Source: Lachnospiraceae bacterium (lineage in GTDB: Bacteria > Bacillota > Clostridia > Lachnospirales > Lachnospiraceae). From it: 64,000 nucleotides of DNA. The notes under the pieces are model-generated. The model was not told the origin of the DNA. It searched no databases and saw only the letters and a list, made by a program, of their open reading frames with translations. Each line of letters opens with the position of its first letter. Position 1 is the first letter of the stretch. A program made the translations under genes and the position numbers. Where the stretch lies: assembly GCA_017521195.1 (NCBI GenBank), contig JAFXGP010000060.1, positions 1 to 64,000 of the forward strand. Direction: 5' to 3'. Positions 1 through 64,000 of the stretch are shown in pieces.

Positions 1-41
1 CCTTTGGCATGTGGCCGCAATGGCATTTTAGTGTCATACAT

Positions 42-113
42 AGGGCTATCGCCAAGCGGTAAGGCACAGCACTTTGACTGCTGCACTCGCTGGTTCGAAT
101 CCAGCTAGCCCTG
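42..113 (+). tRNA. tRNA-Gln (anticodon TTG)
   Basis: A cloverleaf can be drawn. The acceptor arm AGGGCTA pairs with TAGCCCT, the T arm carries GGTTCGAATCC, and the anticodon loop has TTG at 74-76. CCA is not encoded. It sits 31 bases before tRNA-Lys and is probably part of a longer tRNA array that enters from the left edge. The bases to the left (1-41) show no complete gene. Confidence 0.95.
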
Positions 114-144
114 TTAGGGTGTTTTACCACTCAATTAAATACAT

Positions 145-217
145 GGGATATTAGCTCAGTCGGTAGAGCACTTGACTTTTAATCAAGTTGTCCGGGGTTC
201 GAATCCCCGATGTCTCA
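145..217 (+). tRNA. tRNA-Lys (anticodon TTT)
   Basis: The acceptor arm GGGATAT pairs with ATGTCTC using two G-T wobbles. The D arm contains AGCTCAGTCGGTAGAGC, the anticodon stem CTTGA/TCAAG encloses TTT (178-180), and the T arm contains GGTTCGAATCC. CCA is not encoded. A strong terminator follows directly, so this is the last tRNA of the array. Confidence 0.96.
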
Positions 218-228
218 TTGGTAAAAGC

Positions 229-268
229 AGAGAAAACGTTGAAAAATCAATGTTTTCTCTATTTTTTT
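229..268 (+). terminator. Rho-independent terminator of the tRNA array
   Basis: The stem AGAGAAAAC(GTTG) pairs with (CAAT)GTTTTCTCT around an A-rich loop and is followed by a run of seven T. It lies 11 bases past tRNA-Lys and closes that transcript. Confidence 0.85.
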
Positions 269-545
269 GTCTGCGTACTTTATAAGGTTCTAAGTCCTCT
301 TTTGCGTTTAACGTCCTGCAGACTTGCATGACGTTAACTGGACTGTAAAAGCTTCCCGCGAGGCAGATTCCAAACCATTTTTCCAAGTGTCTCCGCGACC
401 AAAACCAAAACAAAAGACCAACTAATCTAAAGTTCAGCCAACCATCAGCTTGTTTCACTCAATTTATGGTTTACAATCATTCATAAATAACATATAATAA
501 ATAGGAAGTTAGTCATAACTAACAAAAATACAGGTGGGTGATGAT

Positions 546-1289
546 ATGAATATGGTATTACTTACTGCGGTAGGGGTTGGCGGAGCAACCGTGGCAGGTG
601 CAGTAATTGGATTTTTGTTTCAAGATATTTCTCATAAGTTTTCGGATATTATTCTCTCTTTTGCAGCAGGAGTTATGTTGGCGGCAGCGGTGTTGGGATT
701 GATAATTCCTTCCTTGGAATACGGAAATGTTTGGATTACGATACTTGGGATATTTGCAGGTGCAGTTTTTTTGAATTTGGTGGATAAACTGGTTCCGCAT
801 CTTCATAGTATGGCAGGTGGGGATACAGAGAGTCACAATAATGCGAAATTGAACAAGGTGCTTTTGTTTGTGCTGGCAATCGCCATACATAATCTTCCGG
901 AAGGGATTGCGGCAGGAGTAGGTTTTGGAACTGGAGATATTTCTCATGCCATGATTATTGCAGCAGGAATTGCATTGCAGAACATTCCGGAAGGAATTGT
1001 TATTATTGCTCCTATGCTTTCGGCGGGGGTTAGTAAAAGCAGAACCTTTGCTATTGCCATGATGACCGGAGTGGTGGAAGTGTTGGGAACTATTATCGGA
1101 TATATGGCGGTGGGAGTAGCTTCGGCGGTACTGCCTTTTGCTCTAAGTTTTGCGGGAGGTACCATGCTTTACATCATCAGTGATGAGATGATTCCGGAGA
1201 CTCATGCCCATGGAGAAGAGCGGGGAGCAACTTATGCTTTGTTGGCTGGGTTTTGTCTGATGCTTTTTATGGATACTATGTTGGGATAA
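546..1289 (+). CDS. ZIP-family metal cation transporter (GufA/ZupT-like)
   Basis: A 247-residue integral membrane protein predicted to import divalent metals such as zinc, manganese or iron across the cytoplasmic membrane. About eight hydrophobic segments are visible. The two ZIP signature helices are clear: HNLPEG near residue 120 and QNIPEG near residue 150, whose H, N, P and E residues form the metal site in the family. A His-rich loop (HLHSMAGG, SHNN) lies between membrane segments 3 and 4. I chose ATG 546 because AGGTGG at 532-537 is well spaced for it; an in-frame GTG at 534 overlaps that SD sequence. It is a single-gene unit closed by its own terminator. Which metal it carries cannot be read from the sequence. 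Confidence 0.9.
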   Translation: MNMVLLTAVGVGGATVAGAVIGFLFQDISHKFSDIILSFAAGVMLAAAVLGLIIPSLEYGNVWITILGIFAGAVFLNLVDKLVPHLHSMAGGDTESHNNAKLNKVLLFVLAIAIHNLPEGIAAGVGFGTGDISHAMIIAAGIALQNIPEGIVIIAPMLSAGVSKSRTFAIAMMTGVVEVLGTIIGYMAVGVASAVLPFALSFAGGTMLYIISDEMIPETHAHGEERGATYALLAGFCLMLFMDTMLG

Positions 1290-1290
1290 A

Positions 1291-1327
1291 AATATGCTTC
1301 GCTGAAAAACGGCGGAGCATATTTTGT
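1291..1327 (+). terminator. Terminator after the ZIP transporter gene
   Basis: A near-perfect 14-bp stem (AATATGCTTCGCTG with CGGCGGAGCATATT) with an AAAAA loop, followed by TTTTG, starts one base after the stop codon. Confidence 0.8.
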
Positions 1328-1458
1328 ATATAATGAAACTGTAAGAAAATAATATTGTATTCTAATAAAAAGTTTGATAAATTTATATGTAACAAGGCAA
1401 TTATGGACGAAAAAACCAGTTGCATAAAAATAAAATAAAGAAAAAGGGGGACACGAAC

Positions 1459-2397
1459 ATGAAATATTGTTTTGGTGTTGACATCGGTGGTACAACCGTA
1501 AAATTAGGCGTTTTTGAAGAAGAAGGTAAAAACATTGATAAATGGGAAATTCCTACATATACAGAAAATGAAGGTGCGAGAATTTTACCTGACATTGCGG
1601 CTTCTATTAAAGCAAAAATGGAAGAGCGCGGAATTGCAAAAGATGATGTTATCGGTGTAGGTGTAGGTGTTCCTGCGCCTGTAACAGCAGAAGGTGTTGT
1701 AAACGGAACTGCAAACCTTGGCTGGAAATACAAAGAAGTAAAAAAAGAAATGGAAGAATTAACCGGTCTTTCTGCTGTTATTGGTAACGATGCTAATGTT
1801 GCTGCTCTTGGTGAAATGTGGCAGGGTGGCGGAAAAGGTCAGAAAAATATGGTTATGATTACACTTGGTACAGGTGTTGGCAGTGGATTTATCGTAAATG
1901 GTAAATTAATCGTTGGAGAACACGGTGCCGGTGGTGAAGGCGGACATGTAACTGTAGATTACGATGAAACAGATTGCTGCGGATGTGGTAACAAAGGATG
2001 TTTGGAACAGTACGCATCTGCAACAGGTATTGTAAGACTTGCTAAGAAAAAATTAGCAGTGACAGATAAAGCTACTGTGTTAAATGCAGAAACCGTAACA
2101 GCAAAAGATGTGTGGGATGCAGTAAAAGCAGGAGATGAAGTAGCAATTGAAGTAGCAGAACAGTTTGGCAAATATTTAGGTTCAGGTCTTGCTATTATGG
2201 CAGCAGTTGCGGATCCTGCGATTTTTGTAATTGGAGGCGGTGTTTCCAAAGCAGGAGAGGTTTTGTTGTCTTATGTAGAAAAGAACTACAGAGAAAGAGC
2301 ATTCTTTGCCCATAAAAATGCAGAATTTGCTTTAGCTGCTTTAGGAAATGATGCAGGTATCATTGGTGCGGCAAAACTTGCATTGGATAATCAGTAA
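1459..2397 (+). CDS. glcK: ROK-family glucokinase
   Basis: A 312-residue cytosolic sugar kinase expected to phosphorylate glucose with ATP. The N-terminal phosphate-binding loop reads DIGGTTVKLG. The sugar-binding and catalytic segment includes GNDANVAALGE, and the ROK signature around 160-195 includes GEHGAGGEGGH and the zinc-binding cluster CGCGNKGCLEQ. The C-terminal ATP-binding motif is IGGGVSKAG. Length is normal for ROK glucokinases. The start is set by AAAGGGGG upstream of ATG 1459; the frame is open for 13 more codons upstream but has no SD there. It stands alone between two stem-loops. Glucose released by MalQ or the sugar operon in this window would be a substrate, although that link is inferred. 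Confidence 0.92.
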   Translation: MKYCFGVDIGGTTVKLGVFEEEGKNIDKWEIPTYTENEGARILPDIAASIKAKMEERGIAKDDVIGVGVGVPAPVTAEGVVNGTANLGWKYKEVKKEMEELTGLSAVIGNDANVAALGEMWQGGGKGQKNMVMITLGTGVGSGFIVNGKLIVGEHGAGGEGGHVTVDYDETDCCGCGNKGCLEQYASATGIVRLAKKKLAVTDKATVLNAETVTAKDVWDAVKAGDEVAIEVAEQFGKYLGSGLAIMAAVADPAIFVIGGGVSKAGEVLLSYVEKNYRERAFFAHKNAEFALAALGNDAGIIGAAKLALDNQ

Positions 2398-2417
2398 AAA
2401 TCAAGCTTATTGTGAGG

Positions 2418-2451
2418 TATCAGGGTATGATAATATGATAATACCCTGATA
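2418..2451 (+). repeat. Perfect 11-bp inverted repeat between glcK and the nucleotidyltransferase gene
   Basis: TATCAGGGTAT and ATACCCTGATA flank a 12-base AT-rich loop that is itself nearly symmetrical (GATAATATGATA). No T-run follows, so it is a poor canonical terminator. It may be an operator or an RNA-processing hairpin. Confidence 0.6.
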
Positions 2452-2481
2452 TCGTGTTATAGACGTAAAGGAGCATAAAGT

Positions 2482-3402
2482 ATGAAAAAACCTGTATTGG
2501 TAATTATGGCGGCAGGAATGGGAAGCAGATATGGCGGTTTGAAGCAGATTGATAAAATTGATGCGGCAGGTCACATTATTATGGACTTTTCTATTTTTGA
2601 TGCAAAAAGAGCCGGATTTGAAAAAGTAGTATTTATTATTAAAAGAGAAAATTTGGAATTGTTTAAAGAAGTAATCGGAGATGCAGTTTCTGCTCAAATG
2701 GAAGTAGCATTTGCATTCCAGGATATTAACAATATTCCGGAAGGTTTTGAAGTTCCTGCAGATCGTGTAAAACCATGGGGAACTGCGCATGCAGTATTGA
2801 GTTGTATTGATGAAGTAGATGGACCATTTGCGGTAATTAATGCAGATGACTATTATGGGGTGGAAGCTTTCAAAGAAATTTATAATTTCTTGAGTACTCA
2901 CGAAGATGACGATAAATATCGTTTCGCAATGGTAGGTTATGAAGTTGGAAAAACTGTAACAGATAATGGTTATGTATCCCGTGGTGTTTGTGAAGTGAAT
3001 GATAATCAGGAATTGATTTCTGTGACGGAGAGAACCAGAATTGAAAAGAAAGATGGCGGCATTGCTTTTACAGAAAATGATGGAGCAAACTGGACATTTA
3101 TCGATGAGAAAACTCCTGTTTCCATGAATATGTGGGGATTTACTAATAGTATTTTAAAAGAAATCAAAAACAGATTTCCTGCTTTCCTGGAAGAAGGATT
3201 AAAAACAAATCCTTTGAAATGTGAATGTTATCTTCCGGCAGTAGTAAGTGAACTTCTGGCAGAAGAGAAAGCTACCGTAACTGTGTTAAAATCTTCTGAT
3301 CAGTGGCACGGAGTTACTTATCAGGAAGATAAACCGGTGGTGGTGAAAGCGCTTCAGGATTTGAAAGACAGTGGATTATATCCGGAATATTTGTGGAAAT
3401 AA
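2482..3402 (+). CDS. Sugar-phosphate nucleotidyltransferase-like protein (NTP_transferase)
   Basis: A 306-residue cytosolic protein with the Rossmann-like nucleotidyltransferase fold. The N-terminal signature AAGMGSRYGGLKQ matches the G-x-G-x-R...K nucleotide-binding loop of GalU/RmlA-type enzymes, and INADDYYG near residue 115 carries the metal-binding aspartates. WGTAHAV is the base/sugar-binding segment seen in these enzymes. It is close in size to GalU (about 290-300) but lacks clear GalU landmarks, so the sugar cannot be named. It likely makes an NDP-sugar for wall or exopolysaccharide. The SD AAAGGAGCA precedes ATG 2482. The rhomboid gene follows after four bases, so the two are probably co-transcribed. 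Confidence 0.8.
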   Translation: MKKPVLVIMAAGMGSRYGGLKQIDKIDAAGHIIMDFSIFDAKRAGFEKVVFIIKRENLELFKEVIGDAVSAQMEVAFAFQDINNIPEGFEVPADRVKPWGTAHAVLSCIDEVDGPFAVINADDYYGVEAFKEIYNFLSTHEDDDKYRFAMVGYEVGKTVTDNGYVSRGVCEVNDNQELISVTERTRIEKKDGGIAFTENDGANWTFIDEKTPVSMNMWGFTNSILKEIKNRFPAFLEEGLKTNPLKCECYLPAVVSELLAEEKATVTVLKSSDQWHGVTYQEDKPVVVKALQDLKDSGLYPEYLWK

Positions 3403-3406
3403 AACT

Positions 3407-3973
3407 ATGAGAAAAAAACTAAAGATAACCTTTAATTCGCCCGTTACACTGGGTTTTGTGGCGATATGTCTGTTAGCAACAATTCTTAGTTATGTAGCCG
3501 GTGGAGTTATAAATCAGTTATTGTTTATGACATATCGTGCCCCTATGAATTCACCTATGATGTATATACGGTTATTGCTTCATGTTTTTGGACATGCTGA
3601 TTTTGAACACTTCATGGGGAATGTATGTTACATTTTATTGCTGGGTCCATTATTGGAAGAAAAATATTCTTCTAAAGTGCTAGTGATTGTAATTGCAGTA
3701 ACAGCGGTTATTACCGGAATTGTAAACAATGTGTGCTTTGCAAATGTTGCTCTTTGCGGGGCCAGTGGTGTTGTGTTTGCCTTCATACTGCTTTCTTCTT
3801 TTACCAGTTTTAAAGAAGGGGAAGTGCCTTTGACATTTATTCTTGTGGCATTATTTTTTATAGGACAGGAGATTGTACAAGGTTTGTTTGTGGTAGACAG
3901 TATTTCTAATATGGCTCATATCGTAGGAGGTATGGTTGGAGCCGCATTGGGATTTAAATTGAATAAGAGATAA
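3407..3973 (+). CDS. Rhomboid-family intramembrane serine protease
   Basis: A 188-residue membrane protein with about six transmembrane segments. It has all the rhomboid landmarks: HADFEHFMGN, the serine motif GASG (Ser120) and the catalytic histidine in NMAHIVGG (His171). Rhomboids cut substrates inside the membrane; the substrate here is unknown. The open frame begins upstream inside the preceding gene, but ATG 3407, four bases after that gene's stop, gives a normal N-terminus ahead of the first membrane helix, so I use it. No strong SD is visible, suggesting translational coupling. Confidence 0.88.
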   Translation: MRKKLKITFNSPVTLGFVAICLLATILSYVAGGVINQLLFMTYRAPMNSPMMYIRLLLHVFGHADFEHFMGNVCYILLLGPLLEEKYSSKVLVIVIAVTAVITGIVNNVCFANVALCGASGVVFAFILLSSFTSFKEGEVPLTFILVALFFIGQEIVQGLFVVDSISNMAHIVGGMVGAALGFKLNKR

Positions 3974-3975
3974 CA

Positions 3976-4018
3976 AAAAAACTGTCGCAAATACAATTGG
4001 TTTGCGATAGTTTTTTGT
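3976..4018 (+). terminator. Terminator after the rhomboid gene
   Basis: The stem AACTGTCGCAAA/TTTGCGATAGTT with a short loop is followed by TTTTTTG, and an A-run lies before it, so it could act on both strands. Confidence 0.85.
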
Positions 4019-4273
4019 TGTAAAAACGATAAAATGTTTGACAAATAACAAATGAAATGATATCGTAAATACGAAAAAAACATATATTGAAATGCAGAAA
4101 GGCATTCTTTGATACTCTTCTTAATTCCATTATCAGGAAATCTGCCGTATTCCACGTAAGGAATGTCAGGCAAAATGTCTCAAAATTTAACAAAATTTTA
4201 ATCAGAATCCGGAAAGCTTTATTAAGGTGTTTTTGTGTACATATAAAGTTATTACGGATGGAAAGGAAACAGT
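4019..4273. other. Intergenic region before the Rpn nuclease gene
   Basis: There is no convincing gene. A possible promoter (TTGACA 4038-4043, 17-base spacer, TATCGT 4061-4066) would read rightward with a long leader of about 200 bases. Short open frames on the minus strand lack SD sequences and resemble no family I know. Confidence 0.4.
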
Positions 4274-5431
4274 ATGATAAACGAACAAGTGAAGAAGCAG
4301 CAAAGGGAGGAAATTATCTCTGGGAAAGAAAATGAAAGAAAAGAAGAAAAAGAAGGAATGAGCAATTCTAAAAGGAAAGATTCCTTTGGTAAGATGATTT
4401 TTGGAAACAATGAATTATGTGCTCAGTTTTTAAGAGAATATACTAATATAGAACAGCTAAAAAATGTGCAATCGGCTGATATAGAAGATATATCCAATCG
4501 ATTTACACATATGTTTGCGGAAGAAAGAGAAGCAGATGTTATTAAGAAAATCAATATAGAAGCAGACGATATGACGTTTTATTTAATTTCGCTGATTGAA
4601 CATAAATCCAATGTGGATTATAATGTTGTTATGCAGATACTTCGTTATATGGTATTCATATGGGAAGATTACGAGAAAAAAGAAAATGGCAGAACAAAAG
4701 GAATATCCAAGAAAAAGCAATTCAAGTATCCGCCAATTCTTCCGATCATATATTATGATGGAATTGTCAATTGGACATCATCGCTTCATTTGAAGGAAAG
4801 AATATATTTAAGTGAAATTTTTGGGAAATATGTTCCGGATTTTGAATGTATGCTGATTCCGCTTCATAAATACAGTAATCAGGAAATTATGAAGAATAAA
4901 GATGAGTTGGCGGTGCTATTACTCTTAGATAAGCTGAGTGATGTATCTGATTTTAAAAAGTTAACAGAGGAGATTCCGCCGGAGTATTTTGCAAAGGTAA
5001 CAGAAAATACGTCACAGAATGTCATGGACATTATGATAAGTGTGATGAGAGTGTTGCTCTCTAAATTGAAACTTTCTGAAGAAGAAATCGATAGTTTCAT
5101 GGAGCGGATAAAAGAGGAGGACAACGTGGGAGGATGGTTTGAGCATTTTAAGGAAATAGACTTGCCGGCAGAGAGAATAAAAATGCGGAAAGAAGTACGG
5201 GAAGAAGTGCGGGAAGAAGTGCGGGAAGAAGTACGGGAAGAAGTGCGGGAAGAAGTACGGGAAGAAGTGCGGGAAGAAGTACGGGAAGAAGTACGGGAAG
5301 AAAGTGTAAAAATACTCATTGAGGCTATGAAAGATTTGGATGTATCTCGTCATTTTGCGATAGATAAATTAAAAGAGAAATATTCTCTGACGCCAGAACA
5401 GGCAGAAGAAAAATTAAGTAAATATTGGTAA
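4274..5431 (+). CDS. Rpn-family nuclease (PD-(D/E)XK, YhgA-like) with REEV tandem repeats
   Basis: A 385-residue protein of the Rpn (recombination-promoting nuclease, formerly putative transposase) family. The nuclease core lies at residues 35-135: an N-terminal segment (DSFGKMIFGN...FLREYTN), a conserved Asp in READV (Asp88), and the catalytic E-x-K in LIEHKS (Glu109, Lys111), followed by an RYM...WEDY helix. This family nicks DNA and promotes RecA-independent recombination. Residues 305-344 are ten REEV-type repeats encoded by a 12-nt minisatellite, predicted to be one long charged helix. A short C-terminal domain (EKYSLTPEQAEEKL) follows. ATG 4274 has GGAAAGG upstream; ATG 4358 is a possible inner start. 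It is a monocistronic unit with its own terminator. The target is unknown. Confidence 0.8.
   Translation: MINEQVKKQQREEIISGKENERKEEKEGMSNSKRKDSFGKMIFGNNELCAQFLREYTNIEQLKNVQSADIEDISNRFTHMFAEEREADVIKKINIEADDMTFYLISLIEHKSNVDYNVVMQILRYMVFIWEDYEKKENGRTKGISKKKQFKYPPILPIIYYDGIVNWTSSLHLKERIYLSEIFGKYVPDFECMLIPLHKYSNQEIMKNKDELAVLLLLDKLSDVSDFKKLTEEIPPEYFAKVTENTSQNVMDIMISVMRVLLSKLKLSEEEIDSFMERIKEEDNVGGWFEHFKEIDLPAERIKMRKEVREEVREEVREEVREEVREEVREEVREEVREEVREESVKILIEAMKDLDVSRHFAIDKLKEKYSLTPEQAEEKLSKYW
5186..5305 (+). repeat. 12-nt in-frame minisatellite (10 units)
   Basis: The unit CGGGAAGAAGTR is repeated head to tail. The first unit (encoding RKEV) and last unit (REES) are degenerate and the eight central units are almost identical. 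The only wobble is A/G in the Val codon. It lies inside the Rpn-family gene, and the unit length keeps frame whatever the copy number. Confidence 0.95.
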
Positions 5432-5437
5432 GGTTCG

Positions 5438-5475
5438 GTTCCCCACTTGAAATAACGAGAGGGGAACTTTTTTTT
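5438..5475 (+). terminator. Terminator after the Rpn nuclease gene
   Basis: The stem GTTCCCC/GGGGAAC encloses a 16-base loop and is followed by eight T. Confidence 0.85.
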
Positions 5476-5488
5476 ACTGCACTTTTAA

Positions 5489-5661
5489 CAATTTAGATAT
5501 CTTGGTATCAAAGGCGAAAATGCATAGGAAGGGATCTGCGATGCATTGACTACTTATGTGCACGAAATGTGTCATATATTTGGCGGTGACGCACCAGATT
5601 CGTTTGGTTTAGCACTGACAAAAGCAATGGAAATCTTAATGCTTAACCATGATGTTAAAAC
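5489..5661 (+). pseudogene. C-terminal relic of a protein with an HExxH metalloprotease-like motif
   Basis: One frame reads FRYLGIKGENA, then an in-frame TAG (5525-5527), then EGICDALTTYVHEMCHIF and GGDAPDSFGLALTKAMEIL. HEMCH fits the zinc-binding HExxH pattern. The peptide resembles the C-terminal part of large ATP-binding proteins I associate with Clostridia, though I cannot confirm the family without a search. There is no start, no SD, a terminator immediately upstream, and the frame runs into the antisense of the AraC gene. This is the remnant of a deleted gene. Confidence 0.6.
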
Positions 5662-6495
5662 CTACCTGTTTTGCTTCCGGTATTCCGTAGGAGAAATTCC
5701 TTTTTGCTTCTTGAAAATCTGAGCAAAATAACTGGAAGAAGAAAAACCGGTGGTATTGCTGATTAAGGATAGAGAAAAATCGGTGGTTGTCAGCAAGTGC
5801 TCCGCTTCGGCAATTCGCTTGGAAATCAAATAATTAATAGGAGAGATTCCATATTCCTCTGCAAAGGCATGGGCAAGATGGTATTTGGACACATGATTAA
5901 TCTCAGCCAGTTGATCCAGAGTAATATTCTCCTGATAATGGGTGTCGATGTAACGTTTGGTGGAACCGCACAGGCGGGAAGTTTTCTTGCTGATAGGAGT
6001 CAGTATGGTAGAAAAATTGGTCTGACGTCCCAGAAGAACAATCAAAATTTCCGTTAAATCCTGACAGACTACATCATAACCGGGTTTCTTAGTTTCAATC
6101 TCAGCCAGCATATTTTGCAGATAGTGTAATACAGTATCTTTGATGCTTTTTAGATTAATGATACAAAAATTAGTATCATTTTCTTTGGTAGAGGCAGACA
6201 ACTCCAAACCCTCAATTCCAAGAACAATGTATTTTAGCGGAGAAGCATTTAAACTGACTTCGGTATGTAATACATTGGGATTTACAATTACCAAATCATT
6301 AACGGATACGGGATAGGTCTGGTTTTCGATTAAAAATTGTCCCTGTCCTTCAATTACATAAAAAAGTTCGGAGCAATTATGGGTGTGCTGTACACTATGC
6401 CAGTCACCGCCATATTTTGCAGAACTGATATATAAAAGCTTCGCGGTTTTGCGTATGGAATTCCCTTGTATTAATTCGTATTTATTATTACTCAT
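5662..6495 (-). CDS. AraC-family transcriptional regulator with cupin sensor
   Basis: A 277-residue regulator. Residues 1-110 form a cupin-like sugar-sensing domain (HTHNCSELFYVIEGQGQF; later VNPNVLHTE). The last 100 residues hold the two AraC helix-turn-helix motifs (LDQLAEINHVSKYHLAHAFA; TGFSSSSYFAQIFKKQKG) and the usual ISPTEYR end. I place the start at ATG 6495, with GAGAGG ten bases upstream; the frame is open further but would add an unlikely hydrophobic tail. It is transcribed away from the sugar operon starting at 6906, and is the likely activator of that operon, responding to the imported galactoside. That role is inferred from position. Confidence 0.88.
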   Translation of the reverse strand: MSNNKYELIQGNSIRKTAKLLYISSAKYGGDWHSVQHTHNCSELFYVIEGQGQFLIENQTYPVSVNDLVIVNPNVLHTEVSLNASPLKYIVLGIEGLELSASTKENDTNFCIINLKSIKDTVLHYLQNMLAEIETKKPGYDVVCQDLTEILIVLLGRQTNFSTILTPISKKTSRLCGSTKRYIDTHYQENITLDQLAEINHVSKYHLAHAFAEEYGISPINYLISKRIAEAEHLLTTTDFSLSLISNTTGFSSSSYFAQIFKKQKGISPTEYRKQNR

Positions 6496-6753
6496 AGGAA
6501 AGATACCTCTCTTTTGGTAGGTTTGTTTGTGAAAAAACAGAATCATAAAAACAAAAATATAAAAACAAATCTGATTGGATTGTATGTTTATTGCTGAAAA
6601 ACAAGTATGCATACAACAAGATAATTATAGCAACTTAAAATAAATGATTCAATATTTTTGTGAAATAGGAAAAGATAGTGCAAGAATGTTATTGATGATT
6701 AACAAAAATGACAAAAAAGGACAATATATTTTAGAAAAATGTGACAACAAAAA
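6496..6753. other. AT-rich divergent region between the AraC gene and the sugar operon
   Basis: There is no gene. The region holds the AraC promoter area and probably the activator-binding sites. Several A/T tracts are visible but no clear paired half-sites could be assigned by eye. Confidence 0.4.
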
Positions 6754-6794
6754 GAAAACGATTTCCTTGAAAATATGCAAAAAATCACTAAAAT
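6754..6794 (+). promoter_or_regulatory. Candidate sugar-operon promoter with cre-like site
   Basis: GAAAACGATTTC (6754-6765) is a near palindrome centred on CG and agrees with the CcpA cre consensus except at two positions. It lies just before TTGAAA (6767-6772), a 16-base spacer and TAAAAT (6789-6794). The leader to the binding-protein ATG would be about 105 bases. Confidence 0.4.
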
Positions 6795-6905
6795 AGCAAG
6801 ATATATAAAAAAGATAGCAATAATAAACTTGAAGCAAATTTCAGAAAGGATATACTTAGATACATAAGGCAATGAATTGCCAAAGTAAAAAGGAGGAAAC
6901 TTAAA

Positions 6906-8276
6906 ATGAAAAAGAAACTTTTAAGCGCACTTTTAAGTGTAGCAATGGTAGCTTCTTTATTAGTTGGATGTGGCGGAACTACAACAGAAGCTCCAGCAGA
7001 AGAAGCAACAACAGAAGCTCCGGCTGAAGAAGCAACTACTGAAGAAGCAGCTCAGGTTGTTAAAGTAGCAGCAGTTGAAACAGCATATGGTGCTGAAATC
7101 TGGACAAAAGTTGCAGCTGAATTCGAAGCAGCAACAGGTATCAAAGTTGAACTCACAGTAGACAAAAACCTTGAAGATGTTATCTCTCCGGATATGAAAG
7201 CAGGTAACTTCCCAGACGTTATCATGCGTGCGGTAGGTGCTGAATCCGGTTTAACAGAAACATTTATCAAAGACAACAACTTAGTTGACTTAACAGATGT
7301 TATGGATTTAACAGTTCCTGGTGAAGACGTAACTGTAGCTGACAAAATGTTAGGCGGTTTCACAAGCAACACAATTACACAGCCATACGGTGATGGTAAA
7401 ATCTACCTTATGCCTATGTTCTACTCTCCATGCGGATTATTCTACAATGCCGGTCTTTTTGCAGAAAAAGATTGGGAAGTTCCTACAACTTGGGATGAAA
7501 TGTGGGCTTTAGGTGACAAAGCAGCAGAAGAAGGTATTGCATTATTTACATACCCAACAGCTGGTTACTTTGATGCTTTCCTTTATGCTTTAATGCATGA
7601 AGCATTTGGCGACAACTTCGCTGATGTTCTTCAGTATGGTGAAGGTGCTTGGGAAACAGCAGAAGCTGAAGCAATTTTCGCAATCTTAGATAAATTAGCT
7701 GATTATACAGAAGTTACAACACCTGCTAATGCAAATGACGATAACTTCCAGAAAAACCAGCAGTTAGTATTAGATAACAAAGCATTATTCATGCCAAACG
7801 GTAACTGGGTAATCGGTGAAATGGCAGAAGCGCCAAGAGCAGACGGATTCGAATGGGGATTCACAGCACTTCCAGCAGTAACTACAGGTGGAGAAAGAGC
7901 TTCCTATGCTTGGTTTGAACAGGTTTGGATGCCAGGTCCGGCTGCTAACGTAGAAGCTGGAAAACAGTTCATCGCATTCCTTTACTCTGATGTAGCAGCA
8001 GCAATCTTTGCAGAAAAAGGTGCTATTCAGCCAATCAATGGTTTAGCTGATACATTAGAAGGCGATGCAAAAATCTACTACAGCATCTATGATACAGGTG
8101 CAGTTGCAGTATTAGATGCATTTGCAGCAACAGAATCTATCGAAGGAACAACAATCCGTGGTACATTCTGTGATCCAATTAACTCTTTAGTATCCGGCGA
8201 CAAAACAATCGACGATTGGAAAGCTCAGATTATTAAAGACAATGATACATTCAGAGCAAATCTTAAACAGCAGTAA
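6906..8276 (+). CDS. Sugar ABC transporter substrate-binding lipoprotein (CUT1)
   Basis: A 456-residue lipoprotein anchored outside the membrane. The signal peptide ends in the lipobox LVGC (Cys22). A low-complexity linker follows, with repeats of TEAPAEEAT/TEEAA, and then the family-1 binding domain (WTKVAAEFEAATGIKVELTV near residues 60-80; W-rich C-terminal lobe). It captures a sugar and delivers it to the two permeases downstream. AGGAGG before ATG is optimal. Codon use is strongly biased and the gene is followed by a terminator-like hairpin before the permeases, which fits the usual excess of binding protein over permease. The adjoining GH112 phosphorylase points to a galactosyl-disaccharide ligand, for example lacto-N-biose, galacto-N-biose or galactosyl-rhamnose. 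Confidence 0.92.
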   Translation: MKKKLLSALLSVAMVASLLVGCGGTTTEAPAEEATTEAPAEEATTEEAAQVVKVAAVETAYGAEIWTKVAAEFEAATGIKVELTVDKNLEDVISPDMKAGNFPDVIMRAVGAESGLTETFIKDNNLVDLTDVMDLTVPGEDVTVADKMLGGFTSNTITQPYGDGKIYLMPMFYSPCGLFYNAGLFAEKDWEVPTTWDEMWALGDKAAEEGIALFTYPTAGYFDAFLYALMHEAFGDNFADVLQYGEGAWETAEAEAIFAILDKLADYTEVTTPANANDDNFQKNQQLVLDNKALFMPNGNWVIGEMAEAPRADGFEWGFTALPAVTTGGERASYAWFEQVWMPGPAANVEAGKQFIAFLYSDVAAAIFAEKGAIQPINGLADTLEGDAKIYYSIYDTGAVAVLDAFAATESIEGTTIRGTFCDPINSLVSGDKTIDDWKAQIIKDNDTFRANLKQQ

Positions 8277-8302
8277 TTATTTGTTTGTTTAGTTTGAAAA
8301 AC

Positions 8303-8335
8303 AGGGCTGGTGTTCGGAAGAGCACCGGCCTTTTT
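8303..8335 (+). terminator. Partial terminator between binding protein and permeases
   Basis: The stem AGGGCTGGTG...GCACCGGCCT followed by TTTTT lies 26 bases after the binding-protein stop. It probably lets some transcripts through so that permeases are made at a lower level. A second small repeat (GGACAG/CTGTCC, 8392-8412) precedes the permease SD. Confidence 0.75.
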
Positions 8336-8434
8336 CAAAAATATAAGACAGCAAGTCCGGTGACAAGCTGTTATAAAATTGTAACATGGTAGGACAGATG
8401 AGTTTTCTGTCCGCAGTCAAATGGAGGTTTAACT

Positions 8435-9325
8435 ATGCGACAAACCAAAGGAAGAGGAGCTTTCATATTTTGCTGTGTAGCTCCGGCTATTGCATTATTT
8501 GTTATCTTTATGATAGTACCTACAATTGACGTTTTCCGTATGTCCTTATATAAATGGGGAGGATATACTGCGAATAAGACATTTGTAGGATTAAAAAACT
8601 TTAAAACATTACTTGGAAGTGAAAAATTTATCCGTTCCTTCCAGAATCAGATTTTACTAATTGTAATTGTTACGATTGTTACTATGACATTGGCGTTGGT
8701 TTTTGCAGCGATATTGACAAGAGAAAAAATCAAAGGACAGAATTTCTTCCGAGTTGTATTTTACATTCCTAACATTTTATCTGTTGTAATTATCAGTGCA
8801 ATTTTCTCCGCTATTTACGATCCAAATCAGGGGCTTTTAAACTCTATCCTTGGAATTTTCAGAGGTGATAAAGATCCTATTCTTTGGTTGGGAAGTCAGA
8901 AAATTGTAATTTACAGTATTGTAATTGCCATGATTTGGCAGGCAGTTGGTTATTACATGGTTATGTATATGGCAAGTATGTCTGCTGTTTCTGAAAGTTT
9001 ATATGAATCTGCGGATTTGGAAGGTGCGGGAAAAGTGACTCAGTTTTTCCAGATTACACTTCCTTTAATTTGGACAAACATCAGAACAACATTGACATTT
9101 TTCGTTATCAGTACAATCAACATGAGTTTCCTTTTTGTAAAGGCCATGACAAACGGTGGTCCTGACAGCGCATCCCATGTATTCTTAAGTTACATGTATC
9201 AGGAAGCTTATACAAACTCATCTTATGGATACGGTATGGCAATTGGTGCAGTGGTATTTACATTCTCATTTGCATTATCTGCTATTTTAAATGCGGTAAC
9301 CAAACGAGATCCAATCGAGCTGTAA
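8435..9325 (+). CDS. Sugar ABC transporter permease, MalF/UgpA type
   Basis: A 296-residue integral membrane protein with six predicted transmembrane segments. The cytoplasmic EAA loop reads SLYESADLEGAG followed by FFQITLPL, the site that contacts the ATPase. It pairs with the MalG-type permease encoded 15 bases downstream. ATG 8435 is preceded by ATGGAGG. No ATPase is encoded in this operon, so an MsmK-type shared ATPase encoded elsewhere is presumably used, as is usual for CUT1 systems in Firmicutes. Confidence 0.93.
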   Translation: MRQTKGRGAFIFCCVAPAIALFVIFMIVPTIDVFRMSLYKWGGYTANKTFVGLKNFKTLLGSEKFIRSFQNQILLIVIVTIVTMTLALVFAAILTREKIKGQNFFRVVFYIPNILSVVIISAIFSAIYDPNQGLLNSILGIFRGDKDPILWLGSQKIVIYSIVIAMIWQAVGYYMVMYMASMSAVSESLYESADLEGAGKVTQFFQITLPLIWTNIRTTLTFFVISTINMSFLFVKAMTNGGPDSASHVFLSYMYQEAYTNSSYGYGMAIGAVVFTFSFALSAILNAVTKRDPIEL

Positions 9326-9340
9326 GGAGGAGGATAAGAT

Positions 9341-10216
9341 ATGGAAAAAAATAAAACCTCATCATTAAGCAAAATTTTAATTTACATACCATTGATTCTG
9401 TTGGCCATTACTATTTTAGTGCCGGTGGCATGGGTATTCATGGCATCTATCAAAGAAAACGTAGAGTTTTACAGAAATCCATGGGCATTACCTGCAGGGG
9501 TATATCTTCAGAACTTTGTAGATGCTTGGACAAAGGCTGATATGGGTTCTTATATGCTTAATTCTGCAATTGTAACAGTATTGGCATTACTTATTTTAAT
9601 TGTAGTTTCCTTACCTGCATCCTACGTTCTTTCCAGATTTAAATTTTTTGGAAACGGATTTTTAAACACTTTGATTATGGCAGGGTTGTTTATCAATGTT
9701 AACTACATTGTAGTACCGATTTTCTTAATGTTAAGTGATGCAGATACATTTTTAAGAAAAACAGTAGGAGAGCCATTCTTCTTAAATAATATTTTTGTTT
9801 TAGCAGTAGTATATGCAGCTACAGCACTTCCGTTTACAATTTATTTGTTGGCAGGATATTTCAAAACTGTAGCAAAAGATTATGAAGAAGCTGCTTATGT
9901 AGATGGTGCGGGATATTTCAGAACCATGATTCAGATTATTTTCCCAATGGCAAAACCAAGTATTATTACTGTAATCTTATTTAACTTTTTGTCTTTCTGG
10001 AATGAATATATCATTTCCATGACATTACTTACAAAACCGGAATTGAAAACATTACCGGTAGGCCTTATGAACTTAATGGCAGCGCAGAAATCTGCTGTTC
10101 AGTACGGACAAATGTATGCAGGTCTTGTAATTGTTATGTTGCCAACATTAATCTTCTATATGCTTGTACAGAAACAGTTAACAGAAGGTATGACTGTAGG
10201 CGGTCTGAAAGGATAG
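9341..10216 (+). CDS. Sugar ABC transporter permease, MalG/UgpE type
   Basis: A 291-residue membrane protein with six predicted transmembrane segments, the second half of the importer channel. The EAA loop is DYEEAAYVDGAG followed by IIFPMAKP. The C-terminus ends in the typical EGMTVGGLKG. It has AAGGAGGAGGAT as SD and is separated from the first permease by 15 bases. Only four bases separate it from the next small gene. Confidence 0.93.
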   Translation: MEKNKTSSLSKILIYIPLILLAITILVPVAWVFMASIKENVEFYRNPWALPAGVYLQNFVDAWTKADMGSYMLNSAIVTVLALLILIVVSLPASYVLSRFKFFGNGFLNTLIMAGLFINVNYIVVPIFLMLSDADTFLRKTVGEPFFLNNIFVLAVVYAATALPFTIYLLAGYFKTVAKDYEEAAYVDGAGYFRTMIQIIFPMAKPSIITVILFNFLSFWNEYIISMTLLTKPELKTLPVGLMNLMAAQKSAVQYGQMYAGLVIVMLPTLIFYMLVQKQLTEGMTVGGLKG

Positions 10217-10220
10217 GAAT

Positions 10221-10400
10221 ATGAACGAACAGAATAAAAAAGTAATTACCGGAATTATTGTAGCGGTAGTATTTTGTGTCTGTGTAGCGCTTGTAATTAT
10301 CGGGCATAAAAATATCGGATTAGCAGGTTTAGGTACACAGTTATTAGGATTGGCAGGTTTGCTTTGTCTGTTAGGATTATATAATAATAAATATAAATAA
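10221..10400 (+). CDS. Small two-helix membrane protein of the sugar operon
   Basis: A 59-residue protein starting MNEQNKKVITGIIVAVVFCV. It has two hydrophobic stretches (about residues 9-28 and 33-53) joined by a short GHKNIG turn, with a lysine-rich end (YNNKYK). The start lies four bases after the permease stop and the stop lies 17 bases before the hydrolase gene, so it is clearly an operon member. I recall similar unannotated mini-membrane proteins at this place in Lachnospiraceae sugar operons (possibly the family called DUF6903, not verified). It could be a transporter accessory subunit; its function is unknown. Confidence 0.75.
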   Translation: MNEQNKKVITGIIVAVVFCVCVALVIIGHKNIGLAGLGTQLLGLAGLLCLLGLYNNKYK

Positions 10401-10417
10401 CAGGTGCTTATTATATT

Positions 10418-12634
10418 ATGGAATATAAATTGCATTTCAAAAAAACAATTAAAAAGTGGGATGAAGCGGTACCATTGGGAAATGGCAGAATGGGTGCTTT
10501 GATTTGGGGAGAACCCGGAGAACTCAGATTTAGTCTTGACAGAACAGATATCTGGGATAAAAGCCAGCCATTGTATACAGATAGGGAAGAGTTTACCTAT
10601 GCCCATATGGTAAGTCTTGCAAAGACGGGAAACACAGATGCCATAAGGGAGCTTTTTGATGCTCCCTATAACCATCCTACACCAACAAAGTTACCGGCAG
10701 GTAAATTAATTTTGCATTTTGCCAAAGGCAGTAATGTAGAATCCATTCTGGATTTAAATACGGCAGAAGTGAAACTGATTGTTTCGGAGAAAGCAGAGGC
10801 AGGAAGTATTGCAGATGCATCTAAGCAGCAAGCAATAGAGATTAGAAGTATTTGTCATGCGGTTACCGGCAGTGGTATGGCTTTAGTAAATGTCGGTTGT
10901 CGGGATTTTCAAATAGAGTTGGTAAATCCTGAATTTGGTCTGGATGATGAACAGGAAGAAATTCACTATAATCCGGAAGAAAGGGAAATCTCTCAAGGTA
11001 GTTTGAAGAAATTGCATTATCCCCGGGCAATCAGACAGGAGGTAATGGGAAATCCTAAGTTTATCTGGTTTAAACAGCAGATTAAAGATGAATACTTCGC
11101 GGTCATAGCCGGAATAAAGGAAGAGAGAGAGCAGACTTTGATTGGCTACAGGGTGGTTCGTTCTACAGACGGAGAAGAACCATTGGAAGAAGCCCAAAAG
11201 CAACTACAGGCGGAATTGGAATTGGGATATGAGAAGAATTTAATAAGCCACGAAAAATGGTGGAAAGAATTCTGGGATAAGAGCAGTATTAACCTGCCTG
11301 ATAAGTTTTTTGAAAAACAATGGTATCTGACTAATTATTTGTTTGCCTCCTGTTCCAGAAAAGGGGAATACCCAATGCCTCTTCAGGGAGTATGGACGGC
11401 AGATGATGGGAATCTTCCTCCGTGGAAAGGGGATTACCACAATGATTTAAATACCCAGTTGAGTTACTCACATTTTTACAAAGCAAATCATCTGGAAGAA
11501 GGCGAATGCTTTATTGATTATTTGTGGAATATGAGAGAAGCGGCAGCGGATTTTGCAAAGAAATTCTTTGGAACGGAAGGGATTTGTCTGCCGGGTGTCA
11601 TGTCTATTGATGGAAAACCATTAGGTGGTTGGCCGATGTATTCTTTGTCACCAACTCAGCAGATTTGGCTTTGTCAGTCCTTTGAGCAGTATTACCGTTA
11701 TACTTTGGATGAGACCTTCTTAAGAGAAAAAGCATGGGTTTATCTGGAAGAAACGGCAAAGTGCATGCTTGGTATTTTAGAAGAAAGAAACGGATTTTAT
11801 TACTTACCGGTTTCCAGTTCTCCTGAGATTCATGATGATGAAAGGGAATCTTGGGTGACACCTAACAGTAATTATGATTTGGCACTTTTACGTTATCTTT
11901 TTAAAACTCTGACGGAGTTTGCTAAGATTTTGGAAAATGGCAGGGAAGAGTACTGGAGAACGGAGTATGAAAAGTTACCGTCGTTGGCAGTAAATAAAGA
12001 AAATGTGTTGATGTTATCTCCGGACGAAAGCCTGAGGGAATCTCATCGCCATTTATCCAATGCCATGGCGATTTGCCCATTAAGATTACTTTCTTATCCG
12101 GAAGATAAAGAAGTCATCGATGCCACAGTTCTGGATTATGAAAGATGGGGAAGTGGTATGTGGGTAGGATTTTCCTTTGCGTGGATGTCCCACTTGTATT
12201 CAATACAAAAGAACGGGGAAGGTGCTTTTGAACAATTAAGAATCTTTTGGGAGAGTTTTTGTTCGCCAAACGGATTTCATTTAAATGGGGATTATAAAAA
12301 GAAAGGATACAGTACTTTTCATTATCGTCCGTTTACGTTGGAATCCAATATGTATGCTGCAGATGCTTTACAGGAGATGCTGCTGCAAACCAAGGGAAAT
12401 GTAATTGAAGTATTTCCGGCAATTCCGGAGCATTGGCAGGGAGAAGAAATCAGCTTCAGAAGTCTGCGTGGAGAAACGGGAATTCTGGTATCTGCAAAGC
12501 GGATACCTCATCATGGATGTGAGATTTGTCTGACATCACCTGTTACACAAAGTGTTTTAGTAAAAACAGAACAGATACAAATGGAGATTGAGTTGGAAGC
12601 TATTGAACCTAAAAATGTATTTATTCCGTTTTAA
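10418..12634 (+). CDS. GH95-like glycoside hydrolase (cytosolic)
   Basis: A 738-residue enzyme without a signal peptide, so it acts on imported sugar. The N-terminal beta domain begins with the family hallmark AVPLGNGRMGALIWG. The (alpha/alpha)6 catalytic core has PLQGVW...GDYHNDLNTQLSY and later ESHRHLSNAMAICP, both matching GH95/clan GH-L landmarks, and a beta-rich C-terminal domain follows. GH95 enzymes release L-fucose or L-galactose. At the place where characterised fucosidases read H-T-N-x-N this protein has H-N-D-L-N, so one catalytic-site Asn appears to be Asp and the specificity may differ. It lies in the operon with a GH112 phosphorylase, suggesting stepwise breakdown of a decorated galactoside. 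Confidence 0.72.
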   Translation: MEYKLHFKKTIKKWDEAVPLGNGRMGALIWGEPGELRFSLDRTDIWDKSQPLYTDREEFTYAHMVSLAKTGNTDAIRELFDAPYNHPTPTKLPAGKLILHFAKGSNVESILDLNTAEVKLIVSEKAEAGSIADASKQQAIEIRSICHAVTGSGMALVNVGCRDFQIELVNPEFGLDDEQEEIHYNPEEREISQGSLKKLHYPRAIRQEVMGNPKFIWFKQQIKDEYFAVIAGIKEEREQTLIGYRVVRSTDGEEPLEEAQKQLQAELELGYEKNLISHEKWWKEFWDKSSINLPDKFFEKQWYLTNYLFASCSRKGEYPMPLQGVWTADDGNLPPWKGDYHNDLNTQLSYSHFYKANHLEEGECFIDYLWNMREAAADFAKKFFGTEGICLPGVMSIDGKPLGGWPMYSLSPTQQIWLCQSFEQYYRYTLDETFLREKAWVYLEETAKCMLGILEERNGFYYLPVSSSPEIHDDERESWVTPNSNYDLALLRYLFKTLTEFAKILENGREEYWRTEYEKLPSLAVNKENVLMLSPDESLRESHRHLSNAMAICPLRLLSYPEDKEVIDATVLDYERWGSGMWVGFSFAWMSHLYSIQKNGEGAFEQLRIFWESFCSPNGFHLNGDYKKKGYSTFHYRPFTLESNMYAADALQEMLLQTKGNVIEVFPAIPEHWQGEEISFRSLRGETGILVSAKRIPHHGCEICLTSPVTQSVLVKTEQIQMEIELEAIEPKNVFIPF

Positions 12635-12717
12635 GCAAAAGATATTGCAAGAAATTTAAGTATAAGTTTTGAATATTTATTTAATATTAAATTAAAGAGA
12701 GGAGATCCTCTGGTATT

Positions 12718-14886
12718 ATGAGTAATGAAAAATTAACCGGAAGAGTTACCATTCCGACAAACTTAGACGTAGTTCCGGAAACTATTGAAATTTTAAAACG
12801 CTGGGGAGCAGATGCCATCCGTGACTGTGATGGAACTGAATTTCCGGAAGAATTAACTAAAGTCGGAGCAAAAATTTACTCCACATATTATACCACCAGA
12901 AAAGATAATGAGTGGGCAAAAGCGAATCCGGATGAAGTGCAGCAGTGCTACATTATGACAGGATTCCATACTGCAACAGAAGATACTCTTTCCATCGCAT
13001 TAATGAAAGGTATTTCTCCTGAATTAATGCAGGTAAATAATCATGATGATATTACACGTTGGTGGGAAGTAGTTGATCGTACTACAGGAGAAGTAGTTCC
13101 TGTAACAGATTGGGAGTACTGTGAAGAAACAGGATGTGTTGTAATTAAAAATCCTGTGAAGTTCCATGAATATACAGTAAGCTTTTTAGCTTACCTTATC
13201 TGGGACCCTGTACATATGTATAATGCAGTAACTAACGATTGGAAAGATTTTGAACATCAGATTACATTTGATGTTCGTCAGCCAAAAACACATAAATATT
13301 CTATGGAACGTCTTCGCAAATTCTGTAAAGATCATCCATATGTAAATGTTATCAGATATACAACTTTCTTCCATCAGTTTACTTTGATGTTTGATGAGTT
13401 GAAGAGAGAAAGATATGTTGACTGGTACGGTTATTCCGCATCTGTAAGTCCATATATCTTGGATCAGTTTGAACAGGAAGTTGGATACAAATTCCGTCCG
13501 GAATATATTATTGATCAGGGATACTACAACAACCAGTATCGTATTCCAAGCAAAGAATTCAAAGATTTCCAGGCATTCCAGAGAAGAGAAGTAGCTGCTC
13601 TTGCAAAAGAAATGGTAGATATTACACATGAATGCGGAAAAGAAGCTATGATGTTCCTTGGAGACCATTGGATTGGAACAGAACCATTTATGGAAGAATT
13701 TGCAACTATCGGATTAGATTCCGTAGTAGGTAGTGTTGGAAATGGTTCTACACTCCGTCTGATTTCCGATATCGAAGGTGTGAAATATACAGAAGGAAGA
13801 TTGCTTCCATATTTCTTCCCGGATACATTCTATGAAGGCGGTAATCCGGTAAAAGAAGCAAAAGAAAACTGGGTAACAGCAAGAAGAGCTATCCTTAGAA
13901 AACCTATTGACCGAATCGGTTACGGCGGATATTTGAAACTTGCATTAGATTTCCCTGAATTCATCGATTATGTAGAAAGTGTATGTGATGAATTCCGTGA
14001 ATTATATGAAAATGCAAAAGGTACAACAGCTCATTGTGTGAAGAAAGTAGCAGTTCTTAACAGCTGGGGTAAAATCAGAAAATGGGGTTGCCATATGGTA
14101 CACCATGCTTTATACCAGAAACAGAACTACAGTTATGCCGGAATCATTGAAACTCTTTCCGGAGCACCTTTCGACGTACAGTTTATTTCCTTTGATGATA
14201 TCTTAAAGGATAAATCCGTACTTGATGATATTGATGTTATTATCAACGTAGGTGATGCTGATACTGCTCACACAGGTGGATATTACTGGGCAAATCCTGA
14301 AGTAGTATCTGCTATCCGTGAATTTGTATATAACGGCGGTGGATTTATCGGTGTAGGTGAACCATCCGGACATCAGCATCAGGGACACTTCTTACAGCTT
14401 GCAAGCATGTTGGGTGTTGAAAAAGAAACAGGCTTTACATTAAACTATGATAAATATAATTGGGAAGAACATCCGGAACACTTCATCTTAAAAGATACAA
14501 CAAAAGATGTTGACTTCGGTGAAGGTAAGAAGAGTATCTTTGCTTATGAAGGAACTGAAATTCTCGTACAGAGAGATAGAGAAGTTCAGATGGCAGTTAA
14601 CGAATTTGGTAAAGGTCGTTGCGTATATATCAGCGGTCTTCCATACAGCTTCGAAAACAGCCGTATTCTTTACAGAAGTGTATTCTGGAGCAGCCATAGT
14701 GAAGATGAATTAAACAAATGGTTCTCTACAAACTTCAACGTAGAAGTTCATGCTTATGTTAAGAATGGTAAATACTGTGTTGTTAACAACACATACGAAC
14801 CACAGGATACCACAGTTTATCGCGGAGACGGAACAAGCTTTGATTTACATATGGAAGCTAATGAAATTAAGTGGTATGAAATCTAA
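12718..14886 (+). CDS. GH112 beta-galactoside phosphorylase (lacto-N-biose/galacto-N-biose or galactosyl-rhamnose type)
   Basis: A 722-residue cytosolic phosphorylase that splits a beta-galactoside with phosphate to give alpha-galactose-1-phosphate. It aligns along its whole length with Bifidobacterium GLNBP as I remember it: GADAIRDCDGT, HEYTVSFLAYLIWDPVHMYN, VIRYTTFFHQFTLMFDE, the catalytic-acid motif FLGDHWIGTEPF (Asp316), EGRLLPYFFPDTFYEGG and ISGLPYS. GH112 has two known activities, lacto-N-biose/galacto-N-biose phosphorylase and D-galactosyl-1,4-L-rhamnose phosphorylase, and I cannot separate them by eye. The upstream region has AGAGG-AGAT-CCTCT, a small hairpin that includes the SD. 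It is the last gene of the importer operon and is closed by a terminator. Confidence 0.88.
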   Translation: MSNEKLTGRVTIPTNLDVVPETIEILKRWGADAIRDCDGTEFPEELTKVGAKIYSTYYTTRKDNEWAKANPDEVQQCYIMTGFHTATEDTLSIALMKGISPELMQVNNHDDITRWWEVVDRTTGEVVPVTDWEYCEETGCVVIKNPVKFHEYTVSFLAYLIWDPVHMYNAVTNDWKDFEHQITFDVRQPKTHKYSMERLRKFCKDHPYVNVIRYTTFFHQFTLMFDELKRERYVDWYGYSASVSPYILDQFEQEVGYKFRPEYIIDQGYYNNQYRIPSKEFKDFQAFQRREVAALAKEMVDITHECGKEAMMFLGDHWIGTEPFMEEFATIGLDSVVGSVGNGSTLRLISDIEGVKYTEGRLLPYFFPDTFYEGGNPVKEAKENWVTARRAILRKPIDRIGYGGYLKLALDFPEFIDYVESVCDEFRELYENAKGTTAHCVKKVAVLNSWGKIRKWGCHMVHHALYQKQNYSYAGIIETLSGAPFDVQFISFDDILKDKSVLDDIDVIINVGDADTAHTGGYYWANPEVVSAIREFVYNGGGFIGVGEPSGHQHQGHFLQLASMLGVEKETGFTLNYDKYNWEEHPEHFILKDTTKDVDFGEGKKSIFAYEGTEILVQRDREVQMAVNEFGKGRCVYISGLPYSFENSRILYRSVFWSSHSEDELNKWFSTNFNVEVHAYVKNGKYCVVNNTYEPQDTTVYRGDGTSFDLHMEANEIKWYEI

Positions 14887-14937
14887 ATATTACTTTCGGT
14901 AAGAAGGAAAACTTCGCTGTTGAGTAAAAAAATAATG

Positions 14938-14974
14938 TTAAGGAATAAATCTTTGGATCTATTCCTTAATTTTT
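14938..14974 (+). terminator. Terminator of the sugar operon
   Basis: The perfect 10-bp stem TTAAGGAATA/TATTCCTTAA is followed by TTTTT. It lies about 50 bases past the GH112 stop. Confidence 0.85.
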
Positions 14975-15132
14975 GCCCATTTTCAGTTGACAAAATAAAA
15001 ATATGATGGGGATTTTTAAAAAATGCAAATGAAACAGGGAAAAAAATGAATGTAATGGTTTATTTTATTTGAAAAATATATTAGAATAGGGAATGAAATT
15101 TATAAACTACAAATAAAAAGGAGATTAAGACT

Positions 15133-16791
15133 ATGAATATTTCTTCATTACAGAAAGCAAGATATGAGTATACTCCAAAACTTCCGGGAATGTTAAGAAA
15201 CGGTATTTCCGAAATTTGTGTTAAAGAAGGCGGAGCAACTCAGAGTGTTGCTGATCAGGAAAAAATCCAGGCACTTTTCCCAAATACATACGGAAAAAGT
15301 GAAATCACATTCCAGAAGGGTGAAAACACTTCTGAAGCAAGAACACACAAAGTAGGTGTTATTCTTTCCGGTGGACAGGCTCCTGGTGGACACAATGTTA
15401 TCTGTGGTTTGTATGATGCTTTAAAAGCAACAAACAAAGAAAACGAACTTTACGGATTCAAAGGCGGTCCAAGCGGACTTCTTGAAGATGATTATGTAAT
15501 CTTTGATGATGCATTTATCGATGAATACAGAAATACAGGTGGTTTCGATATCATCGGTTCCGGCAGAACAAAATTAGAAACTAGCGAACAGTTCGCAGTT
15601 GTTGCAGAAGTTTGTAAAAAACACGGTATCACAGCTGTTGTTATCATCGGTGGTGACGATTCCAACACTAACGCAGGTGTTCTTGCTGAATACTTTGCAG
15701 CTAATAATACAGGTGTTCAGGTTATCGGATGTCCTAAGACAATCGATGGTGACTTAAAGAACGAAGATATTGAATGTTCTTTCGGTTTCGATACAGCAAC
15801 AAAAACATACAGTGAAATTATCGGTAACATCCAGAGAGATGCTAACTCTGCTAAAAAATATTGGCATTTCGTAAAAGTTATGGGACGTTCTGCTTCCCAC
15901 GTTGCTTTGGAATGTGCTTTAAAAACACAGCCAAACATCTGCTTAGTATCTGAAGAAGTAGCAGAAAAGAAAATGTCTCTTTCCCAAATTGCAGATTACA
16001 TTGCTGATTCTGTTGCTAAGAGAGCAGCTAAAGGTATGAACTTCGGTGTAGCTATCATTCCTGAAGGTGTAGTAGAATTCGTTCCTGAATTCTCTGTATT
16101 GATTCACGAAATCAATGAACTTCTTGCAGGTAGCAAAGCAGATGCTTTCAATGCTCTTCCAACATGGGCAGATAAATATGCTTTCATCGAAAAAGGTTTA
16201 ACAAAAGAATCTATGGAAGTATTTGCAATCCTTCCTGAAGCAATCCAGCAGCAGTTATTCTTAGAAAGAGACCCTCATGGAAACGTACAGGTTTCTTTGA
16301 TTGAATCTGAAAAATTATTCTCTGCACTTGTAAAAGATAAATTAGATGCAAGAAAAGCAGAAGGCACATATACAGGTAAATTCGGTGCTCTTCACCACTT
16401 CTTAGGATATGAAGGAAGATGTGCATTCCCATCTAACTTCGATGCAGACTACTGCTACTCTTTAGGATACAATGCATTCATGTTAATTCAGTATGGTTAC
16501 AACGGATACTTATCCAAAGTTTCTAACCTTTCTGCACCGGCAAATGAATGGGTTGCAGGTGGTATGCCAATCACTAAGATGATGAACATCGAAAGAAGAC
16601 ATGGAGAAGACAAACCTGTAATTAAGAAAGCTCTTGTAGAACTTGACGGAGCTCCATTCAAATATTTCGAAGCTCATCGTGATGAATGGGCAGAAAATAC
16701 ATGTTTCGTATATCCTGGTGCTATCCAGTACTACGGACCAGCAGAAGTATGTGATATTACAACAGTAACACTTGCTCTTGAACAGGCGTAA
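15133..16791 (+). CDS. pfp: PPi-dependent 6-phosphofructokinase (long form)
   Basis: A 552-residue glycolytic enzyme that reversibly phosphorylates fructose 6-phosphate with pyrophosphate. Landmarks are [15 protein letters not shown] at the phosphate site, [11 protein letters not shown] and [11 protein letters not shown]. The GGDD plus PKTIDGD combination is the mark of PPi-dependent rather than ATP-dependent enzymes. [13 protein letters not shown] and IPEGVVEF complete the active site. The length matches the plant-beta/spirochaete long class. AAAAGGAG precedes ATG 15133. It is monocistronic between terminators and has highly biased codons, consistent with strong expression. Confidence 0.93.
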
Positions 16792-16936
16792 TTTGTGTAA
16801 CTTCAGAGCCAAGCGAATATAATAAAAAAGGAGGTGGCATTTATGTTGACCTCCTTTTCTTATTATATTCATTTGGCGAGAAGCCGACTGCGAGGAAACC
16901 CAAAGGGTTTTCGAGCCGGCTTCGAATTTACACAAA
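16792..16936. repeat. Composite palindromic element (closing stem plus two long hairpins)
   Basis: The outer ends are inverted: TTTGTGTAACTTC (16792-16804) pairs with 16924-16936 with one mismatch. Inside are two hairpins. The first (16808-16877) is about 28 bp, pairing the arm that starts GCCAAGCGAATATAATAA with the arm that ends TTATTATATTCATTTGGC. The second (16880-16923) pairs the arm that starts GAAGCCG and ends GAAACCC with the arm that starts GGGTTTTCGAG and ends GGCTTC, round an AAA loop. The whole would fold as a three-way junction. Its left end abuts the pfp stop codon and its right end runs into the tRNA-Leu terminator. Confidence 0.75.
16824..16864 (+). terminator. Terminator of pfp (inner part of the palindromic element)
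   Basis: The core stem AAAAAAGGAGGT/ACCTCCTTTTCTT with a T-rich downstream arm would terminate pfp transcripts. Confidence 0.65.
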
Positions 16937-16963
16937 AAAGACCCTGCAATTCATGCAAGGTCT
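16934..16963 (-). terminator. Terminator of tRNA-Leu
   Basis: Read on the minus strand, AGACCTTGC/GCAGGGTCT (one G-U pair) is followed by TTTTTTG. It lies seven bases after the tRNA 3' end. Confidence 0.8.
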
Positions 16964-16970
16964 AAATCAC

Positions 16971-17050
16971 TGCGGGTGACAGGAATCGAACCTGCACGGT
17001 CTCCCACTAGATCCTAAGTCTAGCGCGTCTGCCAGTTCCGCCACACCCGC
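16971..17050 (-). tRNA. tRNA-Leu (anticodon TAG)
   Basis: On the minus strand the acceptor arm GCGGGTG pairs with CACCCGC and the discriminator is A. The anticodon stem-loop is CTAGA-CTTAGGA-TCTAG with anticodon TAG. A long class-II variable arm (TGGGAGACCGTG) and GGTTCGAATCC in the T arm are visible. CCA is not encoded. Confidence 0.95.
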
Positions 17051-17063
17051 TTATAGCCTAATC

Positions 17064-17092
17064 ATAGTATCATTAAAGAAAAAGTTTGTCAA
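17064..17092 (-). promoter_or_regulatory. Promoter of tRNA-Leu
   Basis: The minus strand reads TTGACA, a 17-base spacer, then TACTAT preceded by TGA (extended -10). It lies 13 bases before the tRNA 5' end. Confidence 0.75.
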
Positions 17093-17240
17093 TGGCTGAA
17101 TTTGTCAGAAGGTTTGCAGTTTAACGAATTCATTCTTGTATAATAAAGTGTTTTCTGCTATAATTCTAATGGAATTTTCTCGAAAAAAGGTATATGGAAA
17201 AAGTTGGTATTCTATACAATTAACGCAGGAGGAATAAGAC

Positions 17241-18128
17241 ATGATCGCAAGTATAGTAGGAAATTATTTAAAAGATGTTGGATTACTTACGGAAGAACAG
17301 TTGCATGATTTATTGGCTGAACACAGAAAAGTACGTGCAAAATTAGGTATTATTGCTGTGGCGGAAGGACTGATGACTCAGGAAGAAGCAGAAAGAGTAA
17401 ACCGTTTGCAGGCGATTATGGACATGCGTTTTGGTGATATCGCAGTGGAGGAAGGTTATCTTACTGAAGGTCAGGTGGAAACTTTACTGAAAAAACAGGG
17501 AAATGCATATTTGGCATTTGCACAGGCTTTGGAAAACCAGCAGTTAATGTTGATTGAACAGTTGGAACAGCTTTTAATTGATTTCCAGTATGATAACAAT
17601 TTTACAGCTTCCGATATGGAAATATTAAAAAGTGATGATATAGACCAGATTTTGACACTCTTTTTACCTTTAGAGGGAGAAAAATACGAGAAAATAGCCA
17701 GTATAGCCGTAAGAACCATTATGCGTTTGATTGATTTGGATGTATGCGTGGGAAGAGGTTATTTGGCAAAACGAAGAGAGATACAAAATGGGGCACTTCA
17801 GGAAGTAGAAGGAAAAATGGGATTTACCACAGGTATGGTAGGTCGTGGAAATGCTTTATGTAATTTGGCTTCTACCTTTGGTCAGGAGATTTTTAACACA
17901 ATTGATGAAGATGCTCTGGATGCGGTTGGTGAAGTAGTAAACTGTATTAATGGTTTGGTGGCCACCGGCATGGAATATTTGGACAACACATTAGAACTTT
18001 GTCCGCCAGAGTATTCTGTAAATGCGGAAGCGGTTTCGGCAGAGGAAATGTTGATTTTACCACTTCGTGTTTTAGGTAAGAAAATTGATTTTGTAATTAC
18101 CATTGGTAACAAGTTAGAATTAAAATAG
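17241..18128 (+). CDS. CheX-like phosphatase with N-terminal MshEN-like repeats
   Basis: A 295-residue cytosolic protein. The C-terminal half carries the CheC/CheX/FliY phosphatase signature D-xxx-E-xx-N-xxx-G, seen as DAVGEVVNCING (Asp227, Glu231, Asn234, Gly238); in CheX the Glu and Asn remove phosphate from CheY. The N-terminal 115 residues contain repeats of the form LG-IAV-EG-(L/Y)-T-EQ-(V/L)--L---Q, which resemble the MshEN/GspE-N module, some members of which bind c-di-GMP. The cheY-like gene follows after 14 bases, making the phosphatase-substrate pair likely. A good -10 (TATAAT 17139-17144) lies upstream and AGGAGG precedes the ATG. No flagellar genes are nearby. Confidence 0.72.
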   Translation: MIASIVGNYLKDVGLLTEEQLHDLLAEHRKVRAKLGIIAVAEGLMTQEEAERVNRLQAIMDMRFGDIAVEEGYLTEGQVETLLKKQGNAYLAFAQALENQQLMLIEQLEQLLIDFQYDNNFTASDMEILKSDDIDQILTLFLPLEGEKYEKIASIAVRTIMRLIDLDVCVGRGYLAKRREIQNGALQEVEGKMGFTTGMVGRGNALCNLASTFGQEIFNTIDEDALDAVGEVVNCINGLVATGMEYLDNTLELCPPEYSVNAEAVSAEEMLILPLRVLGKKIDFVITIGNKLELK

Positions 18129-18142
18129 GTGAGGAAAATTAT

Positions 18143-18502
18143 ATGGCAAACATATTAATTGTAGATGATTCCAGAACTTCCAGAAAGATTTTAAGAAGAA
18201 TTTTGGAAGAAGCAGGACATACTGTTTTGGGAGAAGCAGTAAATGGTGAAGACGGATATTTAAAGTATCAGGAATTGAAGCCTGATGTAGTAACTTTAGA
18301 TATTACCATGCCTAAAATGGATGGTTTGGAAGCACTTCGTTTGATTAAAAAATATGATGCAGATGCTACAGCAATTATGATTACTGCAGCAGGACAGAAA
18401 GAGAAAATGATTTTGGCAATAAAAAGCGGTGCGGCTGACTTTATTGCAAAACCATATGAACCTAATGATGTACTTTGGGTAATTGACAAGTGCATGAAAT
18501 AA
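18143..18502 (+). CDS. CheY-like single-domain response regulator
   Basis: A 119-residue stand-alone receiver. The acidic pair is VDDS (Asp8, Asp9), the phosphoacceptor is Asp53 in VTLDITMPKMDG, the conserved Thr is in MITAA, and the Lys is in FIAKPY. No output domain exists, so it must act by protein contact. It is encoded between a CheX-like phosphatase and a LacI-type repressor with gaps of only 14 and 15 bases. The partner kinase is not adjacent; the CheA-like protein encoded at 29 kb in this window is a candidate, by inference only. Confidence 0.88.
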   Translation: MANILIVDDSRTSRKILRRILEEAGHTVLGEAVNGEDGYLKYQELKPDVVTLDITMPKMDGLEALRLIKKYDADATAIMITAAGQKEKMILAIKSGAADFIAKPYEPNDVLWVIDKCMK

Positions 18503-18517
18503 TGAAAGGCATATAGA

Positions 18518-19486
18518 ATGACATCAATTAAAGATGTGGCAAAACATGCAGGAGTAGCGATTTCGACGGTATCCAAAGTTTTAAACAATTACCCTAACAT
18601 TAGTGAAGCCACCCGTGAAAAAGTTAATAAAGCAGTAGAAGAATTGAATTTTGTACCAAATTCTGTAGCGGCAGCGCTCTCATCTAAAAATGCAGGAAGA
18701 GTGGCCTTAATGATTGATCTGAATGTAAAGACTCAGGCTATTGACGAAATGGCAATGCGATATATTTCGGGTGCAATAACCAAGGCTATGGAGCTGAATC
18801 TGGATGTAATTACGGTGTTCGTATTTATGTTTCAGGATAAAACTACAGAAGAACTGATTCGTTATTTACAGTCACAGAGTATAAGCGGAATTATCATATA
18901 CGGAGCAGCTGAAGATGATTTAGTGTTACAGGAATTGATTGCCAGTAAGAAGTTTAAGTGTGTGTGTGTGGATCAGAATTATGTGGGAGATGGTATATCC
19001 TCCGTTACCATTGACCATAAAAAGGCCCAATATGAAGTGGCTAAAAAATTGATAGAAGAGAGTCAGGCAAAGAAGATTTTATATATCAGTGGATATGAGA
19101 AGAGTTATGTAACCCGAAGCCGTTTGCAGGGGATTAAAGAGGCCGCTTTGGAAAATGATGTAGAGTTAATTATTAAAGATGCAGATTTTTTGGAAGAGAA
19201 GGCCGAAGAAGTGGCTATGCAGTATGGCAGGGATGTAGATGCTATTGTATGTGCCTCTGACTTAATGGCTCTGGGAGCACAAAGTGCCATGAAGGAATTA
19301 CATCTGGAAAAGCCGATTTGCGGTTTTGATGGTATTTCATTGATGGGGTATGTAGGTCAGGGAATATATACTATCGGACAGAATTTTTCACAGATTTCGG
19401 CCATTGCTATGGAAGAGTTACATCGTCTGATGATGGATGAGAAAGGTCAAATCATCGAAGTAGAATATTCTTTGATTAGAAATTAA
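18518..19486 (+). CDS. LacI-family transcriptional regulator
   Basis: A 322-residue repressor. The N-terminal helix-turn-helix is classical: IKDVAKHAGVAISTVSKVLN, with the hinge helix PNSVAAALSS. A periplasmic-binding-protein-like sensor domain follows (SGIIIYGAAEDD, DAIVCASDLMALGA). It is the third gene of the CheX-CheY operon and is closed by its own terminator. A perfect LacI-type palindrome lies 95 bases downstream in the promoter of the glucan operon, so it most likely represses the glycogen-phosphorylase-like and malQ genes (MalR-like). The inducer is unknown. Confidence 0.9.
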   Translation: MTSIKDVAKHAGVAISTVSKVLNNYPNISEATREKVNKAVEELNFVPNSVAAALSSKNAGRVALMIDLNVKTQAIDEMAMRYISGAITKAMELNLDVITVFVFMFQDKTTEELIRYLQSQSISGIIIYGAAEDDLVLQELIASKKFKCVCVDQNYVGDGISSVTIDHKKAQYEVAKKLIEESQAKKILYISGYEKSYVTRSRLQGIKEAALENDVELIIKDADFLEEKAEEVAMQYGRDVDAIVCASDLMALGAQSAMKELHLEKPICGFDGISLMGYVGQGIYTIGQNFSQISAIAMEELHRLMMDEKGQIIEVEYSLIRN

Positions 19487-19515
19487 TATGTAAAATATTA
19501 TTTTAAAATATAGAT

Positions 19516-19545
19516 AAAGTCCATGGCAATAGTCATGGACTTTTT
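19516..19545 (+). terminator. Terminator of the CheX-CheY-LacI operon
   Basis: The perfect 10-bp stem AAAGTCCATG/CATGGACTTT is followed by further T. Confidence 0.85.
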
Positions 19546-19577
19546 AGTAATAAATGTAGAGAAATTAAGAAACTCTA

Positions 19578-19606
19578 TTGTTGAAAACGTTTTCATGTGA
19601 TAAGAT
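19578..19606 (+). promoter_or_regulatory. Promoter with LacI/CcpA-type operator for the malQ operon
   Basis: TTGTTG (19578-19583) and TAAGAT (19601-19606) are 17 bases apart. The perfect palindrome TGAAAACGTTTTCA (19582-19595) fills the spacer and matches both the cre consensus and LacI-family operators. A bound repressor would block polymerase. The leader to the first gene is about 100 bases. Confidence 0.7.
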
Positions 19607-19709
19607 TTTAATGTGAATACAAAAACACAGAAACAATAAAAAGTTAAGTATTGAGTTATATAAAAGCAATGAAAGTATAGATGATACCGTAGTACAGAAG
19701 GATGAAAAT

Positions 19710-20696
19710 ATGTTAGCACAGGGTAAATTGCTGAGAAATGTTCTTATCATGAACATGGACTCTCAGTTGGAAAGTATTTCGCAGTCTATGTACGAAAAAG
19801 AGATTGCAGCCTTAAATCCGGAACAGATATATATTGTTGTTGTTTGTATGGTAAAAGGGCTGGTAGATACTTTTGTAAGAAACATAGGTGAAAAGAAATT
19901 TTATTATATTTCTACGGCTTTCCAAAAAGGTGAATTTTTAGAAAATAATTTAATAAATTTAGGTATATATGAGATTCTGGAAAGTATATTATCCAGTAAA
20001 GGTCAGGAATTAGCTGCGTTAAAAAGAGTGGAAGAAGAGTATATGGGGGCAGTAGATTCTTTTGAGCAGACATCGAAGAATTTTTTTAGAGAGTGCAGTA
20101 AGAATGGTTTGACGGCGGAAGCTATGGGAGTACGCTATATCAGACCTTTTGAGGATAAGGATAAGGAGATACATAATTACGATAAGAAAAAGTCCTGGTT
20201 AATAAAACAGGATATAAATCATGAAGTGGTTTTTAACGGAGTCAAAGCAAAGATTGTTTTCTATTGTATGGATGTTGTAGGAAAAGACAAAGAAATTTAT
20301 AAATTTCATTTACATGACATAGAAATAGAAAATGAGATTGAAGAAGCGGAAAAGCAGATTTATTATGACTATTTTCTTGTAAATAGTTGCGTGAAGCAAA
20401 TTTTACAGGAAATGCGTAATAATCAGTATGATTTACGTAAGATGGATCATTATGCCAAGATTGGTATTGAGGGAAAATATGTGGCATTTGTGATTCCGGA
20501 ATTAATTCGAATTATGGTGGATGAAAAGGCAATTCCTATGGAAGAAGCTATCCAAGTGGTTCGTAAAGTTTGTGGTTATGATGATTTGAATGTAATGATT
20601 GAGGTTGTGAAAATGTGTCCGACAGAATATGTTGAAAAACTGGTACCACAACTGATAGACAAAATTAAAAACGTGGAAATGAAAAAAAGGGGATAA
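19710..20696 (+). CDS. Glycogen-phosphorylase-like N-domain protein, catalytically dead
   Basis: A 328-residue protein that keeps the N-terminal fold signatures of glycogen/maltodextrin phosphorylase. FYYISTAFQKGEFLENNLIN (residues 64-83) matches the phosphorylase YxSxEFLxGRxxxNNLxNLG motif. Residues 217-322 match the later N-domain block, for example YDYFLVNSCVKQIL and FVIPELIRIMVDE. The glycine-rich GNGGLGRLAACF segment is replaced by unrelated sequence (about 112-135), the NDTHP substrate motif reads EGKYV, and the whole C-terminal PLP-binding domain is absent (full enzymes exceed 750 residues). It cannot be an active phosphorylase. The frame is intact, has an SD (AAGGATG) and is followed by malQ after six bases, so it is maintained. 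A glucan-binding or regulatory role is inferred. Confidence 0.75.
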   Translation: MLAQGKLLRNVLIMNMDSQLESISQSMYEKEIAALNPEQIYIVVVCMVKGLVDTFVRNIGEKKFYYISTAFQKGEFLENNLINLGIYEILESILSSKGQELAALKRVEEEYMGAVDSFEQTSKNFFRECSKNGLTAEAMGVRYIRPFEDKDKEIHNYDKKKSWLIKQDINHEVVFNGVKAKIVFYCMDVVGKDKEIYKFHLHDIEIENEIEEAEKQIYYDYFLVNSCVKQILQEMRNNQYDLRKMDHYAKIGIEGKYVAFVIPELIRIMVDEKAIPMEEAIQVVRKVCGYDDLNVMIEVVKMCPTEYVEKLVPQLIDKIKNVEMKKRG

Positions 20697-20702
20697 AAAA
20701 CT

Positions 20703-22175
20703 ATGAGAAGAAGTGGGATTTTAATGCCGGTTTCCAGTATTCCGGGAGGATATGGAATTGGTTCGTTTTCCAAAGAAAGTTATAAATTTGTAGATTTTTT
20801 AAAAAAAGCAAATCAGAAAATTTGGCAGATACTTCCTTTGGGACCAACAGGATATGGTGATTCGCCATACCAGTCATTTTCAACTTTTGCCGGAAATCCA
20901 TATTTTATTGATTTGGACCAGTTAATAGAAGAGGGATTACTTACAAAAGAAGAATGTGATGAGTTTTCTTATGGAGAAAATGAATGCAGTGTAGATTATG
21001 CTGCAGTTTATAATAGTCGTAAAGTGTTGTTGAAGAAGGCATACGAAAGAAGTGATATTGCATCTTGTGAAGCCTTTGCTGAATTTGTCAGGGAAAACCA
21101 ATTTTGGTTAGAAGACTATGCTCTTTATATGGCTGTGAAGGATGAGTTAGGTGGTTGCAGTTGGACATCCTGGGATGAAGATATTAAATTAAGAAAGCCG
21201 GAAAGTGTAGCTTTTTATCGTGAGAAGTTACAGAAGGAAATTGAGTACTACAAATTCCAGCAGTATTATTTCTTAAAACAATGGATGAAATTAAAAGCAT
21301 ATGCTAATGAAAACGGTATTGAAATTATCGGGGATATTCCAATCTATGTATCCCTTGATAGTGCAGATACATGGGCAAATCCGGAATTATTCCAGTTAGA
21401 TGAAAATTGTAATCCAAAGGCAGTGGCAGGCTGTCCTCCGGATGCTTTTTCAGCAACAGGTCAGTTATGGGGTAATCCTTTATATACTTGGGAATATCAC
21501 AAAGAAACAGGTTATGACTGGTGGATAAAGAGAATTGGTTATTGCTTTAAGTTATATGATATTGTGAGAATTGATCATTTTAGAGGATTTGATGAATATT
21601 ATTCTATTCCTTATGGTGAACCTACTGCGATGAATGGTCATTGGGAAAAAGGACCGGGAATGAATCTGTTTAATGCTATAAAAGAAAAACTTGGAGATAG
21701 ACAGATTATAGCGGAAGACTTAGGCTTCTTGACAGATACTGTAATTCAGTTAGTAAAAGATACCGGATATCCCGGAATGAAAATTGTACAGTTTGGTTTC
21801 GATTCCAGAGAGGAAAGTGAATATTTACCACACAGCTATATCAGAAACAGTGTGGTATATACAGGAACCCATGATAACGATACTACTAAACATTGGTATG
21901 AAGTATTGGATGAACAGGACAAGAAGATGGCTGTGGAATACATGAATCTGAAGGATGATGCAGATGCTTGTAAGGAAATGATTCGTATGGCATATGCCTC
22001 AGTATCAGATACCTGTATTATTCCGATTCAGGATTTCTTGGAATTGGGTGATGAAGCAAGAATTAATACTCCATCTACTTTAGGTAAGAACTGGACCTGG
22101 AGAATGGAAGCAGGAGCTCTTACAGACGAATTAGCAACAAGAATTCGTGAATTGGTAAGAATATATAAGAGATAA
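20703..22175 (+). CDS. malQ: 4-alpha-glucanotransferase (amylomaltase, GH77)
   Basis: A 490-residue cytosolic enzyme that transfers maltodextrin segments and releases glucose. GH77 landmarks are complete: GSFSKESYKFVDFL and WQILPLGPTGYGDSPYQSFS at the N-terminus, the nucleophile Asp291 in IVRIDHFRGF, the acid/base Glu338 in IIAEDLGF, and the third acid Asp391 in GTHDND. Length is typical of bacterial MalQ. It starts six bases after the phosphorylase-like gene and so is translationally coupled to it. Transcription is expected to answer to the LacI/CcpA operator upstream of that gene. Confidence 0.95.
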   Translation: MRRSGILMPVSSIPGGYGIGSFSKESYKFVDFLKKANQKIWQILPLGPTGYGDSPYQSFSTFAGNPYFIDLDQLIEEGLLTKEECDEFSYGENECSVDYAAVYNSRKVLLKKAYERSDIASCEAFAEFVRENQFWLEDYALYMAVKDELGGCSWTSWDEDIKLRKPESVAFYREKLQKEIEYYKFQQYYFLKQWMKLKAYANENGIEIIGDIPIYVSLDSADTWANPELFQLDENCNPKAVAGCPPDAFSATGQLWGNPLYTWEYHKETGYDWWIKRIGYCFKLYDIVRIDHFRGFDEYYSIPYGEPTAMNGHWEKGPGMNLFNAIKEKLGDRQIIAEDLGFLTDTVIQLVKDTGYPGMKIVQFGFDSREESEYLPHSYIRNSVVYTGTHDNDTTKHWYEVLDEQDKKMAVEYMNLKDDADACKEMIRMAYASVSDTCIIPIQDFLELGDEARINTPSTLGKNWTWRMEAGALTDELATRIRELVRIYKR

Positions 22176-22184
22176 ATAAAATGA

Positions 22185-22224
22185 TTGGCGGGGAAATCTG
22201 AAGAGATTCCCCGCCAACTTTTTT
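22185..22224 (+). terminator. Terminator of the malQ operon
   Basis: A 15-bp stem, TTGGCGGGGAAATCT/AGATTCCCCGCCAA, is followed by a six-T run. It lies ten bases past the stop. Confidence 0.9.
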
Positions 22225-22560
22225 GCTTATCTCTTATCCGCTGGTTTTCTCTGCGGGAGTTATCTGCTGAATTTGTTATGGGGAGAGTTTTGGCGGATTG
22301 ATTTGTTATTTGGCGCAAGGTAGGATGATTACTCCTGTAACATGAGTGGAATTTGTAGGTTTAAGGCATATGAATTTAATTCAATAGAAGATTTAAGTTG
22401 TTTCATATGCCAAATACACATTATGAACATCTATAAAGAAAAAACAATTTCGAATTAAGACTAGCATAGCCGTTAACAATGCTTTATAATGTGTAGAAAA
22501 TACAAATCTTGGTGATTATTAATTCACATATTCTAATATACTTTTACAAAGGGGATACCA
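22225..22560. other. Intergenic region with nested inverted repeats
   Basis: No gene is seen. It holds two perfect inverted repeats: GGCATATGAA/TTCATATGCC (22365-22411), and ACACATTAT (22416-22424) with ATAATGTGT (22486-22494). The latter flanks an AT-rich stretch just before the next gene. They may be operator or RNA structures; no promoter could be fixed confidently. Confidence 0.4.
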
Positions 22561-23064
22561 ATGCTTGCAATACAAATCAAAGATGTGAAAACATTTATGT
22601 CTAAATTACTTAGCGGAAACACTTTTGATTCTTTTCTTTTAGAAGAAGCTCAGATTCATACATTTAATACATTTACTATAGACGGACACCAGAATCGGGA
22701 ATTTTATACGAAAGAGGAATTAGAAGATGCGGAACTATTTTCCTATGAATACTCAGAATGGAAAAATATGAAATCCATTTGTTTCCAGCTTATTAAAGGT
22801 AAAAAAGTTCCTACGTTTATGAAAATCATTCTCCATCAAAAACCTGAAAACAGTTATACATTATTGGAAGAATCCGATGCACTGGAATTTGCCAAACCAT
22901 TGAAAGCATTTGTTGTTACCATTCGATTTGATTCCAATGGATTGCTGCTTACCACCGGGACTTCCTTCACCACATTTGTGATGGACAAAACCCCGGATTT
23001 GTTGTGGGACAATGCATTCCGGAAATTTTTAGTAACTGAGGAAATAGACTTTGAGGAGGTTTAA
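22561..23064 (+). CDS. Conserved hypothetical protein (DUF5721-like)
   Basis: A 167-residue soluble protein. Segments such as FDSFLLEEAQIHTFNTFTID, FYTKEELEDAE and a C-terminal TGTSFTTFVMDKTPDLLWD remind me of the DUF5721 family common in Lachnospiraceae; this is from memory. No catalytic motif or membrane segment is seen. AAAGGGG precedes ATG. The CYTH gene starts two bases after its stop, so the two share an operon and perhaps a process. Confidence 0.65.
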   Translation: MLAIQIKDVKTFMSKLLSGNTFDSFLLEEAQIHTFNTFTIDGHQNREFYTKEELEDAELFSYEYSEWKNMKSICFQLIKGKKVPTFMKIILHQKPENSYTLLEESDALEFAKPLKAFVVTIRFDSNGLLLTTGTSFTTFVMDKTPDLLWDNAFRKFLVTEEIDFEEV

Positions 23065-23066
23065 CT

Positions 23067-23510
23067 ATGGAAATCGAACGTAAATTTACTGTAAAAGAAT
23101 TACCGGATTTATCCAAATATCAATATCATACCATGGAGCAGGGATACTTAAACACAGACCCCGTAGTCCGTGTCAGAAAAGAAGATGAAGAATACTATTT
23201 GACTTATAAAGGGAAAGGACTTCTTGCCAGAGAAGAGTACAATCTTCCTCTGAATAAAAATGCATATTACCATCTGGTAGAAAAATCAGATGGCATTATC
23301 ATACGAAAAAAGAGATACTTGATTCCATTCGAAAAATATACCATTGAGTTGGATGTCTTTGATGCGCCTTATGAAAATCTTGTTATTGCTGAAGTTGAAT
23401 TTGATTCTGAAGAAGATGCAAATGCTTTTCAGGCACCGGAGTGGTTCGACGAAGACGTAACAATGAATCGTAAGTACCACAATTCTAATCTGAGTCAGGG
23501 ATTATTTTAA
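23067..23510 (+). CDS. CYTH-domain triphosphatase-like protein
   Basis: A 147-residue protein with the CYTH/triphosphate-tunnel fold. The N-terminal ExExK signature is MEIERK (Glu2, Glu4, Lys6). Further charged strands that line the tunnel are visible: VRVRKEDEEYYLTYKGKG, IRKKRYLI, ELDVFDAP and LVIAEVEFDSEEDA. Relatives hydrolyse inorganic triphosphate or thiamine triphosphate. GGAGG precedes the ATG. It forms a two-gene unit with the DUF5721-like gene. Confidence 0.85.
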   Translation: MEIERKFTVKELPDLSKYQYHTMEQGYLNTDPVVRVRKEDEEYYLTYKGKGLLAREEYNLPLNKNAYYHLVEKSDGIIIRKKRYLIPFEKYTIELDVFDAPYENLVIAEVEFDSEEDANAFQAPEWFDEDVTMNRKYHNSNLSQGLF

Positions 23511-23860
23511 ATAATAATGAAATATGTAAAGCAGATGCTGTATTTAATATTTACTGTGTTTTGGTGTCTTGTAGGGTATTAAGGGTATGTTAAATTGAAT
23601 TTTAATGTCTCACAGTGTGTTGATAATATTTTTAATTTGATATTTAAGTTAACATATGCATACTAGAATGTTTAAATACACTTTGCAATCTGCTTTATAT
23701 ATAGACTCTTTTTTTGTCCGACAGCTAAGCGCAATTCAATTTGCATTTTTATCTGCTTATATTCCCAAAACTAATCTTGAACAAACTAAAAAACACAGCC
23801 TAGAAGAAACAATAACTGTTTCTCGTCTGCTTATATTCTGAAATCAATCCAAAACAAACT
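23511..23860. other. Intergenic region with a 36-37 base direct repeat
   Basis: Copies at 23752-23788 and 23826-23861 both start TCTGCTTATATTC and end ACAAACTA, with differences in the middle. The second copy ends on the A of the next gene's ATG. An open frame at 23656-23841 has no SD and no family resemblance, so I do not call it. Confidence 0.5.
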
Positions 23861-24649
23861 ATGAATGAAATCAAGAAAACCATGGAAGAAAGAAAAAAAT
23901 ATTTGTTAAAGCTTAAAGTGGAAAAAACAAGAGCAACTAAAAACACGTTAAAAGGAAGACTACGTATCAGCTGTCACGGAAATAGAGTTCAATATTATTG
24001 GCGAAAAGGCCCGGAAGATATAAACGGAACATACCTCAAAGATAAAACCATTGCCCACGAACTTGCTCAAAAGGAATACGATGCACAAATAATCCGCCTG
24101 GCAGAAAAAGAAATACAGGCAATTAATAAATATTTTAATGTTTATCCAACGAAAGATATCGAAGAATTTTACAGTACACTACATCCTGAACGTCAAAAAT
24201 TGTTACTTCCGATAATGGAAACACAAGAACAATTTGTTGCAAATTGGAAAAATGTCACTTTTGTAGGGAAAGATTTTTCAAAAGAAACAGCAGAATATTA
24301 TTCTGTTAACGGAGAACGAGTCCGTTCCAAATCCGAATTAATTATTGCGGATTATTTAGAAAGAGAAGGTATCCCGTATCGTTATGAATGTCCATTGTAT
24401 CTTGATGGTTTTGGAAATGTTTATCCCGACTTTACTGTTTTAAATATAAGAACAAGAAAAGAAATGTATTGGGAACATTTTGGTATGATGGATAATCCGA
24501 TTTATGCAGAAAAAGCAATTCAAAAAGTTGCCACATACGAAAAAAATCACTATTTCCAAGGTGAACACTTGCTTATTACCTATGAAACTCAAAACTCACC
24601 TCTAAATCAAAAAAATCTAAAACTAATTGTTGATCATTATTTAAAATAA
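23861..24649 (+). CDS. Putative PD-(D/E)XK nuclease-fold protein
   Basis: A 262-residue protein. The N-terminal third is a helical, basic coiled-coil-like segment (MEERKKYLLKLKVEKTRATK). The C-terminal part from residue 150 looks like a PD-(D/E)XK domain: VRSKSELIIADYLEREGIPY (Glu159), then VYPDFTVLN with Pro189-Asp190, then YWEHFGMMDNPIYAEKA (Glu205), and a last strand LLITYET. Proteins of this layout are frequent in Clostridia genomes as uncharacterised orphans. There is no clear SD before ATG 23861, and the A/T-rich setting and flanking repeats hint at an accessory gene. The substrate is unknown and the nuclease call rests on motif spacing alone. Confidence 0.65.
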   Translation: MNEIKKTMEERKKYLLKLKVEKTRATKNTLKGRLRISCHGNRVQYYWRKGPEDINGTYLKDKTIAHELAQKEYDAQIIRLAEKEIQAINKYFNVYPTKDIEEFYSTLHPERQKLLLPIMETQEQFVANWKNVTFVGKDFSKETAEYYSVNGERVRSKSELIIADYLEREGIPYRYECPLYLDGFGNVYPDFTVLNIRTRKEMYWEHFGMMDNPIYAEKAIQKVATYEKNHYFQGEHLLITYETQNSPLNQKNLKLIVDHYLK

Positions 24650-25140
24650 TATTTTAAACAGATGTATCTTAAAACATTCCTTTGTTTGAAATTATCTGCT
24701 CAAAAATAAGAAATTATTCACATATTACAGGAATAGGCATCCGAAAATTCTTTAGAAAATAAATCAAGCTGCTCGAAAGTTACGTAAAACTTAGTATAAA
24801 GCTTCTTGTGACAGCCTGATTTGATTCTTCTAATCTATTAATCTGCTTTGAGTGTATAAAGCACAGCAGATTACTATATAATTAGCATCCTATTCAGTAG
24901 AGAAAAATTAATTAGGATGTAAGTATCCAAATTATAGTACAAAAAATCAAAAAAAGTCATCCAAGATAGGTACTAATAAACAACTAGGATGCAAATATCA
25001 AAACCAAAACCCTCAAAACAAAAAAATTCATTCAACCGGAAGATAAAAACCAAGAAAAAGGCACAATATACTTTACTGTTGCTTGTAAAAATGTTAATAT
25101 AAGTAGTAATGAAAACTACGTTGACAAGTGGAGGAATACA
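24650..25140. other. Intergenic region with hairpins and TAGGATG repeats
   Basis: No gene is seen. It contains TAATCTGCT/AGCAGATTA (24839-24873), then TTAGCATCCTA (24882-24892) inverted to TAGGATG (24913-24919). A second direct copy of TAGGATGyAArTATC occurs near 24985-25000. The upstream region of the DegV gene (TTGACAAG, GGAGG) closes the stretch. Confidence 0.45.
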
Positions 25141-25983
25141 ATGAGTTATAAAATTGTAGTAGATAGTTGTTGTGAATTACCTGAAGAATATAAAAAAGAT
25201 GCCAGATTCCAAATAATTCCTTTAGGATTGCAGGTGGGAGATTGGCACATTATGGATGATGAGAATTTTAATCAGGCAGAATTTTTGCAAAAGGTGGCAA
25301 CAACGCCGGATTGTCCAAAATCTTCTTGTCCATCGCCTGAAAAATTCATGGAAAGCTATAATGATGATGCTGACCGTGTATATGGTGTAACATTAACCGC
25401 TAAATTAAGCGGAAGTTATAATAGTGCTGTGTTAGGAGCCAGTCTTTACGAAGAGACATACGGAGAAAAGAATATTCATGTGTTTGATTCAAAATCAGCT
25501 TCCTGTGCCGAGTCTTTGATTGCATTAAAGGTAATGGAATTAGAAGAAATGGGAAAATACACTTTTGAGGAAATCGTGAAGAAAATGGAAGAGTACCGTG
25601 ACAAAATGGAAACATATTTTGTGTTGGATAACTTGGATTTCCTGAAGAAAAACGGAAGATTGACGGGGCTAAAAGCCCTGGCAGCAACAACTTTGAATAT
25701 CAAACCTGTATTAAAAGCGATTGATGGTGAGATTGCACAGGCAGGTCAGGCTGTTGGTGTAAAAAAAGCATTGGCGAAACTGGCAGATATGATTGTTGAA
25801 AAGATGGACAAAAAAGATCATGATACCATGGTAATTACTCATTGTAATAATGTCCAGAGGGCAGAAACTGTCAGAGATTTAATTTTGAAAAAAACAGATT
25901 TAATTAAGAAAGTCATCATTATGGATACGGCCGGTGTTGCGAGTTTGTATGCAGCAGATGGTGGAGTGATTGTAGCAATATAA
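25141..25983 (+). CDS. DegV-family fatty-acid-binding protein (FakB-like)
   Basis: A 280-residue cytosolic protein. The N-terminal DegV signature is IVVDSCCELPEEY, followed by FQIIPLGLQVGD, the ligand-site GVTLTAKLSGSYNSA and VFDSKSASCAESL, and the C-terminal lobe YFVLDNLDFLKKNGRLTG. DegV/FakB proteins hold a fatty acid and present it to the kinase FakA. The length is normal. SD GGAGG. It has its own terminator and lies immediately upstream of an operon whose last gene ends in a second DegV domain, so a shared lipid ligand is possible (inference). Confidence 0.92.
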   Translation: MSYKIVVDSCCELPEEYKKDARFQIIPLGLQVGDWHIMDDENFNQAEFLQKVATTPDCPKSSCPSPEKFMESYNDDADRVYGVTLTAKLSGSYNSAVLGASLYEETYGEKNIHVFDSKSASCAESLIALKVMELEEMGKYTFEEIVKKMEEYRDKMETYFVLDNLDFLKKNGRLTGLKALAATTLNIKPVLKAIDGEIAQAGQAVGVKKALAKLADMIVEKMDKKDHDTMVITHCNNVQRAETVRDLILKKTDLIKKVIIMDTAGVASLYAADGGVIVAI

Positions 25984-25993
25984 GAAGAGATAA

Positions 25994-26029
25994 AAAGATT
26001 CAAAAACCATTGTTTTTGAATCTTTTTTT
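25994..26029 (+). terminator. Terminator of the DegV gene
   Basis: The 13-bp stem AAAGATTCAAAAA/TTTTTGAATCTTT with a short loop is followed by T. It separates the DegV gene from the signalling operon. Confidence 0.88.
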
Positions 26030-26139
26030 GTAATATAATAACTATAATTGGGGGTAGTAGAATCTATAACCTGTAAAAGAAGTAGTAAAAGGTGTCTCGG
26101 GGCACATAAAAAGGCGAAAACGAAGCCGGGAGGAATTAT

Positions 26140-27603
26140 ATGCAGTGGACAGAATTGTTTCAGTTTACCATAGAGAATACATCAGAAATGGTGATTGTTT
26201 ATGAAACAGGGGGACAAATATTGTATGCGAATCCCGGGGCGGAAGTATTGTTAAAATATAAAGAGGATTTGAATACTGTAAATATAACAGAAATTTTTCC
26301 TATGGAAGAATCCCGGATATGGGAACCGGGGAATCAAAAAACTACCGAACAAGAATGGATGGCATATAGAGGAAACAGAACCTGTTTTCCGGTAAAAGGC
26401 AAAATGTTTGCTTTTCCTTTAAATGATGGAGAAGAAAGGGAAGTTTATTTGTGCATTGCCAGAGATGTTACCATGGAAAAATTTCTGGAAAAGAAAGTAG
26501 AACAGGTAGAGGAAGAGGCAAAAGAGGCGGCGAAAGTCAAATCTGAATTCGTGGCAAATGTAACCCATGAACTTCGTACTCCTGTCAATGGAATTCTGGG
26601 AAACATCAGGGAATTGATGAGTTTGGAAACGGAAGTTCAGAGTCAGAAATATTTGCAGATGATAGAACGCGGTTGCCGGGATATGAATAATCTGATTAAT
26701 AATATTCTGGATTTTTCTAAGTTAGAAGCCGGAAAATTTACTTTGGAGAAACGCAAATTTAATTTCCTTAATATGATGGAATATATTAAAGGAAACCATA
26801 ACAAACGCATGATTGAAAAGGGACTGGAGTTTACAGTAACAGTTTCGCAGGATATTCCGGAATATGTGATAGGAGATGAGTTACGACTTATGCAGATTTT
26901 AAACAATCTGCTGTCCAACGGATATAAATTTACCACTGTAGGAGGTGTCCATCTGGAGGTAATCAAAACTGCAGGAACCGAAAAAAGGGCGGAATTGTTT
27001 TTCATGGTATCGGATACAGGGATTGGGATTTCCAAAGAAAAACAGGATAAGTTATTCCAAAGTTTTTCACAGGTAGATATGTCTATTTCCAGAAAATATG
27101 GAGGTACCGGTCTGGGGTTAAATATTTGTAAGCAATTAGTTGAACTTATGGGAGGAACTATTCAGGTAGAAAGTGAATATGGACAGGGGACCCATTTTTC
27201 ATTCTATATATGGTTGGATTTGCCGGAAGAAGACAAAACGGAAATCTCTGTAAAAGCTAAGGAAAATATAGAACGGACGGAACAAGATTTATTGGACAAG
27301 TTAAAACAGGTAACTATAGACAGGATGACAGAAAATGTTTGGCAATACGGAGAGACTGAGAATCGGGAAGAAGTCCGGAAGAAATTAGGAAAATTAATGC
27401 TATGCATTTTAATGGAAAATTGGGAAAGAGCAGAAATGTTAGCAGAGAGCGTAAAACAATTATTAGAAACGGCTCCGAAAGAAATAAAGAATACAGCATT
27501 CCGGATGAAAATGGCAATACAAAAGGAAGATGTACAGAAAGCAACAGAATGCCATGAGCATTTGGTGGCGATGATGGAGGATAAAAATGGATGCGTTGAA
27601 TAA
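26140..27603 (+). CDS. Cytosolic PAS-domain sensor histidine kinase
   Basis: A 487-residue kinase without membrane segments. A PAS domain occupies residues 1-110 (VIVYETGGQILYANPGAEVL). A coiled-coil linker leads to HisKA with His143 in FVANVTHELRTPVNGILG. The ATPase domain has N-box NNLLSNGYKFT, G1 SDTGIGI and G2 GGTGLGLNI. The last 120 residues are helical with no known domain. It is the first gene of a six-gene operon and overlaps the next gene by 17 bases. A 110-base leader precedes it, with a TATAAT-like -10 (26043-26048) and small hairpins. AGGAGG is the SD. It probably feeds phosphate to the receivers that follow. Confidence 0.9.
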   Translation: MQWTELFQFTIENTSEMVIVYETGGQILYANPGAEVLLKYKEDLNTVNITEIFPMEESRIWEPGNQKTTEQEWMAYRGNRTCFPVKGKMFAFPLNDGEEREVYLCIARDVTMEKFLEKKVEQVEEEAKEAAKVKSEFVANVTHELRTPVNGILGNIRELMSLETEVQSQKYLQMIERGCRDMNNLINNILDFSKLEAGKFTLEKRKFNFLNMMEYIKGNHNKRMIEKGLEFTVTVSQDIPEYVIGDELRLMQILNNLLSNGYKFTTVGGVHLEVIKTAGTEKRAELFFMVSDTGIGISKEKQDKLFQSFSQVDMSISRKYGGTGLGLNICKQLVELMGGTIQVESEYGQGTHFSFYIWLDLPEEDKTEISVKAKENIERTEQDLLDKLKQVTIDRMTENVWQYGETENREEVRKKLGKLMLCILMENWERAEMLAESVKQLLETAPKEIKNTAFRMKMAIQKEDVQKATECHEHLVAMMEDKNGCVE

Positions 27604-28654
27604 AAATGTTCCCCGTGTTCTGATTGTAGATGATGTGGAAACAAACCGCTTCATTTTAAGAGATGTGATTTTGGATATGAATAATTATCCGATTCTGGCA
27701 GAAAACGGTTTACAGGCATTAAAAATTGTACAACATATTAAACCGCAGTTGATTATTTTGGATATTGCAATGCCGGAAATGGATGGGTTTGAAGTGTGCC
27801 GTAAATTAAAAGAGGATCCTCTTACAAGAGATATCCCTATTATATTCATTTCAGCATACGATGAGCCGGGAGATATTGTAAAAGGATTTGAAATCGGTTG
27901 TGAAGATTATATTGTGAAGCCATTTATTCCGGAGGTGGTAAAGGCCCGTGTTGGTGCTCATCTAAAACTTAATGATGTAAGTACCAAGATGAAAGAGGTA
28001 AACAGGAAGCTGCAAATGTCTATACAGGAACAGAGAAAATTGGTAGATACGGAACGAAGACGAGTGTTGTATGCCCTGCTCCGTGTGGCAAGAGAAAATG
28101 CCTGTTACGATAAATTATATATGGAGAGATTACAATGTAATTGCCGTATTTTGGCAGAGGCCATGCAGTTATCTACTCGTTTCGGACATCTGATATCGGA
28201 CCATTTTGTGGATATTATAGAATTGGCAACACCTTTGTGTGATTTGGGAAATCTGGCAATTCATACCAGTATTTTACAAAAACAGGAACCCTTAAATGAG
28301 GATGAGAGAAAAATAATACAGGGGCATACCAACATCGGAGCCAGAATTCTTCAAGATGTAGAGGCCTTAGGAGATGAAAACGGATTTATACATATGGCAA
28401 GAGAAATTGCCCATTACCATCATGAAAACTGGGATGGCAGCGGATATCCTGAGGGAATAAAGGAAGAACAGATACCGCTTGCGGCACAGATTGTGGCAGT
28501 AGTTAGCGGTTATTGTGCTTTGACGGAAAAGCGAATTTACCGTGATGCGTACAGTAGGGAGGAAGCCATTTCCCTGATGGAAAAAGAATGTGGGGAAAAA
28601 TATAATCCGGAGATTTTCTGGATTTTGAAGAAGATTGTAAAACAGATGCAGTAA
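27587..28654 (+). CDS. Response regulator with degenerate HD-GYP domain
   Basis: A 355-residue protein. The receiver (residues 8-125) is intact: VDD, phosphoacceptor Asp59 in IILDIAMPEMDG, and Lys in YIVKPF. A coiled coil (about 130-160) joins it to an HD-GYP domain that keeps HHENWDGSGYP (278-288) and GHTNIG, but the HD dyad reads CDLGN (Cys218-Asp219) instead of HDIGK. The late metal-site Asp of the usual DxxDA segment is also missing (VSGYCAL). It is therefore unlikely to hydrolyse c-di-GMP and may be a binding or protein-contact output. SD GGAGG lies inside the preceding gene. Confidence 0.85.
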   Translation: MDALNKNVPRVLIVDDVETNRFILRDVILDMNNYPILAENGLQALKIVQHIKPQLIILDIAMPEMDGFEVCRKLKEDPLTRDIPIIFISAYDEPGDIVKGFEIGCEDYIVKPFIPEVVKARVGAHLKLNDVSTKMKEVNRKLQMSIQEQRKLVDTERRRVLYALLRVARENACYDKLYMERLQCNCRILAEAMQLSTRFGHLISDHFVDIIELATPLCDLGNLAIHTSILQKQEPLNEDERKIIQGHTNIGARILQDVEALGDENGFIHMAREIAHYHHENWDGSGYPEGIKEEQIPLAAQIVAVVSGYCALTEKRIYRDAYSREEAISLMEKECGEKYNPEIFWILKKIVKQMQ

Positions 28655-28672
28655 GAGAAGGAGAAGGAAAAC

Positions 28673-29065
28673 ATGAGAATTCTTTTGGCAGAAGACGATT
28701 ACGTAACAAGAAAATTTATGATAGGGTTTTTATCAAAATACGGAGAATGTGATGTTACGGTGGACGGTATGGAAGCCGTAGATGCATTTATGATGACATT
28801 GGAGGATGAAGAACCCTACGATTTAGTATGTTTGGACATTATGATGCCTGTAATGGATGGATATCAGGCACTTATGGGAATCCGTAATCTGGAAAAAGAA
28901 CGGGGGATTTTGGAAAAAGACGGGGTTAAGATTATTATGACGACAGCCTTAAATGATGAGCAGAATGTTAAGATGGCATTTGATCTGGGGTGTACGGTGT
29001 ATTCCGGAAAACCTATTGACCAGGATAAATTCGAACAGGTATTAGTAAAATTCGGGTTGATATAG
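28673..29065 (+). CDS. Single-domain receiver (CheY-like)
   Basis: A 130-residue stand-alone receiver. Acidic pocket AEDD, phosphoacceptor Asp55 in LVCLDIMMPVMDG, Thr in IMTTAL and Lys in YSGKPID. It has an extra loop of about ten residues before beta-4 (NLEKERGILEKDG). AGAAGGAGAAGG precedes the ATG. It sits between the HD-GYP-like regulator and the CheA-like kinase, fitting a shuttle in a phosphorelay. Confidence 0.9.
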   Translation: MRILLAEDDYVTRKFMIGFLSKYGECDVTVDGMEAVDAFMMTLEDEEPYDLVCLDIMMPVMDGYQALMGIRNLEKERGILEKDGVKIIMTTALNDEQNVKMAFDLGCTVYSGKPIDQDKFEQVLVKFGLI

Positions 29066-29083
29066 AAAGATGGAGAAAAGGCA

Positions 29084-30787
29084 ATGACAGATAAGATTAA
29101 CGCACAGGGAATGTTAGATACATATCTGCTCGAATGTGAGCAACTGTTAGAACAGATTCAAACGATAGTTTTACAGGAAAAGGATAAGACTTATTTTGAA
29201 AAAGAAAGCATACATGAAATCTTCCGAGGAATCCATACCATAAAAGGAATATCTGCCATGATGATGTATGATGAAGTGACGAAGATATCCCATAAATTAG
29301 AAGATGTACTTTATTGCTTGAGAGAGTCAGAAACTAAGCAGCCTCCGGCAGCGGAATTGGCAGAACAGATTTTGAAAGTGACGGATTTTATCAGCAATGA
29401 AATGACTAAGATTGGCAGTGGTGAAAGTGCAGACGGTAAGGCAACAGAACATTTAATACAGTTGAATTCATTTCTGGATAAAATCCGGGATGATGACCAA
29501 ATGGAAAAGGCAGAAGTAAAAGAAAATATGTATGAGGAACCGCAGCAATTCTATATTCCGCCTAAAGTAAGCGGTACCAGTTGTTTTTATAAGATTCATC
29601 TTACTTTTAGGCCCGGACTGGATTTAGCTAATGTACATGCTTATAAAATTGTATATGCATTGAAAGAAATTGCTGAGGACATGATTTATGAGCCGGAAGA
29701 TATAATTTCTGATGATAATACGGCAGAGGAAATTCTGAAGAAAGGTTTTGATATTTTATTACAGACACAGAAAAAAGAAGAGGATTTACATAAAATATTA
29801 AAGACAGGATATGCCTTAACAGGAGTGGAAATTATATCCGGTACTGCCCGTGAATATTGCAAAGGATTTACACCGGAGGAAGAAAAAACAAAAGAAGCAA
29901 TGCCGGATATAAATATCGGAAGAACTTATGTACCGGGTGACTTCGTTATTGAATCCAAAGAGCCGGGCAAAGGGAAAAAACTTGCAAAAGACAGAATGGA
30001 AAGAACCTCCTATATTCGTGTAGATGTGAAAAAAATGGACATGCTCCTAAGATTGATGGAAGATGTGAAGAATTCTCAAAACGCACTTTTAGGAAATAAA
30101 GATCTGAGAGTGGAAGGGTTGAATTTGGAGAATTTTGATATGGCAGCAGAGCAGATGTTAAAAGCATCTGCAAAATTACAAAGTGCGATCATGGCAATGC
30201 GTATGATGTCTTTGAGCAATACATTTCAAAGAATGAACCGTATTGTATTCGAGACTGCCCGTCAGTTGGGAAAAGAAATTGACTTTGAAATGGTAGGAGA
30301 AGAAGTTCAGCTGGATAAAAATGTGGTGGAACATCTTTTGGCACCATTAATGCATATTGTGAGAAATTCAGTAGATCACGGAATTGAAATGCCGCAGGAG
30401 AGAGAAGCAATCGGCAAGGAAAAACGGGGAAAGATTATTCTTTCTGCAAAGTTGGAACCGAGCAGAGTGTGTATTAGTGTGGAAGATAACGGCCGGGGGC
30501 TGAGTCGGGATAAAATCTTAGAAAAAGCAAGAAAACAAGGCCTGATAAGTCAGTGGGAAAAAGAGGAAGATTATACCGAAGAAGAGGTATATCGTCTGAT
30601 TACACTTCCGGGATTTTCTACCAAAGAAGAGATTACCGAATATTCCGGACGGGGAGTAGGAATGGATGTGGTAATTTCCAATTTGCAGGAAATTAACGGA
30701 AGCCTGGAAATTGAAAGTGAAGAAGGTGTGGGAAGTAAAATGACAATGTTCGTTCCCACCACCATAATAAAAAATATGGAAGTGTGA
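29084..30787 (+). CDS. CheA-like histidine kinase lacking the CheW-like domain
   Basis: A 567-residue kinase with CheA architecture. An N-terminal HPt domain carries the phospho-His in IFRGIHTIKGISAMM (His51). A P2-like region lies at about 165-270. The dimerisation helices contain AIMAMRMMSL, and the P4 ATPase domain includes MHIVRNSVDHGIE, VEDNGRGL, GFSTKEEITEYSGRGVGMDVV and GVGSKMTMFVP. It stops right after P4, so the P5 domain that binds CheW and receptors is absent. It cannot join a normal chemoreceptor array and more likely works inside this operon's phosphorelay. It starts 18 bases after the receiver gene. Confidence 0.88.
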   Translation: MTDKINAQGMLDTYLLECEQLLEQIQTIVLQEKDKTYFEKESIHEIFRGIHTIKGISAMMMYDEVTKISHKLEDVLYCLRESETKQPPAAELAEQILKVTDFISNEMTKIGSGESADGKATEHLIQLNSFLDKIRDDDQMEKAEVKENMYEEPQQFYIPPKVSGTSCFYKIHLTFRPGLDLANVHAYKIVYALKEIAEDMIYEPEDIISDDNTAEEILKKGFDILLQTQKKEEDLHKILKTGYALTGVEIISGTAREYCKGFTPEEEKTKEAMPDINIGRTYVPGDFVIESKEPGKGKKLAKDRMERTSYIRVDVKKMDMLLRLMEDVKNSQNALLGNKDLRVEGLNLENFDMAAEQMLKASAKLQSAIMAMRMMSLSNTFQRMNRIVFETARQLGKEIDFEMVGEEVQLDKNVVEHLLAPLMHIVRNSVDHGIEMPQEREAIGKEKRGKIILSAKLEPSRVCISVEDNGRGLSRDKILEKARKQGLISQWEKEEDYTEEEVYRLITLPGFSTKEEITEYSGRGVGMDVVISNLQEINGSLEIESEEGVGSKMTMFVPTTIIKNMEV

Positions 30788-30795
30788 GTTAATAC

Positions 30796-33246
30796 ATGGA
30801 AAAGATAACCTATTGGGGAAGTCCTACAAAAATGGAAATATTTCTGTTGGTGATGTATACCATTTATACAGGTGGTATTATCATCAGCGGAGCCAGACCC
30901 AGTTTGGAAAACTGGACGGATTTTATGCTGATTGCTTTTTTGGCAAGCAGTTGGTTTTTGCGTATATGTAACTATAAAAACTACAGATTCCGTGCTACCT
31001 ATACATCGGTTATGATGCAGCTGAGTCTGATTTTGTATGCCTGCCATGAGCAGGAACTGCGACATGCATTGCCGGTATTTATTGTGTTTGTGGTTATGGT
31101 AGGTTTGTATGGAATTGCAGAAAATATCTATATCACGTTAGTTACAACCATAATTGTATTCGGATATCATATTCTGATAATCCGCACGATTCCATTGGGG
31201 ACATTAAGAGATGTAGTTAGTTTAATCCAGAGACTTACCAATGTTTTGTTTGTAGAATTTCTGGTTTTTGTATGGACCAAACGTAATTATGAAGATAATA
31301 ACAAACTGGTTGGAATGATTGAAGAACTGGAAAAGGTAGAAAGCAGCAAGGATGATTTTGTGGCAAATGTAAGTCATGAAATCCGCACACCGATTAATAC
31401 TATTTGCGGCATGAGTGAGATTCTTTTAAATGAAGAACTTCCGTTGAGTGTGCAGGAAAAGGTGATGGACATCCAGAGGGCAGGCAGGAATCTGATGGGA
31501 GTAGTAAGTGATATTTTGGACTTTTCCGAGTTGCAGTCTGAAGAGATTAAAATGGAAGAGGAATCTTACCATTTAAGTTCTACCATAAATGATGTGGTAA
31601 ATATGGCCCTTGCATATAAAAATGATAAAAAGATTGATTTAATTGTAGAATGTGATCCGGAGATTCCGAGTGGGCTGTTGGGAGATGAAAAGAAGATACG
31701 AAGAGTCATCATTAAGCTGATGAATAATGCTATCAAATTTACGGAATCAGGATGTGTTACTTTAAGTGTAGGCTATCGGAAAGAGGAATACGGAATCAAT
31801 TTATCTTTTGCCATAAGAGATACCGGAATCGGGATGCGGGAAGAAAGTCTGGAAAAATCATTCACCACCTTTAGTCAGGTAGATTCCAGCCGGAAACGTC
31901 AGGCAGATGGATTAGGGTTGGGACTTGCTATTTCCCAAGCTTTGGTACAGAAAATGGGAGGTACCATTACGGTAAAAAGTCAATGGGGAAAAGGAACTCT
32001 GATCAGAGTAGTGGTACCTCAAAAAGTGGTAGATGAAACACCTATAGGAGTTTCTCACAATCGCAGATATACAGCAGAAATAGGAGCTCAGGTAGAACAG
32101 AAACAAAAAGAAGAACTTATTCCGAAGAAAAAAATTGAATCCGATAATGTCCATGTCCTGATTGTAGATGATAACAGTATGAATCTGCGTGTGGCGGAAG
32201 AAATGCTGACAACTTATGGAATTAAAGTGACGAAAGCATACAGCGGAGAAGAAGCTTTGGATAAGATTACTTCCATGGATTACGATTTTGTTTTTATGGA
32301 TCATATGATGCCGCAAATGGATGGAGTGGAGACATTACATCATATCCGTAAAAAGGTAGGCACCTATTATCAGAATGTACCGATTATTGCAGTTACCGCC
32401 AATGCAGTGGCAGGAAATCGTGAAAAATTATTAAAAGAAGGTTTTGATGATTTTCTGGAAAAACCTATTGAGCGTTCCGTATTGGAGAGAGTTCTCAGGA
32501 GAACACTTCCGGAGGAGAAATTTGCTACGGTTATAAATGTGGGAGCAATAGATTATAAACCTTTAACGGAAAGCAATTCCGGATGGCTACGGATAGTTCA
32601 GGAATGTGGTTTAGATGTAAAGAAAGGTATTTTATACTGTAACGGAAAGGATGCCTACTATAAAATTCTGAAGGGGTATTGTCTGGAGGGGGACAAAACG
32701 GAAAGACAACTGGAAGAATTATATAGAAAACAAGATTGGAAAAACTATACTATTGCGGTACATGGACTGAAAAGTGCCATGCACAGTGTTGGTGCAACAA
32801 AAGTATCCGAAATTGCCAAATTATTGGAAATGGCAGGAAAAAAACAGGATATTGATTATATCTTAGAACATCACGATCAGTTGATGGTGGAATTTAGATA
32901 TTTATTTACTAAACTTCAAATACAGATATTTAAAGATGAGGAAGAAAAACCAGGCATACTTAAAGGTGAAATATCGCCAAATGAAAATGTCTTGGAAAAA
33001 GAAGAAAAGCTTTTGATGGCTGCTGAGTTTGAAGAATTATTGGCAGAAATGGAAAATGCCGTATTTTCTCTGGACAGTGACTTGCTGCTTAAGATTACAG
33101 GTGAACTCAAAGGTTGTAATTATGCAGGAAAATCAATGGAGGAAGTTATAACGAAAGCAGAGAGAAAAATTGAAATGTCGGATTTCTTTTCTGCAGTGGA
33201 AATGATTACACGTTGGAAAGAGAATGCAGAGATTGGAGATACTTGA
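30796..33246 (+). CDS. Membrane hybrid kinase: TM-HisKA-ATPase-REC-HPt
   Basis: An 816-residue tripartite kinase. Five or six hydrophobic segments fill residues 12-165. HisKA has His194 (FVANVSHEIRTPINTICGM), and the ATPase has MNNAIKFT, RDTGIGM and the slightly altered G2 ADGLGLGLAI. A receiver with Asp502 (FVFMDHMMPQMDG) and an HPt with His656 (IAVHGLKSAMHSVG) follow, then a 120-residue helical tail. All three phosphorelay sites are present, so it can pass phosphate His-Asp-His. The small membrane sensor lacks a large external domain, suggesting a membrane or intramembrane cue. It starts eight bases after the CheA-like gene. Confidence 0.9.
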   Translation: MEKITYWGSPTKMEIFLLVMYTIYTGGIIISGARPSLENWTDFMLIAFLASSWFLRICNYKNYRFRATYTSVMMQLSLILYACHEQELRHALPVFIVFVVMVGLYGIAENIYITLVTTIIVFGYHILIIRTIPLGTLRDVVSLIQRLTNVLFVEFLVFVWTKRNYEDNNKLVGMIEELEKVESSKDDFVANVSHEIRTPINTICGMSEILLNEELPLSVQEKVMDIQRAGRNLMGVVSDILDFSELQSEEIKMEEESYHLSSTINDVVNMALAYKNDKKIDLIVECDPEIPSGLLGDEKKIRRVIIKLMNNAIKFTESGCVTLSVGYRKEEYGINLSFAIRDTGIGMREESLEKSFTTFSQVDSSRKRQADGLGLGLAISQALVQKMGGTITVKSQWGKGTLIRVVVPQKVVDETPIGVSHNRRYTAEIGAQVEQKQKEELIPKKKIESDNVHVLIVDDNSMNLRVAEEMLTTYGIKVTKAYSGEEALDKITSMDYDFVFMDHMMPQMDGVETLHHIRKKVGTYYQNVPIIAVTANAVAGNREKLLKEGFDDFLEKPIERSVLERVLRRTLPEEKFATVINVGAIDYKPLTESNSGWLRIVQECGLDVKKGILYCNGKDAYYKILKGYCLEGDKTERQLEELYRKQDWKNYTIAVHGLKSAMHSVGATKVSEIAKLLEMAGKKQDIDYILEHHDQLMVEFRYLFTKLQIQIFKDEEEKPGILKGEISPNENVLEKEEKLLMAAEFEELLAEMENAVFSLDSDLLLKITGELKGCNYAGKSMEEVITKAERKIEMSDFFSAVEMITRWKENAEIGDT

Positions 33247-33248
33247 AA

Positions 33249-35927
33249 ATGTGGCAGAAATTGTTGCAATTAATTAACAGTACAGAATACGATTTGAAAG
33301 AGAGAATGCTCCGTTCCATTATTCTGGTGGGAGAGTTGGCTTGTATTTTTGCCAGTGTGGAAATCTTTTTAGTTATGGATGTCAATAATGTAATGCTGAC
33401 AATCATTATGTTAATGATTCTTTTCATGATTGGTATTTTCTTTGTAACCTTTAAATATAAACGATATGAATTAGCATCTACCCTTTTAGGAGGGGTCATC
33501 ATATTTTTGGTAATGCCACCTATGTTTATATTAAGCGGAGGAATTGAAGGCGGGGCTTCTGTCTGGCTGGGGCTGGGTGTATTATACATATTTGTTATGT
33601 TTAGCGGATTGAAAATGTATCTTTTTTTGGCAGCCTGTACCATCACATATGCAGGGACCTTTTATTTTGCTTATGCATATCCACAGTACATTGTAGAGAT
33701 GCCGAGTGTGGAGATTGCACATTTTGATGCATGGTTTTCTGTTTTGGTAGTGGGAACCATGGGAGGAGTTATTTTAAAAGCTCACATGAACGTTTTTGAA
33801 AAGGAGCATGAACTGAATATACAGCAAAAGGAAGAGCTTAAGAATAATCAAAACTCCAGAAATGTATTTTTTGCCAATATGAGTCATGAAATCAGAACAC
33901 CGATTAATACGATTATAGGATTAAATGAAGTCATTTTAAGAGAGAGTCAGGATCAGAAGATAAAAGAATATGCCAGGGATATTCAGATTGCCGGCAACAT
34001 GCTTCTAAATCAGGTAAATGATATTCTGGATTTTTCACAAATGGAAATGGAAAAGATGCATATTGTACCTGCCAAATACAGAACCGGAGAACTTTTGAGA
34101 GATTTGGTGGATTTAATCCGTCTCAGGGTGGAAAGAAAGAAACTGGAATTATGTCTGGATATTGATCCTAATATACCTTCTGTTTTATGGGGGGATGAAA
34201 AAAGATTAAAACAGATATTCCTAAATCTGTTGGATAATGCAGTAAAATACACTCAGGAAGGTTCCATAACCCTAGGGATGAAAGCAGAAGAGTATGAAAA
34301 AGGAAAAATATATCTGAAGGCTACAGTGGCAGATACGGGAATCGGAATCCGTAATGAAGATTTGGAACATATTTATGATTGTTTTGCCAGAGCAGACGAA
34401 AGTAAAAACCGTAGGATTATGGGAACCGGTTTGGGGCTTTCCATTACCAAGGAACTGGTAACCTTAATGGGCGGCGACATAAATGTGGACAGTATTTACA
34501 CCAAGGGAACTATATTTACAATTATCATACCTCAGGATGTGGTGGAAAATTCCCCTATCGGCAAGGTGGATTTTATGCAAATGTCAGCAGATGTATCTGA
34601 AAAGTATAAGCCCGTGTTTGAAGCTCCGGAAGCAAGAATTCTGGTGGTAGATGATAATCCTATGAATTTAATGGTGACTGCCAAGTTGTTGGAGGGAACC
34701 GGAGCGCAGGTGGACACAGCCACCGGTGGAACAGAATGTCTGAAAATGACGAAGAAAAAGTTCTACCATGTAATTTTATTGGATTATATGATGCCGGATA
34801 TGGATGGACAGCAGACCATGAAAGAAATCCGAACTCAGGAAAACGGAAGATGCCGGGATGCTTCTATAATAGCTCTTACCGGGAATGTTTTGTCCGGAGC
34901 CAGAAAAATGTACTACGAGCAGGGATTTGACGGTTATGTGGAAAAACCTGTAGAGGGAAAACTTTTAGAAAAGGAAATTTTGGGAGTTCTGCCGCCGGAA
35001 ATTGTAAAATATTATTCTGAAGAAAGTACATCTTTAAAAACAGAAAGCCGTATTTTAGAGATTATGAGAAATAAGCGTAAGAAGATTCTGATTACTTCCG
35101 ATTGTGCCTGTGATCTTTCCCAGGAATTGTTGGAAGAATATGGCATTGAGATTATGCATTTATATGTTAAGACCCCTTATGGCCGTTTCAAAGATGTGGT
35201 AGAAATTGATTCTGATAATCTGACCCAGTTTATATCCAAGGACAGAAGCCAGGCTGTTCCGGATAGTGTAACTATAGAAGAGTATGAGGAATTCTTTGGT
35301 AAGGTTTTGACCATGGCAGAACAGGTAATTCACTTTGCAGTTTCTTCCCGTTGCGGAGAAAGTTATAATGTGGCTGTAAAAGCGGCCAAAGGATTTGACC
35401 ATGTACGTGTAATTGATTCAGGACAAGTTTCCGGAGGACAGGGATTGTTGGTTGTACAGGCAGCCAAAATGGCAAAAGAAGGTTATCGTGTAGAACAGAT
35501 ATGTGAGGAGATAGAGAAGATAAAAGCCAATGTACGGATATCTTTTTTAATGCCTTCAGCATATATTTTCGCCCAGAGAGGACGTGCAGCAGCTATCACT
35601 GCTCAAGTTTGTGAAAAATTGCAATTGCATCCTATGGGAGAAGTGAGACAAAATAACGCAGTCTTATCCATGTTGTGGGGAGGTACTCTGGAGAGTACCA
35701 GAATGAAAGCAATCAGATGGAGTCTCAGACATAAACGGAGGGTGAATAAAAGTGTTCTCTATATCATTCATGCAGGCTGCAGTGTAAAAGAATTGGAAAG
35801 TGTCAAAAATGAAGTATTCCGGCATGTGAAGTTTGAACATGTAGAGGTGTTGAAAGCTTCCTTTACTACCGCATGTAATGCGGGAGTGGGAACGTTGGGA
35901 TTGGCCTTCTTCGAAAATAAACGATAA
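33249..35927 (+). CDS. Membrane hybrid kinase fused to a DegV domain: TM-HisKA-ATPase-REC-DegV
   Basis: An 892-residue protein. About six membrane segments (residues 20-180) lead to HisKA with His213 (FFANMSHEIRTPINTIIG). The ATPase domain has LDNAVKYT, ADTGIGI and GTGLGLSI, and the receiver has Asp512 (LLDYMMPDMDG). The last 280 residues (from KILITSDCACDLSQELLEEY, about 612) read as a DegV domain: an N-terminal D-x-x-C-D-L signature, IMHLYVKTPYG, FAVSSRCGESYN, VIDSGQVSGGQGL and a closing FTTACNAGVGTLGLAFF. DegV domains bind fatty acids, so this kinase may sense or be gated by a lipid. I start at ATG 33249; a TTG at 33213 overlaps the preceding gene. It is the last gene of the operon. Confidence 0.87.
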   Translation: MWQKLLQLINSTEYDLKERMLRSIILVGELACIFASVEIFLVMDVNNVMLTIIMLMILFMIGIFFVTFKYKRYELASTLLGGVIIFLVMPPMFILSGGIEGGASVWLGLGVLYIFVMFSGLKMYLFLAACTITYAGTFYFAYAYPQYIVEMPSVEIAHFDAWFSVLVVGTMGGVILKAHMNVFEKEHELNIQQKEELKNNQNSRNVFFANMSHEIRTPINTIIGLNEVILRESQDQKIKEYARDIQIAGNMLLNQVNDILDFSQMEMEKMHIVPAKYRTGELLRDLVDLIRLRVERKKLELCLDIDPNIPSVLWGDEKRLKQIFLNLLDNAVKYTQEGSITLGMKAEEYEKGKIYLKATVADTGIGIRNEDLEHIYDCFARADESKNRRIMGTGLGLSITKELVTLMGGDINVDSIYTKGTIFTIIIPQDVVENSPIGKVDFMQMSADVSEKYKPVFEAPEARILVVDDNPMNLMVTAKLLEGTGAQVDTATGGTECLKMTKKKFYHVILLDYMMPDMDGQQTMKEIRTQENGRCRDASIIALTGNVLSGARKMYYEQGFDGYVEKPVEGKLLEKEILGVLPPEIVKYYSEESTSLKTESRILEIMRNKRKKILITSDCACDLSQELLEEYGIEIMHLYVKTPYGRFKDVVEIDSDNLTQFISKDRSQAVPDSVTIEEYEEFFGKVLTMAEQVIHFAVSSRCGESYNVAVKAAKGFDHVRVIDSGQVSGGQGLLVVQAAKMAKEGYRVEQICEEIEKIKANVRISFLMPSAYIFAQRGRAAAITAQVCEKLQLHPMGEVRQNNAVLSMLWGGTLESTRMKAIRWSLRHKRRVNKSVLYIIHAGCSVKELESVKNEVFRHVKFEHVEVLKASFTTACNAGVGTLGLAFFENKR

Positions 35928-35933
35928 TGTAAA

Positions 35934-35965
35934 AACAGTCTGCTGATTTAGGTCAGCAGACTGTT
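35934..35965 (-). terminator. Shared terminator of the convergent operons
   Basis: A perfect 13-bp stem AACAGTCTGCTGA/TCAGCAGACTGTT with a six-base loop. Read on the minus strand it ends in TTTTTA and read on the plus strand in TTTGCTTATT, so it can stop transcription from both sides. Confidence 0.85.
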
Positions 35966-35971
35966 TGCTTA

Positions 35972-36265
35972 TTATAATAATCTGATTTCAACCGGCATTA
36001 CAAATAAGACAATAATACCAATAATCTGTAAAATCAGAATCAGGGGCATTCCGTATACAAAATGCCAGTGTCTGGTCTTATGACGGAAGGTATACATGCC
36101 TGCGATGCAGCCAATGCTTCCTCCGATAACAGCGATTGCAAAAAGAGTAGCTTCCGGAACCCGGAAAGCTCTTTTTTTAGCTCTTAGTTTATCTGTATAC
36201 ATGGCATAAAAACCAAGTAAGTTAACTAAAAGAAAATAAATCAGTAATACAGGTATAACATTCAT
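35972..36265 (-). CDS. DUF1294-family small membrane protein
   Basis: A 97-residue membrane protein with about three hydrophobic segments. The segment YAMYTDKLRAKKRAFRVPE and the later GGSIGCIAGMYTFRHKTRHW are the recognised core of DUF1294. Its function is unknown. It begins three bases after the argG stop on the same strand, so it is co-transcribed with argG, and it ends at the shared terminator. A link to arginine metabolism is not indicated by the sequence itself. Confidence 0.88.
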   Translation of the reverse strand: MNVIPVLLIYFLLVNLLGFYAMYTDKLRAKKRAFRVPEATLFAIAVIGGSIGCIAGMYTFRHKTRHWHFVYGMPLILILQIIGIIVLFVMPVEIRLL

Positions 36266-36268
36266 ATA

Positions 36269-37483
36269 TTATTTTTCAGCTTCCTGCAATTTCATGGCAC
36301 GTACTTTGGAAGAAAGACCGAATAAGTTGATAAAGCCGTTTGCATCGTGGTGGTCATATAAGTCACCTGTTGTGAAGGATGCAATGCTTTCATTATATAA
36401 GGAATATGGAGAGGATGTTCCTGCTTTTGTGATATTACCTTTATATAATTTGAATTTTACTTCACCTGTTACGTACTGCTGTGTAGACTGGATAAATGCT
36501 ACTACCGCTTCACGAAGTGGTGTGAACCATTTTCCTTCATATACAATCTGAGCTAATTTATTACCCATATCCATTTTTAATGCATATGTTTCGCGGTCTA
36601 AGATTAATTCTTCCAACTGCTGATGTGCTTCATAAAGAATAGTTCCGCCGGGAGTTTCATACACACCACGGGATTTCATACCAACAACACGATTTTCTAC
36701 GATATCAACGATACCAATACCGTGTTTGCCGCCAAGTTCGTTTAAAGTACGGATAATGTCGGAAACTTTCATTTCTTTACCATTAACAGAAGTAGGAATT
36801 CCTTTTTCAAATGTCATAGTAACGTATTCCCCTTCATCAGGCGCTTTTTCCGGTGTTGTTCCAAGTACTAATAAGTGATCGAAGTTTGGTTCTAAAGAAG
36901 GATCTTCTAATTCCAAACCTTCATGGCTGATGTGCCATAAGTTACGGTCACGGCTGTAGCTTGTAGCAGCGGAGAACGGTAAAACAATACCATGTTCCTG
37001 ACAGTAAGCAATTTCATCTTCACGGGATTTTAAAGTCCACAAATCATGTCTCCAAGGAGCAATGATTTTCAAATCCGGAGCAAGGGCTTTGATTCCAAGT
37101 TCAAAACGGATCTGGTCATTTCCTTTACCTGTTGCACCGTGGCAGATAGCAGTTGCACCTTCTTTACGTGCGATTTCTACCAGACGTTTTGCAATAACAG
37201 GACGAGCCATGGATGTACCAAGTAAATATTTGTTTTCGTATACGGCATGAGCCTGTACGCAAGGAACGATGTATTCGTCACAGAATTCATCAATAACATC
37301 TTCGATGTACAATTTGGCTGCACCACAGGAAATAGCACGTTCGTGTAAACCATCTAATTCTTCTCCCTGTCCGCAGTCAATACATACACAGATTACTTCA
37401 TAGTCAAAATTTTCTTTTAACCATGGAATAATCGCAGTTGTGTCTAAGCCGCCTGAGTAGGCTAAAATAACTTTTTCTTTCAT
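36269..37483 (-). CDS. argG: Argininosuccinate synthase
   Basis: A 404-residue cytosolic enzyme that joins citrulline and aspartate with ATP, the penultimate step to arginine. The N-terminal ATP pyrophosphatase loop is AYSGGLDTTAIIPWL, followed by CVDCGQGEE-type sequence (here CIDCGQGEELDG), CHGATGKGNDQIRFE, and the substrate segment NVDHLLV-like PNFDHLLVLG. Length is normal. I place the start at ATG 37483, preceded by GAGGAG; the frame extends five codons more. It is transcribed divergently from argC. argH is not in the window. Confidence 0.96.
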   Translation of the reverse strand: MKEKVILAYSGGLDTTAIIPWLKENFDYEVICVCIDCGQGEELDGLHERAISCGAAKLYIEDVIDEFCDEYIVPCVQAHAVYENKYLLGTSMARPVIAKRLVEIARKEGATAICHGATGKGNDQIRFELGIKALAPDLKIIAPWRHDLWTLKSREDEIAYCQEHGIVLPFSAATSYSRDRNLWHISHEGLELEDPSLEPNFDHLLVLGTTPEKAPDEGEYVTMTFEKGIPTSVNGKEMKVSDIIRTLNELGGKHGIGIVDIVENRVVGMKSRGVYETPGGTILYEAHQQLEELILDRETYALKMDMGNKLAQIVYEGKWFTPLREAVVAFIQSTQQYVTGEVKFKLYKGNITKAGTSSPYSLYNESIASFTTGDLYDHHDANGFINLFGLSSKVRAMKLQEAEK

Positions 37484-37514
37484 AATATTTCTCCTCATGT
37501 CTTTATATTGGAAT

Positions 37515-37543
37515 ACTATACACTAAGTATTCTTATGTACCAA
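37515..37543 (-). promoter_or_regulatory. argG promoter with overlapping inverted repeat
   Basis: On the minus strand TTGGTA, a 17-base spacer and TATAGT lie 31 bases upstream of the argG start codon. GAATACT/AGTATTC (37511-37532) overlaps the -10 and may be an ArgR-type operator. Confidence 0.6.
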
Positions 37544-37714
37544 GTTAATGCATAGAAGTAAAATTCTATGATGCTTAATAATATACACCCAGAATTATTA
37601 AAATGCAAGCAAAAAGTATAGAAATATGCAGAATAATGCATAAAATAAATAAAACATGCATAAATAATAAACAATAACAAAATAAGTTGCATAATATACA
37701 CAAAAGGTGTATAA
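37541..37714. promoter_or_regulatory. Candidate ArgR-type operator cluster between argG and argC
   Basis: The very AT-rich divergent region carries at least four TGCATA-type half-sites (ATGCATAG, ATATGCAG, ATGCATAA, ATGCATAA, TTGCATAA) and a palindrome TATACAC-AAAAG-GTGTATA (37694-37712). The spacing resembles arginine boxes, but the match to the Bacillus ARG box consensus is only partial. Confidence 0.35.
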
Positions 37715-37756
37715 TCATAAAAATTTCACAAAATTACAGATGAAATTAGAGAAAAC

Positions 37757-37786
37757 TTGAAAACAACGCGGTTTTGGTGTTATACT
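37757..37786 (+). promoter_or_regulatory. Promoter of the argC operon
   Basis: TTGAAA (37757-37762), an 18-base spacer and TATACT (37781-37786) with an extended TGT before it. The leader is about 38 bases and includes the SD AGAAGGA. Confidence 0.7.
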
Positions 37787-37830
37787 ATCCAGATAGTGTC
37801 TAAAAGCATAAAGAAAGAAGGACAATACAT

Positions 37831-38886
37831 ATGATTAGAGTAGGAATCGTAGGGGCAACCGGTTACGCAGGCGGTGAGCTGGTTCGAATTTTAATGGGAC
37901 ATAAAGAAGTAGAAATTAAATGGTATGGTTCCAGAAGTTATATAGATAAGGAATACGCAGCTGTTTATCAGAACATGTTTCAGATTGTAGATGATATTTG
38001 TAAAGATGATAATTTAAAGGAAATGGCAAAGTTGGTAGATGTGATATTTACCGCAACACCACAAGGCTTTTTGGCGGGTCTGTTGGACGAAGAAATATTA
38101 TCACAGGTAAAAGTGATTGATTTAAGTGCCGACTTTAGAATTAAAGATGTGGCAACATATGAAAAGTGGTATGGCATTGAACATAAAGCGCCACAATTTA
38201 TTGAGGAAGCAGTTTACGGACTCTGTGAGATTAACAGGGAAAAGATTAAAGAAGCGAGATTAATTGCCAATCCGGGATGTTATCCGACTTGTTCTTTCCT
38301 CTCCATTTATCCATTGGCAAAAGCGGGAGTAATTGATATGTCCACCGTAATCATCGATGCCAAGAGCGGAACCAGCGGAGCAGGAAGAGGAGCTAAGGTG
38401 AACAATCTCTACTGTGAAGTAAATGAAAATATTAAAGCTTATGGAGTAGCATCCCACAGACATACACCGGAAATCGAAGAACAGTTGGGTTATGCTTCGG
38501 GGGAAGAAGTTGTACTTAATTTTACTCCACATCTGGTTCCTATGAACCGAGGAATTTTGATTACAGCATATGCAACATTGAAGAAAAAGGCAGATGGTAC
38601 TTCTTATAATAAAGAAGAGATTCGGGCTTTTTATGAAGAAGCATACAAAGATGAAAGATTTGTCCGTTTTCTGCCGGAAGGAAGTTGTCCGGAAACCAAG
38701 TGGGTAGAAGGCAGCAACTATGTGGACGTAAATGTAGTTGTGGATGAACGTACTAACAGAGTGATCATGATGGGAGCTATGGACAATCTTGTAAAAGGTG
38801 CAGCAGGTCAGGCAGTACAGAATATGAATATTATGTGTGGCTTACCGGAAGATACAGGATTACAGTTAGTTCCGATGTTTCCTTAA
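37831..38886 (+). CDS. argC: N-acetyl-gamma-glutamyl-phosphate reductase
   Basis: A 351-residue enzyme for the NADPH-dependent third step of ornithine synthesis. The N-terminal nucleotide motif is VGIVGATGYAGGELVRIL, and the catalytic cysteine lies in LIANPGCYPTC. GTSGAGRGAK and PHLVPMNRGI are further ArgC landmarks. It opens the operon argC-GNAT-argJ-argB-argD. SD AGAAGGA. Confidence 0.96.
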   Translation: MIRVGIVGATGYAGGELVRILMGHKEVEIKWYGSRSYIDKEYAAVYQNMFQIVDDICKDDNLKEMAKLVDVIFTATPQGFLAGLLDEEILSQVKVIDLSADFRIKDVATYEKWYGIEHKAPQFIEEAVYGLCEINREKIKEARLIANPGCYPTCSFLSIYPLAKAGVIDMSTVIIDAKSGTSGAGRGAKVNNLYCEVNENIKAYGVASHRHTPEIEEQLGYASGEEVVLNFTPHLVPMNRGILITAYATLKKKADGTSYNKEEIRAFYEEAYKDERFVRFLPEGSCPETKWVEGSNYVDVNVVVDERTNRVIMMGAMDNLVKGAAGQAVQNMNIMCGLPEDTGLQLVPMFP

Positions 38887-38916
38887 TGAGAGAACAAAAG
38901 GTAGTGAGAACAAGTG

Positions 38917-38964
38917 CTATAGTGCATATGTGATAGGTAATGAAGCAGGAACTATAGTGCATAT
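38917..38964 (+). repeat. Direct repeat CTATAGTGCATAT upstream of the GNAT gene
   Basis: The 13-base sequence occurs at 38917-38929 and again at 38952-38964, 35 bases apart, in the only sizeable gap inside the arg operon. It could be a regulatory site or a duplication scar. Confidence 0.65.
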
Positions 38965-38977
38965 AAAGGAAAGAAAA

Positions 38978-39430
38978 ATGGATGCAGTAATAAGAACCAT
39001 GACTATAGAAGATTATGATCAAATCTATGGATTATGGATGAAAATAAAAGGTTTTGCCATGCGAAGTATTGATGATTCCAGAATCGGAGTAGAACGGTTT
39101 TTGAAAAGAAATCCGGATACCAGTGTGGTTGCCGTAAAAGACGGAAAAGTTGTGGGTGCTATTCTTTGCGGACATGACGGCAGACGGGGATGTTTGTATC
39201 ATGTATGCGTGGACCCGGAATATAGAAAACAGGGAATCGGGACAGCCATGGTAGTGTTTGCCATGAATGCTTTGAAAAAAGAAGATATCAGCAAAGTATC
39301 TTTGATTGCATTTACACAGAATGATATAGGAAATGCTTTTTGGAGAAAGATTGGATGGACTCAGAGACTGGACCTGAATTATTATGATTTTACATTAAAT
39401 ACGGAAAATATTATTGCTTTTAATGAATAA
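38978..39430 (+). CDS. GNAT-family N-acetyltransferase in the arg operon
   Basis: A 150-residue acetyltransferase. The acetyl-CoA loop is HVCVDPEYRKQGIGTAMV (motif A, Q-x-x-G-x-G/A), preceded by GAILCGHDGRRGCLY and followed by FWRKIGWTQR. I start at ATG 38978, which has AAAGGAAAG upstream; the frame is open from 38930 without a good SD. It lies between argC and argJ, so it may acetylate glutamate or another pathway intermediate, or simply be a passenger. ArgJ already can make N-acetylglutamate, so the role is uncertain. Confidence 0.85.
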   Translation: MDAVIRTMTIEDYDQIYGLWMKIKGFAMRSIDDSRIGVERFLKRNPDTSVVAVKDGKVVGAILCGHDGRRGCLYHVCVDPEYRKQGIGTAMVVFAMNALKKEDISKVSLIAFTQNDIGNAFWRKIGWTQRLDLNYYDFTLNTENIIAFNE

Positions 39431-39493
39431 AGCAGAGGTGGCAGGGAAAGATAAAAGATTTTATTTTGAACAGCCATGAATGGAGGAAATATT

Positions 39494-40717
39494 ATGAAAG
39501 AAATCCAAGGCGGCGTAACAAGTGCAAAAGGTTTCAAGGCGGCAGGTGTAGAAGCTGCTATTAAATATCAGAACAGAAAAGATATGGCAATGGTTTACAG
39601 TGAAGTACCATGTCAGGTGGCAGGAACTTTTACTGCTAATGTGGTAAAAGCAGCTTGTGTTTTATGGGACAAAGAAGTGGTAGCACATTCTGCATATGGT
39701 CAGGCGGTAGTTGTAAATTCAGGAATTGCCAATGCATGTACAGGACAGCATGGATATGATTATTGTAAAAAAACAGCGGAGGCTGCGGCAACCGCATTAA
39801 ACATTCCGGAAGAATCCGTATTGGTGGCCTCCACAGGAGTTATCGGTATGCAGTTACCGATAGACCGTATCACTGCCGGTGTAGAAAAATTGGTTCCTCT
39901 TTTGGCAGATACTAAAGAAGCAGGAACTTTGGCAGCAGAAGCCATTATGACAACGGATACCCGTTCCAAACAGGCAGCTGTTACTTTTGAAATCGGTGGA
40001 AAAACAGTGACTTTGGGCGGTATGTGTAAAGGGTCGGGAATGATCCATCCTAACATGTGTACCATGCTTGGATTCTTAACCACAGACATTGCAATTTCCA
40101 AAGAATTATTGCAGGAAGTATTAAGGGAAAATGTACAGGATACTTTTAACATGGTTTCCGTAGACGGAGATACTTCCACCAATGATACTTTATTAATTTT
40201 TGCTAATGGTTTAGCCGGAAATGAAATGATTACCTGCAAAAATGAAGATTATTATAAGTTTATGGAAGCTTTAAACTATGTAAATACAAAAATGGCGAAA
40301 ATGATGGCAGGAGACGGAGAAGGTGCAACTGCGCTTTTGGAAACTAAGGTTATCAATGCAAGAACAAAAGAGGAAGCTAAGATTTTGGCAAAATCCGTAA
40401 TTTGTTCCAGCCTTACTAAAGCAGCGATTTTCGGTCATGATGCTAACTGGGGAAGAATCCTTTGTGCATTGGGGTATGCAGGAGTTGATTTTGACCCTGA
40501 AAATGTAGAATTATTTTTCCAGGGAGAAAATGGTACTATTCAGATTTTTAAAGATGGTGTAGCCTGTGATTACAGCGAAGAAGAAGCAAGTAAGATTTTA
40601 GCAGAACCGGAAGTAAGAATTCTGGTAGACATGAAGTCAGGAGATGCACAGGCTTGTGCCTGGGGTTGTGATTTGACTTATGATTATGTAAAAATCAATG
40701 CTGATTACCGCTCTTAA
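39494..40717 (+). CDS. argJ: Bifunctional glutamate N-acetyltransferase/ornithine acetyltransferase
   Basis: A 407-residue enzyme that recycles the acetyl group from N-acetylornithine to glutamate. It self-cleaves before a Thr nucleophile in MIHPNMCTMLGF; here the residue before Thr is Cys where many homologues have Ala. STGVIGMQLP and VDGDTSTNDT are further landmarks. GGAGG before ATG 39494 sets the start; an earlier in-frame ATG at 39476 overlaps that SD. Third gene of the arg operon. Confidence 0.95.
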   Translation: MKEIQGGVTSAKGFKAAGVEAAIKYQNRKDMAMVYSEVPCQVAGTFTANVVKAACVLWDKEVVAHSAYGQAVVVNSGIANACTGQHGYDYCKKTAEAAATALNIPEESVLVASTGVIGMQLPIDRITAGVEKLVPLLADTKEAGTLAAEAIMTTDTRSKQAAVTFEIGGKTVTLGGMCKGSGMIHPNMCTMLGFLTTDIAISKELLQEVLRENVQDTFNMVSVDGDTSTNDTLLIFANGLAGNEMITCKNEDYYKFMEALNYVNTKMAKMMAGDGEGATALLETKVINARTKEEAKILAKSVICSSLTKAAIFGHDANWGRILCALGYAGVDFDPENVELFFQGENGTIQIFKDGVACDYSEEEASKILAEPEVRILVDMKSGDAQACAWGCDLTYDYVKINADYRS

Positions 40718-40788
40718 TGAAGGATAAAATGTAAGGGAATAGCTAAAAAGTCTGCTCCTGATTACAGGGAAAGGAATGAGTGATAAAA

Positions 40789-41670
40789 ATGGAACAAAAA
40801 GATATGCAGGAAGTATTAAGAAAAGCAGAAGTCTTAATAGAAGCACTTCCATATATTCAGAAGTTTAATCGGAAAATTATTGTTGTAAAATACGGCGGTT
40901 CCGCTATGAGCAATGAAGAATTGCAGAGAAATGTAATTAAGGATGTAACATTGCTTAAACTGGTAGGTTTCAAACCTATTATCGTTCATGGCGGCGGAAA
41001 AGAAATCAGCCGTTGGGTAGGCAAAGTTGGAAAAGAGGCACAGTTTGTGAACGGTCTTAGAGTGACCGATGATGAAACCATGGAAATTGCAGAAATGGTA
41101 TTGGGACGTGTAAATAAACGTCTGGTTACCATGGTAGAAGAATTGGGAGTAAAAGCTATCGGTTTAAGCGGAAAAGACGGGCAGATGCTTCAGGTAGAAA
41201 AGAAATATTCCGAAGGTCAGGATATAGGATATGTAGGAAATATTACATCTGTAAATCCTAAGGTTTTATTTGATTTGTTGGAAAAAGGATATTTGCCGAT
41301 AATTTCCCCTATTGGTCTTGATGATAATTTTGCTACCTATAATATTAATGCAGATGATGCGGCCTGTGCTATCGCAAAAGCTGTTGGAGCGGATAAACTG
41401 GTATTCTTAACAGATATCGAGGGTCTTTATAAAGACATTAATGATAAGGAATCGTTTATTTCCCGGATTACAGCAGCAGAAGCTGACAAGTTAATTGAGG
41501 AAGGATTTATTGGCGGAGGTATGCTGCCAAAACTGAATAACTGTACTTCAGCAGTAAAAAATGGTGTAAACAGAGTGCATATTTTGGATGGAAGAATTCC
41601 ACATTGCCTGTTGTTGGAAATCTTTACCAACGAAGGTGTGGGAACTGCAATTGTCAGAGATGAGGACTAA
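40789..41670 (+). CDS. argB: Acetylglutamate kinase
   Basis: A 293-residue amino-acid kinase for the second step of ornithine synthesis. The phosphate loop is VVKYGGSAM, followed by [12 protein letters not shown], and the C-terminal nucleotide site contains [19 protein letters not shown] and GGGMLPKL. The N-terminal helix (about 20 residues before the core) is typical of arginine-inhibited hexameric enzymes. The start may be ATG 40789 or an in-frame GTG at 40780; SD spacing does not decide. argD follows after three bases. Confidence 0.95.
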
Positions 41671-41673
41671 GAC

Positions 41674-42870
41674 ATGGAATTGATGCAAGAATATATTGAT
41701 GAGGCGGAAAAAGCTCTGCTTCATACATACAACAGATATCAGATTGTATTTGAAAAAGGCGAAGGAGTATATCTTTACGACTTAAATGGTAAGAAATATT
41801 TGGATTTTTGTGCCGGAATTGCAGTATTTGCTTTGGGATATAAAAATGAAGCTTATAATCAGGCATTAAAGAATCAGATTGATAAGGTAATACATACTTC
41901 CAATTATTACTATAATGTTCCGGCAGTGGAAGCGGCGAAAAAACTGCAACAGGTATCCGGAATGGACAGAGTATTTTTTACTAATAGTGGTGCGGAAGCT
42001 GTAGAAGGAGCTATTAAGGCTGCCAGAAAATACGGATATTTGAAAGATGGTCGGACAGACCATGAAATTATTGCCATGGAACACAGTTTTCATGGAAGAA
42101 CTATGGGAGCTTTATCCATTACAGGAAATCCTAAATATAGAGAAGCTTTCCAGCCAATGATTGGTAATATCCGTTTTGCCACTTTGAATGATTTTGACAG
42201 TGTATTAAAGCAGGTGACAGACAAAACCTGTGCAATCATTTTTGAAACCGTACAGGGAGAAGGTGGAATTTATCCTGTAACCGAAGAGTTTATTCATCAG
42301 GTAAAACAGTTATGTGAGAAAAGAGATATTTTACTGATTCTGGATGAAATCCAGTGTGGCATGGGACGTACCGGAAGTATGTTTGCATGGCAGAGATATG
42401 GTGTAAAACCGGATATTATGACAACAGCCAAGGCTTTAGGGTGTGGTGTGCCGGTAGGAGCCTTTTTAATGACAGAGAAAGTTGCACAAAACTCTCTGGT
42501 GCCGGGAGATCACGGAACCACTTACGGAGGCAATCCATTGGCAGCAGCTGCCATCAATAAAGTGCTTGATTTATTTGAAGAGAACCATATAATAGAAAAT
42601 GTAAACGCCGTAAGCAAATATCTGGAAAAACGTCTGGATGAGCTTGTGGAAAAATATGATTTTATAGAAACAAGACGAGGATGTGGGTTAATGCAGGGAT
42701 TGGTATTTACCTGTCCTGTAGCACCTTACATTCAAAAAGCTTTGGATGCAGGTTTGGTACTAATTAATGCCGGCGCGAATATTATTCGTTTTATTCCACC
42801 CCTTATTATTAATGAGGGACATGTGGATGAAATGATTGCTATTTTGGATTCCTGTTTTCAACAGCAGTAA
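41674..42870 (+). CDS. argD: Acetylornithine aminotransferase
   Basis: A 398-residue PLP enzyme (class-III aminotransferase) that makes N-acetylornithine. Landmarks are [46 protein letters not shown] and the PLP lysine in [11 protein letters not shown]. The length is normal. It is the last recognised arginine gene of the operon. No terminator lies between it and the solute-binding-like gene 61 bases downstream. Confidence 0.95.
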
Positions 42871-42931
42871 AATCAGCGACAGATGTTAGTTGATTGCTAT
42901 TTCGTTTTTCGTAGCAGAAAGAGAAGAATAG

Positions 42932-44428
42932 ATGAGTTTAACAAAGAGAGTTATATCAGCATTTTTAGTTTTAGTAATGCTTTTTTCCGTGCTTTATTTG
43001 GGAAATCAGAAAAAAGAAGAAGATAAAATGGCAGTGTTTGATAATGCCAGAACATTACATGTTTGGTATACGGATGAAGCATTGACCGATTATATCAGTA
43101 GTATGGCTGTAAAATATAATGAAGAACATGGTGTGCGTGTTATTCCTACGTTACAGTCAGGTTTGGAACTTTTGCAAAAAATTAATGAAGCATCTTTAAC
43201 TTCAGAATATTATCCGGATCTTTACATTGCAAGTAATGACAATATGGAAAAAGCATATCTTGCAGGACTTGCTATGGAAATTTCTGATGAAGAAGGAGTT
43301 GTAAGTCTTCAGAATTTCCCGGAAAGTGCCATGCATGCGGTAACTTATCAGCAGAAGATTCTGGGGTATCCTTTCTATTATGAAACCAGTGCCCTGTTGT
43401 ATAATATGACCTATCTGGAAGAGTTGGCTAAGAAGGAAATTCAGGAAGAAATGCATGTGACTGTTGAGGCAGCAGATGAGTCGGAGGCAGAAAACGAAGA
43501 AGAACAAGAGGATACATCCGGAGAAGAACAGGAAGAGACACAGGATGTAACCATCATTTCTGAGGAAGAAATGGCAGAATTGGTACATGAGAGAGTGCCT
43601 TCACTTATTCCCACTACCTTTGAAGCATTGTTGGAATTTGCAGACAGTTATGATGCACCTCAAAACGTAGAAGCCGTTTTCAAATGGGATGTAGAAGATA
43701 TTTTCTTTAATTACTTCTTCGCAGGTAACTATATGGATATCGGTGGTATGTGTGGTGACAGCAAAGATTCCGTTGATATCTATAATGAGGAAGCAATCCG
43801 TGCTTTGATGGTGTATCAGGATTTAAGCGATTATTTTGCGATAGATGCCAACAACGTAGAATATGATTCTGTAATTCAGGAGTTCATGGAAGGCAAGATT
43901 GTTATGACTACTGCAACTACAGATATTATCAAAAAGTTGGATACAGCCAAAGAAAACGGGGAATTCGTTTATGATTATGGAATTGCTCCAATCCCAAGAC
44001 TAAATGAACAGATGGATACTAAGAGTTTATCTGTAACCAATACCGTTTATATTAACGGGTATACACAGATGAAGGAAGAAGCCAATGATTTTGCCAAATA
44101 TATGGTAATACAGCATGCAGAAGATTTGTATACGGCAACCGGTAAAGTCCCGGCTAACAAGAATATAAGATATGACAATCCAAATCTGGATATGTTCATG
44201 GACGAATATCAGGATTCAGCACCAATGCCCAAATTAATGGCAATCAGTAATTTCTGGGTGAAAATGGAGATTATGTTTGAACGAATCTGGAACGGGGAAG
44301 AGGTTTCAAAGGAACTTAAGAAATTATCTGAAGATATCAAAACTCAGTTAACCGGTAATGTATATGAAGAAACTTATATTAAAATTGAGGAAGAGGAAGA
44401 AGAATTTATCGATTATTCCGATGACTAA
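42932..44428 (+). CDS. Orphan solute-binding-like protein with acidic insertion, membrane-anchored
   Basis: A 498-residue protein with the fold signature of family-1 sugar-binding proteins: LHVWYTDEALTDYISSMAVK at the start, YPDLYIASNDN, ILGYPFYYETSALLYN, and a WNGEEVS-type end. The N-terminal hydrophobic segment (residues 6-24) lacks a lipobox cysteine, so it is anchored by an uncleaved helix or secreted. Residues 168-220 are a highly acidic insertion rich in Glu between the two lobes, and the C-terminus ends in another acidic stretch (EEEEEEFIDYSDD). No permease or ATPase genes adjoin it. It follows argD without a terminator and has its own terminator after it. A sensing or scaffold role is possible; transport is unproven. 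Confidence 0.7.
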   Translation: MSLTKRVISAFLVLVMLFSVLYLGNQKKEEDKMAVFDNARTLHVWYTDEALTDYISSMAVKYNEEHGVRVIPTLQSGLELLQKINEASLTSEYYPDLYIASNDNMEKAYLAGLAMEISDEEGVVSLQNFPESAMHAVTYQQKILGYPFYYETSALLYNMTYLEELAKKEIQEEMHVTVEAADESEAENEEEQEDTSGEEQEETQDVTIISEEEMAELVHERVPSLIPTTFEALLEFADSYDAPQNVEAVFKWDVEDIFFNYFFAGNYMDIGGMCGDSKDSVDIYNEEAIRALMVYQDLSDYFAIDANNVEYDSVIQEFMEGKIVMTTATTDIIKKLDTAKENGEFVYDYGIAPIPRLNEQMDTKSLSVTNTVYINGYTQMKEEANDFAKYMVIQHAEDLYTATGKVPANKNIRYDNPNLDMFMDEYQDSAPMPKLMAISNFWVKMEIMFERIWNGEEVSKELKKLSEDIKTQLTGNVYEETYIKIEEEEEEFIDYSDD

Positions 44429-44444
44429 ATAAGGATATATGTGT

Positions 44445-44478
44445 ACAAGGAAGCTTACAGATAGGCTTCCTTGTTTTA
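44445..44478 (+). terminator. Terminator after the orphan binding-like gene
   Basis: The perfect 10-bp stem ACAAGGAAGC/GCTTCCTTGT with a nine-base loop is followed by TTTAT. Confidence 0.85.
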
Positions 44479-44498
44479 TGTTTTGGTAAAAATGACTA

Positions 44499-44527
44499 TT
44501 GTGCTGTCATGGAAAGTAGCATAGAAT
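44499..44527 (+). promoter_or_regulatory. Promoter of comEA
   Basis: TTGTGC (44499-44504), 17 bases, TAGAAT (44522-44527). The predicted leader is only about 38 bases and is largely occupied by the hairpin that covers the SD. Confidence 0.5.
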
Positions 44528-44550
44528 AGGACTACAGCAGGGAAAATGGG

Positions 44551-44570
44551 AATTCTCCGAAAGGAGAATT
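44551..44570 (+). promoter_or_regulatory. SD-sequestering hairpin of comEA
   Basis: AATTCTCC and GGAGAATT form a perfect 8-bp stem closed by a GAAA tetraloop. GGAG is the SD of comEA, five bases before its ATG, so the fold would block ribosome binding. Confidence 0.75.
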
Positions 44571-44571
44571 T

Positions 44572-45213
44572 ATGCAAATTAAAAATTATATTTATAAGTT
44601 AATAGGGATTAGCATTTTGTGTTCATTCCTCTTAGGATGTTCAGAAGAAAAGTTTCTGCTACAGGAGGAAACTGCAGATATAATCGAAGCAACAGCTACA
44701 GAAACTGCTTCTGATACGGAAACAGCCAAGGAAGAAATGACGATTGGGAATAATGAATTACCCAAAGAAGATATTGTGGTTCATATTTGCGGAGCGGTAA
44801 ACCATCCGGGAGTATATTATCTGACAGAAGGTCAGAGATTGTATGAGCTAATCCATAAAGCAGGAGGTTTCCGAGAGGATGCCAATGAAGATTATTTGAA
44901 TCAGGCGATGTCTCTGGTGGATGGAATGAAGATAACAGTACCTACCATGGAAGAAACAGCATCGGAAACAATGGAAGAGGAAATGGTAACGATATCTGAG
45001 ACATCAGGACAGGGGCAGAAGATAAATATCAATACCGCAGATGAAACTCTGCTATGTACTTTACCGGGAATTGGAGAGAGCCGGGCAAAAAGCATTATTG
45101 CTTATCGTCAGGAATATGGAGATTTCCGGAAAACGGAAGATATTATGAATATTCCGGGAATAAAAGAGGCAGCATTTGCCAAAATCAGGGATTATATAAC
45201 CGTATCGGACTAA
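44572..45213 (+). CDS. comEA: ComEA-like DNA-binding lipoprotein
   Basis: A 213-residue surface lipoprotein for DNA uptake. The signal peptide ends in the lipobox LLGC (Cys23). An acidic, Thr-rich linker follows. The SLBB domain (VVHICGAVNHPGVYYLTEGQ, LIHKAGGF) and the C-terminal helix-hairpin-helix domain (ININTADETLLCTLPGIGES, MNIPGIKEAAFAKI) are the normal ComEA pair. Classical ComEA is anchored by a helix, and a lipid anchor is a variation. comEC lies 3.1 kb downstream after a two-component system. Translation may be limited by the hairpin that covers its SD. Confidence 0.9.
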   Translation: MQIKNYIYKLIGISILCSFLLGCSEEKFLLQEETADIIEATATETASDTETAKEEMTIGNNELPKEDIVVHICGAVNHPGVYYLTEGQRLYELIHKAGGFREDANEDYLNQAMSLVDGMKITVPTMEETASETMEEEMVTISETSGQGQKININTADETLLCTLPGIGESRAKSIIAYRQEYGDFRKTEDIMNIPGIKEAAFAKIRDYITVSD

Positions 45214-45227
45214 GAATAGGAGTAGGC

Positions 45228-45914
45228 ATGGGAAAAAAAGTTTTAGTGGTTGATGACGAAAGGTTAATTGTAAAAGGAATTCGTTTCAGTTTAGAGCAGG
45301 AAGGAATGGAAGTAGATACTGCTTTTGATGGTGAAGAAGCAGTAGAAAAAGCCAAGGAAAAAGAGTATGACATTATATTATTGGATATTATGCTTCCTAA
45401 ATTGGATGGACTTCAGGTATGTCAGCAGATAAGGGAATTTTCCAATGTTCCAATTATTATGTTAACTGCGAAAGGTGATGACATGGATAAGATTATGGGA
45501 TTGGAATATGGAGCAGATGATTATATTACCAAACCTTTTAATATATTGGAAGTGAAAGCAAGAATTAAAGCGATTATGAGAAGAACTGTTTCACAGAGCG
45601 GTAGTAACAAAGAGATGATTCTTGAAGCGGGAACCATGAAGCTGGATTTAGATGAGAGAAGAGTTTATATTGAAGAAAAAGAAATGAATCTCACATCCAA
45701 AGAATATGATGTGCTGGAGCTTCTTGCTAAAAATGCCAACCATGTTTACAGCAGGGAAAAATTATTACATATGGTATGGGGAGTGGACTATCCGGGGGAC
45801 GTAAGAACTGTGGATGTGCATATCCGTCGTCTTCGTGAAAAAATTGAGAAAAATCCCAGTGAACCCAAATTTGTTCATACAAAATGGGGGGTTGTGTATT
45901 ATTTTAAAGCTTAA
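45228..45914 (+). CDS. OmpR-family response regulator
   Basis: A 228-residue regulator: receiver with VDDE, phosphoacceptor Asp53 (IILLDIMLPKLDG), MLTAKG and ITKPFN, then a winged helix (LTSKEYDVLELLAKNANHVY, DVHIRRLREKIE). I start at ATG 45228 with TAGGAG upstream; a longer open frame to 45054 overlaps comEA. The kinase gene begins 12 bases later. The order regulator-kinase-GerMN lipoprotein recalls MtrA-MtrB-LpqB of Actinobacteria. The target genes are unknown. Confidence 0.93.
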   Translation: MGKKVLVVDDERLIVKGIRFSLEQEGMEVDTAFDGEEAVEKAKEKEYDIILLDIMLPKLDGLQVCQQIREFSNVPIIMLTAKGDDMDKIMGLEYGADDYITKPFNILEVKARIKAIMRRTVSQSGSNKEMILEAGTMKLDLDERRVYIEEKEMNLTSKEYDVLELLAKNANHVYSREKLLHMVWGVDYPGDVRTVDVHIRRLREKIEKNPSEPKFVHTKWGVVYYFKA

Positions 45915-45926
45915 CCGGGTGGTTTT

Positions 45927-47387
45927 ATGTTAAAAAAAGTAAAAGATCAAATCATTAAAAGTTCATTATTTCGGAGCTTGAGAATTCGTATTTTTTTTAT
46001 TTTACTGATTATGGGTATGATTCCCAGTTTTATTACAAGGACAGCTCTTCTTCAAAATTATGAAGAACGAGCTGTGAATGTAAAAATATCCGAAGTATCT
46101 AATCAGTTCAAGATTATTGCCAATCATTTGCTTAATTATAACTATCTGCAGGATGCATCTTCTGAAGTTATCAATGCGGAACTAAATCAGATTTCTAATT
46201 TATATGATGGACGTGTTTTAATTATAGATAATAATTTTAAAGTTATTAAAGATACTTATGGAATCAGTGAAGGAAAAACCATTATTTCAGAAGAAGTATT
46301 GAAGTGTTTCAAAGGTGAAAATACCACCTATTATGATAATGAAGATGGTTTTATAGAAATGACGATTCCTATTGTGGACAGCAGTAATGTAAAAGAGGAT
46401 GAGACTCCTAAAATAGAAGGAGTTTTGTTAAGCAGTATTTCTACAGATACCATAGCACTTACTATTAGTATTCTGCAAAGAAAAGCTTTTGTTTTGGAAG
46501 TGCTTATCACTATTTCCATTCTGGTAATGAGTCTGGCTACGTCACATGTATTAATTAAACCTTTTAAAAAAGTTACTACGGCCATTAATGAGGTCAAGGA
46601 AGGGTTTACGGACGAAGCTATTTCTGTGCCGGACTATGATGAAACGGAACATATTGTAGATGCATTTAATAACGTATTAAGAAGAATGAGAACTTTGGAT
46701 AAATCAAGACAGGAATTTGTATCCAATGTGTCACATGAATTAAAAACTCCGTTGACTTCTATGAAGGTTCTGGCAGACTCTCTGGTTATGCAGGAAGATG
46801 TGCCGGTGGAATTATATCAGGAATTTATGATTGATATAGCAGCGGAAATTGACAGGGAAAATAAAATTATTAATGACCTTTTAACCTTGGTTAAGTTGGA
46901 TAAAACAGATGGAGAGTTAAACGTAGAATACGTAGATATTAATGCTCTCTTAGAATTATTGATGAAACGTTTACGTCCTATTGCCAGACAGCAGAATATA
47001 GAAGTGATTCTGGAAAGTAATCGTCCTGTGCAGGCTGTAGTGGATGAGGTTAAAATGACATTGGCATTATCTAATCTGGTAGAAAATGCGATTAAATATA
47101 ATAAACAAAACGGATGGGTAAGAGTAAGTCTGGATGCAGATCACCAGTATTTTACAGTTACGATAGAAGACTCCGGTATGGGAATTCCGGAAGAAGCTAT
47201 GGAGCGGATTTATGAACGTTTTTACAGGGTGGACAAATCTCATTCCAGAGAAATCGGAGGAACCGGTCTTGGTCTTGCCATTACCAGAAACATTATATTA
47301 ATGCATAGGGGTACCATTCAGGTATCCAGTGTAGAAACGGAAGGAACTACTTTTGTAGTTAAAATTCCGTTAACATATAGTAAATAG
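45927..47387 (+). CDS. Sensor histidine kinase with HAMP domain
   Basis: A 486-residue kinase with two membrane segments (about 20-38 and 187-207) flanking an extracellular domain of 150 residues. A HAMP linker, HisKA with His270 (FVSNVSHELKTPLTSM) and an ATPase domain (LVENAIKYN, EDSGMGIP, GTGLGLAI) follow. It is the partner of the regulator just upstream. The external domain looks PAS/Cache-like but no ligand motif is visible. The GerMN lipoprotein encoded 12 bases downstream could modulate it from outside, as LpqB does for MtrB. Confidence 0.93.
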   Translation: MLKKVKDQIIKSSLFRSLRIRIFFILLIMGMIPSFITRTALLQNYEERAVNVKISEVSNQFKIIANHLLNYNYLQDASSEVINAELNQISNLYDGRVLIIDNNFKVIKDTYGISEGKTIISEEVLKCFKGENTTYYDNEDGFIEMTIPIVDSSNVKEDETPKIEGVLLSSISTDTIALTISILQRKAFVLEVLITISILVMSLATSHVLIKPFKKVTTAINEVKEGFTDEAISVPDYDETEHIVDAFNNVLRRMRTLDKSRQEFVSNVSHELKTPLTSMKVLADSLVMQEDVPVELYQEFMIDIAAEIDRENKIINDLLTLVKLDKTDGELNVEYVDINALLELLMKRLRPIARQQNIEVILESNRPVQAVVDEVKMTLALSNLVENAIKYNKQNGWVRVSLDADHQYFTVTIEDSGMGIPEEAMERIYERFYRVDKSHSREIGGTGLGLAITRNIILMHRGTIQVSSVETEGTTFVVKIPLTYSK

Positions 47388-47399
47388 GAGAACAAATCC

Positions 47400-48341
47400 A
47401 TGAGAAATAAGCTGATATTAGGCTTTGTGTTGATGGTTTTGGTTTTATTTGGAATAGGGTGTGCAAACAAGGAAGAGAGTACGATAAAAAATTACAGGAT
47501 ATATTATCTGGATAGAGATGAAAATCATATTATCTCCTTACCTTATGAAACCGAGACTCCAAAAAAAGAAAAAGATTTTCTTGTAAAAGAACTTTTAATG
47601 CAGTTGGGAACACAAAGAGAAGAGATAGAATACAAACCTGTAATGGTAGATTTTAAGGTTAAAGATTGCATAGTGCGTGAGAGCCAGGTAACCCTAAATT
47701 TAAGCAGGGAATACGAAGCAATGGAATTTACAAAAGAAGTTTTGGTTAGAGCTGCGATTGTAAAAACATTGACACAGATAGAAGGTGTGGAATTGGTTAA
47801 ATTTCAGATTGAAGGAAGAGATTTAACGGATTCAGACGGAAAATCCATCGGGGTAATGTCTGCAGATACATTTATTGATAATACCGGTGAAGATATGAAA
47901 AAGTACGAAGAAGTAACACTGACTTTATACTTTGCCAATGTTACGGGAGATAAATTAATAAAAATGAATCGTACTTTACACTACAATACCAACATTGCAT
48001 TGGAAAAGCTTGTAGTAGAACAGTTGGTGTCCGGTCCTTTGAACAATAAAGGGAAAGAGGATATTCAAGTACTTCCAACGATAAATTCTGGTACTAAAAT
48101 TATCAATGTAAGTATTAAGGATGGTATCTGTTATGTAAATTTGAATAATACATTTCTTACTTTAAACAGTAATGTAACAGCAGATACAACTATATATTCT
48201 CTGGTAAATTCTTTGACGGAATTACCGGGTGTGTTAAAGGTACAGTTGGCAGTAGATGGTGAAACGGAAGTTGCGTTGGGGGACAAGACACTGTCTGCTT
48301 TATTTGAACGAAATCAGGAAATGGTTCAAATCGATAACTGA
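47400..48341 (+). CDS. GerMN-domain lipoprotein
   Basis: A 313-residue lipoprotein with lipobox GIGC (Cys21). Two GerMN/sporulation-type repeats are visible, one near residues 30-150 (IYYLDRDENHI, VKELLMQLG) and one near 175-300 (LTLYFANVTGDKL, EKLVVEQLVSGP, YVNLNNTFL). GerMN proteins act outside the membrane in germination or with kinases. Position directly after a two-component pair matches the LpqB arrangement. SD AGGAG. comEC follows after three bases. Confidence 0.88.
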   Translation: MRNKLILGFVLMVLVLFGIGCANKEESTIKNYRIYYLDRDENHIISLPYETETPKKEKDFLVKELLMQLGTQREEIEYKPVMVDFKVKDCIVRESQVTLNLSREYEAMEFTKEVLVRAAIVKTLTQIEGVELVKFQIEGRDLTDSDGKSIGVMSADTFIDNTGEDMKKYEEVTLTLYFANVTGDKLIKMNRTLHYNTNIALEKLVVEQLVSGPLNNKGKEDIQVLPTINSGTKIINVSIKDGICYVNLNNTFLTLNSNVTADTTIYSLVNSLTELPGVLKVQLAVDGETEVALGDKTLSALFERNQEMVQIDN

Positions 48342-48344
48342 TAA

Positions 48345-50729
48345 ATGTCTGTAAAATGGCAATGGAATATATGGATTGATGAAGTAAAAAAGGAATTAAA
48401 GATTTTAAGAAAAAGACCTATGTGCTGGCTGGCAATAGGTTTTCTTCTTATCATCTGTATATTTCTTGTAGGGAGAAGCTATAAAGAGGTTTTATATCAG
48501 GAAAATGTAGGTAACGTATATTTGGAAGGATATATTGCAGATAAGCAATACAAGGAGTCAGGATACGGTGCCTATTGGCAGATTACATTAAAAAAAGTCA
48601 AAGTACAAAATGATGAAAAAATAGAAACTTTGGACGGAAAATATTTGTGTCAACTTTCTTCTGCGGAAGATACAGAGTTAAAAATAGGGCAGAAGATTCT
48701 TCTCTCGGGAAACTACACACCATGGGAAGAGCCATCCAATCCGGGTCAGTTTAATTCCGGGAAATATTATTGCTCCCAGGGGATTTGGGGACAGTTCAAA
48801 AAGTGTAAAATTATAAGGCAAAGTGTGTCCTATTCTAAATTCAGAGAGGACATGTGGAATTTGAGGCAGCAGATTAATGATTTTCTATGTAAAGAACTGG
48901 GGGAAGAAGAAGGTGCATTGATTGCAGCCATGGTTTTAGGAGAGAAAGGTGGTCTTAAGGAGGAGGATAAGAGCCTTTACCAAAGAAACGGAATCTCACA
49001 TATATTGGCAATTTCGGGGTTACACCTGATGTTGCTGGGGATGGGTGTGTTCCGAACATTAAAGGTGATACTTGGAGGTGATAGGCAGGGGGCTGTTGCC
49101 GGTATCATAATCATGTCATGTTACTGTGTGTTCACAGGAAACTCTATTTCAACTATCAGAGCTACCATTATGTTTGCCCTATCTTTAAGTGCGAAGATAC
49201 TGGGACGTAGTTATGACAGCTTATCTGCCCTCGGTCTGGCAGCTATTGTTCAATTATTTGTTAATCCTTATGTGTTAAATAATAGTGGTTTTTTACTTTC
49301 CTTTTTGGCGGTGATAGGGGTAACTTTTCTGGCACCAAGGTTACAGGAAATTGTGGGAGCAAAGAGGAAATTTACAAAATCTATATGTATTAGTTTAGCT
49401 TCTGTCATAGCTACATTGCCGGTCCTTTTGTGCAATTATGGGACCTATCCATGGTACAGCATTTTTCTAAACATGCTTATTCTGCCGGCAATGTCTGTAC
49501 TGTTGTTATTGGCAGTAGTGTTGGTGCTTACAGGAATTCAGCCATGGTTTGGAAGGGAACTTATCATTGTTGGGATTAAATTTATTCTCAAATACTTTGA
49601 AATCTGTTGCAAACTATTTGAGAAAATTCCTTTTCAGGATGGATACTTGGGAGCACCCGGTGTGTTGCAGATAGTTCTTTATATAGTTCTTGTGATAACG
49701 GCTATCAGCCGGTGGTTTAAGTATTCCGTATTTATAAAGAAAATGATGTTAGTGTCAGCACTTGTGATTGTTACATTAAGATTTAATTTTGGAACAGAAA
49801 TAACTATGTTGGATGTAGGACAGGGTGACGGAATTGTCATCCGAAACAGTAATGGTAATGTCTACATTTCTGACTGTGGCAGCAGTTCCGTAAGTAAGGT
49901 TGGAAAGTACAGGTTGATTCCTTATCTGAAATATAAGGGATATGGTAGAATAAAAGGAATTTTTGTCAGCCATTTGGATCAGGATCACATGAATGGAATA
50001 GTGGAAATATTACGGATGGCACCGGAAGAAAGGATTAGAATAGAGTATTTGTTGTTACCTCGAAGTGTGTTAATGATAGAAGAGGATGAGGAACTTTTGG
50101 AAGAATTGCAGTTACTGGCAGAGAAAAATAAAACGAAATTAATATATCTTGCTCAAGGGGATAGAGTTCGGGATGGTCATATGGAATTCTTGTGCTTGTA
50201 TCCGGAAGTCAGTAATATAGCAACAATAGATTGCGAGAGTGGAAAAAAAGAGAAGTTGTCTTCATCTGAGCGCAATAATCAATCACTGGTGTTATTAATG
50301 AAGTACCATGATTTTGATATATTATTGACCGGAGATGTTGAAAAAGAAGGGGAGAAGAAGATTTTAACATATATTGACCGAATGGGTCTATGGCCTGATG
50401 GAGTGGATGTTCTGAAGGTGGCACATCATGGTTCTTCCGGCTCTAGTGCTGAAGAATTTCTGGAAATATTTCATCCTAAGCTTAGTTTAATTTCCTGTGG
50501 AAAATATAATTCTTACGGACATCCTCATGCAGAAACATTGGATAGGCTGGAACATGTGCAAAGTGAAATTAGGACTACAGCAGATGAGGGAGCAATTACC
50601 ATAAATGTAAATAATTGTAATTTCAGTAGCATTACCCCCGGTAGAGTTAATGAAGGCAGAAGGAGCGGAAATTGTAATTACGTTGGCAGTCAGTATATTG
50701 ATTATTTATATTTTGACTCATTTGATTGA
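48345..50729 (+). CDS. comEC: ComEC/Rec2-family DNA uptake channel protein
   Basis: A 794-residue membrane protein. The N-terminal soluble domain is DUF4131-like and the competence domain has about eight membrane segments, including GISHILAISGLHLMLLGMG and TGNSISTIRATIMF. The C-terminal metallo-beta-lactamase domain has VGQGDGIVIRNSNG, SHLDQDHMNGI, LLTGDVEKEG and VAHHGSSGSS. It transports single-stranded DNA and may degrade one strand. The last 45 residues (after EGAITINV) look unlike normal ComEC ends, and the frame runs 80 bases into a second open frame, so the stop may have moved. Co-transcribed with the two-component/GerMN genes. Confidence 0.92.
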   Translation: MSVKWQWNIWIDEVKKELKILRKRPMCWLAIGFLLIICIFLVGRSYKEVLYQENVGNVYLEGYIADKQYKESGYGAYWQITLKKVKVQNDEKIETLDGKYLCQLSSAEDTELKIGQKILLSGNYTPWEEPSNPGQFNSGKYYCSQGIWGQFKKCKIIRQSVSYSKFREDMWNLRQQINDFLCKELGEEEGALIAAMVLGEKGGLKEEDKSLYQRNGISHILAISGLHLMLLGMGVFRTLKVILGGDRQGAVAGIIIMSCYCVFTGNSISTIRATIMFALSLSAKILGRSYDSLSALGLAAIVQLFVNPYVLNNSGFLLSFLAVIGVTFLAPRLQEIVGAKRKFTKSICISLASVIATLPVLLCNYGTYPWYSIFLNMLILPAMSVLLLLAVVLVLTGIQPWFGRELIIVGIKFILKYFEICCKLFEKIPFQDGYLGAPGVLQIVLYIVLVITAISRWFKYSVFIKKMMLVSALVIVTLRFNFGTEITMLDVGQGDGIVIRNSNGNVYISDCGSSSVSKVGKYRLIPYLKYKGYGRIKGIFVSHLDQDHMNGIVEILRMAPEERIRIEYLLLPRSVLMIEEDEELLEELQLLAEKNKTKLIYLAQGDRVRDGHMEFLCLYPEVSNIATIDCESGKKEKLSSSERNNQSLVLLMKYHDFDILLTGDVEKEGEKKILTYIDRMGLWPDGVDVLKVAHHGSSGSSAEEFLEIFHPKLSLISCGKYNSYGHPHAETLDRLEHVQSEIRTTADEGAITINVNNCNFSSITPGRVNEGRRSGNCNYVGSQYIDYLYFDSFD

Positions 50730-50838
50730 TTGGTTTCAGAACTATACTACCGCAAAACAAATATTACAGAAAAAGTGTGATGTGGTGATTCATGCAAATG
50801 GGAAATATGCACCATACATTGCGTTACGGAAAACATGA
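50650..50838 (+). CDS. Possible small single-helix membrane protein
   Basis: A 62-residue frame starting MKAEGAEIVITLAVSILIIY, with one strong hydrophobic helix (residues 8-28), then a soluble tail (NYTTAKQILQKKCDVVIHAN). It overlaps the comEC 3' end by 80 bases in another frame and the next small frame by 47 bases. The helix pattern looks real, but the SD is weak. It may be the true N-terminal part of a protein continued in the next frame by a +1 shift. Confidence 0.45.
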   Translation: MKAEGAEIVITLAVSILIIYILTHLIDWFQNYTTAKQILQKKCDVVIHANGKYAPYIALRKT

Positions 50839-50992
50839 TTTGTTTAAAGTGTTTACCTATGGGGACATTACTTTGGAAGAAAAAGCTACCTTTGCACTGA
50901 TAGTCCAAAGAAATGCATTAAATGACGGATACAAAAAATCAGAAGTGGTTGTTTTGAAGTCTTTTGATGAATTGCAACAAAAACTGGGCTAG
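50792..50992 (+). CDS. Possible small soluble protein
   Basis: A 66-residue frame beginning MQMGNMHHTLRYGKHDLFKV and ending SFDELQQKLG. Charged and hydrophobic residues alternate as in a real small protein. There is no clear SD, and it overlaps the preceding small membrane frame, so it is either a separate coupled gene or its frameshifted tail. Confidence 0.4.
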   Translation: MQMGNMHHTLRYGKHDLFKVFTYGDITLEEKATFALIVQRNALNDGYKKSEVVVLKSFDELQQKLG

Positions 50993-51327
50993 TACATGTT
51001 TATGGAAATTCATAATGCGGGAATGATTTTGAAATAATTCAAAGATAATGATAGATGAAGATTTCTCAGTGTACAAAAATTTTTTGTGGGAGGGGAAAAA
51101 GTAAAGGAAACTCTGAAAAATAAGCAAGACTATGACAGAATTTTTGTAAAAGAAGCAACCTCATTTGGGGAGGCGGCATAGGCATTGGCGGAGGAGTTAT
51201 GCTAAATGTCATGCGTATTGTATTTTATGTGCAGGTAGGGATTTTATTTTTAAATGTGAAAATAAAAATTGAAAAAATTCGTAGGGTTTATTACAATAGT
51301 AACAACACAAATTTGAAGGAGTAAATC
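50993..51327. other. Intergenic region with likely decayed coding sequence
   Basis: No intact gene. Short peptides such as VYKNFLWEGKK and KETLKNKQDYDRIFVKEATS appear in two frames separated by stops, as in an eroded gene. An SD and the holA start close the region. Confidence 0.35.
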
Positions 51328-52317
51328 ATGCAAAAATTATTGCAGGATATTAAAAATCAGGAATATAGTCAGATTTATCTTCTACATGGTGAAGAGTCCT
51401 ACCTGAGAAAGCAGTATCGGGATAAGCTGAAGGCAGCACTGGTGGATGACGGTGATACCATGAATAACCATTATTATGAAGGAAAAGACACCAAGGCGGA
51501 AGAGATTATTGATTTGGCAGAAACCTTACCTTTTTTTGCAAGCCGAAGAGTCATTGTTATAGAGAACTCAGGGTGGTTTCAAAAAGGAGGAGATAAAATG
51601 GCAGAGTATCTGCCCGGTTTACCGGATACTACCTACTTGGTTTTTGTGGAACCCCTAATTGATAAACGTTCCAAATTATATAAAGTGGTAAATAAGCAAG
51701 GACGTATTAGTGAGTTTGTGCATCAGGATGAACAGACTCTGAAGAGATGGGTTCTGGGAATGTTAAAAAAGGAAGGTAAGAATATCACGGCGGCAGACTT
51801 GCAGTTTCTTTTGGAGCGGACAGGAACGGAAATGGCACATATTAAAACCGAGATGGAAAAATTATTGTGCTATACCATGGAAAAATCGGAAATCACAAGG
51901 GAAGATATTGAAGAGGTATGTACAAAACGTGTACAAAACCAGATTTTTGATATGATTAATGCTATTGCAGATCGTAATCAAAAGAGAGCTTTGGATTTAT
52001 ATTATGATTTATTGACTTTAAAAGAACCACCTATGAGAATTTTGGCACTGATAGGACGTCAGTTTAATCTTTTGCTGCAGGTAAAAGAACTTAAGAAAAA
52101 AGGATATTCACAGGTAGTGATTGCGGAAAAAACAGGATTACATGGATTTATTGTTGGAAAATATGAAAAACAAGCAGCTCAGTTTTCCACTGCAAAATTA
52201 AGGGAAGCATTGGAAGCCTGTGTGGAAGCAGATGAAAATGTTAAAACAGGTAAAATGAATGATGTCATGAGTGTAGAAATATTGATTTGTAGGTATAGCA
52301 GCAATGAGAAAAAGTAG
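51328..52317 (+). CDS. holA: DNA polymerase III subunit delta
   Basis: A 329-residue clamp-loader subunit that opens the sliding clamp. The N-terminal segment IYLLHGEESYLRKQYRDKL and the later TYLVFVEPLIDKRSKLYK, FLLERTGTEMAHIKTEMEKL and ILALIGRQFNLLLQVKELKK match the delta family (an AAA+ fold without Walker motifs). Length is normal. SD GAAGGAG. Its place downstream of comEC is a frequent Firmicutes arrangement. Confidence 0.93.
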   Translation: MQKLLQDIKNQEYSQIYLLHGEESYLRKQYRDKLKAALVDDGDTMNNHYYEGKDTKAEEIIDLAETLPFFASRRVIVIENSGWFQKGGDKMAEYLPGLPDTTYLVFVEPLIDKRSKLYKVVNKQGRISEFVHQDEQTLKRWVLGMLKKEGKNITAADLQFLLERTGTEMAHIKTEMEKLLCYTMEKSEITREDIEEVCTKRVQNQIFDMINAIADRNQKRALDLYYDLLTLKEPPMRILALIGRQFNLLLQVKELKKKGYSQVVIAEKTGLHGFIVGKYEKQAAQFSTAKLREALEACVEADENVKTGKMNDVMSVEILICRYSSNEKK

Positions 52318-52329
52318 AAAGGACGAGAG

Positions 52330-52773
52330 ATGAGGATGGAAATATTTGGATTACTGTTTTATGTAATTATTTTTGTTATTTTTGTCAAAGCAAAGAAATC
52401 AGCAGAGTCCGGGAAAAATCATAAGAGAAGTTATAATATTCCCAATATACCTAAGAATGGAAGAACAATAGTTCCCAATGCACCTAAAAATGGAAGAACA
52501 ATAGTCCCTAATGTTCCTGTGAAAAAGGTAGAAAAGAATTTTATGGAACCTCACAGGGAAGAACAGGTTCAGCCAAGAATCAGAAACAATAATCTTTGGG
52601 GTGAAGATGAACATGCTCATCAGAGGATTGTAGCCCTGCGTCTTATGGAAGGAGATGCGGTGCCGTCAGGATACGTAAGAATAAAATGTCCTTATTGTAA
52701 CGCAGATAATCTGGTAACAAAGGATTGCAAGCAGTATCATAGCTGTTATTTTTGCAGAGTACCGATTGATTAA
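52330..52773 (+). CDS. Membrane-anchored zinc-ribbon protein with tandem repeat
   Basis: A 147-residue protein I cannot assign to a family. It has an N-terminal hydrophobic helix (residues 4-20), then a basic linker with two 11-residue repeats PKNGRTIVPNA/V, encoded by a 33-base tandem repeat at 52450-52515. A C-terminal ribbon follows with CPYC and CYFC pairs about 18 residues apart. SD AAAGGA before ATG. It follows holA by 12 bases. Confidence 0.7.
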   Translation: MRMEIFGLLFYVIIFVIFVKAKKSAESGKNHKRSYNIPNIPKNGRTIVPNAPKNGRTIVPNVPVKKVEKNFMEPHREEQVQPRIRNNNLWGEDEHAHQRIVALRLMEGDAVPSGYVRIKCPYCNADNLVTKDCKQYHSCYFCRVPID

Positions 52774-52808
52774 TTACATTAGAATAATTTTTAAAGGAGA
52801 GAATAAAC

Positions 52809-53357
52809 ATGGCAATAGCAGTATTTTTTGCAAACGGATATGAAGAAATTGAAGCCTTAACCGTAGTGGATTTAACAAGAAGAGCAGGAATTGAAACATG
52901 GATGGTATCAATTACGGATGAAAAGGCAGTTACGGGTTCTCATGGAATTACCGTTTCCATGGATAAAACTTTAAAAGAAGTTGATTTTAACGAAGTAGAG
53001 ATGATTGTTCTTCCGGGAGGAATGCCGGGGACTTTGAATCTGGAAGCATGTGATACTTTGATGGAAAAAGTAAAAGAATTCGATGCTAAAGGAAAATATA
53101 TCAGTGCCATTTGCGCAGCACCTACGGTATTCGGCCATTTAGGTCTTTTACAGGGTAAGAAAGCATGTTGTTATCCATCCATGGAAGAGGGTTTGGTAGG
53201 AGCAGAGGTAACTTATGAGTCTACAGCAGTGGCAGACCATATTCTTACCAGCCGTGGTATGGGAACAGCGATTGACTTTGGTTTGCAGATTATTGCAAGA
53301 TTCCAAGGCCAGAAAGCTGCAGATGAAATGGCAGATAAAATCGTATATAAAAAATAA
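52809..53357 (+). CDS. DJ-1/PfpI-family protein
   Basis: A 182-residue cytosolic protein of the DJ-1/ThiJ/YajL class. The nucleophile-elbow cysteine is Cys102 in ISAICAAPTVFG, and the conserved Glu lies in FFANGYEEIEALTVVD. LPGGMPGTLNLEA and the C-terminal SRGMGTAIDFGLQII complete the pattern. Members act in oxidative or carbonyl stress, possibly as deglycases or chaperones. SD AAAGGAG. Confidence 0.92.
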   Translation: MAIAVFFANGYEEIEALTVVDLTRRAGIETWMVSITDEKAVTGSHGITVSMDKTLKEVDFNEVEMIVLPGGMPGTLNLEACDTLMEKVKEFDAKGKYISAICAAPTVFGHLGLLQGKKACCYPSMEEGLVGAEVTYESTAVADHILTSRGMGTAIDFGLQIIARFQGQKAADEMADKIVYKK

Positions 53358-53428
53358 TTTAAATTAAAATTTGTATAAAATTAAAAAGGATAGTAACGAA
53401 TAAAATAAAAACCTTCTACAGATACTCT

Positions 53429-53483
53429 TATTTACATGGGAAACTTGCAATGGCTGTTTTCTTATGAATGTAAAATGTAAATA
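53429..53483 (+). repeat. Inverted repeat before the small CotF-like gene
   Basis: TATTTACAT (53429-53437) and ATGTAAATA (53475-53483) are perfect complements. The right arm touches the SD AGGAGG, so a fold could affect translation. Confidence 0.5.
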
Positions 53484-53496
53484 GGAGGGCGATGGA

Positions 53497-53682
53497 ATGT
53501 CAACATTAACGGAAAAAGAGTTAAGTACAATCAAAGATTTACTTTCCGCAGAGGAGCTTTTGGTTAAAAAATTCAAAATGCTTGCAGAGCATGCCGAGAA
53601 AACAGAAGTAAAGAATCAGATGGAAAGTATTGCGCAAAAACATCAGGGACATTTTAATGAACTTTATCAGAAATTGTCTTAG
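53497..53682 (+). CDS. Small helical protein, CotF-like
   Basis: A 61-residue all-helical protein (starts MSTLTEKELSTIKDLLSAEE) whose pattern AEELLVKKFKMLAEHAE resembles the first helices of CotF/ferritin-like coat proteins. AGGAGG lies eight bases before ATG. The CotF gene follows after 49 bases. It is probably a sporulation gene with CotF. Confidence 0.7.
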   Translation: MSTLTEKELSTIKDLLSAEELLVKKFKMLAEHAEKTEVKNQMESIAQKHQGHFNELYQKLS

Positions 53683-53731
53683 GAGTAAAAAGCAAAGAGC
53701 AGACATTCAGGAAATAGAAGGAGGTTTCAAT

Positions 53732-53995
53732 ATGCCGGGAATTTATACAGAAAAAGAGATTTATGGTGATGCTTTAGCTGCACAGAAAGCATGCACAAGC
53801 CAGTTTAACTTGGCTGCCAATGAATGTACTCACGAAGATGTGAGACAGACAATGATGAAAATTTTAAATCAAGAACATGATATCCAGAAAAGTGTGTTTG
53901 ACAATATGCATGCATCCGGATTTTATCCTACACCTGCAGCAGAAGAAAAGAAAGTGCAGGAAGCAAAACAGAAATTCAGCCAGTGTGCAAAATAA
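53732..53995 (+). CDS. CotF-family spore coat protein
   Basis: An 87-residue helical protein. IYGDALAAQKACTSQFNLAA and ECTHEDVRQTMMKILNQEHD match the CotF domain, and the end PTPAAEEKKVQEAKQKF is typical. AAGGAGG before ATG 53732 is ideal, so I reject an upstream start at 53630. Its presence supports an endospore-forming host. Terminated just downstream. Confidence 0.85.
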   Translation: MPGIYTEKEIYGDALAAQKACTSQFNLAANECTHEDVRQTMMKILNQEHDIQKSVFDNMHASGFYPTPAAEEKKVQEAKQKFSQCAK

Positions 53996-54000
53996 AATGA

Positions 54001-54032
54001 AAGAAAGGTATGGAAACATACCTTTCTTTTTC
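54001..54032 (+). terminator. Terminator of the CotF genes
   Basis: The stem AAGAAAGGTATG/CATACCTTTCTT with a GAAA loop is followed by TTT. It lies 17 bases before the sbcD SD. Confidence 0.85.
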
Positions 54033-54046
54033 CAAGGAGACTAATT

Positions 54047-55183
54047 ATGAAATTTGCCCATATTTCAGATCTTCATCTGGGAAAGAGAATTCATCAGTTT
54101 TCCATGATAGAGGAACAAAAATACGTATTGGAAAAGATAGAGAATATTGTAAAAGAAGAGAAAGTAGATGGTGTTCTGATTGCCGGGGATGTTTATGACA
54201 AAATATATCCAAGTGCAGAGGCTGTAGCTTTGTTTGATCTCTTTTTGGTTCATTTGGCAAAGGAAGAAGTTCAAGTCTTTGTAATCAGCGGAAATCATGA
54301 TTCTCCGGAGAGAATTGCCTTTTTAGGTGAACTTACCAAGAAAGCAGGAGTTCATCTGTCTCAGGTATATGACGGACAGATTGAAGGGATAGAGATGGAA
54401 GATGAATTTGGTAAGATATATATACATTTATTACCTTTCATTAAGCCTGTTCATGTGCGTCATTTTTTCAAGGAAGAGACAATTTTGAATTATACGGATG
54501 CAATGGCAGTGGTTGTAAAAAATATGAAGATTAATACAGAAGAACGGAATGTTTTGGTGGCACATCAGTTTGTAACCGGAGCATCACGCAGTGATTCGGA
54601 AGAGATTTCCGTGGGTGGACTGGATAATGTGGAAGTTGATGTGTTTGGTGATTTTGATTATGTAGCCCTGGGGCATATTCACAGAGCTCAGAATATGGGA
54701 AGCAGAAAGGTACGATACAGTGGAACACCTTTGAAATATTCTTTTTCCGAATGGCAGGATGAAAAGACGGTTACGATTGTAGAGTTAAAAGAAAAAAACA
54801 ATGTTGAAATTAAAGAAATACCATTAACACCACAGCATGATATGGTAAAAATCAGGGGAATGTTTATGGAGGTAATGAATCCTTTAAACTTCCATGGAAT
54901 GGATGTTAACAGTTATCTGCATATTACATTGTTGGATGAAATGGATGTACCGCAAGCTTTTCACAGATTGGCAGCCGTATATCCTAATCTGATGCAGATG
55001 GAATATGACAATCTTAGAACCAGAGAAAGAAGAGAAGTACAAGTCAGGAAGGAAGTTGCTAAAATTTCACCACAGGATATTTTTGCAGGCTTGTATGAAA
55101 CTATGAATAATCAGCCTTTAAGTGAGGTGCAAAGAGAATATTTATTAGAAAAAATAGATAAAATCTGGAAAGGGGAAGTGTAG
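54047..55183 (+). CDS. sbcD: Exonuclease SbcCD subunit D
   Basis: A 378-residue Mre11-type metallophosphoesterase. Metal-site motifs are FAHISDLHLGKR, IAGDVYD, SGNHDSPER and VAHQ...DYVALGHIHRAQ. With SbcC it cuts DNA hairpins and processes ends. AAGGAG precedes ATG. The sbcC start codon follows the sbcD stop directly, so both are coupled. Confidence 0.95.
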   Translation: MKFAHISDLHLGKRIHQFSMIEEQKYVLEKIENIVKEEKVDGVLIAGDVYDKIYPSAEAVALFDLFLVHLAKEEVQVFVISGNHDSPERIAFLGELTKKAGVHLSQVYDGQIEGIEMEDEFGKIYIHLLPFIKPVHVRHFFKEETILNYTDAMAVVVKNMKINTEERNVLVAHQFVTGASRSDSEEISVGGLDNVEVDVFGDFDYVALGHIHRAQNMGSRKVRYSGTPLKYSFSEWQDEKTVTIVELKEKNNVEIKEIPLTPQHDMVKIRGMFMEVMNPLNFHGMDVNSYLHITLLDEMDVPQAFHRLAAVYPNLMQMEYDNLRTRERREVQVRKEVAKISPQDIFAGLYETMNNQPLSEVQREYLLEKIDKIWKGEV

Positions 55184-58006
55184 ATGAGACCAATAAAATT
55201 AATCATGTCTGCATTTGGTCCTTATGCAGATGAAATTACTTTGAATTTTGATGAATTGGGAGAAAATGGTCTGTACCTGATTTGTGGTGACACGGGAGCG
55301 GGAAAGACTACTATTTTTGATGCCATAACATATGCTCTTTACGGAGAAGCCAGTGGGGATAACAGAAAATCCGAAATGTTTCGCAGTAAATATGCCAAAA
55401 ATAATGTGCAGACTTTTGTGTATTTAAAATTCAGGTGTAAAGATAAGGAGTATGAAGTGCACCGTATTCCCAGGTATGAACGTCAAAAAGAACGTGGTGA
55501 AGGAATGACCCGACAGGCAGAGAGTGCAGAATTGGTTTGTCCCAATGGAATTATTGTAACCAAGACTACAGAAGTTACCAAAAAAATCATTGAAATTCTG
55601 GGAGTGGACCGTCAGCAGTTTACTCAGATTGCTATGATAGCCCAAGGAGATTTTTTAAAATTGCTTTTGGCATCCACGGAAGAGAGAATGAAAATTTTTC
55701 GACAGATTTTTAATACGGAAAAATACGAACTTTTGCAGAGACAGATTAATGAAGATTTCAGACGGTTATGGAATGAATGTGAAGATTTAAGAAAAAGCAT
55801 TTTGCAGTATGCTTTAGGGACAGAATGTTGTCCGGAAAATGATTTGTATGAAGCCTGGTTAAAGGGGATAGAAGGGAAAGAGATTTCCGAAGAATTAATC
55901 AAGATACTGGATAAATTGTGTGAGGAAGATAAACAGCAGAAAGAAAGTCTGCGGGAAAAAATGAATTCTCTGGATGAAGAATTACAAGACAGAGCGGCCA
56001 GAATCAGTGAAATTAAGACTGCAGTAGATATTCAGAAAGAACTGGAACAAAAAGAAAAACTGTTTTGGGCTAATGAAGAAGCTTTAAGAATTAGTCTTAT
56101 GAAAAAACAGGAGACTGAAAAACAAGAACCTATTATCCGGGAATTGACGGAAAAAATGGTGATTATGCAGGAAAAAATTCCTATGTATGATAAACAGGAG
56201 AACTTATCCTGTCAGATAGAGGAAGCTGTTAAAGAGATTCAAAAACTGGCAGGAAAAATAGTTTCTAATAAGAATAGTTATGAACTGTTGTCGTCAGAAC
56301 TGCAAAGGGATAAGACAGAAATTGATACTCTCTATGAAAAGGAGTTGAAATTTGAACAATCGAAAATAAGAGGGCAGGAGTTGGACGGAAAATACCAACA
56401 GTTGTCACAGTTACAAAAAGAGTTAAAACAACTGAAAAAGATAAAAGAGGATTATGAAAATGCAGTTTCTGAGTATCAGCAGATACAAAAGAAAGTGTAC
56501 GGGATGCGAGCTGATTTTCAGCAGTTAGAACAGGAATTTATGGATGGACAGGCGGGAATTTTGTCCGGTCTGTTAAGGGAAAACAATCCATGCCCTGTAT
56601 GTGGTTCCATTAATCATCCGAAACCGGCAGTGCCGTCTCCAAATGCACCTACAAGAGAAGAATGGCAGACTGCAAAGACCGTTTTGGAGAAGAAGGAGCT
56701 TGGATTACAGGAAAAGAATTCTATTGCAGCAGTTTTGAGAGGCCAGGCAGAGGAAAAACAACAACAGATAAACAAAGCATTGGAGACATATTATGGAAAA
56801 TCCGGGGAAAAAACGGCTACGGATATTGCTTTGGATATGAATGTGCTGGAATTGGAAAAACAGGAAAACCTGACTTATCAAAAAGCATATCAGCAGCAGA
56901 TTGAGAGTTTGAAAAAGAAAAAAGAAAGTATTCCGGAACAGGAAAATAAATTGCAGGAAATTCTGGAAGCTGTAAATGTATCGGAAAGGGAAAAGACCGC
57001 AAAAGAAGCATCTTTGAAGGAATTGGAAAAGCAAAACGAAGAGCTGAAAATGACATTGGAATTTCCTGATAAGGATGCATTGAAAACAGAAATAGACAGA
57101 ATCATTCAGCAAAAATCAAGATTGCAAAGCAAAACAGATAAGGCAAAACAGGACTATCAGGATGTGTTACAGGCGAAAGCATCCTTAGAGGGAGAAATGA
57201 CTGCCTTAAAGGCACGGCTTGCCCATAGTAAACCGGGAGATTTGCGACAGGAACAGGATAAGGCAGAACTTTTGCAAAAAGAAAAAATAGATTTGCAAAG
57301 ACAACATGAACAGATAAGTAACCGGGTGGAAAAGAACCATAGTGCTTTAAAGTATATCCGTGAGAAGAATCGGTTGCTGCAGGAAAAACAGATAGAATAT
57401 GGCTGGATGAAAGCATTAAATGATACTGCCAACGGAAGACATAACGAAAAAGGTAAGGTTATGCTGGAGACTTATGTACAAATGGCATATTTTGAACGTA
57501 TTCTGGATTATGCAAATCTCCGGCTGGAGACTATGACCGGTGGGCAGTATACTTTAATCAGAAAAAAAGATGCGGAAAACAATAGAAGTCAAAGCGGACT
57601 GGACTTAGAAGTGATTGACCATTATAATGGTTCCATCCGCCATGTGAAAACTTTATCCGGAGGCGAGTCTTTTAAAGCCAGTTTGTGTCTTGCCTTAGGT
57701 ATGGCTGATGAAATTCAGGCGACTGCCGGAGGCGTACGTTTGGACACCATGTTTGTGGATGAAGGATTTGGTTCTTTGGACGAAGAATCTTTGGCTCAGG
57801 CTTTGCAGGTGTTATCTTCCTTGAGTGGAGAAAATACAGGTTTGCAGACGGATTCGGGGGATGGCAATAATGAAACAGCAGGGAGAAAACGTCTGGTGGG
57901 AATCATTTCCCATGTGGATGAATTGAAACTGAAAATACCGCAACAAATTCAGGTAACCAAAACCAGAACCGGATTCAGTAAAGCGCGGATAGTGAGTTTG
58001 TTATAA
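55184..58006 (+). CDS. sbcC: Exonuclease SbcCD subunit C
   Basis: A 940-residue Rad50-type ATPase. The Walker A loop is CGDTGAGKTTIFDAI near residue 35. Long coiled coils are interrupted by the zinc hook NPCPVCGSINHP near residue 470. The C-terminal half has the signature LSGGESFKASLCLALG and Walker B MFVDEGFGSLDEE, and ends with ISHVDELK. It partners with SbcD in nicking DNA hairpins and cleaning replication forks. A short insertion rich in Gly/Asn (TGLQTDSGDGNNETAG) precedes the final strand. Confidence 0.95.
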   Translation: MRPIKLIMSAFGPYADEITLNFDELGENGLYLICGDTGAGKTTIFDAITYALYGEASGDNRKSEMFRSKYAKNNVQTFVYLKFRCKDKEYEVHRIPRYERQKERGEGMTRQAESAELVCPNGIIVTKTTEVTKKIIEILGVDRQQFTQIAMIAQGDFLKLLLASTEERMKIFRQIFNTEKYELLQRQINEDFRRLWNECEDLRKSILQYALGTECCPENDLYEAWLKGIEGKEISEELIKILDKLCEEDKQQKESLREKMNSLDEELQDRAARISEIKTAVDIQKELEQKEKLFWANEEALRISLMKKQETEKQEPIIRELTEKMVIMQEKIPMYDKQENLSCQIEEAVKEIQKLAGKIVSNKNSYELLSSELQRDKTEIDTLYEKELKFEQSKIRGQELDGKYQQLSQLQKELKQLKKIKEDYENAVSEYQQIQKKVYGMRADFQQLEQEFMDGQAGILSGLLRENNPCPVCGSINHPKPAVPSPNAPTREEWQTAKTVLEKKELGLQEKNSIAAVLRGQAEEKQQQINKALETYYGKSGEKTATDIALDMNVLELEKQENLTYQKAYQQQIESLKKKKESIPEQENKLQEILEAVNVSEREKTAKEASLKELEKQNEELKMTLEFPDKDALKTEIDRIIQQKSRLQSKTDKAKQDYQDVLQAKASLEGEMTALKARLAHSKPGDLRQEQDKAELLQKEKIDLQRQHEQISNRVEKNHSALKYIREKNRLLQEKQIEYGWMKALNDTANGRHNEKGKVMLETYVQMAYFERILDYANLRLETMTGGQYTLIRKKDAENNRSQSGLDLEVIDHYNGSIRHVKTLSGGESFKASLCLALGMADEIQATAGGVRLDTMFVDEGFGSLDEESLAQALQVLSSLSGENTGLQTDSGDGNNETAGRKRLVGIISHVDELKLKIPQQIQVTKTRTGFSKARIVSLL

Positions 58007-58084
58007 TATGGAAGTTTGCGGTATAATTAACATAAATTTTTGTTGATTTTTTAAAATATTAATGTAAGAAAGTATTGAAGATAG

Positions 58085-59146
58085 ATGAAAAATAAAATTA
58101 TTCTTTTGATATGTGTAATGATGCTCTTTCTCACCGGTTGTAGTGAGAAAAGAACGAAAATAGTTCTTCACACAGGTTTTGCCAAAGATGAAGTATTCCG
58201 TATAGAAGAAATGAGCTGTTCTCTGCCGGAGATGATGGTGTATTTGACCACTACACAATCCAGATATGAAAAGGTATATGGAGAACGTATTTGGGATACT
58301 AATCTGGAGGGAATAACACTGGAAGAAAATATGAAAGACATGGTGTTGGCACAGCTTTCCCAGATTAAAGCCATGAATCTGTTGGCAATTCAGGAGCAGG
58401 TGGAATTAAATTCAGAGGAAAAAGGTAAAGTGAAAGAGGCTGCAGAAGCTTTTTATGAGACCCTAAGTAAAGAGGAACGGAAGGTTCTTGGCGTAGATAA
58501 AGATTTGATTGAACGCCTTTATAGAGAGTATGCTGTTGCTAATAAAGTGTATTATCATATTATCAAGGATGTGAATCCGGAAGTAAGTGATGACGAAGCA
58601 AGAACTATTACCGTAGATCATATTTTGATTAAAACTTATTCTTTGGATGAAAATAATCAAAAAGTAGAATATGACAGTGAGAAAAAACATGAAGCCTTTT
58701 TGCGGGCTCAAGAGGTTTTAGCCAAAGCACAAAGCGGAGTTAGTTTTGATTCTTTGATTGCAACTTACAACGAGGATGATCAGAGTCAGTATTCCTTCCG
58801 AAAAGGTGAGATGAACATTGGGTTCGAAACCACGGCCTTTAACCTTGGGAAAGGTGAAATCAGTGATATAGTGGAAACAGAATATGGCTATCACATTATT
58901 AAATGCATCACTACTTTTAACAGAGAAGAAACAGATGCCAACAAGATTGTTATAGTAGAGAAAAAAAGAGAAGAGATTTTTGGAGAAAGGTACACACAGT
59001 TTGCATCAAAGCTGACAAAAGCAGTAAATGAAGAATTGTGGGAAAAGATTACTTTGGTAAAAGATGTGGAAATAGATACTTCAGAATTTTTTGAAATTTA
59101 CCGGGAATACTTGCAGGATGCATTTAGTATAGAATGGGAATATTAA
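58085..59146 (+). CDS. PrsA-like peptidyl-prolyl isomerase lipoprotein
   Basis: A 353-residue lipoprotein with lipobox LTGC (Cys19). A helical chaperone-like region comes first, then a parvulin domain at about 175-280: ITVDHILIKTY, ALAKAQSG-type LAKAQSGVSFDSLIATYNED and EYGYHIIKC. It probably helps secreted proteins fold outside the membrane. The spacing to sbcC (78 bases, AT-rich) allows its own promoter. No clear terminator follows it before the htpG control region. Confidence 0.88.
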   Translation: MKNKIILLICVMMLFLTGCSEKRTKIVLHTGFAKDEVFRIEEMSCSLPEMMVYLTTTQSRYEKVYGERIWDTNLEGITLEENMKDMVLAQLSQIKAMNLLAIQEQVELNSEEKGKVKEAAEAFYETLSKEERKVLGVDKDLIERLYREYAVANKVYYHIIKDVNPEVSDDEARTITVDHILIKTYSLDENNQKVEYDSEKKHEAFLRAQEVLAKAQSGVSFDSLIATYNEDDQSQYSFRKGEMNIGFETTAFNLGKGEISDIVETEYGYHIIKCITTFNREETDANKIVIVEKKREEIFGERYTQFASKLTKAVNEELWEKITLVKDVEIDTSEFFEIYREYLQDAFSIEWEY

Positions 59147-59231
59147 AGAGGTGTTTTATCTACTGAAAATTGGTTTTAGAAAAATTTAAGAATTATAAAA
59201 CCCTGATATTATAAGGGATTGAAGAAAATTA

Positions 59232-59258
59232 TTAGCACTCGAATTAAACGAGTGCTAA
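59232..59258 (+). promoter_or_regulatory. CIRCE element (HrcA operator) of htpG
   Basis: TTAGCACTC-N9-GAGTGCTAA, an exact match to the CIRCE consensus. It lies upstream of a promoter that reads into htpG. Confidence 0.93.
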
Positions 59259-59265
59259 TTTTGTA

Positions 59266-59294
59266 TTGACTTTTAACAATAGGGGGACTACAAT
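59266..59294 (+). promoter_or_regulatory. htpG promoter
   Basis: TTGACT (59266-59271), a 17-base spacer, TACAAT (59289-59294). The leader is about 78 bases. The CIRCE element ends seven bases before the -35. Confidence 0.75.
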
Positions 59295-59378
59295 GTTTTT
59301 CAGATGCAAAATGCATAGTCAGAATTCTTGTAGAAACACAGGAAAAGAAAAAAGAAATGACGAAAGGAACAAAAAACG

Positions 59379-61430
59379 ATGACAAACAGACAAGGAAGCT
59401 TATCTATTAATAGTGAAAATATTTTTCCTATTATAAAAAAATGGTTATATTCCGACCATGATATCTTTTTTAGAGAATTAATCTCTAATGGTTGTGATGC
59501 GATTACTAAATTAAAAAAATTAGATATGATGGGAGAATACACATTACCGGACGGTTTCAAAGCCAGAATCGATGTAATTGTTAATCCGGAAGCAAAAACC
59601 TTAACATTTATTGATAACGGTCTTGGTATGACAGCGGAAGAAGTAGAAGAATATATTAATCAGATTGCTTTTTCCGGTGCTACCGATTTCATTGAAAAAT
59701 ATAAAGATAAAACCAACGAAGACCAGATTATCGGTCATTTCGGTTTAGGTTTTTATTCTGCATTTATGGTTGCAGATGAAGTGCACATTGATACACTTTC
59801 TTATAAAGAAGGTGCAACACCGGTTCACTGGGAATGTGATGGTGGTACAGAATATACTATGACGGACGGAGACAAAGCGGAAGTTGGTACTAAGATTACT
59901 TTATTCTTAAACGAAGATGTTTTAGAATTCTGCAATCAGTATAAAGCAAGAGAAGTAATTAAAAAATATTGCTCATTCATGCCAACAGAAATCTACCTTT
60001 CTAAGGCAAATACAGACGAAACAGAAACTATTAAAGCAACAGAAAAATTAGATTCAGATGTGGTTGTAGAAACTATTCCTGCAGAAAAGAAAGAAGACGG
60101 AACTGAAACCGAAGATAAATTAAAAATTAAGAGACGCCCTGAGCTTTTAAATGAAACACAGCCGCTTTGGACGAAACATCCAAACGAATGTACCAAAGAA
60201 GATTATCAGGATTTCTACCGTAAAGTATTTATGGATTACAAGGAGCCTTTATTCTGGATTCATTTAAATATGGATTATCCGTTTAATTTAAAGGGTATTC
60301 TTCATTTCCCTAAGATTAACATGGAATATGAATCCATCGAAGGAACCATTAAGTTATATAACAATCAGGTATTTATCGCGGACAATATCAAAGAAGTTAT
60401 TCCTGAATTCTTATTACTTTTAAAAGGTGTAATTGATTGTCCTGATTTACCGCTTAACGTTTCCAGAAGTGCATTGCAGAACGACGGATTTGTTAAGAAA
60501 ATTTCTGAATACATTACCAAAAAAGTTGCGGATAAATTATCCGGAATGTGCAAAACAGAAAAAGAAGAATACGAAAAATACTGGGATGATATCAGCCCAT
60601 TCATCAAGTTTGGTTGCTTAAAAGATGATAAGTTCTGTGAAAAAATGACAGACTACATTCTGTTCAAGAACTTAGACGGTAAATATATGACTTTACCGGA
60701 ATGTCTGGAAGTAAAACCTATCGATGTAGAAGGTGAAAATGCAACTGATGAAAACGGTGAAAAAGTAGAAGCAGAAATCGTAGAAGAAGAAGTAGATGCA
60801 ACAGAAGAAAGCAAAGAAAAAGTAATCTACTATGTAACTGATGAACAGCAGCAGAGCCAGTATATCAATATGTTTAAATCTGCAAAAATGGATGCTGTTA
60901 TTTTAACTCATAACATTGACCAGCCATTCGTATCCCAGTTAGAAGCTAAAAACGAAGGCATTAAGTTTATGCGTATTGATGCAGACCTTACCGATACATT
61001 TAAAGCAAAAACAAGCAAAAAAGTACAGGAAGAGTTAGCAGCAAAAGCAGAAAGCTTAGGAAAAATCTTTAAGAAAGTTTTAAAGAAAGACGGAATTCAG
61101 ATTAAAATGGAAAAATTGAAAAATAAGAAGATTGCTTCCATGATTACTTTGTCTGAAGAAACACGCCGTATGCAGGATATGATGAAGATGTACGCTATGC
61201 CGGGAATGGATATGTCCATGTTTGGCGGCAAAGAAGGCGAAACCTTAGTATTAAATGCAAATCATCCATTGGTTCAGTATGTAACAGAACATGAAGAAGA
61301 TGACAATACTAAGATGATCTGCGAACAGCTTTACGATCTGGCAAAGATTCAGCATGCACCATTAAACGCAGAAGATATGAATAAATTTATCTTAAGAAGT
61401 AATGAAATTATGATGATGTTAACAAAATAA
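59379..61430 (+). CDS. htpG: Molecular chaperone HtpG (Hsp90)
   Basis: A 683-residue Hsp90. The GHKL ATP site includes FFRELISNGCDAITKL, FIDNGLGMT and GHFGLGFYSAFMVAD. The middle domain has LFWIHLNMDYPFNLKGILHFP-type sequence and LPLNVSRSALQND, and the C-terminal dimerisation domain ends near NEIMMM. It is longer than the 624-residue E. coli protein. Charged acidic insertions are visible near 205-250 and 450-490 (EAEIVEEEVDATEE), the first similar to the eukaryotic charged linker. Control by CIRCE makes it part of the HrcA regulon. Confidence 0.95.
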   Translation: MTNRQGSLSINSENIFPIIKKWLYSDHDIFFRELISNGCDAITKLKKLDMMGEYTLPDGFKARIDVIVNPEAKTLTFIDNGLGMTAEEVEEYINQIAFSGATDFIEKYKDKTNEDQIIGHFGLGFYSAFMVADEVHIDTLSYKEGATPVHWECDGGTEYTMTDGDKAEVGTKITLFLNEDVLEFCNQYKAREVIKKYCSFMPTEIYLSKANTDETETIKATEKLDSDVVVETIPAEKKEDGTETEDKLKIKRRPELLNETQPLWTKHPNECTKEDYQDFYRKVFMDYKEPLFWIHLNMDYPFNLKGILHFPKINMEYESIEGTIKLYNNQVFIADNIKEVIPEFLLLLKGVIDCPDLPLNVSRSALQNDGFVKKISEYITKKVADKLSGMCKTEKEEYEKYWDDISPFIKFGCLKDDKFCEKMTDYILFKNLDGKYMTLPECLEVKPIDVEGENATDENGEKVEAEIVEEEVDATEESKEKVIYYVTDEQQQSQYINMFKSAKMDAVILTHNIDQPFVSQLEAKNEGIKFMRIDADLTDTFKAKTSKKVQEELAAKAESLGKIFKKVLKKDGIQIKMEKLKNKKIASMITLSEETRRMQDMMKMYAMPGMDMSMFGGKEGETLVLNANHPLVQYVTEHEEDDNTKMICEQLYDLAKIQHAPLNAEDMNKFILRSNEIMMMLTK

Positions 61431-62074
61431 GATATGTGATTTTGCTTTTGGTAAAAAGATAGTTTATATAAGCTGAAATCAGAGAAAAACTAAAAGATAT
61501 TAGTTGTATTACAGATTTTAGTATTTGAAACAATAATAACGAGGTTAATTTGGCAAGGATATTTTTACTAGATATTAAGTAAGGAATGAAACAGTCAAAT
61601 TAATCTCGTTTTATGTTTTGGGGTAGGTGGAAGTAGATGAAAGAGGAAAATCAATAGAATCAATCCGTTTGATAAGTAGGATTATGCATAGGTTTAGTTA
61701 GTTGGGCGGATTGATTCAACAATTTAATAACAACAAGATGCTTTTGAGGGAGATTTTTGAATTGAATTAGAAGGATTGGCATCTGAAACACTGTAATATA
61801 AATAAATAATCTGCTTTTTTGAAATTTGAAAGAAGAAATGAAGATAAAAAAGCGGACAAGAAGTGAAATAAAAGGTTTGTAGGATGTTAGCCTAAAATAA
61901 TGGACATATTTTAGCATCCTAATTCGATGATTTATCTAGTTTGAGTTGTAAATTAGTCTCCCAAGAACCTATTTATCCAAGAAACATATAATAATATAAA
62001 AGAATTATTATGCTTAGCCCCATTATTTATCTGAAACTGAGAAGTTAATGAGGTTAGGTGAATAGGAGATTTCT
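61431..62074. other. Intergenic region rich in hairpins
   Basis: No gene is supported. Three structures stand out. ACGAGGTTAATTTG/CAAATTAATCTCGT (61539-61609) is followed by TTTT and may end htpG. GAATCAATCCG/CGGATTGATTC (61657-61717) is a perfect 11-bp inverted repeat. TAGGATG...CTAAAATA pairs with TATTTTAGCATCCTA (61880-61921). A minus-strand frame at 61660-61917 has no SD and is not called. Confidence 0.5.
61539..61614 (+). terminator. Probable terminator of htpG
   Basis: A 14-bp stem with one G-T pair, a long loop and a short T-run (TTTTATGTTTTG). It is about 110 bases past the stop, so the transcript has a long 3' end. Confidence 0.5.
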
Positions 62075-63313
62075 ATGGAGAATACGTTTCTGGGTGGTTT
62101 GCAGGTTGATGTTACCAGAGAAGGAGGATTGATTCCTGTAGAGAATGCCAGAGTAACTATTTTTGATACAGGAAATCCTGACAGAATTATAGAACAGACA
62201 ACGACCAATTCTTCCGGACAGACAGATTTCATACCATTGCCGGCGCCTAATCCGGAATATAGTTTGGAAATTACAGAGGAACAGCCATATTCAGAATATA
62301 ATGTGCGTGTGGAAGCAGAAGGTTACGATCCTTTTTTGGTATCTGCAATGCAAATATTGCCGGGAATTAATTCCTTGCAGCAGATTCCGCTGCGACCTTT
62401 GGCAGTCAGCAGACAACCGGAGCGAAGTGTAATTCCTCCGCACACACTTTTTTATGATTATCCTCCTAAAATACCGGAACCGGAAACCAAACAGATAGAA
62501 GATGACGGTTCCATTATTTTAAGCCGCGTGGTAACACCGGAATATGTAATTGTCCATGATGGACCGCCGGCTGACAACAGTGCAAACAACTATTATGTAA
62601 CCTATAAAGATTACATTAAAAATGTAGCCAGTTCAGAAATATATGCGACATGGCCGGAAAGTACCATTTATGCCAATGTGTTGGCAATTATGTCATTTAC
62701 CATGAATAGGGTTTTTACGGAATATTACCGGGGCAGGGGGTATGACTTTACCATTACTTCCAGTACTGCCTATGATCAGAAATGGATGAAGGATCGTAAT
62801 ATTTATGAAAATATTGATTTTATTGTAGATAGTATTTTTAACAATTATTTATCACGACCGGGGATTAAACAGCCCATTCTCACAAGCTACTGTGACGGAA
62901 ACAGAGTTACCTGTTCCGGCTTAAGTCAATGGGGGTCCAAATCTTTAGGTGATGCGGGATACAGTGCGATTGACATTATTCATTACTATTATGGAGATGA
63001 TATGTTTATCAATACAGCAGATGCCATCAGCGGTGTTCCGTCGTCTTGGCCGGGAGAAAATTTAACCATAGGTTCCGGTGGCTTGAAAGTGCGTCAGCTG
63101 CAGGAAGAATTAAATCGAATTGCACGAAATTATCCTTTAATTCCTACGGTAACAGCCGACGGAGTCTATGGTCCGGAAACAGCAGAAAGTGTTCGTGTAT
63201 TTCAGCAGGTATTTGATTTGCCACAGACAGGAGTCACAGATTTTGCCACCTGGTATCGGGTTTCGGATATTTATGTGGGAGTCAGCAGAATTGCGGAGCC
63301 GGACAGAGGGTAA
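62075..63313 (+). CDS. SpoIID-like protein with N-terminal carbohydrate-regulatory-like and C-terminal peptidoglycan-binding domains
   Basis: A 412-residue protein without signal peptide. Residues 1-110 look like a beta-sandwich (GLIPVENARVTIFDTGNPDR, YNVRVEAEGYDPF). The middle (about 170-315) resembles SpoIID: ASSEIYATWPESTIYANVLA, a long helix, and CSGLSQWGSKSLGDAGYS followed by IDIIHYYYGDD. The C-terminus is a peptidoglycan-binding repeat (LKVRQLQEELNRIA, ADGVYGPETAESVRVFQQVF). It may act on spore peptidoglycan from the mother cell, which would explain the missing signal peptide; that is inference. SD AGGAG. Confidence 0.75.
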   Translation: MENTFLGGLQVDVTREGGLIPVENARVTIFDTGNPDRIIEQTTTNSSGQTDFIPLPAPNPEYSLEITEEQPYSEYNVRVEAEGYDPFLVSAMQILPGINSLQQIPLRPLAVSRQPERSVIPPHTLFYDYPPKIPEPETKQIEDDGSIILSRVVTPEYVIVHDGPPADNSANNYYVTYKDYIKNVASSEIYATWPESTIYANVLAIMSFTMNRVFTEYYRGRGYDFTITSSTAYDQKWMKDRNIYENIDFIVDSIFNNYLSRPGIKQPILTSYCDGNRVTCSGLSQWGSKSLGDAGYSAIDIIHYYYGDDMFINTADAISGVPSSWPGENLTIGSGGLKVRQLQEELNRIARNYPLIPTVTADGVYGPETAESVRVFQQVFDLPQTGVTDFATWYRVSDIYVGVSRIAEPDRG

Positions 63314-63366
63314 TGTTGATAGAGGTAAAAGTGTGAAAACTTTAGAATTATTTAAGAAACAGACGA

Positions 63367-63395
63367 TTGACTTTGCTTAAATAACATATCATAAT
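63367..63395 (+). promoter_or_regulatory. Candidate promoter of the RND transporter gene
   Basis: TTGACT (63367-63372), 17 bases, CATAAT (63390-63395). An AGGAGG SD follows at the proper distance from the gene. Confidence 0.45.
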
Positions 63396-63445
63396 CAAAA
63401 AGAATGTATGTTAAAGAGTGAAAAAAAGAACTATTAGGAGGAAGT

Positions 63446-64000
63446 ATGATTTCTAAGTTTAGTGTTAAAAAGCCGTATACTGTATTGGTTGCGGTTATTA
63501 TGGTAATCATTCTTGGTGTTGTTTCGTTGACCAAGATGACAACGGACCTTTTACCAAATATCAGTTTGCCATATGTCATTGTAATGACAACATATCCCGG
63601 AGCCAGTCCGGAAACTGTGGAAATGGTGGTTACAAAGCCGGTAGAAGCATCTATGGCTACTATCAGCAATGTGGAAAGTATCAGTTCTACATCAAACGAG
63701 AACTATTCCATGGTAATTATGGAATTTGCCCAGTCTGCCAATATGGATTCGGCATCATTGGAAATCAGGGAAAGTCTGGACCAGATAAAGAGTTATTGGG
63801 ATGACTCTATAGGGAATCCCATTATTATGAAATTAAATCCGGATATGTTGCCAATCATGGTAGCGGCTGTAGGTGTGGAAGGTATGGATACAGCAGAAAT
63901 CAGTGATTATACCACCAACTATCTCGTTCCGGAGTTAGAGAGTATTGAAGGTGTAGCTTCTGCTTCTGCCAGCGGATTATTGCAGGAGAGTGTACACGTG
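63446..64000 (+). CDS. RND-family efflux permease (partial, N-terminus)
   Basis: The first 185 residues of an RND transporter, cut by the window end. It starts MISKFSVKKPYTVLVAVIMV with the first membrane helix, then the porter-domain signature TTDLLPNISLPYVIVMTTYP-GASPETVE and PVEASMATISNVESISSTS, closely matching AcrB/HAE1-type permeases of Gram-positives (DLLPNISLP). It uses proton motive force to export drugs or lipids. TTAGGAGGAAGT gives a strong SD. Confidence 0.92.
   Translation, partial: MISKFSVKKPYTVLVAVIMVIILGVVSLTKMTTDLLPNISLPYVIVMTTYPGASPETVEMVVTKPVEASMATISNVESISSTSNENYSMVIMEFAQSANMDSASLEIRESLDQIKSYWDDSIGNPIIMKLNPDMLPIMVAAVGVEGMDTAEISDYTTNYLVPELESIEGVASASASGLLQESVHV

Follow-up and report, generated by a model that had tools for sequence, protein, structure and literature searches.

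The known role of DegV domains is to carry fatty acids, which raises the question of what such a domain does when it is joined to the receiver end of a histidine kinase. This arrangement is encoded at positions 33249..35927 of the window, i.e., the whole 64,000-nucleotide stretch of DNA from a Lachnospiraceae bacterium that was analyzed here. A preliminary description of this DNA had proposed that the fused domain either gates signalling in response to lipid or delivers lipid under the control of phosphorylation.

A hybrid histidine kinase with a complete DegV fold

The gene and its parts are as follows.

33249..35927, + strand: hybrid histidine kinase with a C-terminal DegV domain, 892 aa (ATG at 33249, stop codon ending at 35927)
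33249..33818, + strand: membrane region of six predicted helices, residues 1-190 (from the secondary structure in the full-length model)
33858..34046, + strand: HisKA, residues 204-266, with His213 (Pfam)
34191..34535, + strand: HATPase_c, residues 315-429 (Pfam)
34638..34976, + strand: receiver (REC; Response_reg), residues 464-576, with Asp512 and Lys566 (Pfam)
35082..35915, + strand: DegV domain, residues 612-889 (Pfam and fold)
35933..35966, + strand: terminator-like hairpin of 15 pairs directly after the DegV kinase gene (consensus scan only, in which 10 sites were found and 8.2 expected)

All four Pfam matches exceed the curated cut-offs, with scores of 60.8 bits for HisKA, 94 for HATPase_c, and 76.8 for Response_reg. 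The DegV profile (PF02645), whose use on the C-terminal region had been suggested as a check, matches residues 612-889 with 121.8 bits (cut-off, 27; E = 4.5e-35) over positions 1-279 of its 280, and the NCBIfam DegV model TIGR00762 scores 126.2 bits against a cut-off of 99.7. The segment opens with DCACDL and closes with AGVGTLG, in keeping with the D-x-x-C-D-L start and AGVGTLG end reported initially, and the coordinates and four-domain composition given there are confirmed. The membrane helices of that description also fit: upstream of HisKA, the full-length model predicts helices at residues 16-42, 47-68, 73-95, 103-117, 120-143, and from 154 onward, which probably insert into the membrane. 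The contacts between domains are not fixed by this model because its pTM is 0.44 and the linker at residues 591-608 is of low confidence.

The two phosphorylation residues named at the outset are strongly conserved, since His213 is a histidine in 190 of 192 relatives and Asp512, like Lys566, is kept in all 192. In addition, N326, N330, D362, G364, G392, and G396 of the HATPase domain are each found in 190/192 relatives. The protein thus has the phospho-accepting histidine, the N and G boxes, and the receiver aspartate and lysine of a hybrid histidine kinase, and, as judged from sequence, its kinase and receiver are intact at these residues, which hardly vary among the 192 relatives. The receiver also has a cysteine at residue 535 (34851-34853; motif QENGxC), which is kept in 177/192.

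Extent and origin of the fusion family

A search with residues 605-892 returned 211 homologues at E ≤ 1e-3, and all four Pfam domains are present in 116 of 120 homologues among the matches listed (120 of 211). Chance or an assembly artefact had been considered as an origin of the fusion and is ruled out by this recurrence, both in 116/120 listed homologues and across many genomes. Scanning species genomes gave 96 loci, 80 of which were kept; most are titled Lachnospiraceae or bear the names of genera such as Roseburia, and six (L078, L082, L075, L035, L090, and L092) come under the titles of other groups (Treponema, Muribaculaceae, Gastranaerophilales, and Oscillospiraceae). These six may reflect transfer or mis-binned contigs. 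Within the window's own family, a DegV match lies in an open frame of at least 700 aa in 45 of 299 sampled genera, a count that takes one genome per genus, scores at most seven candidates per genome, and goes by frame length, with domains checked in some. A phylum sample of 299 genomes, likewise scored for at most seven candidates each, contained no listed DegV match (E ≤ 1e-30) in a frame of at least 600 aa outside this family, and a scan of viral contigs with the single domain, which can detect close relatives only, found none.

The fused DegV domains group in a single clade of a tree that also includes 43 stand-alone DegVs (support, 0.967; 96 fused rows, in which the window is counted twice). 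Collectively, these sequence comparisons support a conserved family of single origin tied to a partner kinase (see below). The same-genus genome L007/L074 (G004:C63) has the DegV kinase in decayed form; this copy adjoins the same DUF1294 and argG genes, and its frames are broken in the receiver and DegV parts. Five other same-genus genomes (72-89% complete) gave no fused match among the matches listed; given this and the decayed copy, the DegV-kinase system is dispensable.

FakB residues in the fused DegV domain

According to the part of PMC8892158 that was available, the fatty-acid carboxylate network of FakB1 consists of T62, S95, S171, and H270, and the available parts of PMC9136124 and PMC8892158 assign R205 to FakA and membrane docking. 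R173 of FakB1 is needed for the FakA reaction. For the DegV domain in the window, the whole FakB-type two-domain fold is predicted. We take FakB1 T62, S95, R173, R205, and H270 to be T61, S93, R170, R202, and H266 of FakB2, a correspondence that rests on motif position rather than on residue-by-residue alignment. At these FakB2 positions, the window has P671 (T61), G703 (S93), G811 (R202), and N877 (H266); the carboxylate network is thus lacking (P671, G703, and N877), and so is the docking arginine (G811). The R170 position, in contrast, is R779 in the window, and arginine is found there in 76/121, 98/192, and 36/96 relatives. Of the initial designation as a complete, fatty-acid-binding DegV, the first half therefore stands and the second does not: the predicted fold is complete, yet the residues with which FakB holds a fatty acid are absent from the sequence.

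These losses extend to the family. T/S61, S93, R202, and H266 are present in 34/34, 34/34, 31/34, and 32/34 stand-alone DegVs vs 16/121, 6/121, 5/121, and 0/121 fused domains, respectively, although the control set (the own genome's four loci plus the best-scoring match from each of 29 related genomes, giving 34 frames at 33 loci) leans canonical because the best-scoring match per genome was chosen. The fused set derived from loci (96 rows) is less depleted, with T/S61 in 44, S93 in 24, and R202 in 1, and serine survives at positions 61 and 93 in some divergent members. His266 occurs in no counted fused sequence (0/121, 0/192, and 0/96). Its loss is not specific to the fusion; in the same genome, two of four stand-alone DegVs carry Q and Y at this position. 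The deep branches of the tree that bear on the order in which FakB residues were lost have support of 0.6-0.86.

The fused domains also have residues of their own. T642, R646, D649, and E652 are each present in 121/121 relatives and in 190, 175, 191, and 192 of 192 in the wider set, E652 being kept in only 5/11 of the longest fused group. Within the roof insert, threonine occupies position 33 in 121/121 fused domains vs mostly hydrophobic residues in stand-alone DegVs, and the lid-helix consensus residues L162, L165, and G168 are lost. General DegV-family residues, i.e., D618, D723, G778, P795, and G879, are retained.

One of the stand-alone DegV genes lies at 25141-25983 (+), 156 bases ahead of the kinase operon. 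It retains S61, S93, and R170 and has V at R202 and Y at H266; a stand-alone DegV upstream of the kinase pair was not seen elsewhere among the 80 loci compared.

A partner kinase and one Hpt per pair

Directly upstream of the DegV kinase lies a second hybrid kinase.

30796..33246, + strand: partner, a second hybrid kinase with HisKA-HATPase-REC-Hpt, 816 aa (Pfam; conserved pairing)
32677..32850, + strand: Hpt domain of the partner, residues 628-685, motif VHGLKS (Pfam)

The ATG of the DegV kinase is 2 bases past the stop codon of the partner gene, and the DegV kinase has no Hpt match on its own chain. Under a strict test, a second hybrid kinase is directly upstream in 69 of the 72 loci that have more than 2.5 kb of upstream sequence; the three misses have a partner as well, with overlapping starts (L019 and L092) or a broken frame (L086). 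For a count of pairs, 97 fusion rows (the window, the 80 loci, and 16 chosen own-family loci) gave 86 adjacent pairs, of which at least one may be double-counted (L155 and L088). Of the 11 rows without a pair, seven have short flanks (L021, L041, L062, L065, L078, L094, and L147), L056 has a split partner, L074 is the decayed copy, and L153 and L154 lack an adjacent partner.

Among the 86 pairs, 74 combine HK-REC-Hpt with HK-REC-DegV, with the Hpt domain on the partner only, and 9 combine HK-REC with HK-REC-DegV-Hpt, with the Hpt domain on the DegV protein only. None has Hpt domains on both proteins, and 83/86 have one Hpt per pair; the other three are L082, L086 (broken), and L157. The partner Hpt is present in L050, L061, and L071 and absent from the partner in L082. 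In the four-part proteins, whose Hpt was confirmed by Pfam in 4/4 tested, DegV lies between REC and Hpt. In L157, the DegV domain is N-terminal and precedes the membrane helices of an HK-REC protein whose frame runs off the contig, and a free Hpt-like protein scoring just under the Pfam cut-off lies in its vicinity; L153 has a REC-Hpt protein just upstream. Hpt and DegV thus swap places while the clusters retain similar parts. Independent Hpt swaps may have been few, maybe one, since the four-part proteins fall within one clade of 15 that includes partner-Hpt types (support, 0.89). An hhalign comparison of the membrane regions in the two kinases of a pair gave no support for shared ancestry (probability, 8.9).

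Gene cluster and possible outputs

Upstream of the pair, the likely operon contains four further signalling genes.

26140..27603, + strand: PAS histidine kinase, first gene of the likely operon (same gene upstream in 4/61 loci)
27587..28654, + strand: REC-HD regulator with a degenerate HD motif, CDLGN (Pfam)
28673..29065, + strand: CheY-like single receiver (Pfam)
29084..30787, + strand: CheA-like kinase (Hpt-P2-HATPase), in which no CheW domain was found (Pfam)

Chemosensory genes recur at this place. Across the 61 loci with more than 7.5 kb of upstream sequence, we found CheA in 25, CheB in 25, CheY in 28, CheW in 23, and MCP in 26, and 21 of them share the order CheB-CheY-CheA-CheW-MCP-HK-REC-Hpt-DegV kinase, the identities of these neighbors having been assigned by Pfam on example proteins. 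A REC-HD match is upstream in 30/61 loci, full length in 21 and short and receiver-only in 9. The 21 full-length proteins carry a CDxGN-like motif in 14 cases, HDxGK in 6, and another in 1; HDxGK is retained by REC-HD in nine divergent loci, in eight of them before the kinase pair. The window cluster proteins that were scanned gave no match to a DNA-binding domain. Elsewhere in the window's genome there are 6 flagellin-type, 10 MCP, and 5 CheW-domain matches.

The CheA-like proteins without a CheW match are about 570 aa long and are encoded at 29084-30787 in the window and at 3644-5371 in L083; the CheA of other clusters has about 713-730 aa. The L083 cluster runs on into genes that we take to be flagellar, recognized by their sequence rather than by a profile run. 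In L035, a protein with MCP signalling and PilZ domains (10867-12489) directly follows the DegV kinase. Further away in the window, 17241-18502 (+) encodes a CheX-like protein just under the Pfam cut-off and above that for NF053729, an MshE-related c-di-GMP-binding domain, with a CheY-like receiver following it. A 12-base tandem repeat of 9.8 copies (5186-5302) lies within the ORF 4274-5431 and gives a REEV protein repeat.

A proposed regulatory half of a two-kinase phosphorelay

We postulate, with a probability of about one half, that the DegV kinase provides the regulatory half of a phosphorelay built from two kinases. Its DegV domain would bind a cytosolic ligand and gate the flow of phosphate to a shared Hpt domain. 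The computed features that enter this reading are the domains and their intact residues, the single clade, the loss of FakB residues, the pairing, and the roughly one Hpt per pair; a shared relay is their simplest reading because the DegV kinase has a receiver without an Hpt domain and the pair has about one. The two kinases would then work as a unit, with the DegV domain as input rather than output. The membrane region and the DegV domain may each read a signal, and a small molecule in the two-lobed DegV cleft would alter how REC is presented to Hpt. Phosphate would pass from His213 to Asp512, on to the partner's Hpt, and from there to CheY-like, CheA-linked, or HD-type regulators of the same cluster, with altered motility or c-di-GMP signalling as the putative end effect. 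Whether it lies between REC and Hpt or N-terminally, the DegV domain would act as a regulatory input; in L157 it changes position but stays on the kinase.

Several other explanations use the same observations. The domain might remain a lipid sensor, with a long-chain or modified acyl ligand in the FakB tunnel and a new head-group site, so that the kinase reads lipid supply. The whole FakB fold predicted by modelling, the serines that survive in some divergent members, and the two own-genome stand-alone DegVs that also lack His266 would all accommodate this, but with His266 gone from every counted fused sequence, R202 nearly so, a uniform threonine at position 33, and the lid-helix residues lost, we regard it as rather unlikely. 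The dismantled carboxylate site fits with a DegV domain that binds no small molecule and only anchors the kinase on its partner, on Hpt, or on the chemosensory array. The strict pairing with one partner gene agrees with such a scaffold, and the available part of PMC9136124 offers a precedent in FakA_C, an EDD-fold domain that serves as a protein-docking part; yet the other DegV-family residues are retained, and a fixed contact surface would not obviously permit the N-terminal DegV of L157. Conservation does not separate sensor from scaffold, and we consider a pure scaffold a minority possibility.

The DegV cysteines 619, 788, 844, 876, and often 621, present in 117, 113, 113, 116, and 101 of 121 relatives, respectively, might form a redox or metal site with control over the kinase. 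Against this, many divergent members lack them (Cys 619 in 163/192 and Cys 876 in 150/192), residue 619 is serine or threonine in 11/11 of the long group, and several of these cysteines occur in stand-alone DegVs too. A co-evolving metal site was tried and rejected: residues 619 and 876 are associated across 192 sequences (Fisher p = 8e-12), but on the kinase-region tree (190 sequences) they share only 1 change, and 619 and 844 share 4 of 12 and 14. Since pairwise tests ignore relatedness and the tree changes barely coincide, the cysteine site is a weak rival and seems quite improbable. Delivery of lipid, in which receiver phosphorylation would cause the DegV domain to pass its fatty acid on to FakA, is the least credible and in our estimate very improbable. 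The genome does have one FakA-type Dak2 gene, and the arginine needed in the FakA reaction is there as R779, but the docking position R202 and the carboxylate residues (as described in the available parts of PMC9136124 and PMC8892158) have been lost from the window protein and, for the most part, across the family, and the recurrent neighbors are signalling genes. The lipid-delivery output proposed initially is therefore unsupported, the FakB carboxylate and docking residues being replaced and His266 being found in no counted fused sequence. What stands of that proposal is the placement of DegV in signalling, as a conserved single-origin fusion tied to a partner kinase.

One lineage has kept the DegV fold, altered its fatty-acid and FakA contacts, and attached the domain to a pair of kinases. 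Should the DegV domain be a sensor, it would be a new input domain for two-component systems. More broadly, and more tentatively, we suggest that in one lineage of gut bacteria a fatty-acid carrier has become a signalling domain, whose rebuilt cleft may read a cytosolic molecule and gate a phosphorelay feeding either a chemosensory array or a c-di-GMP regulator of the HD type through two kinases and one shared Hpt. With roughly one Hpt per pair (83/86), these loci offer a natural experiment in the sharing of a phosphorelay between two hybrid kinases. The system is testable in carriers that have isolate-type titles (Agathobacter ruminis JK623, Roseburia hominis An869, and Lachnospiraceae NK4A179).

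Comparison with known systems

No description of a DegV-histidine kinase fusion was found in searches of the open-licence PubMed Central literature, in agreement with the initial view that no characterized system has it. The window domain resembles FakB1 and FakB2 of S. aureus (PF02645) in its whole-domain fold, its profile match, and several conserved glycines and aspartates. FakB stands alone, whereas the window DegV is fused to a kinase and has T61, S93, H266, and R202 replaced. The C-terminal domain of FakA (FakA_C, 6w6b) is a related EDD fold that serves protein docking, according to the available part of PMC9136124; it has a short fold without the FakB inserts, unlike the window domain.

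The clustering of an HK-REC-Hpt kinase with a REC-HD regulator recalls RpfC-RpfG. The hybrid kinase RpfC has five membrane helices, ends in an HPt domain, binds a fatty-acid signal, and acts together with the HD-GYP phosphodiesterase RpfG; in the available part of PMC5391125, its ligand is sensed near the membrane and no DegV domain is mentioned. RpfG is a REC-HD-GYP protein, whereas the HD motif of the window regulator is degenerate (CDLGN, not HDxGK) and an intact HD-GYP domain is lacking. The same HK-REC core is found in BarA and TorS (HK-REC-Hpt), which are the best NCBIfam matches of the window kinase, although it falls far under their curated cut-offs (297.5 of 890 and 291.5 of 676.5, respectively). 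BarA and TorS carry Hpt on the same chain; the window kinase has DegV in that place and an Hpt domain on the neighboring protein.
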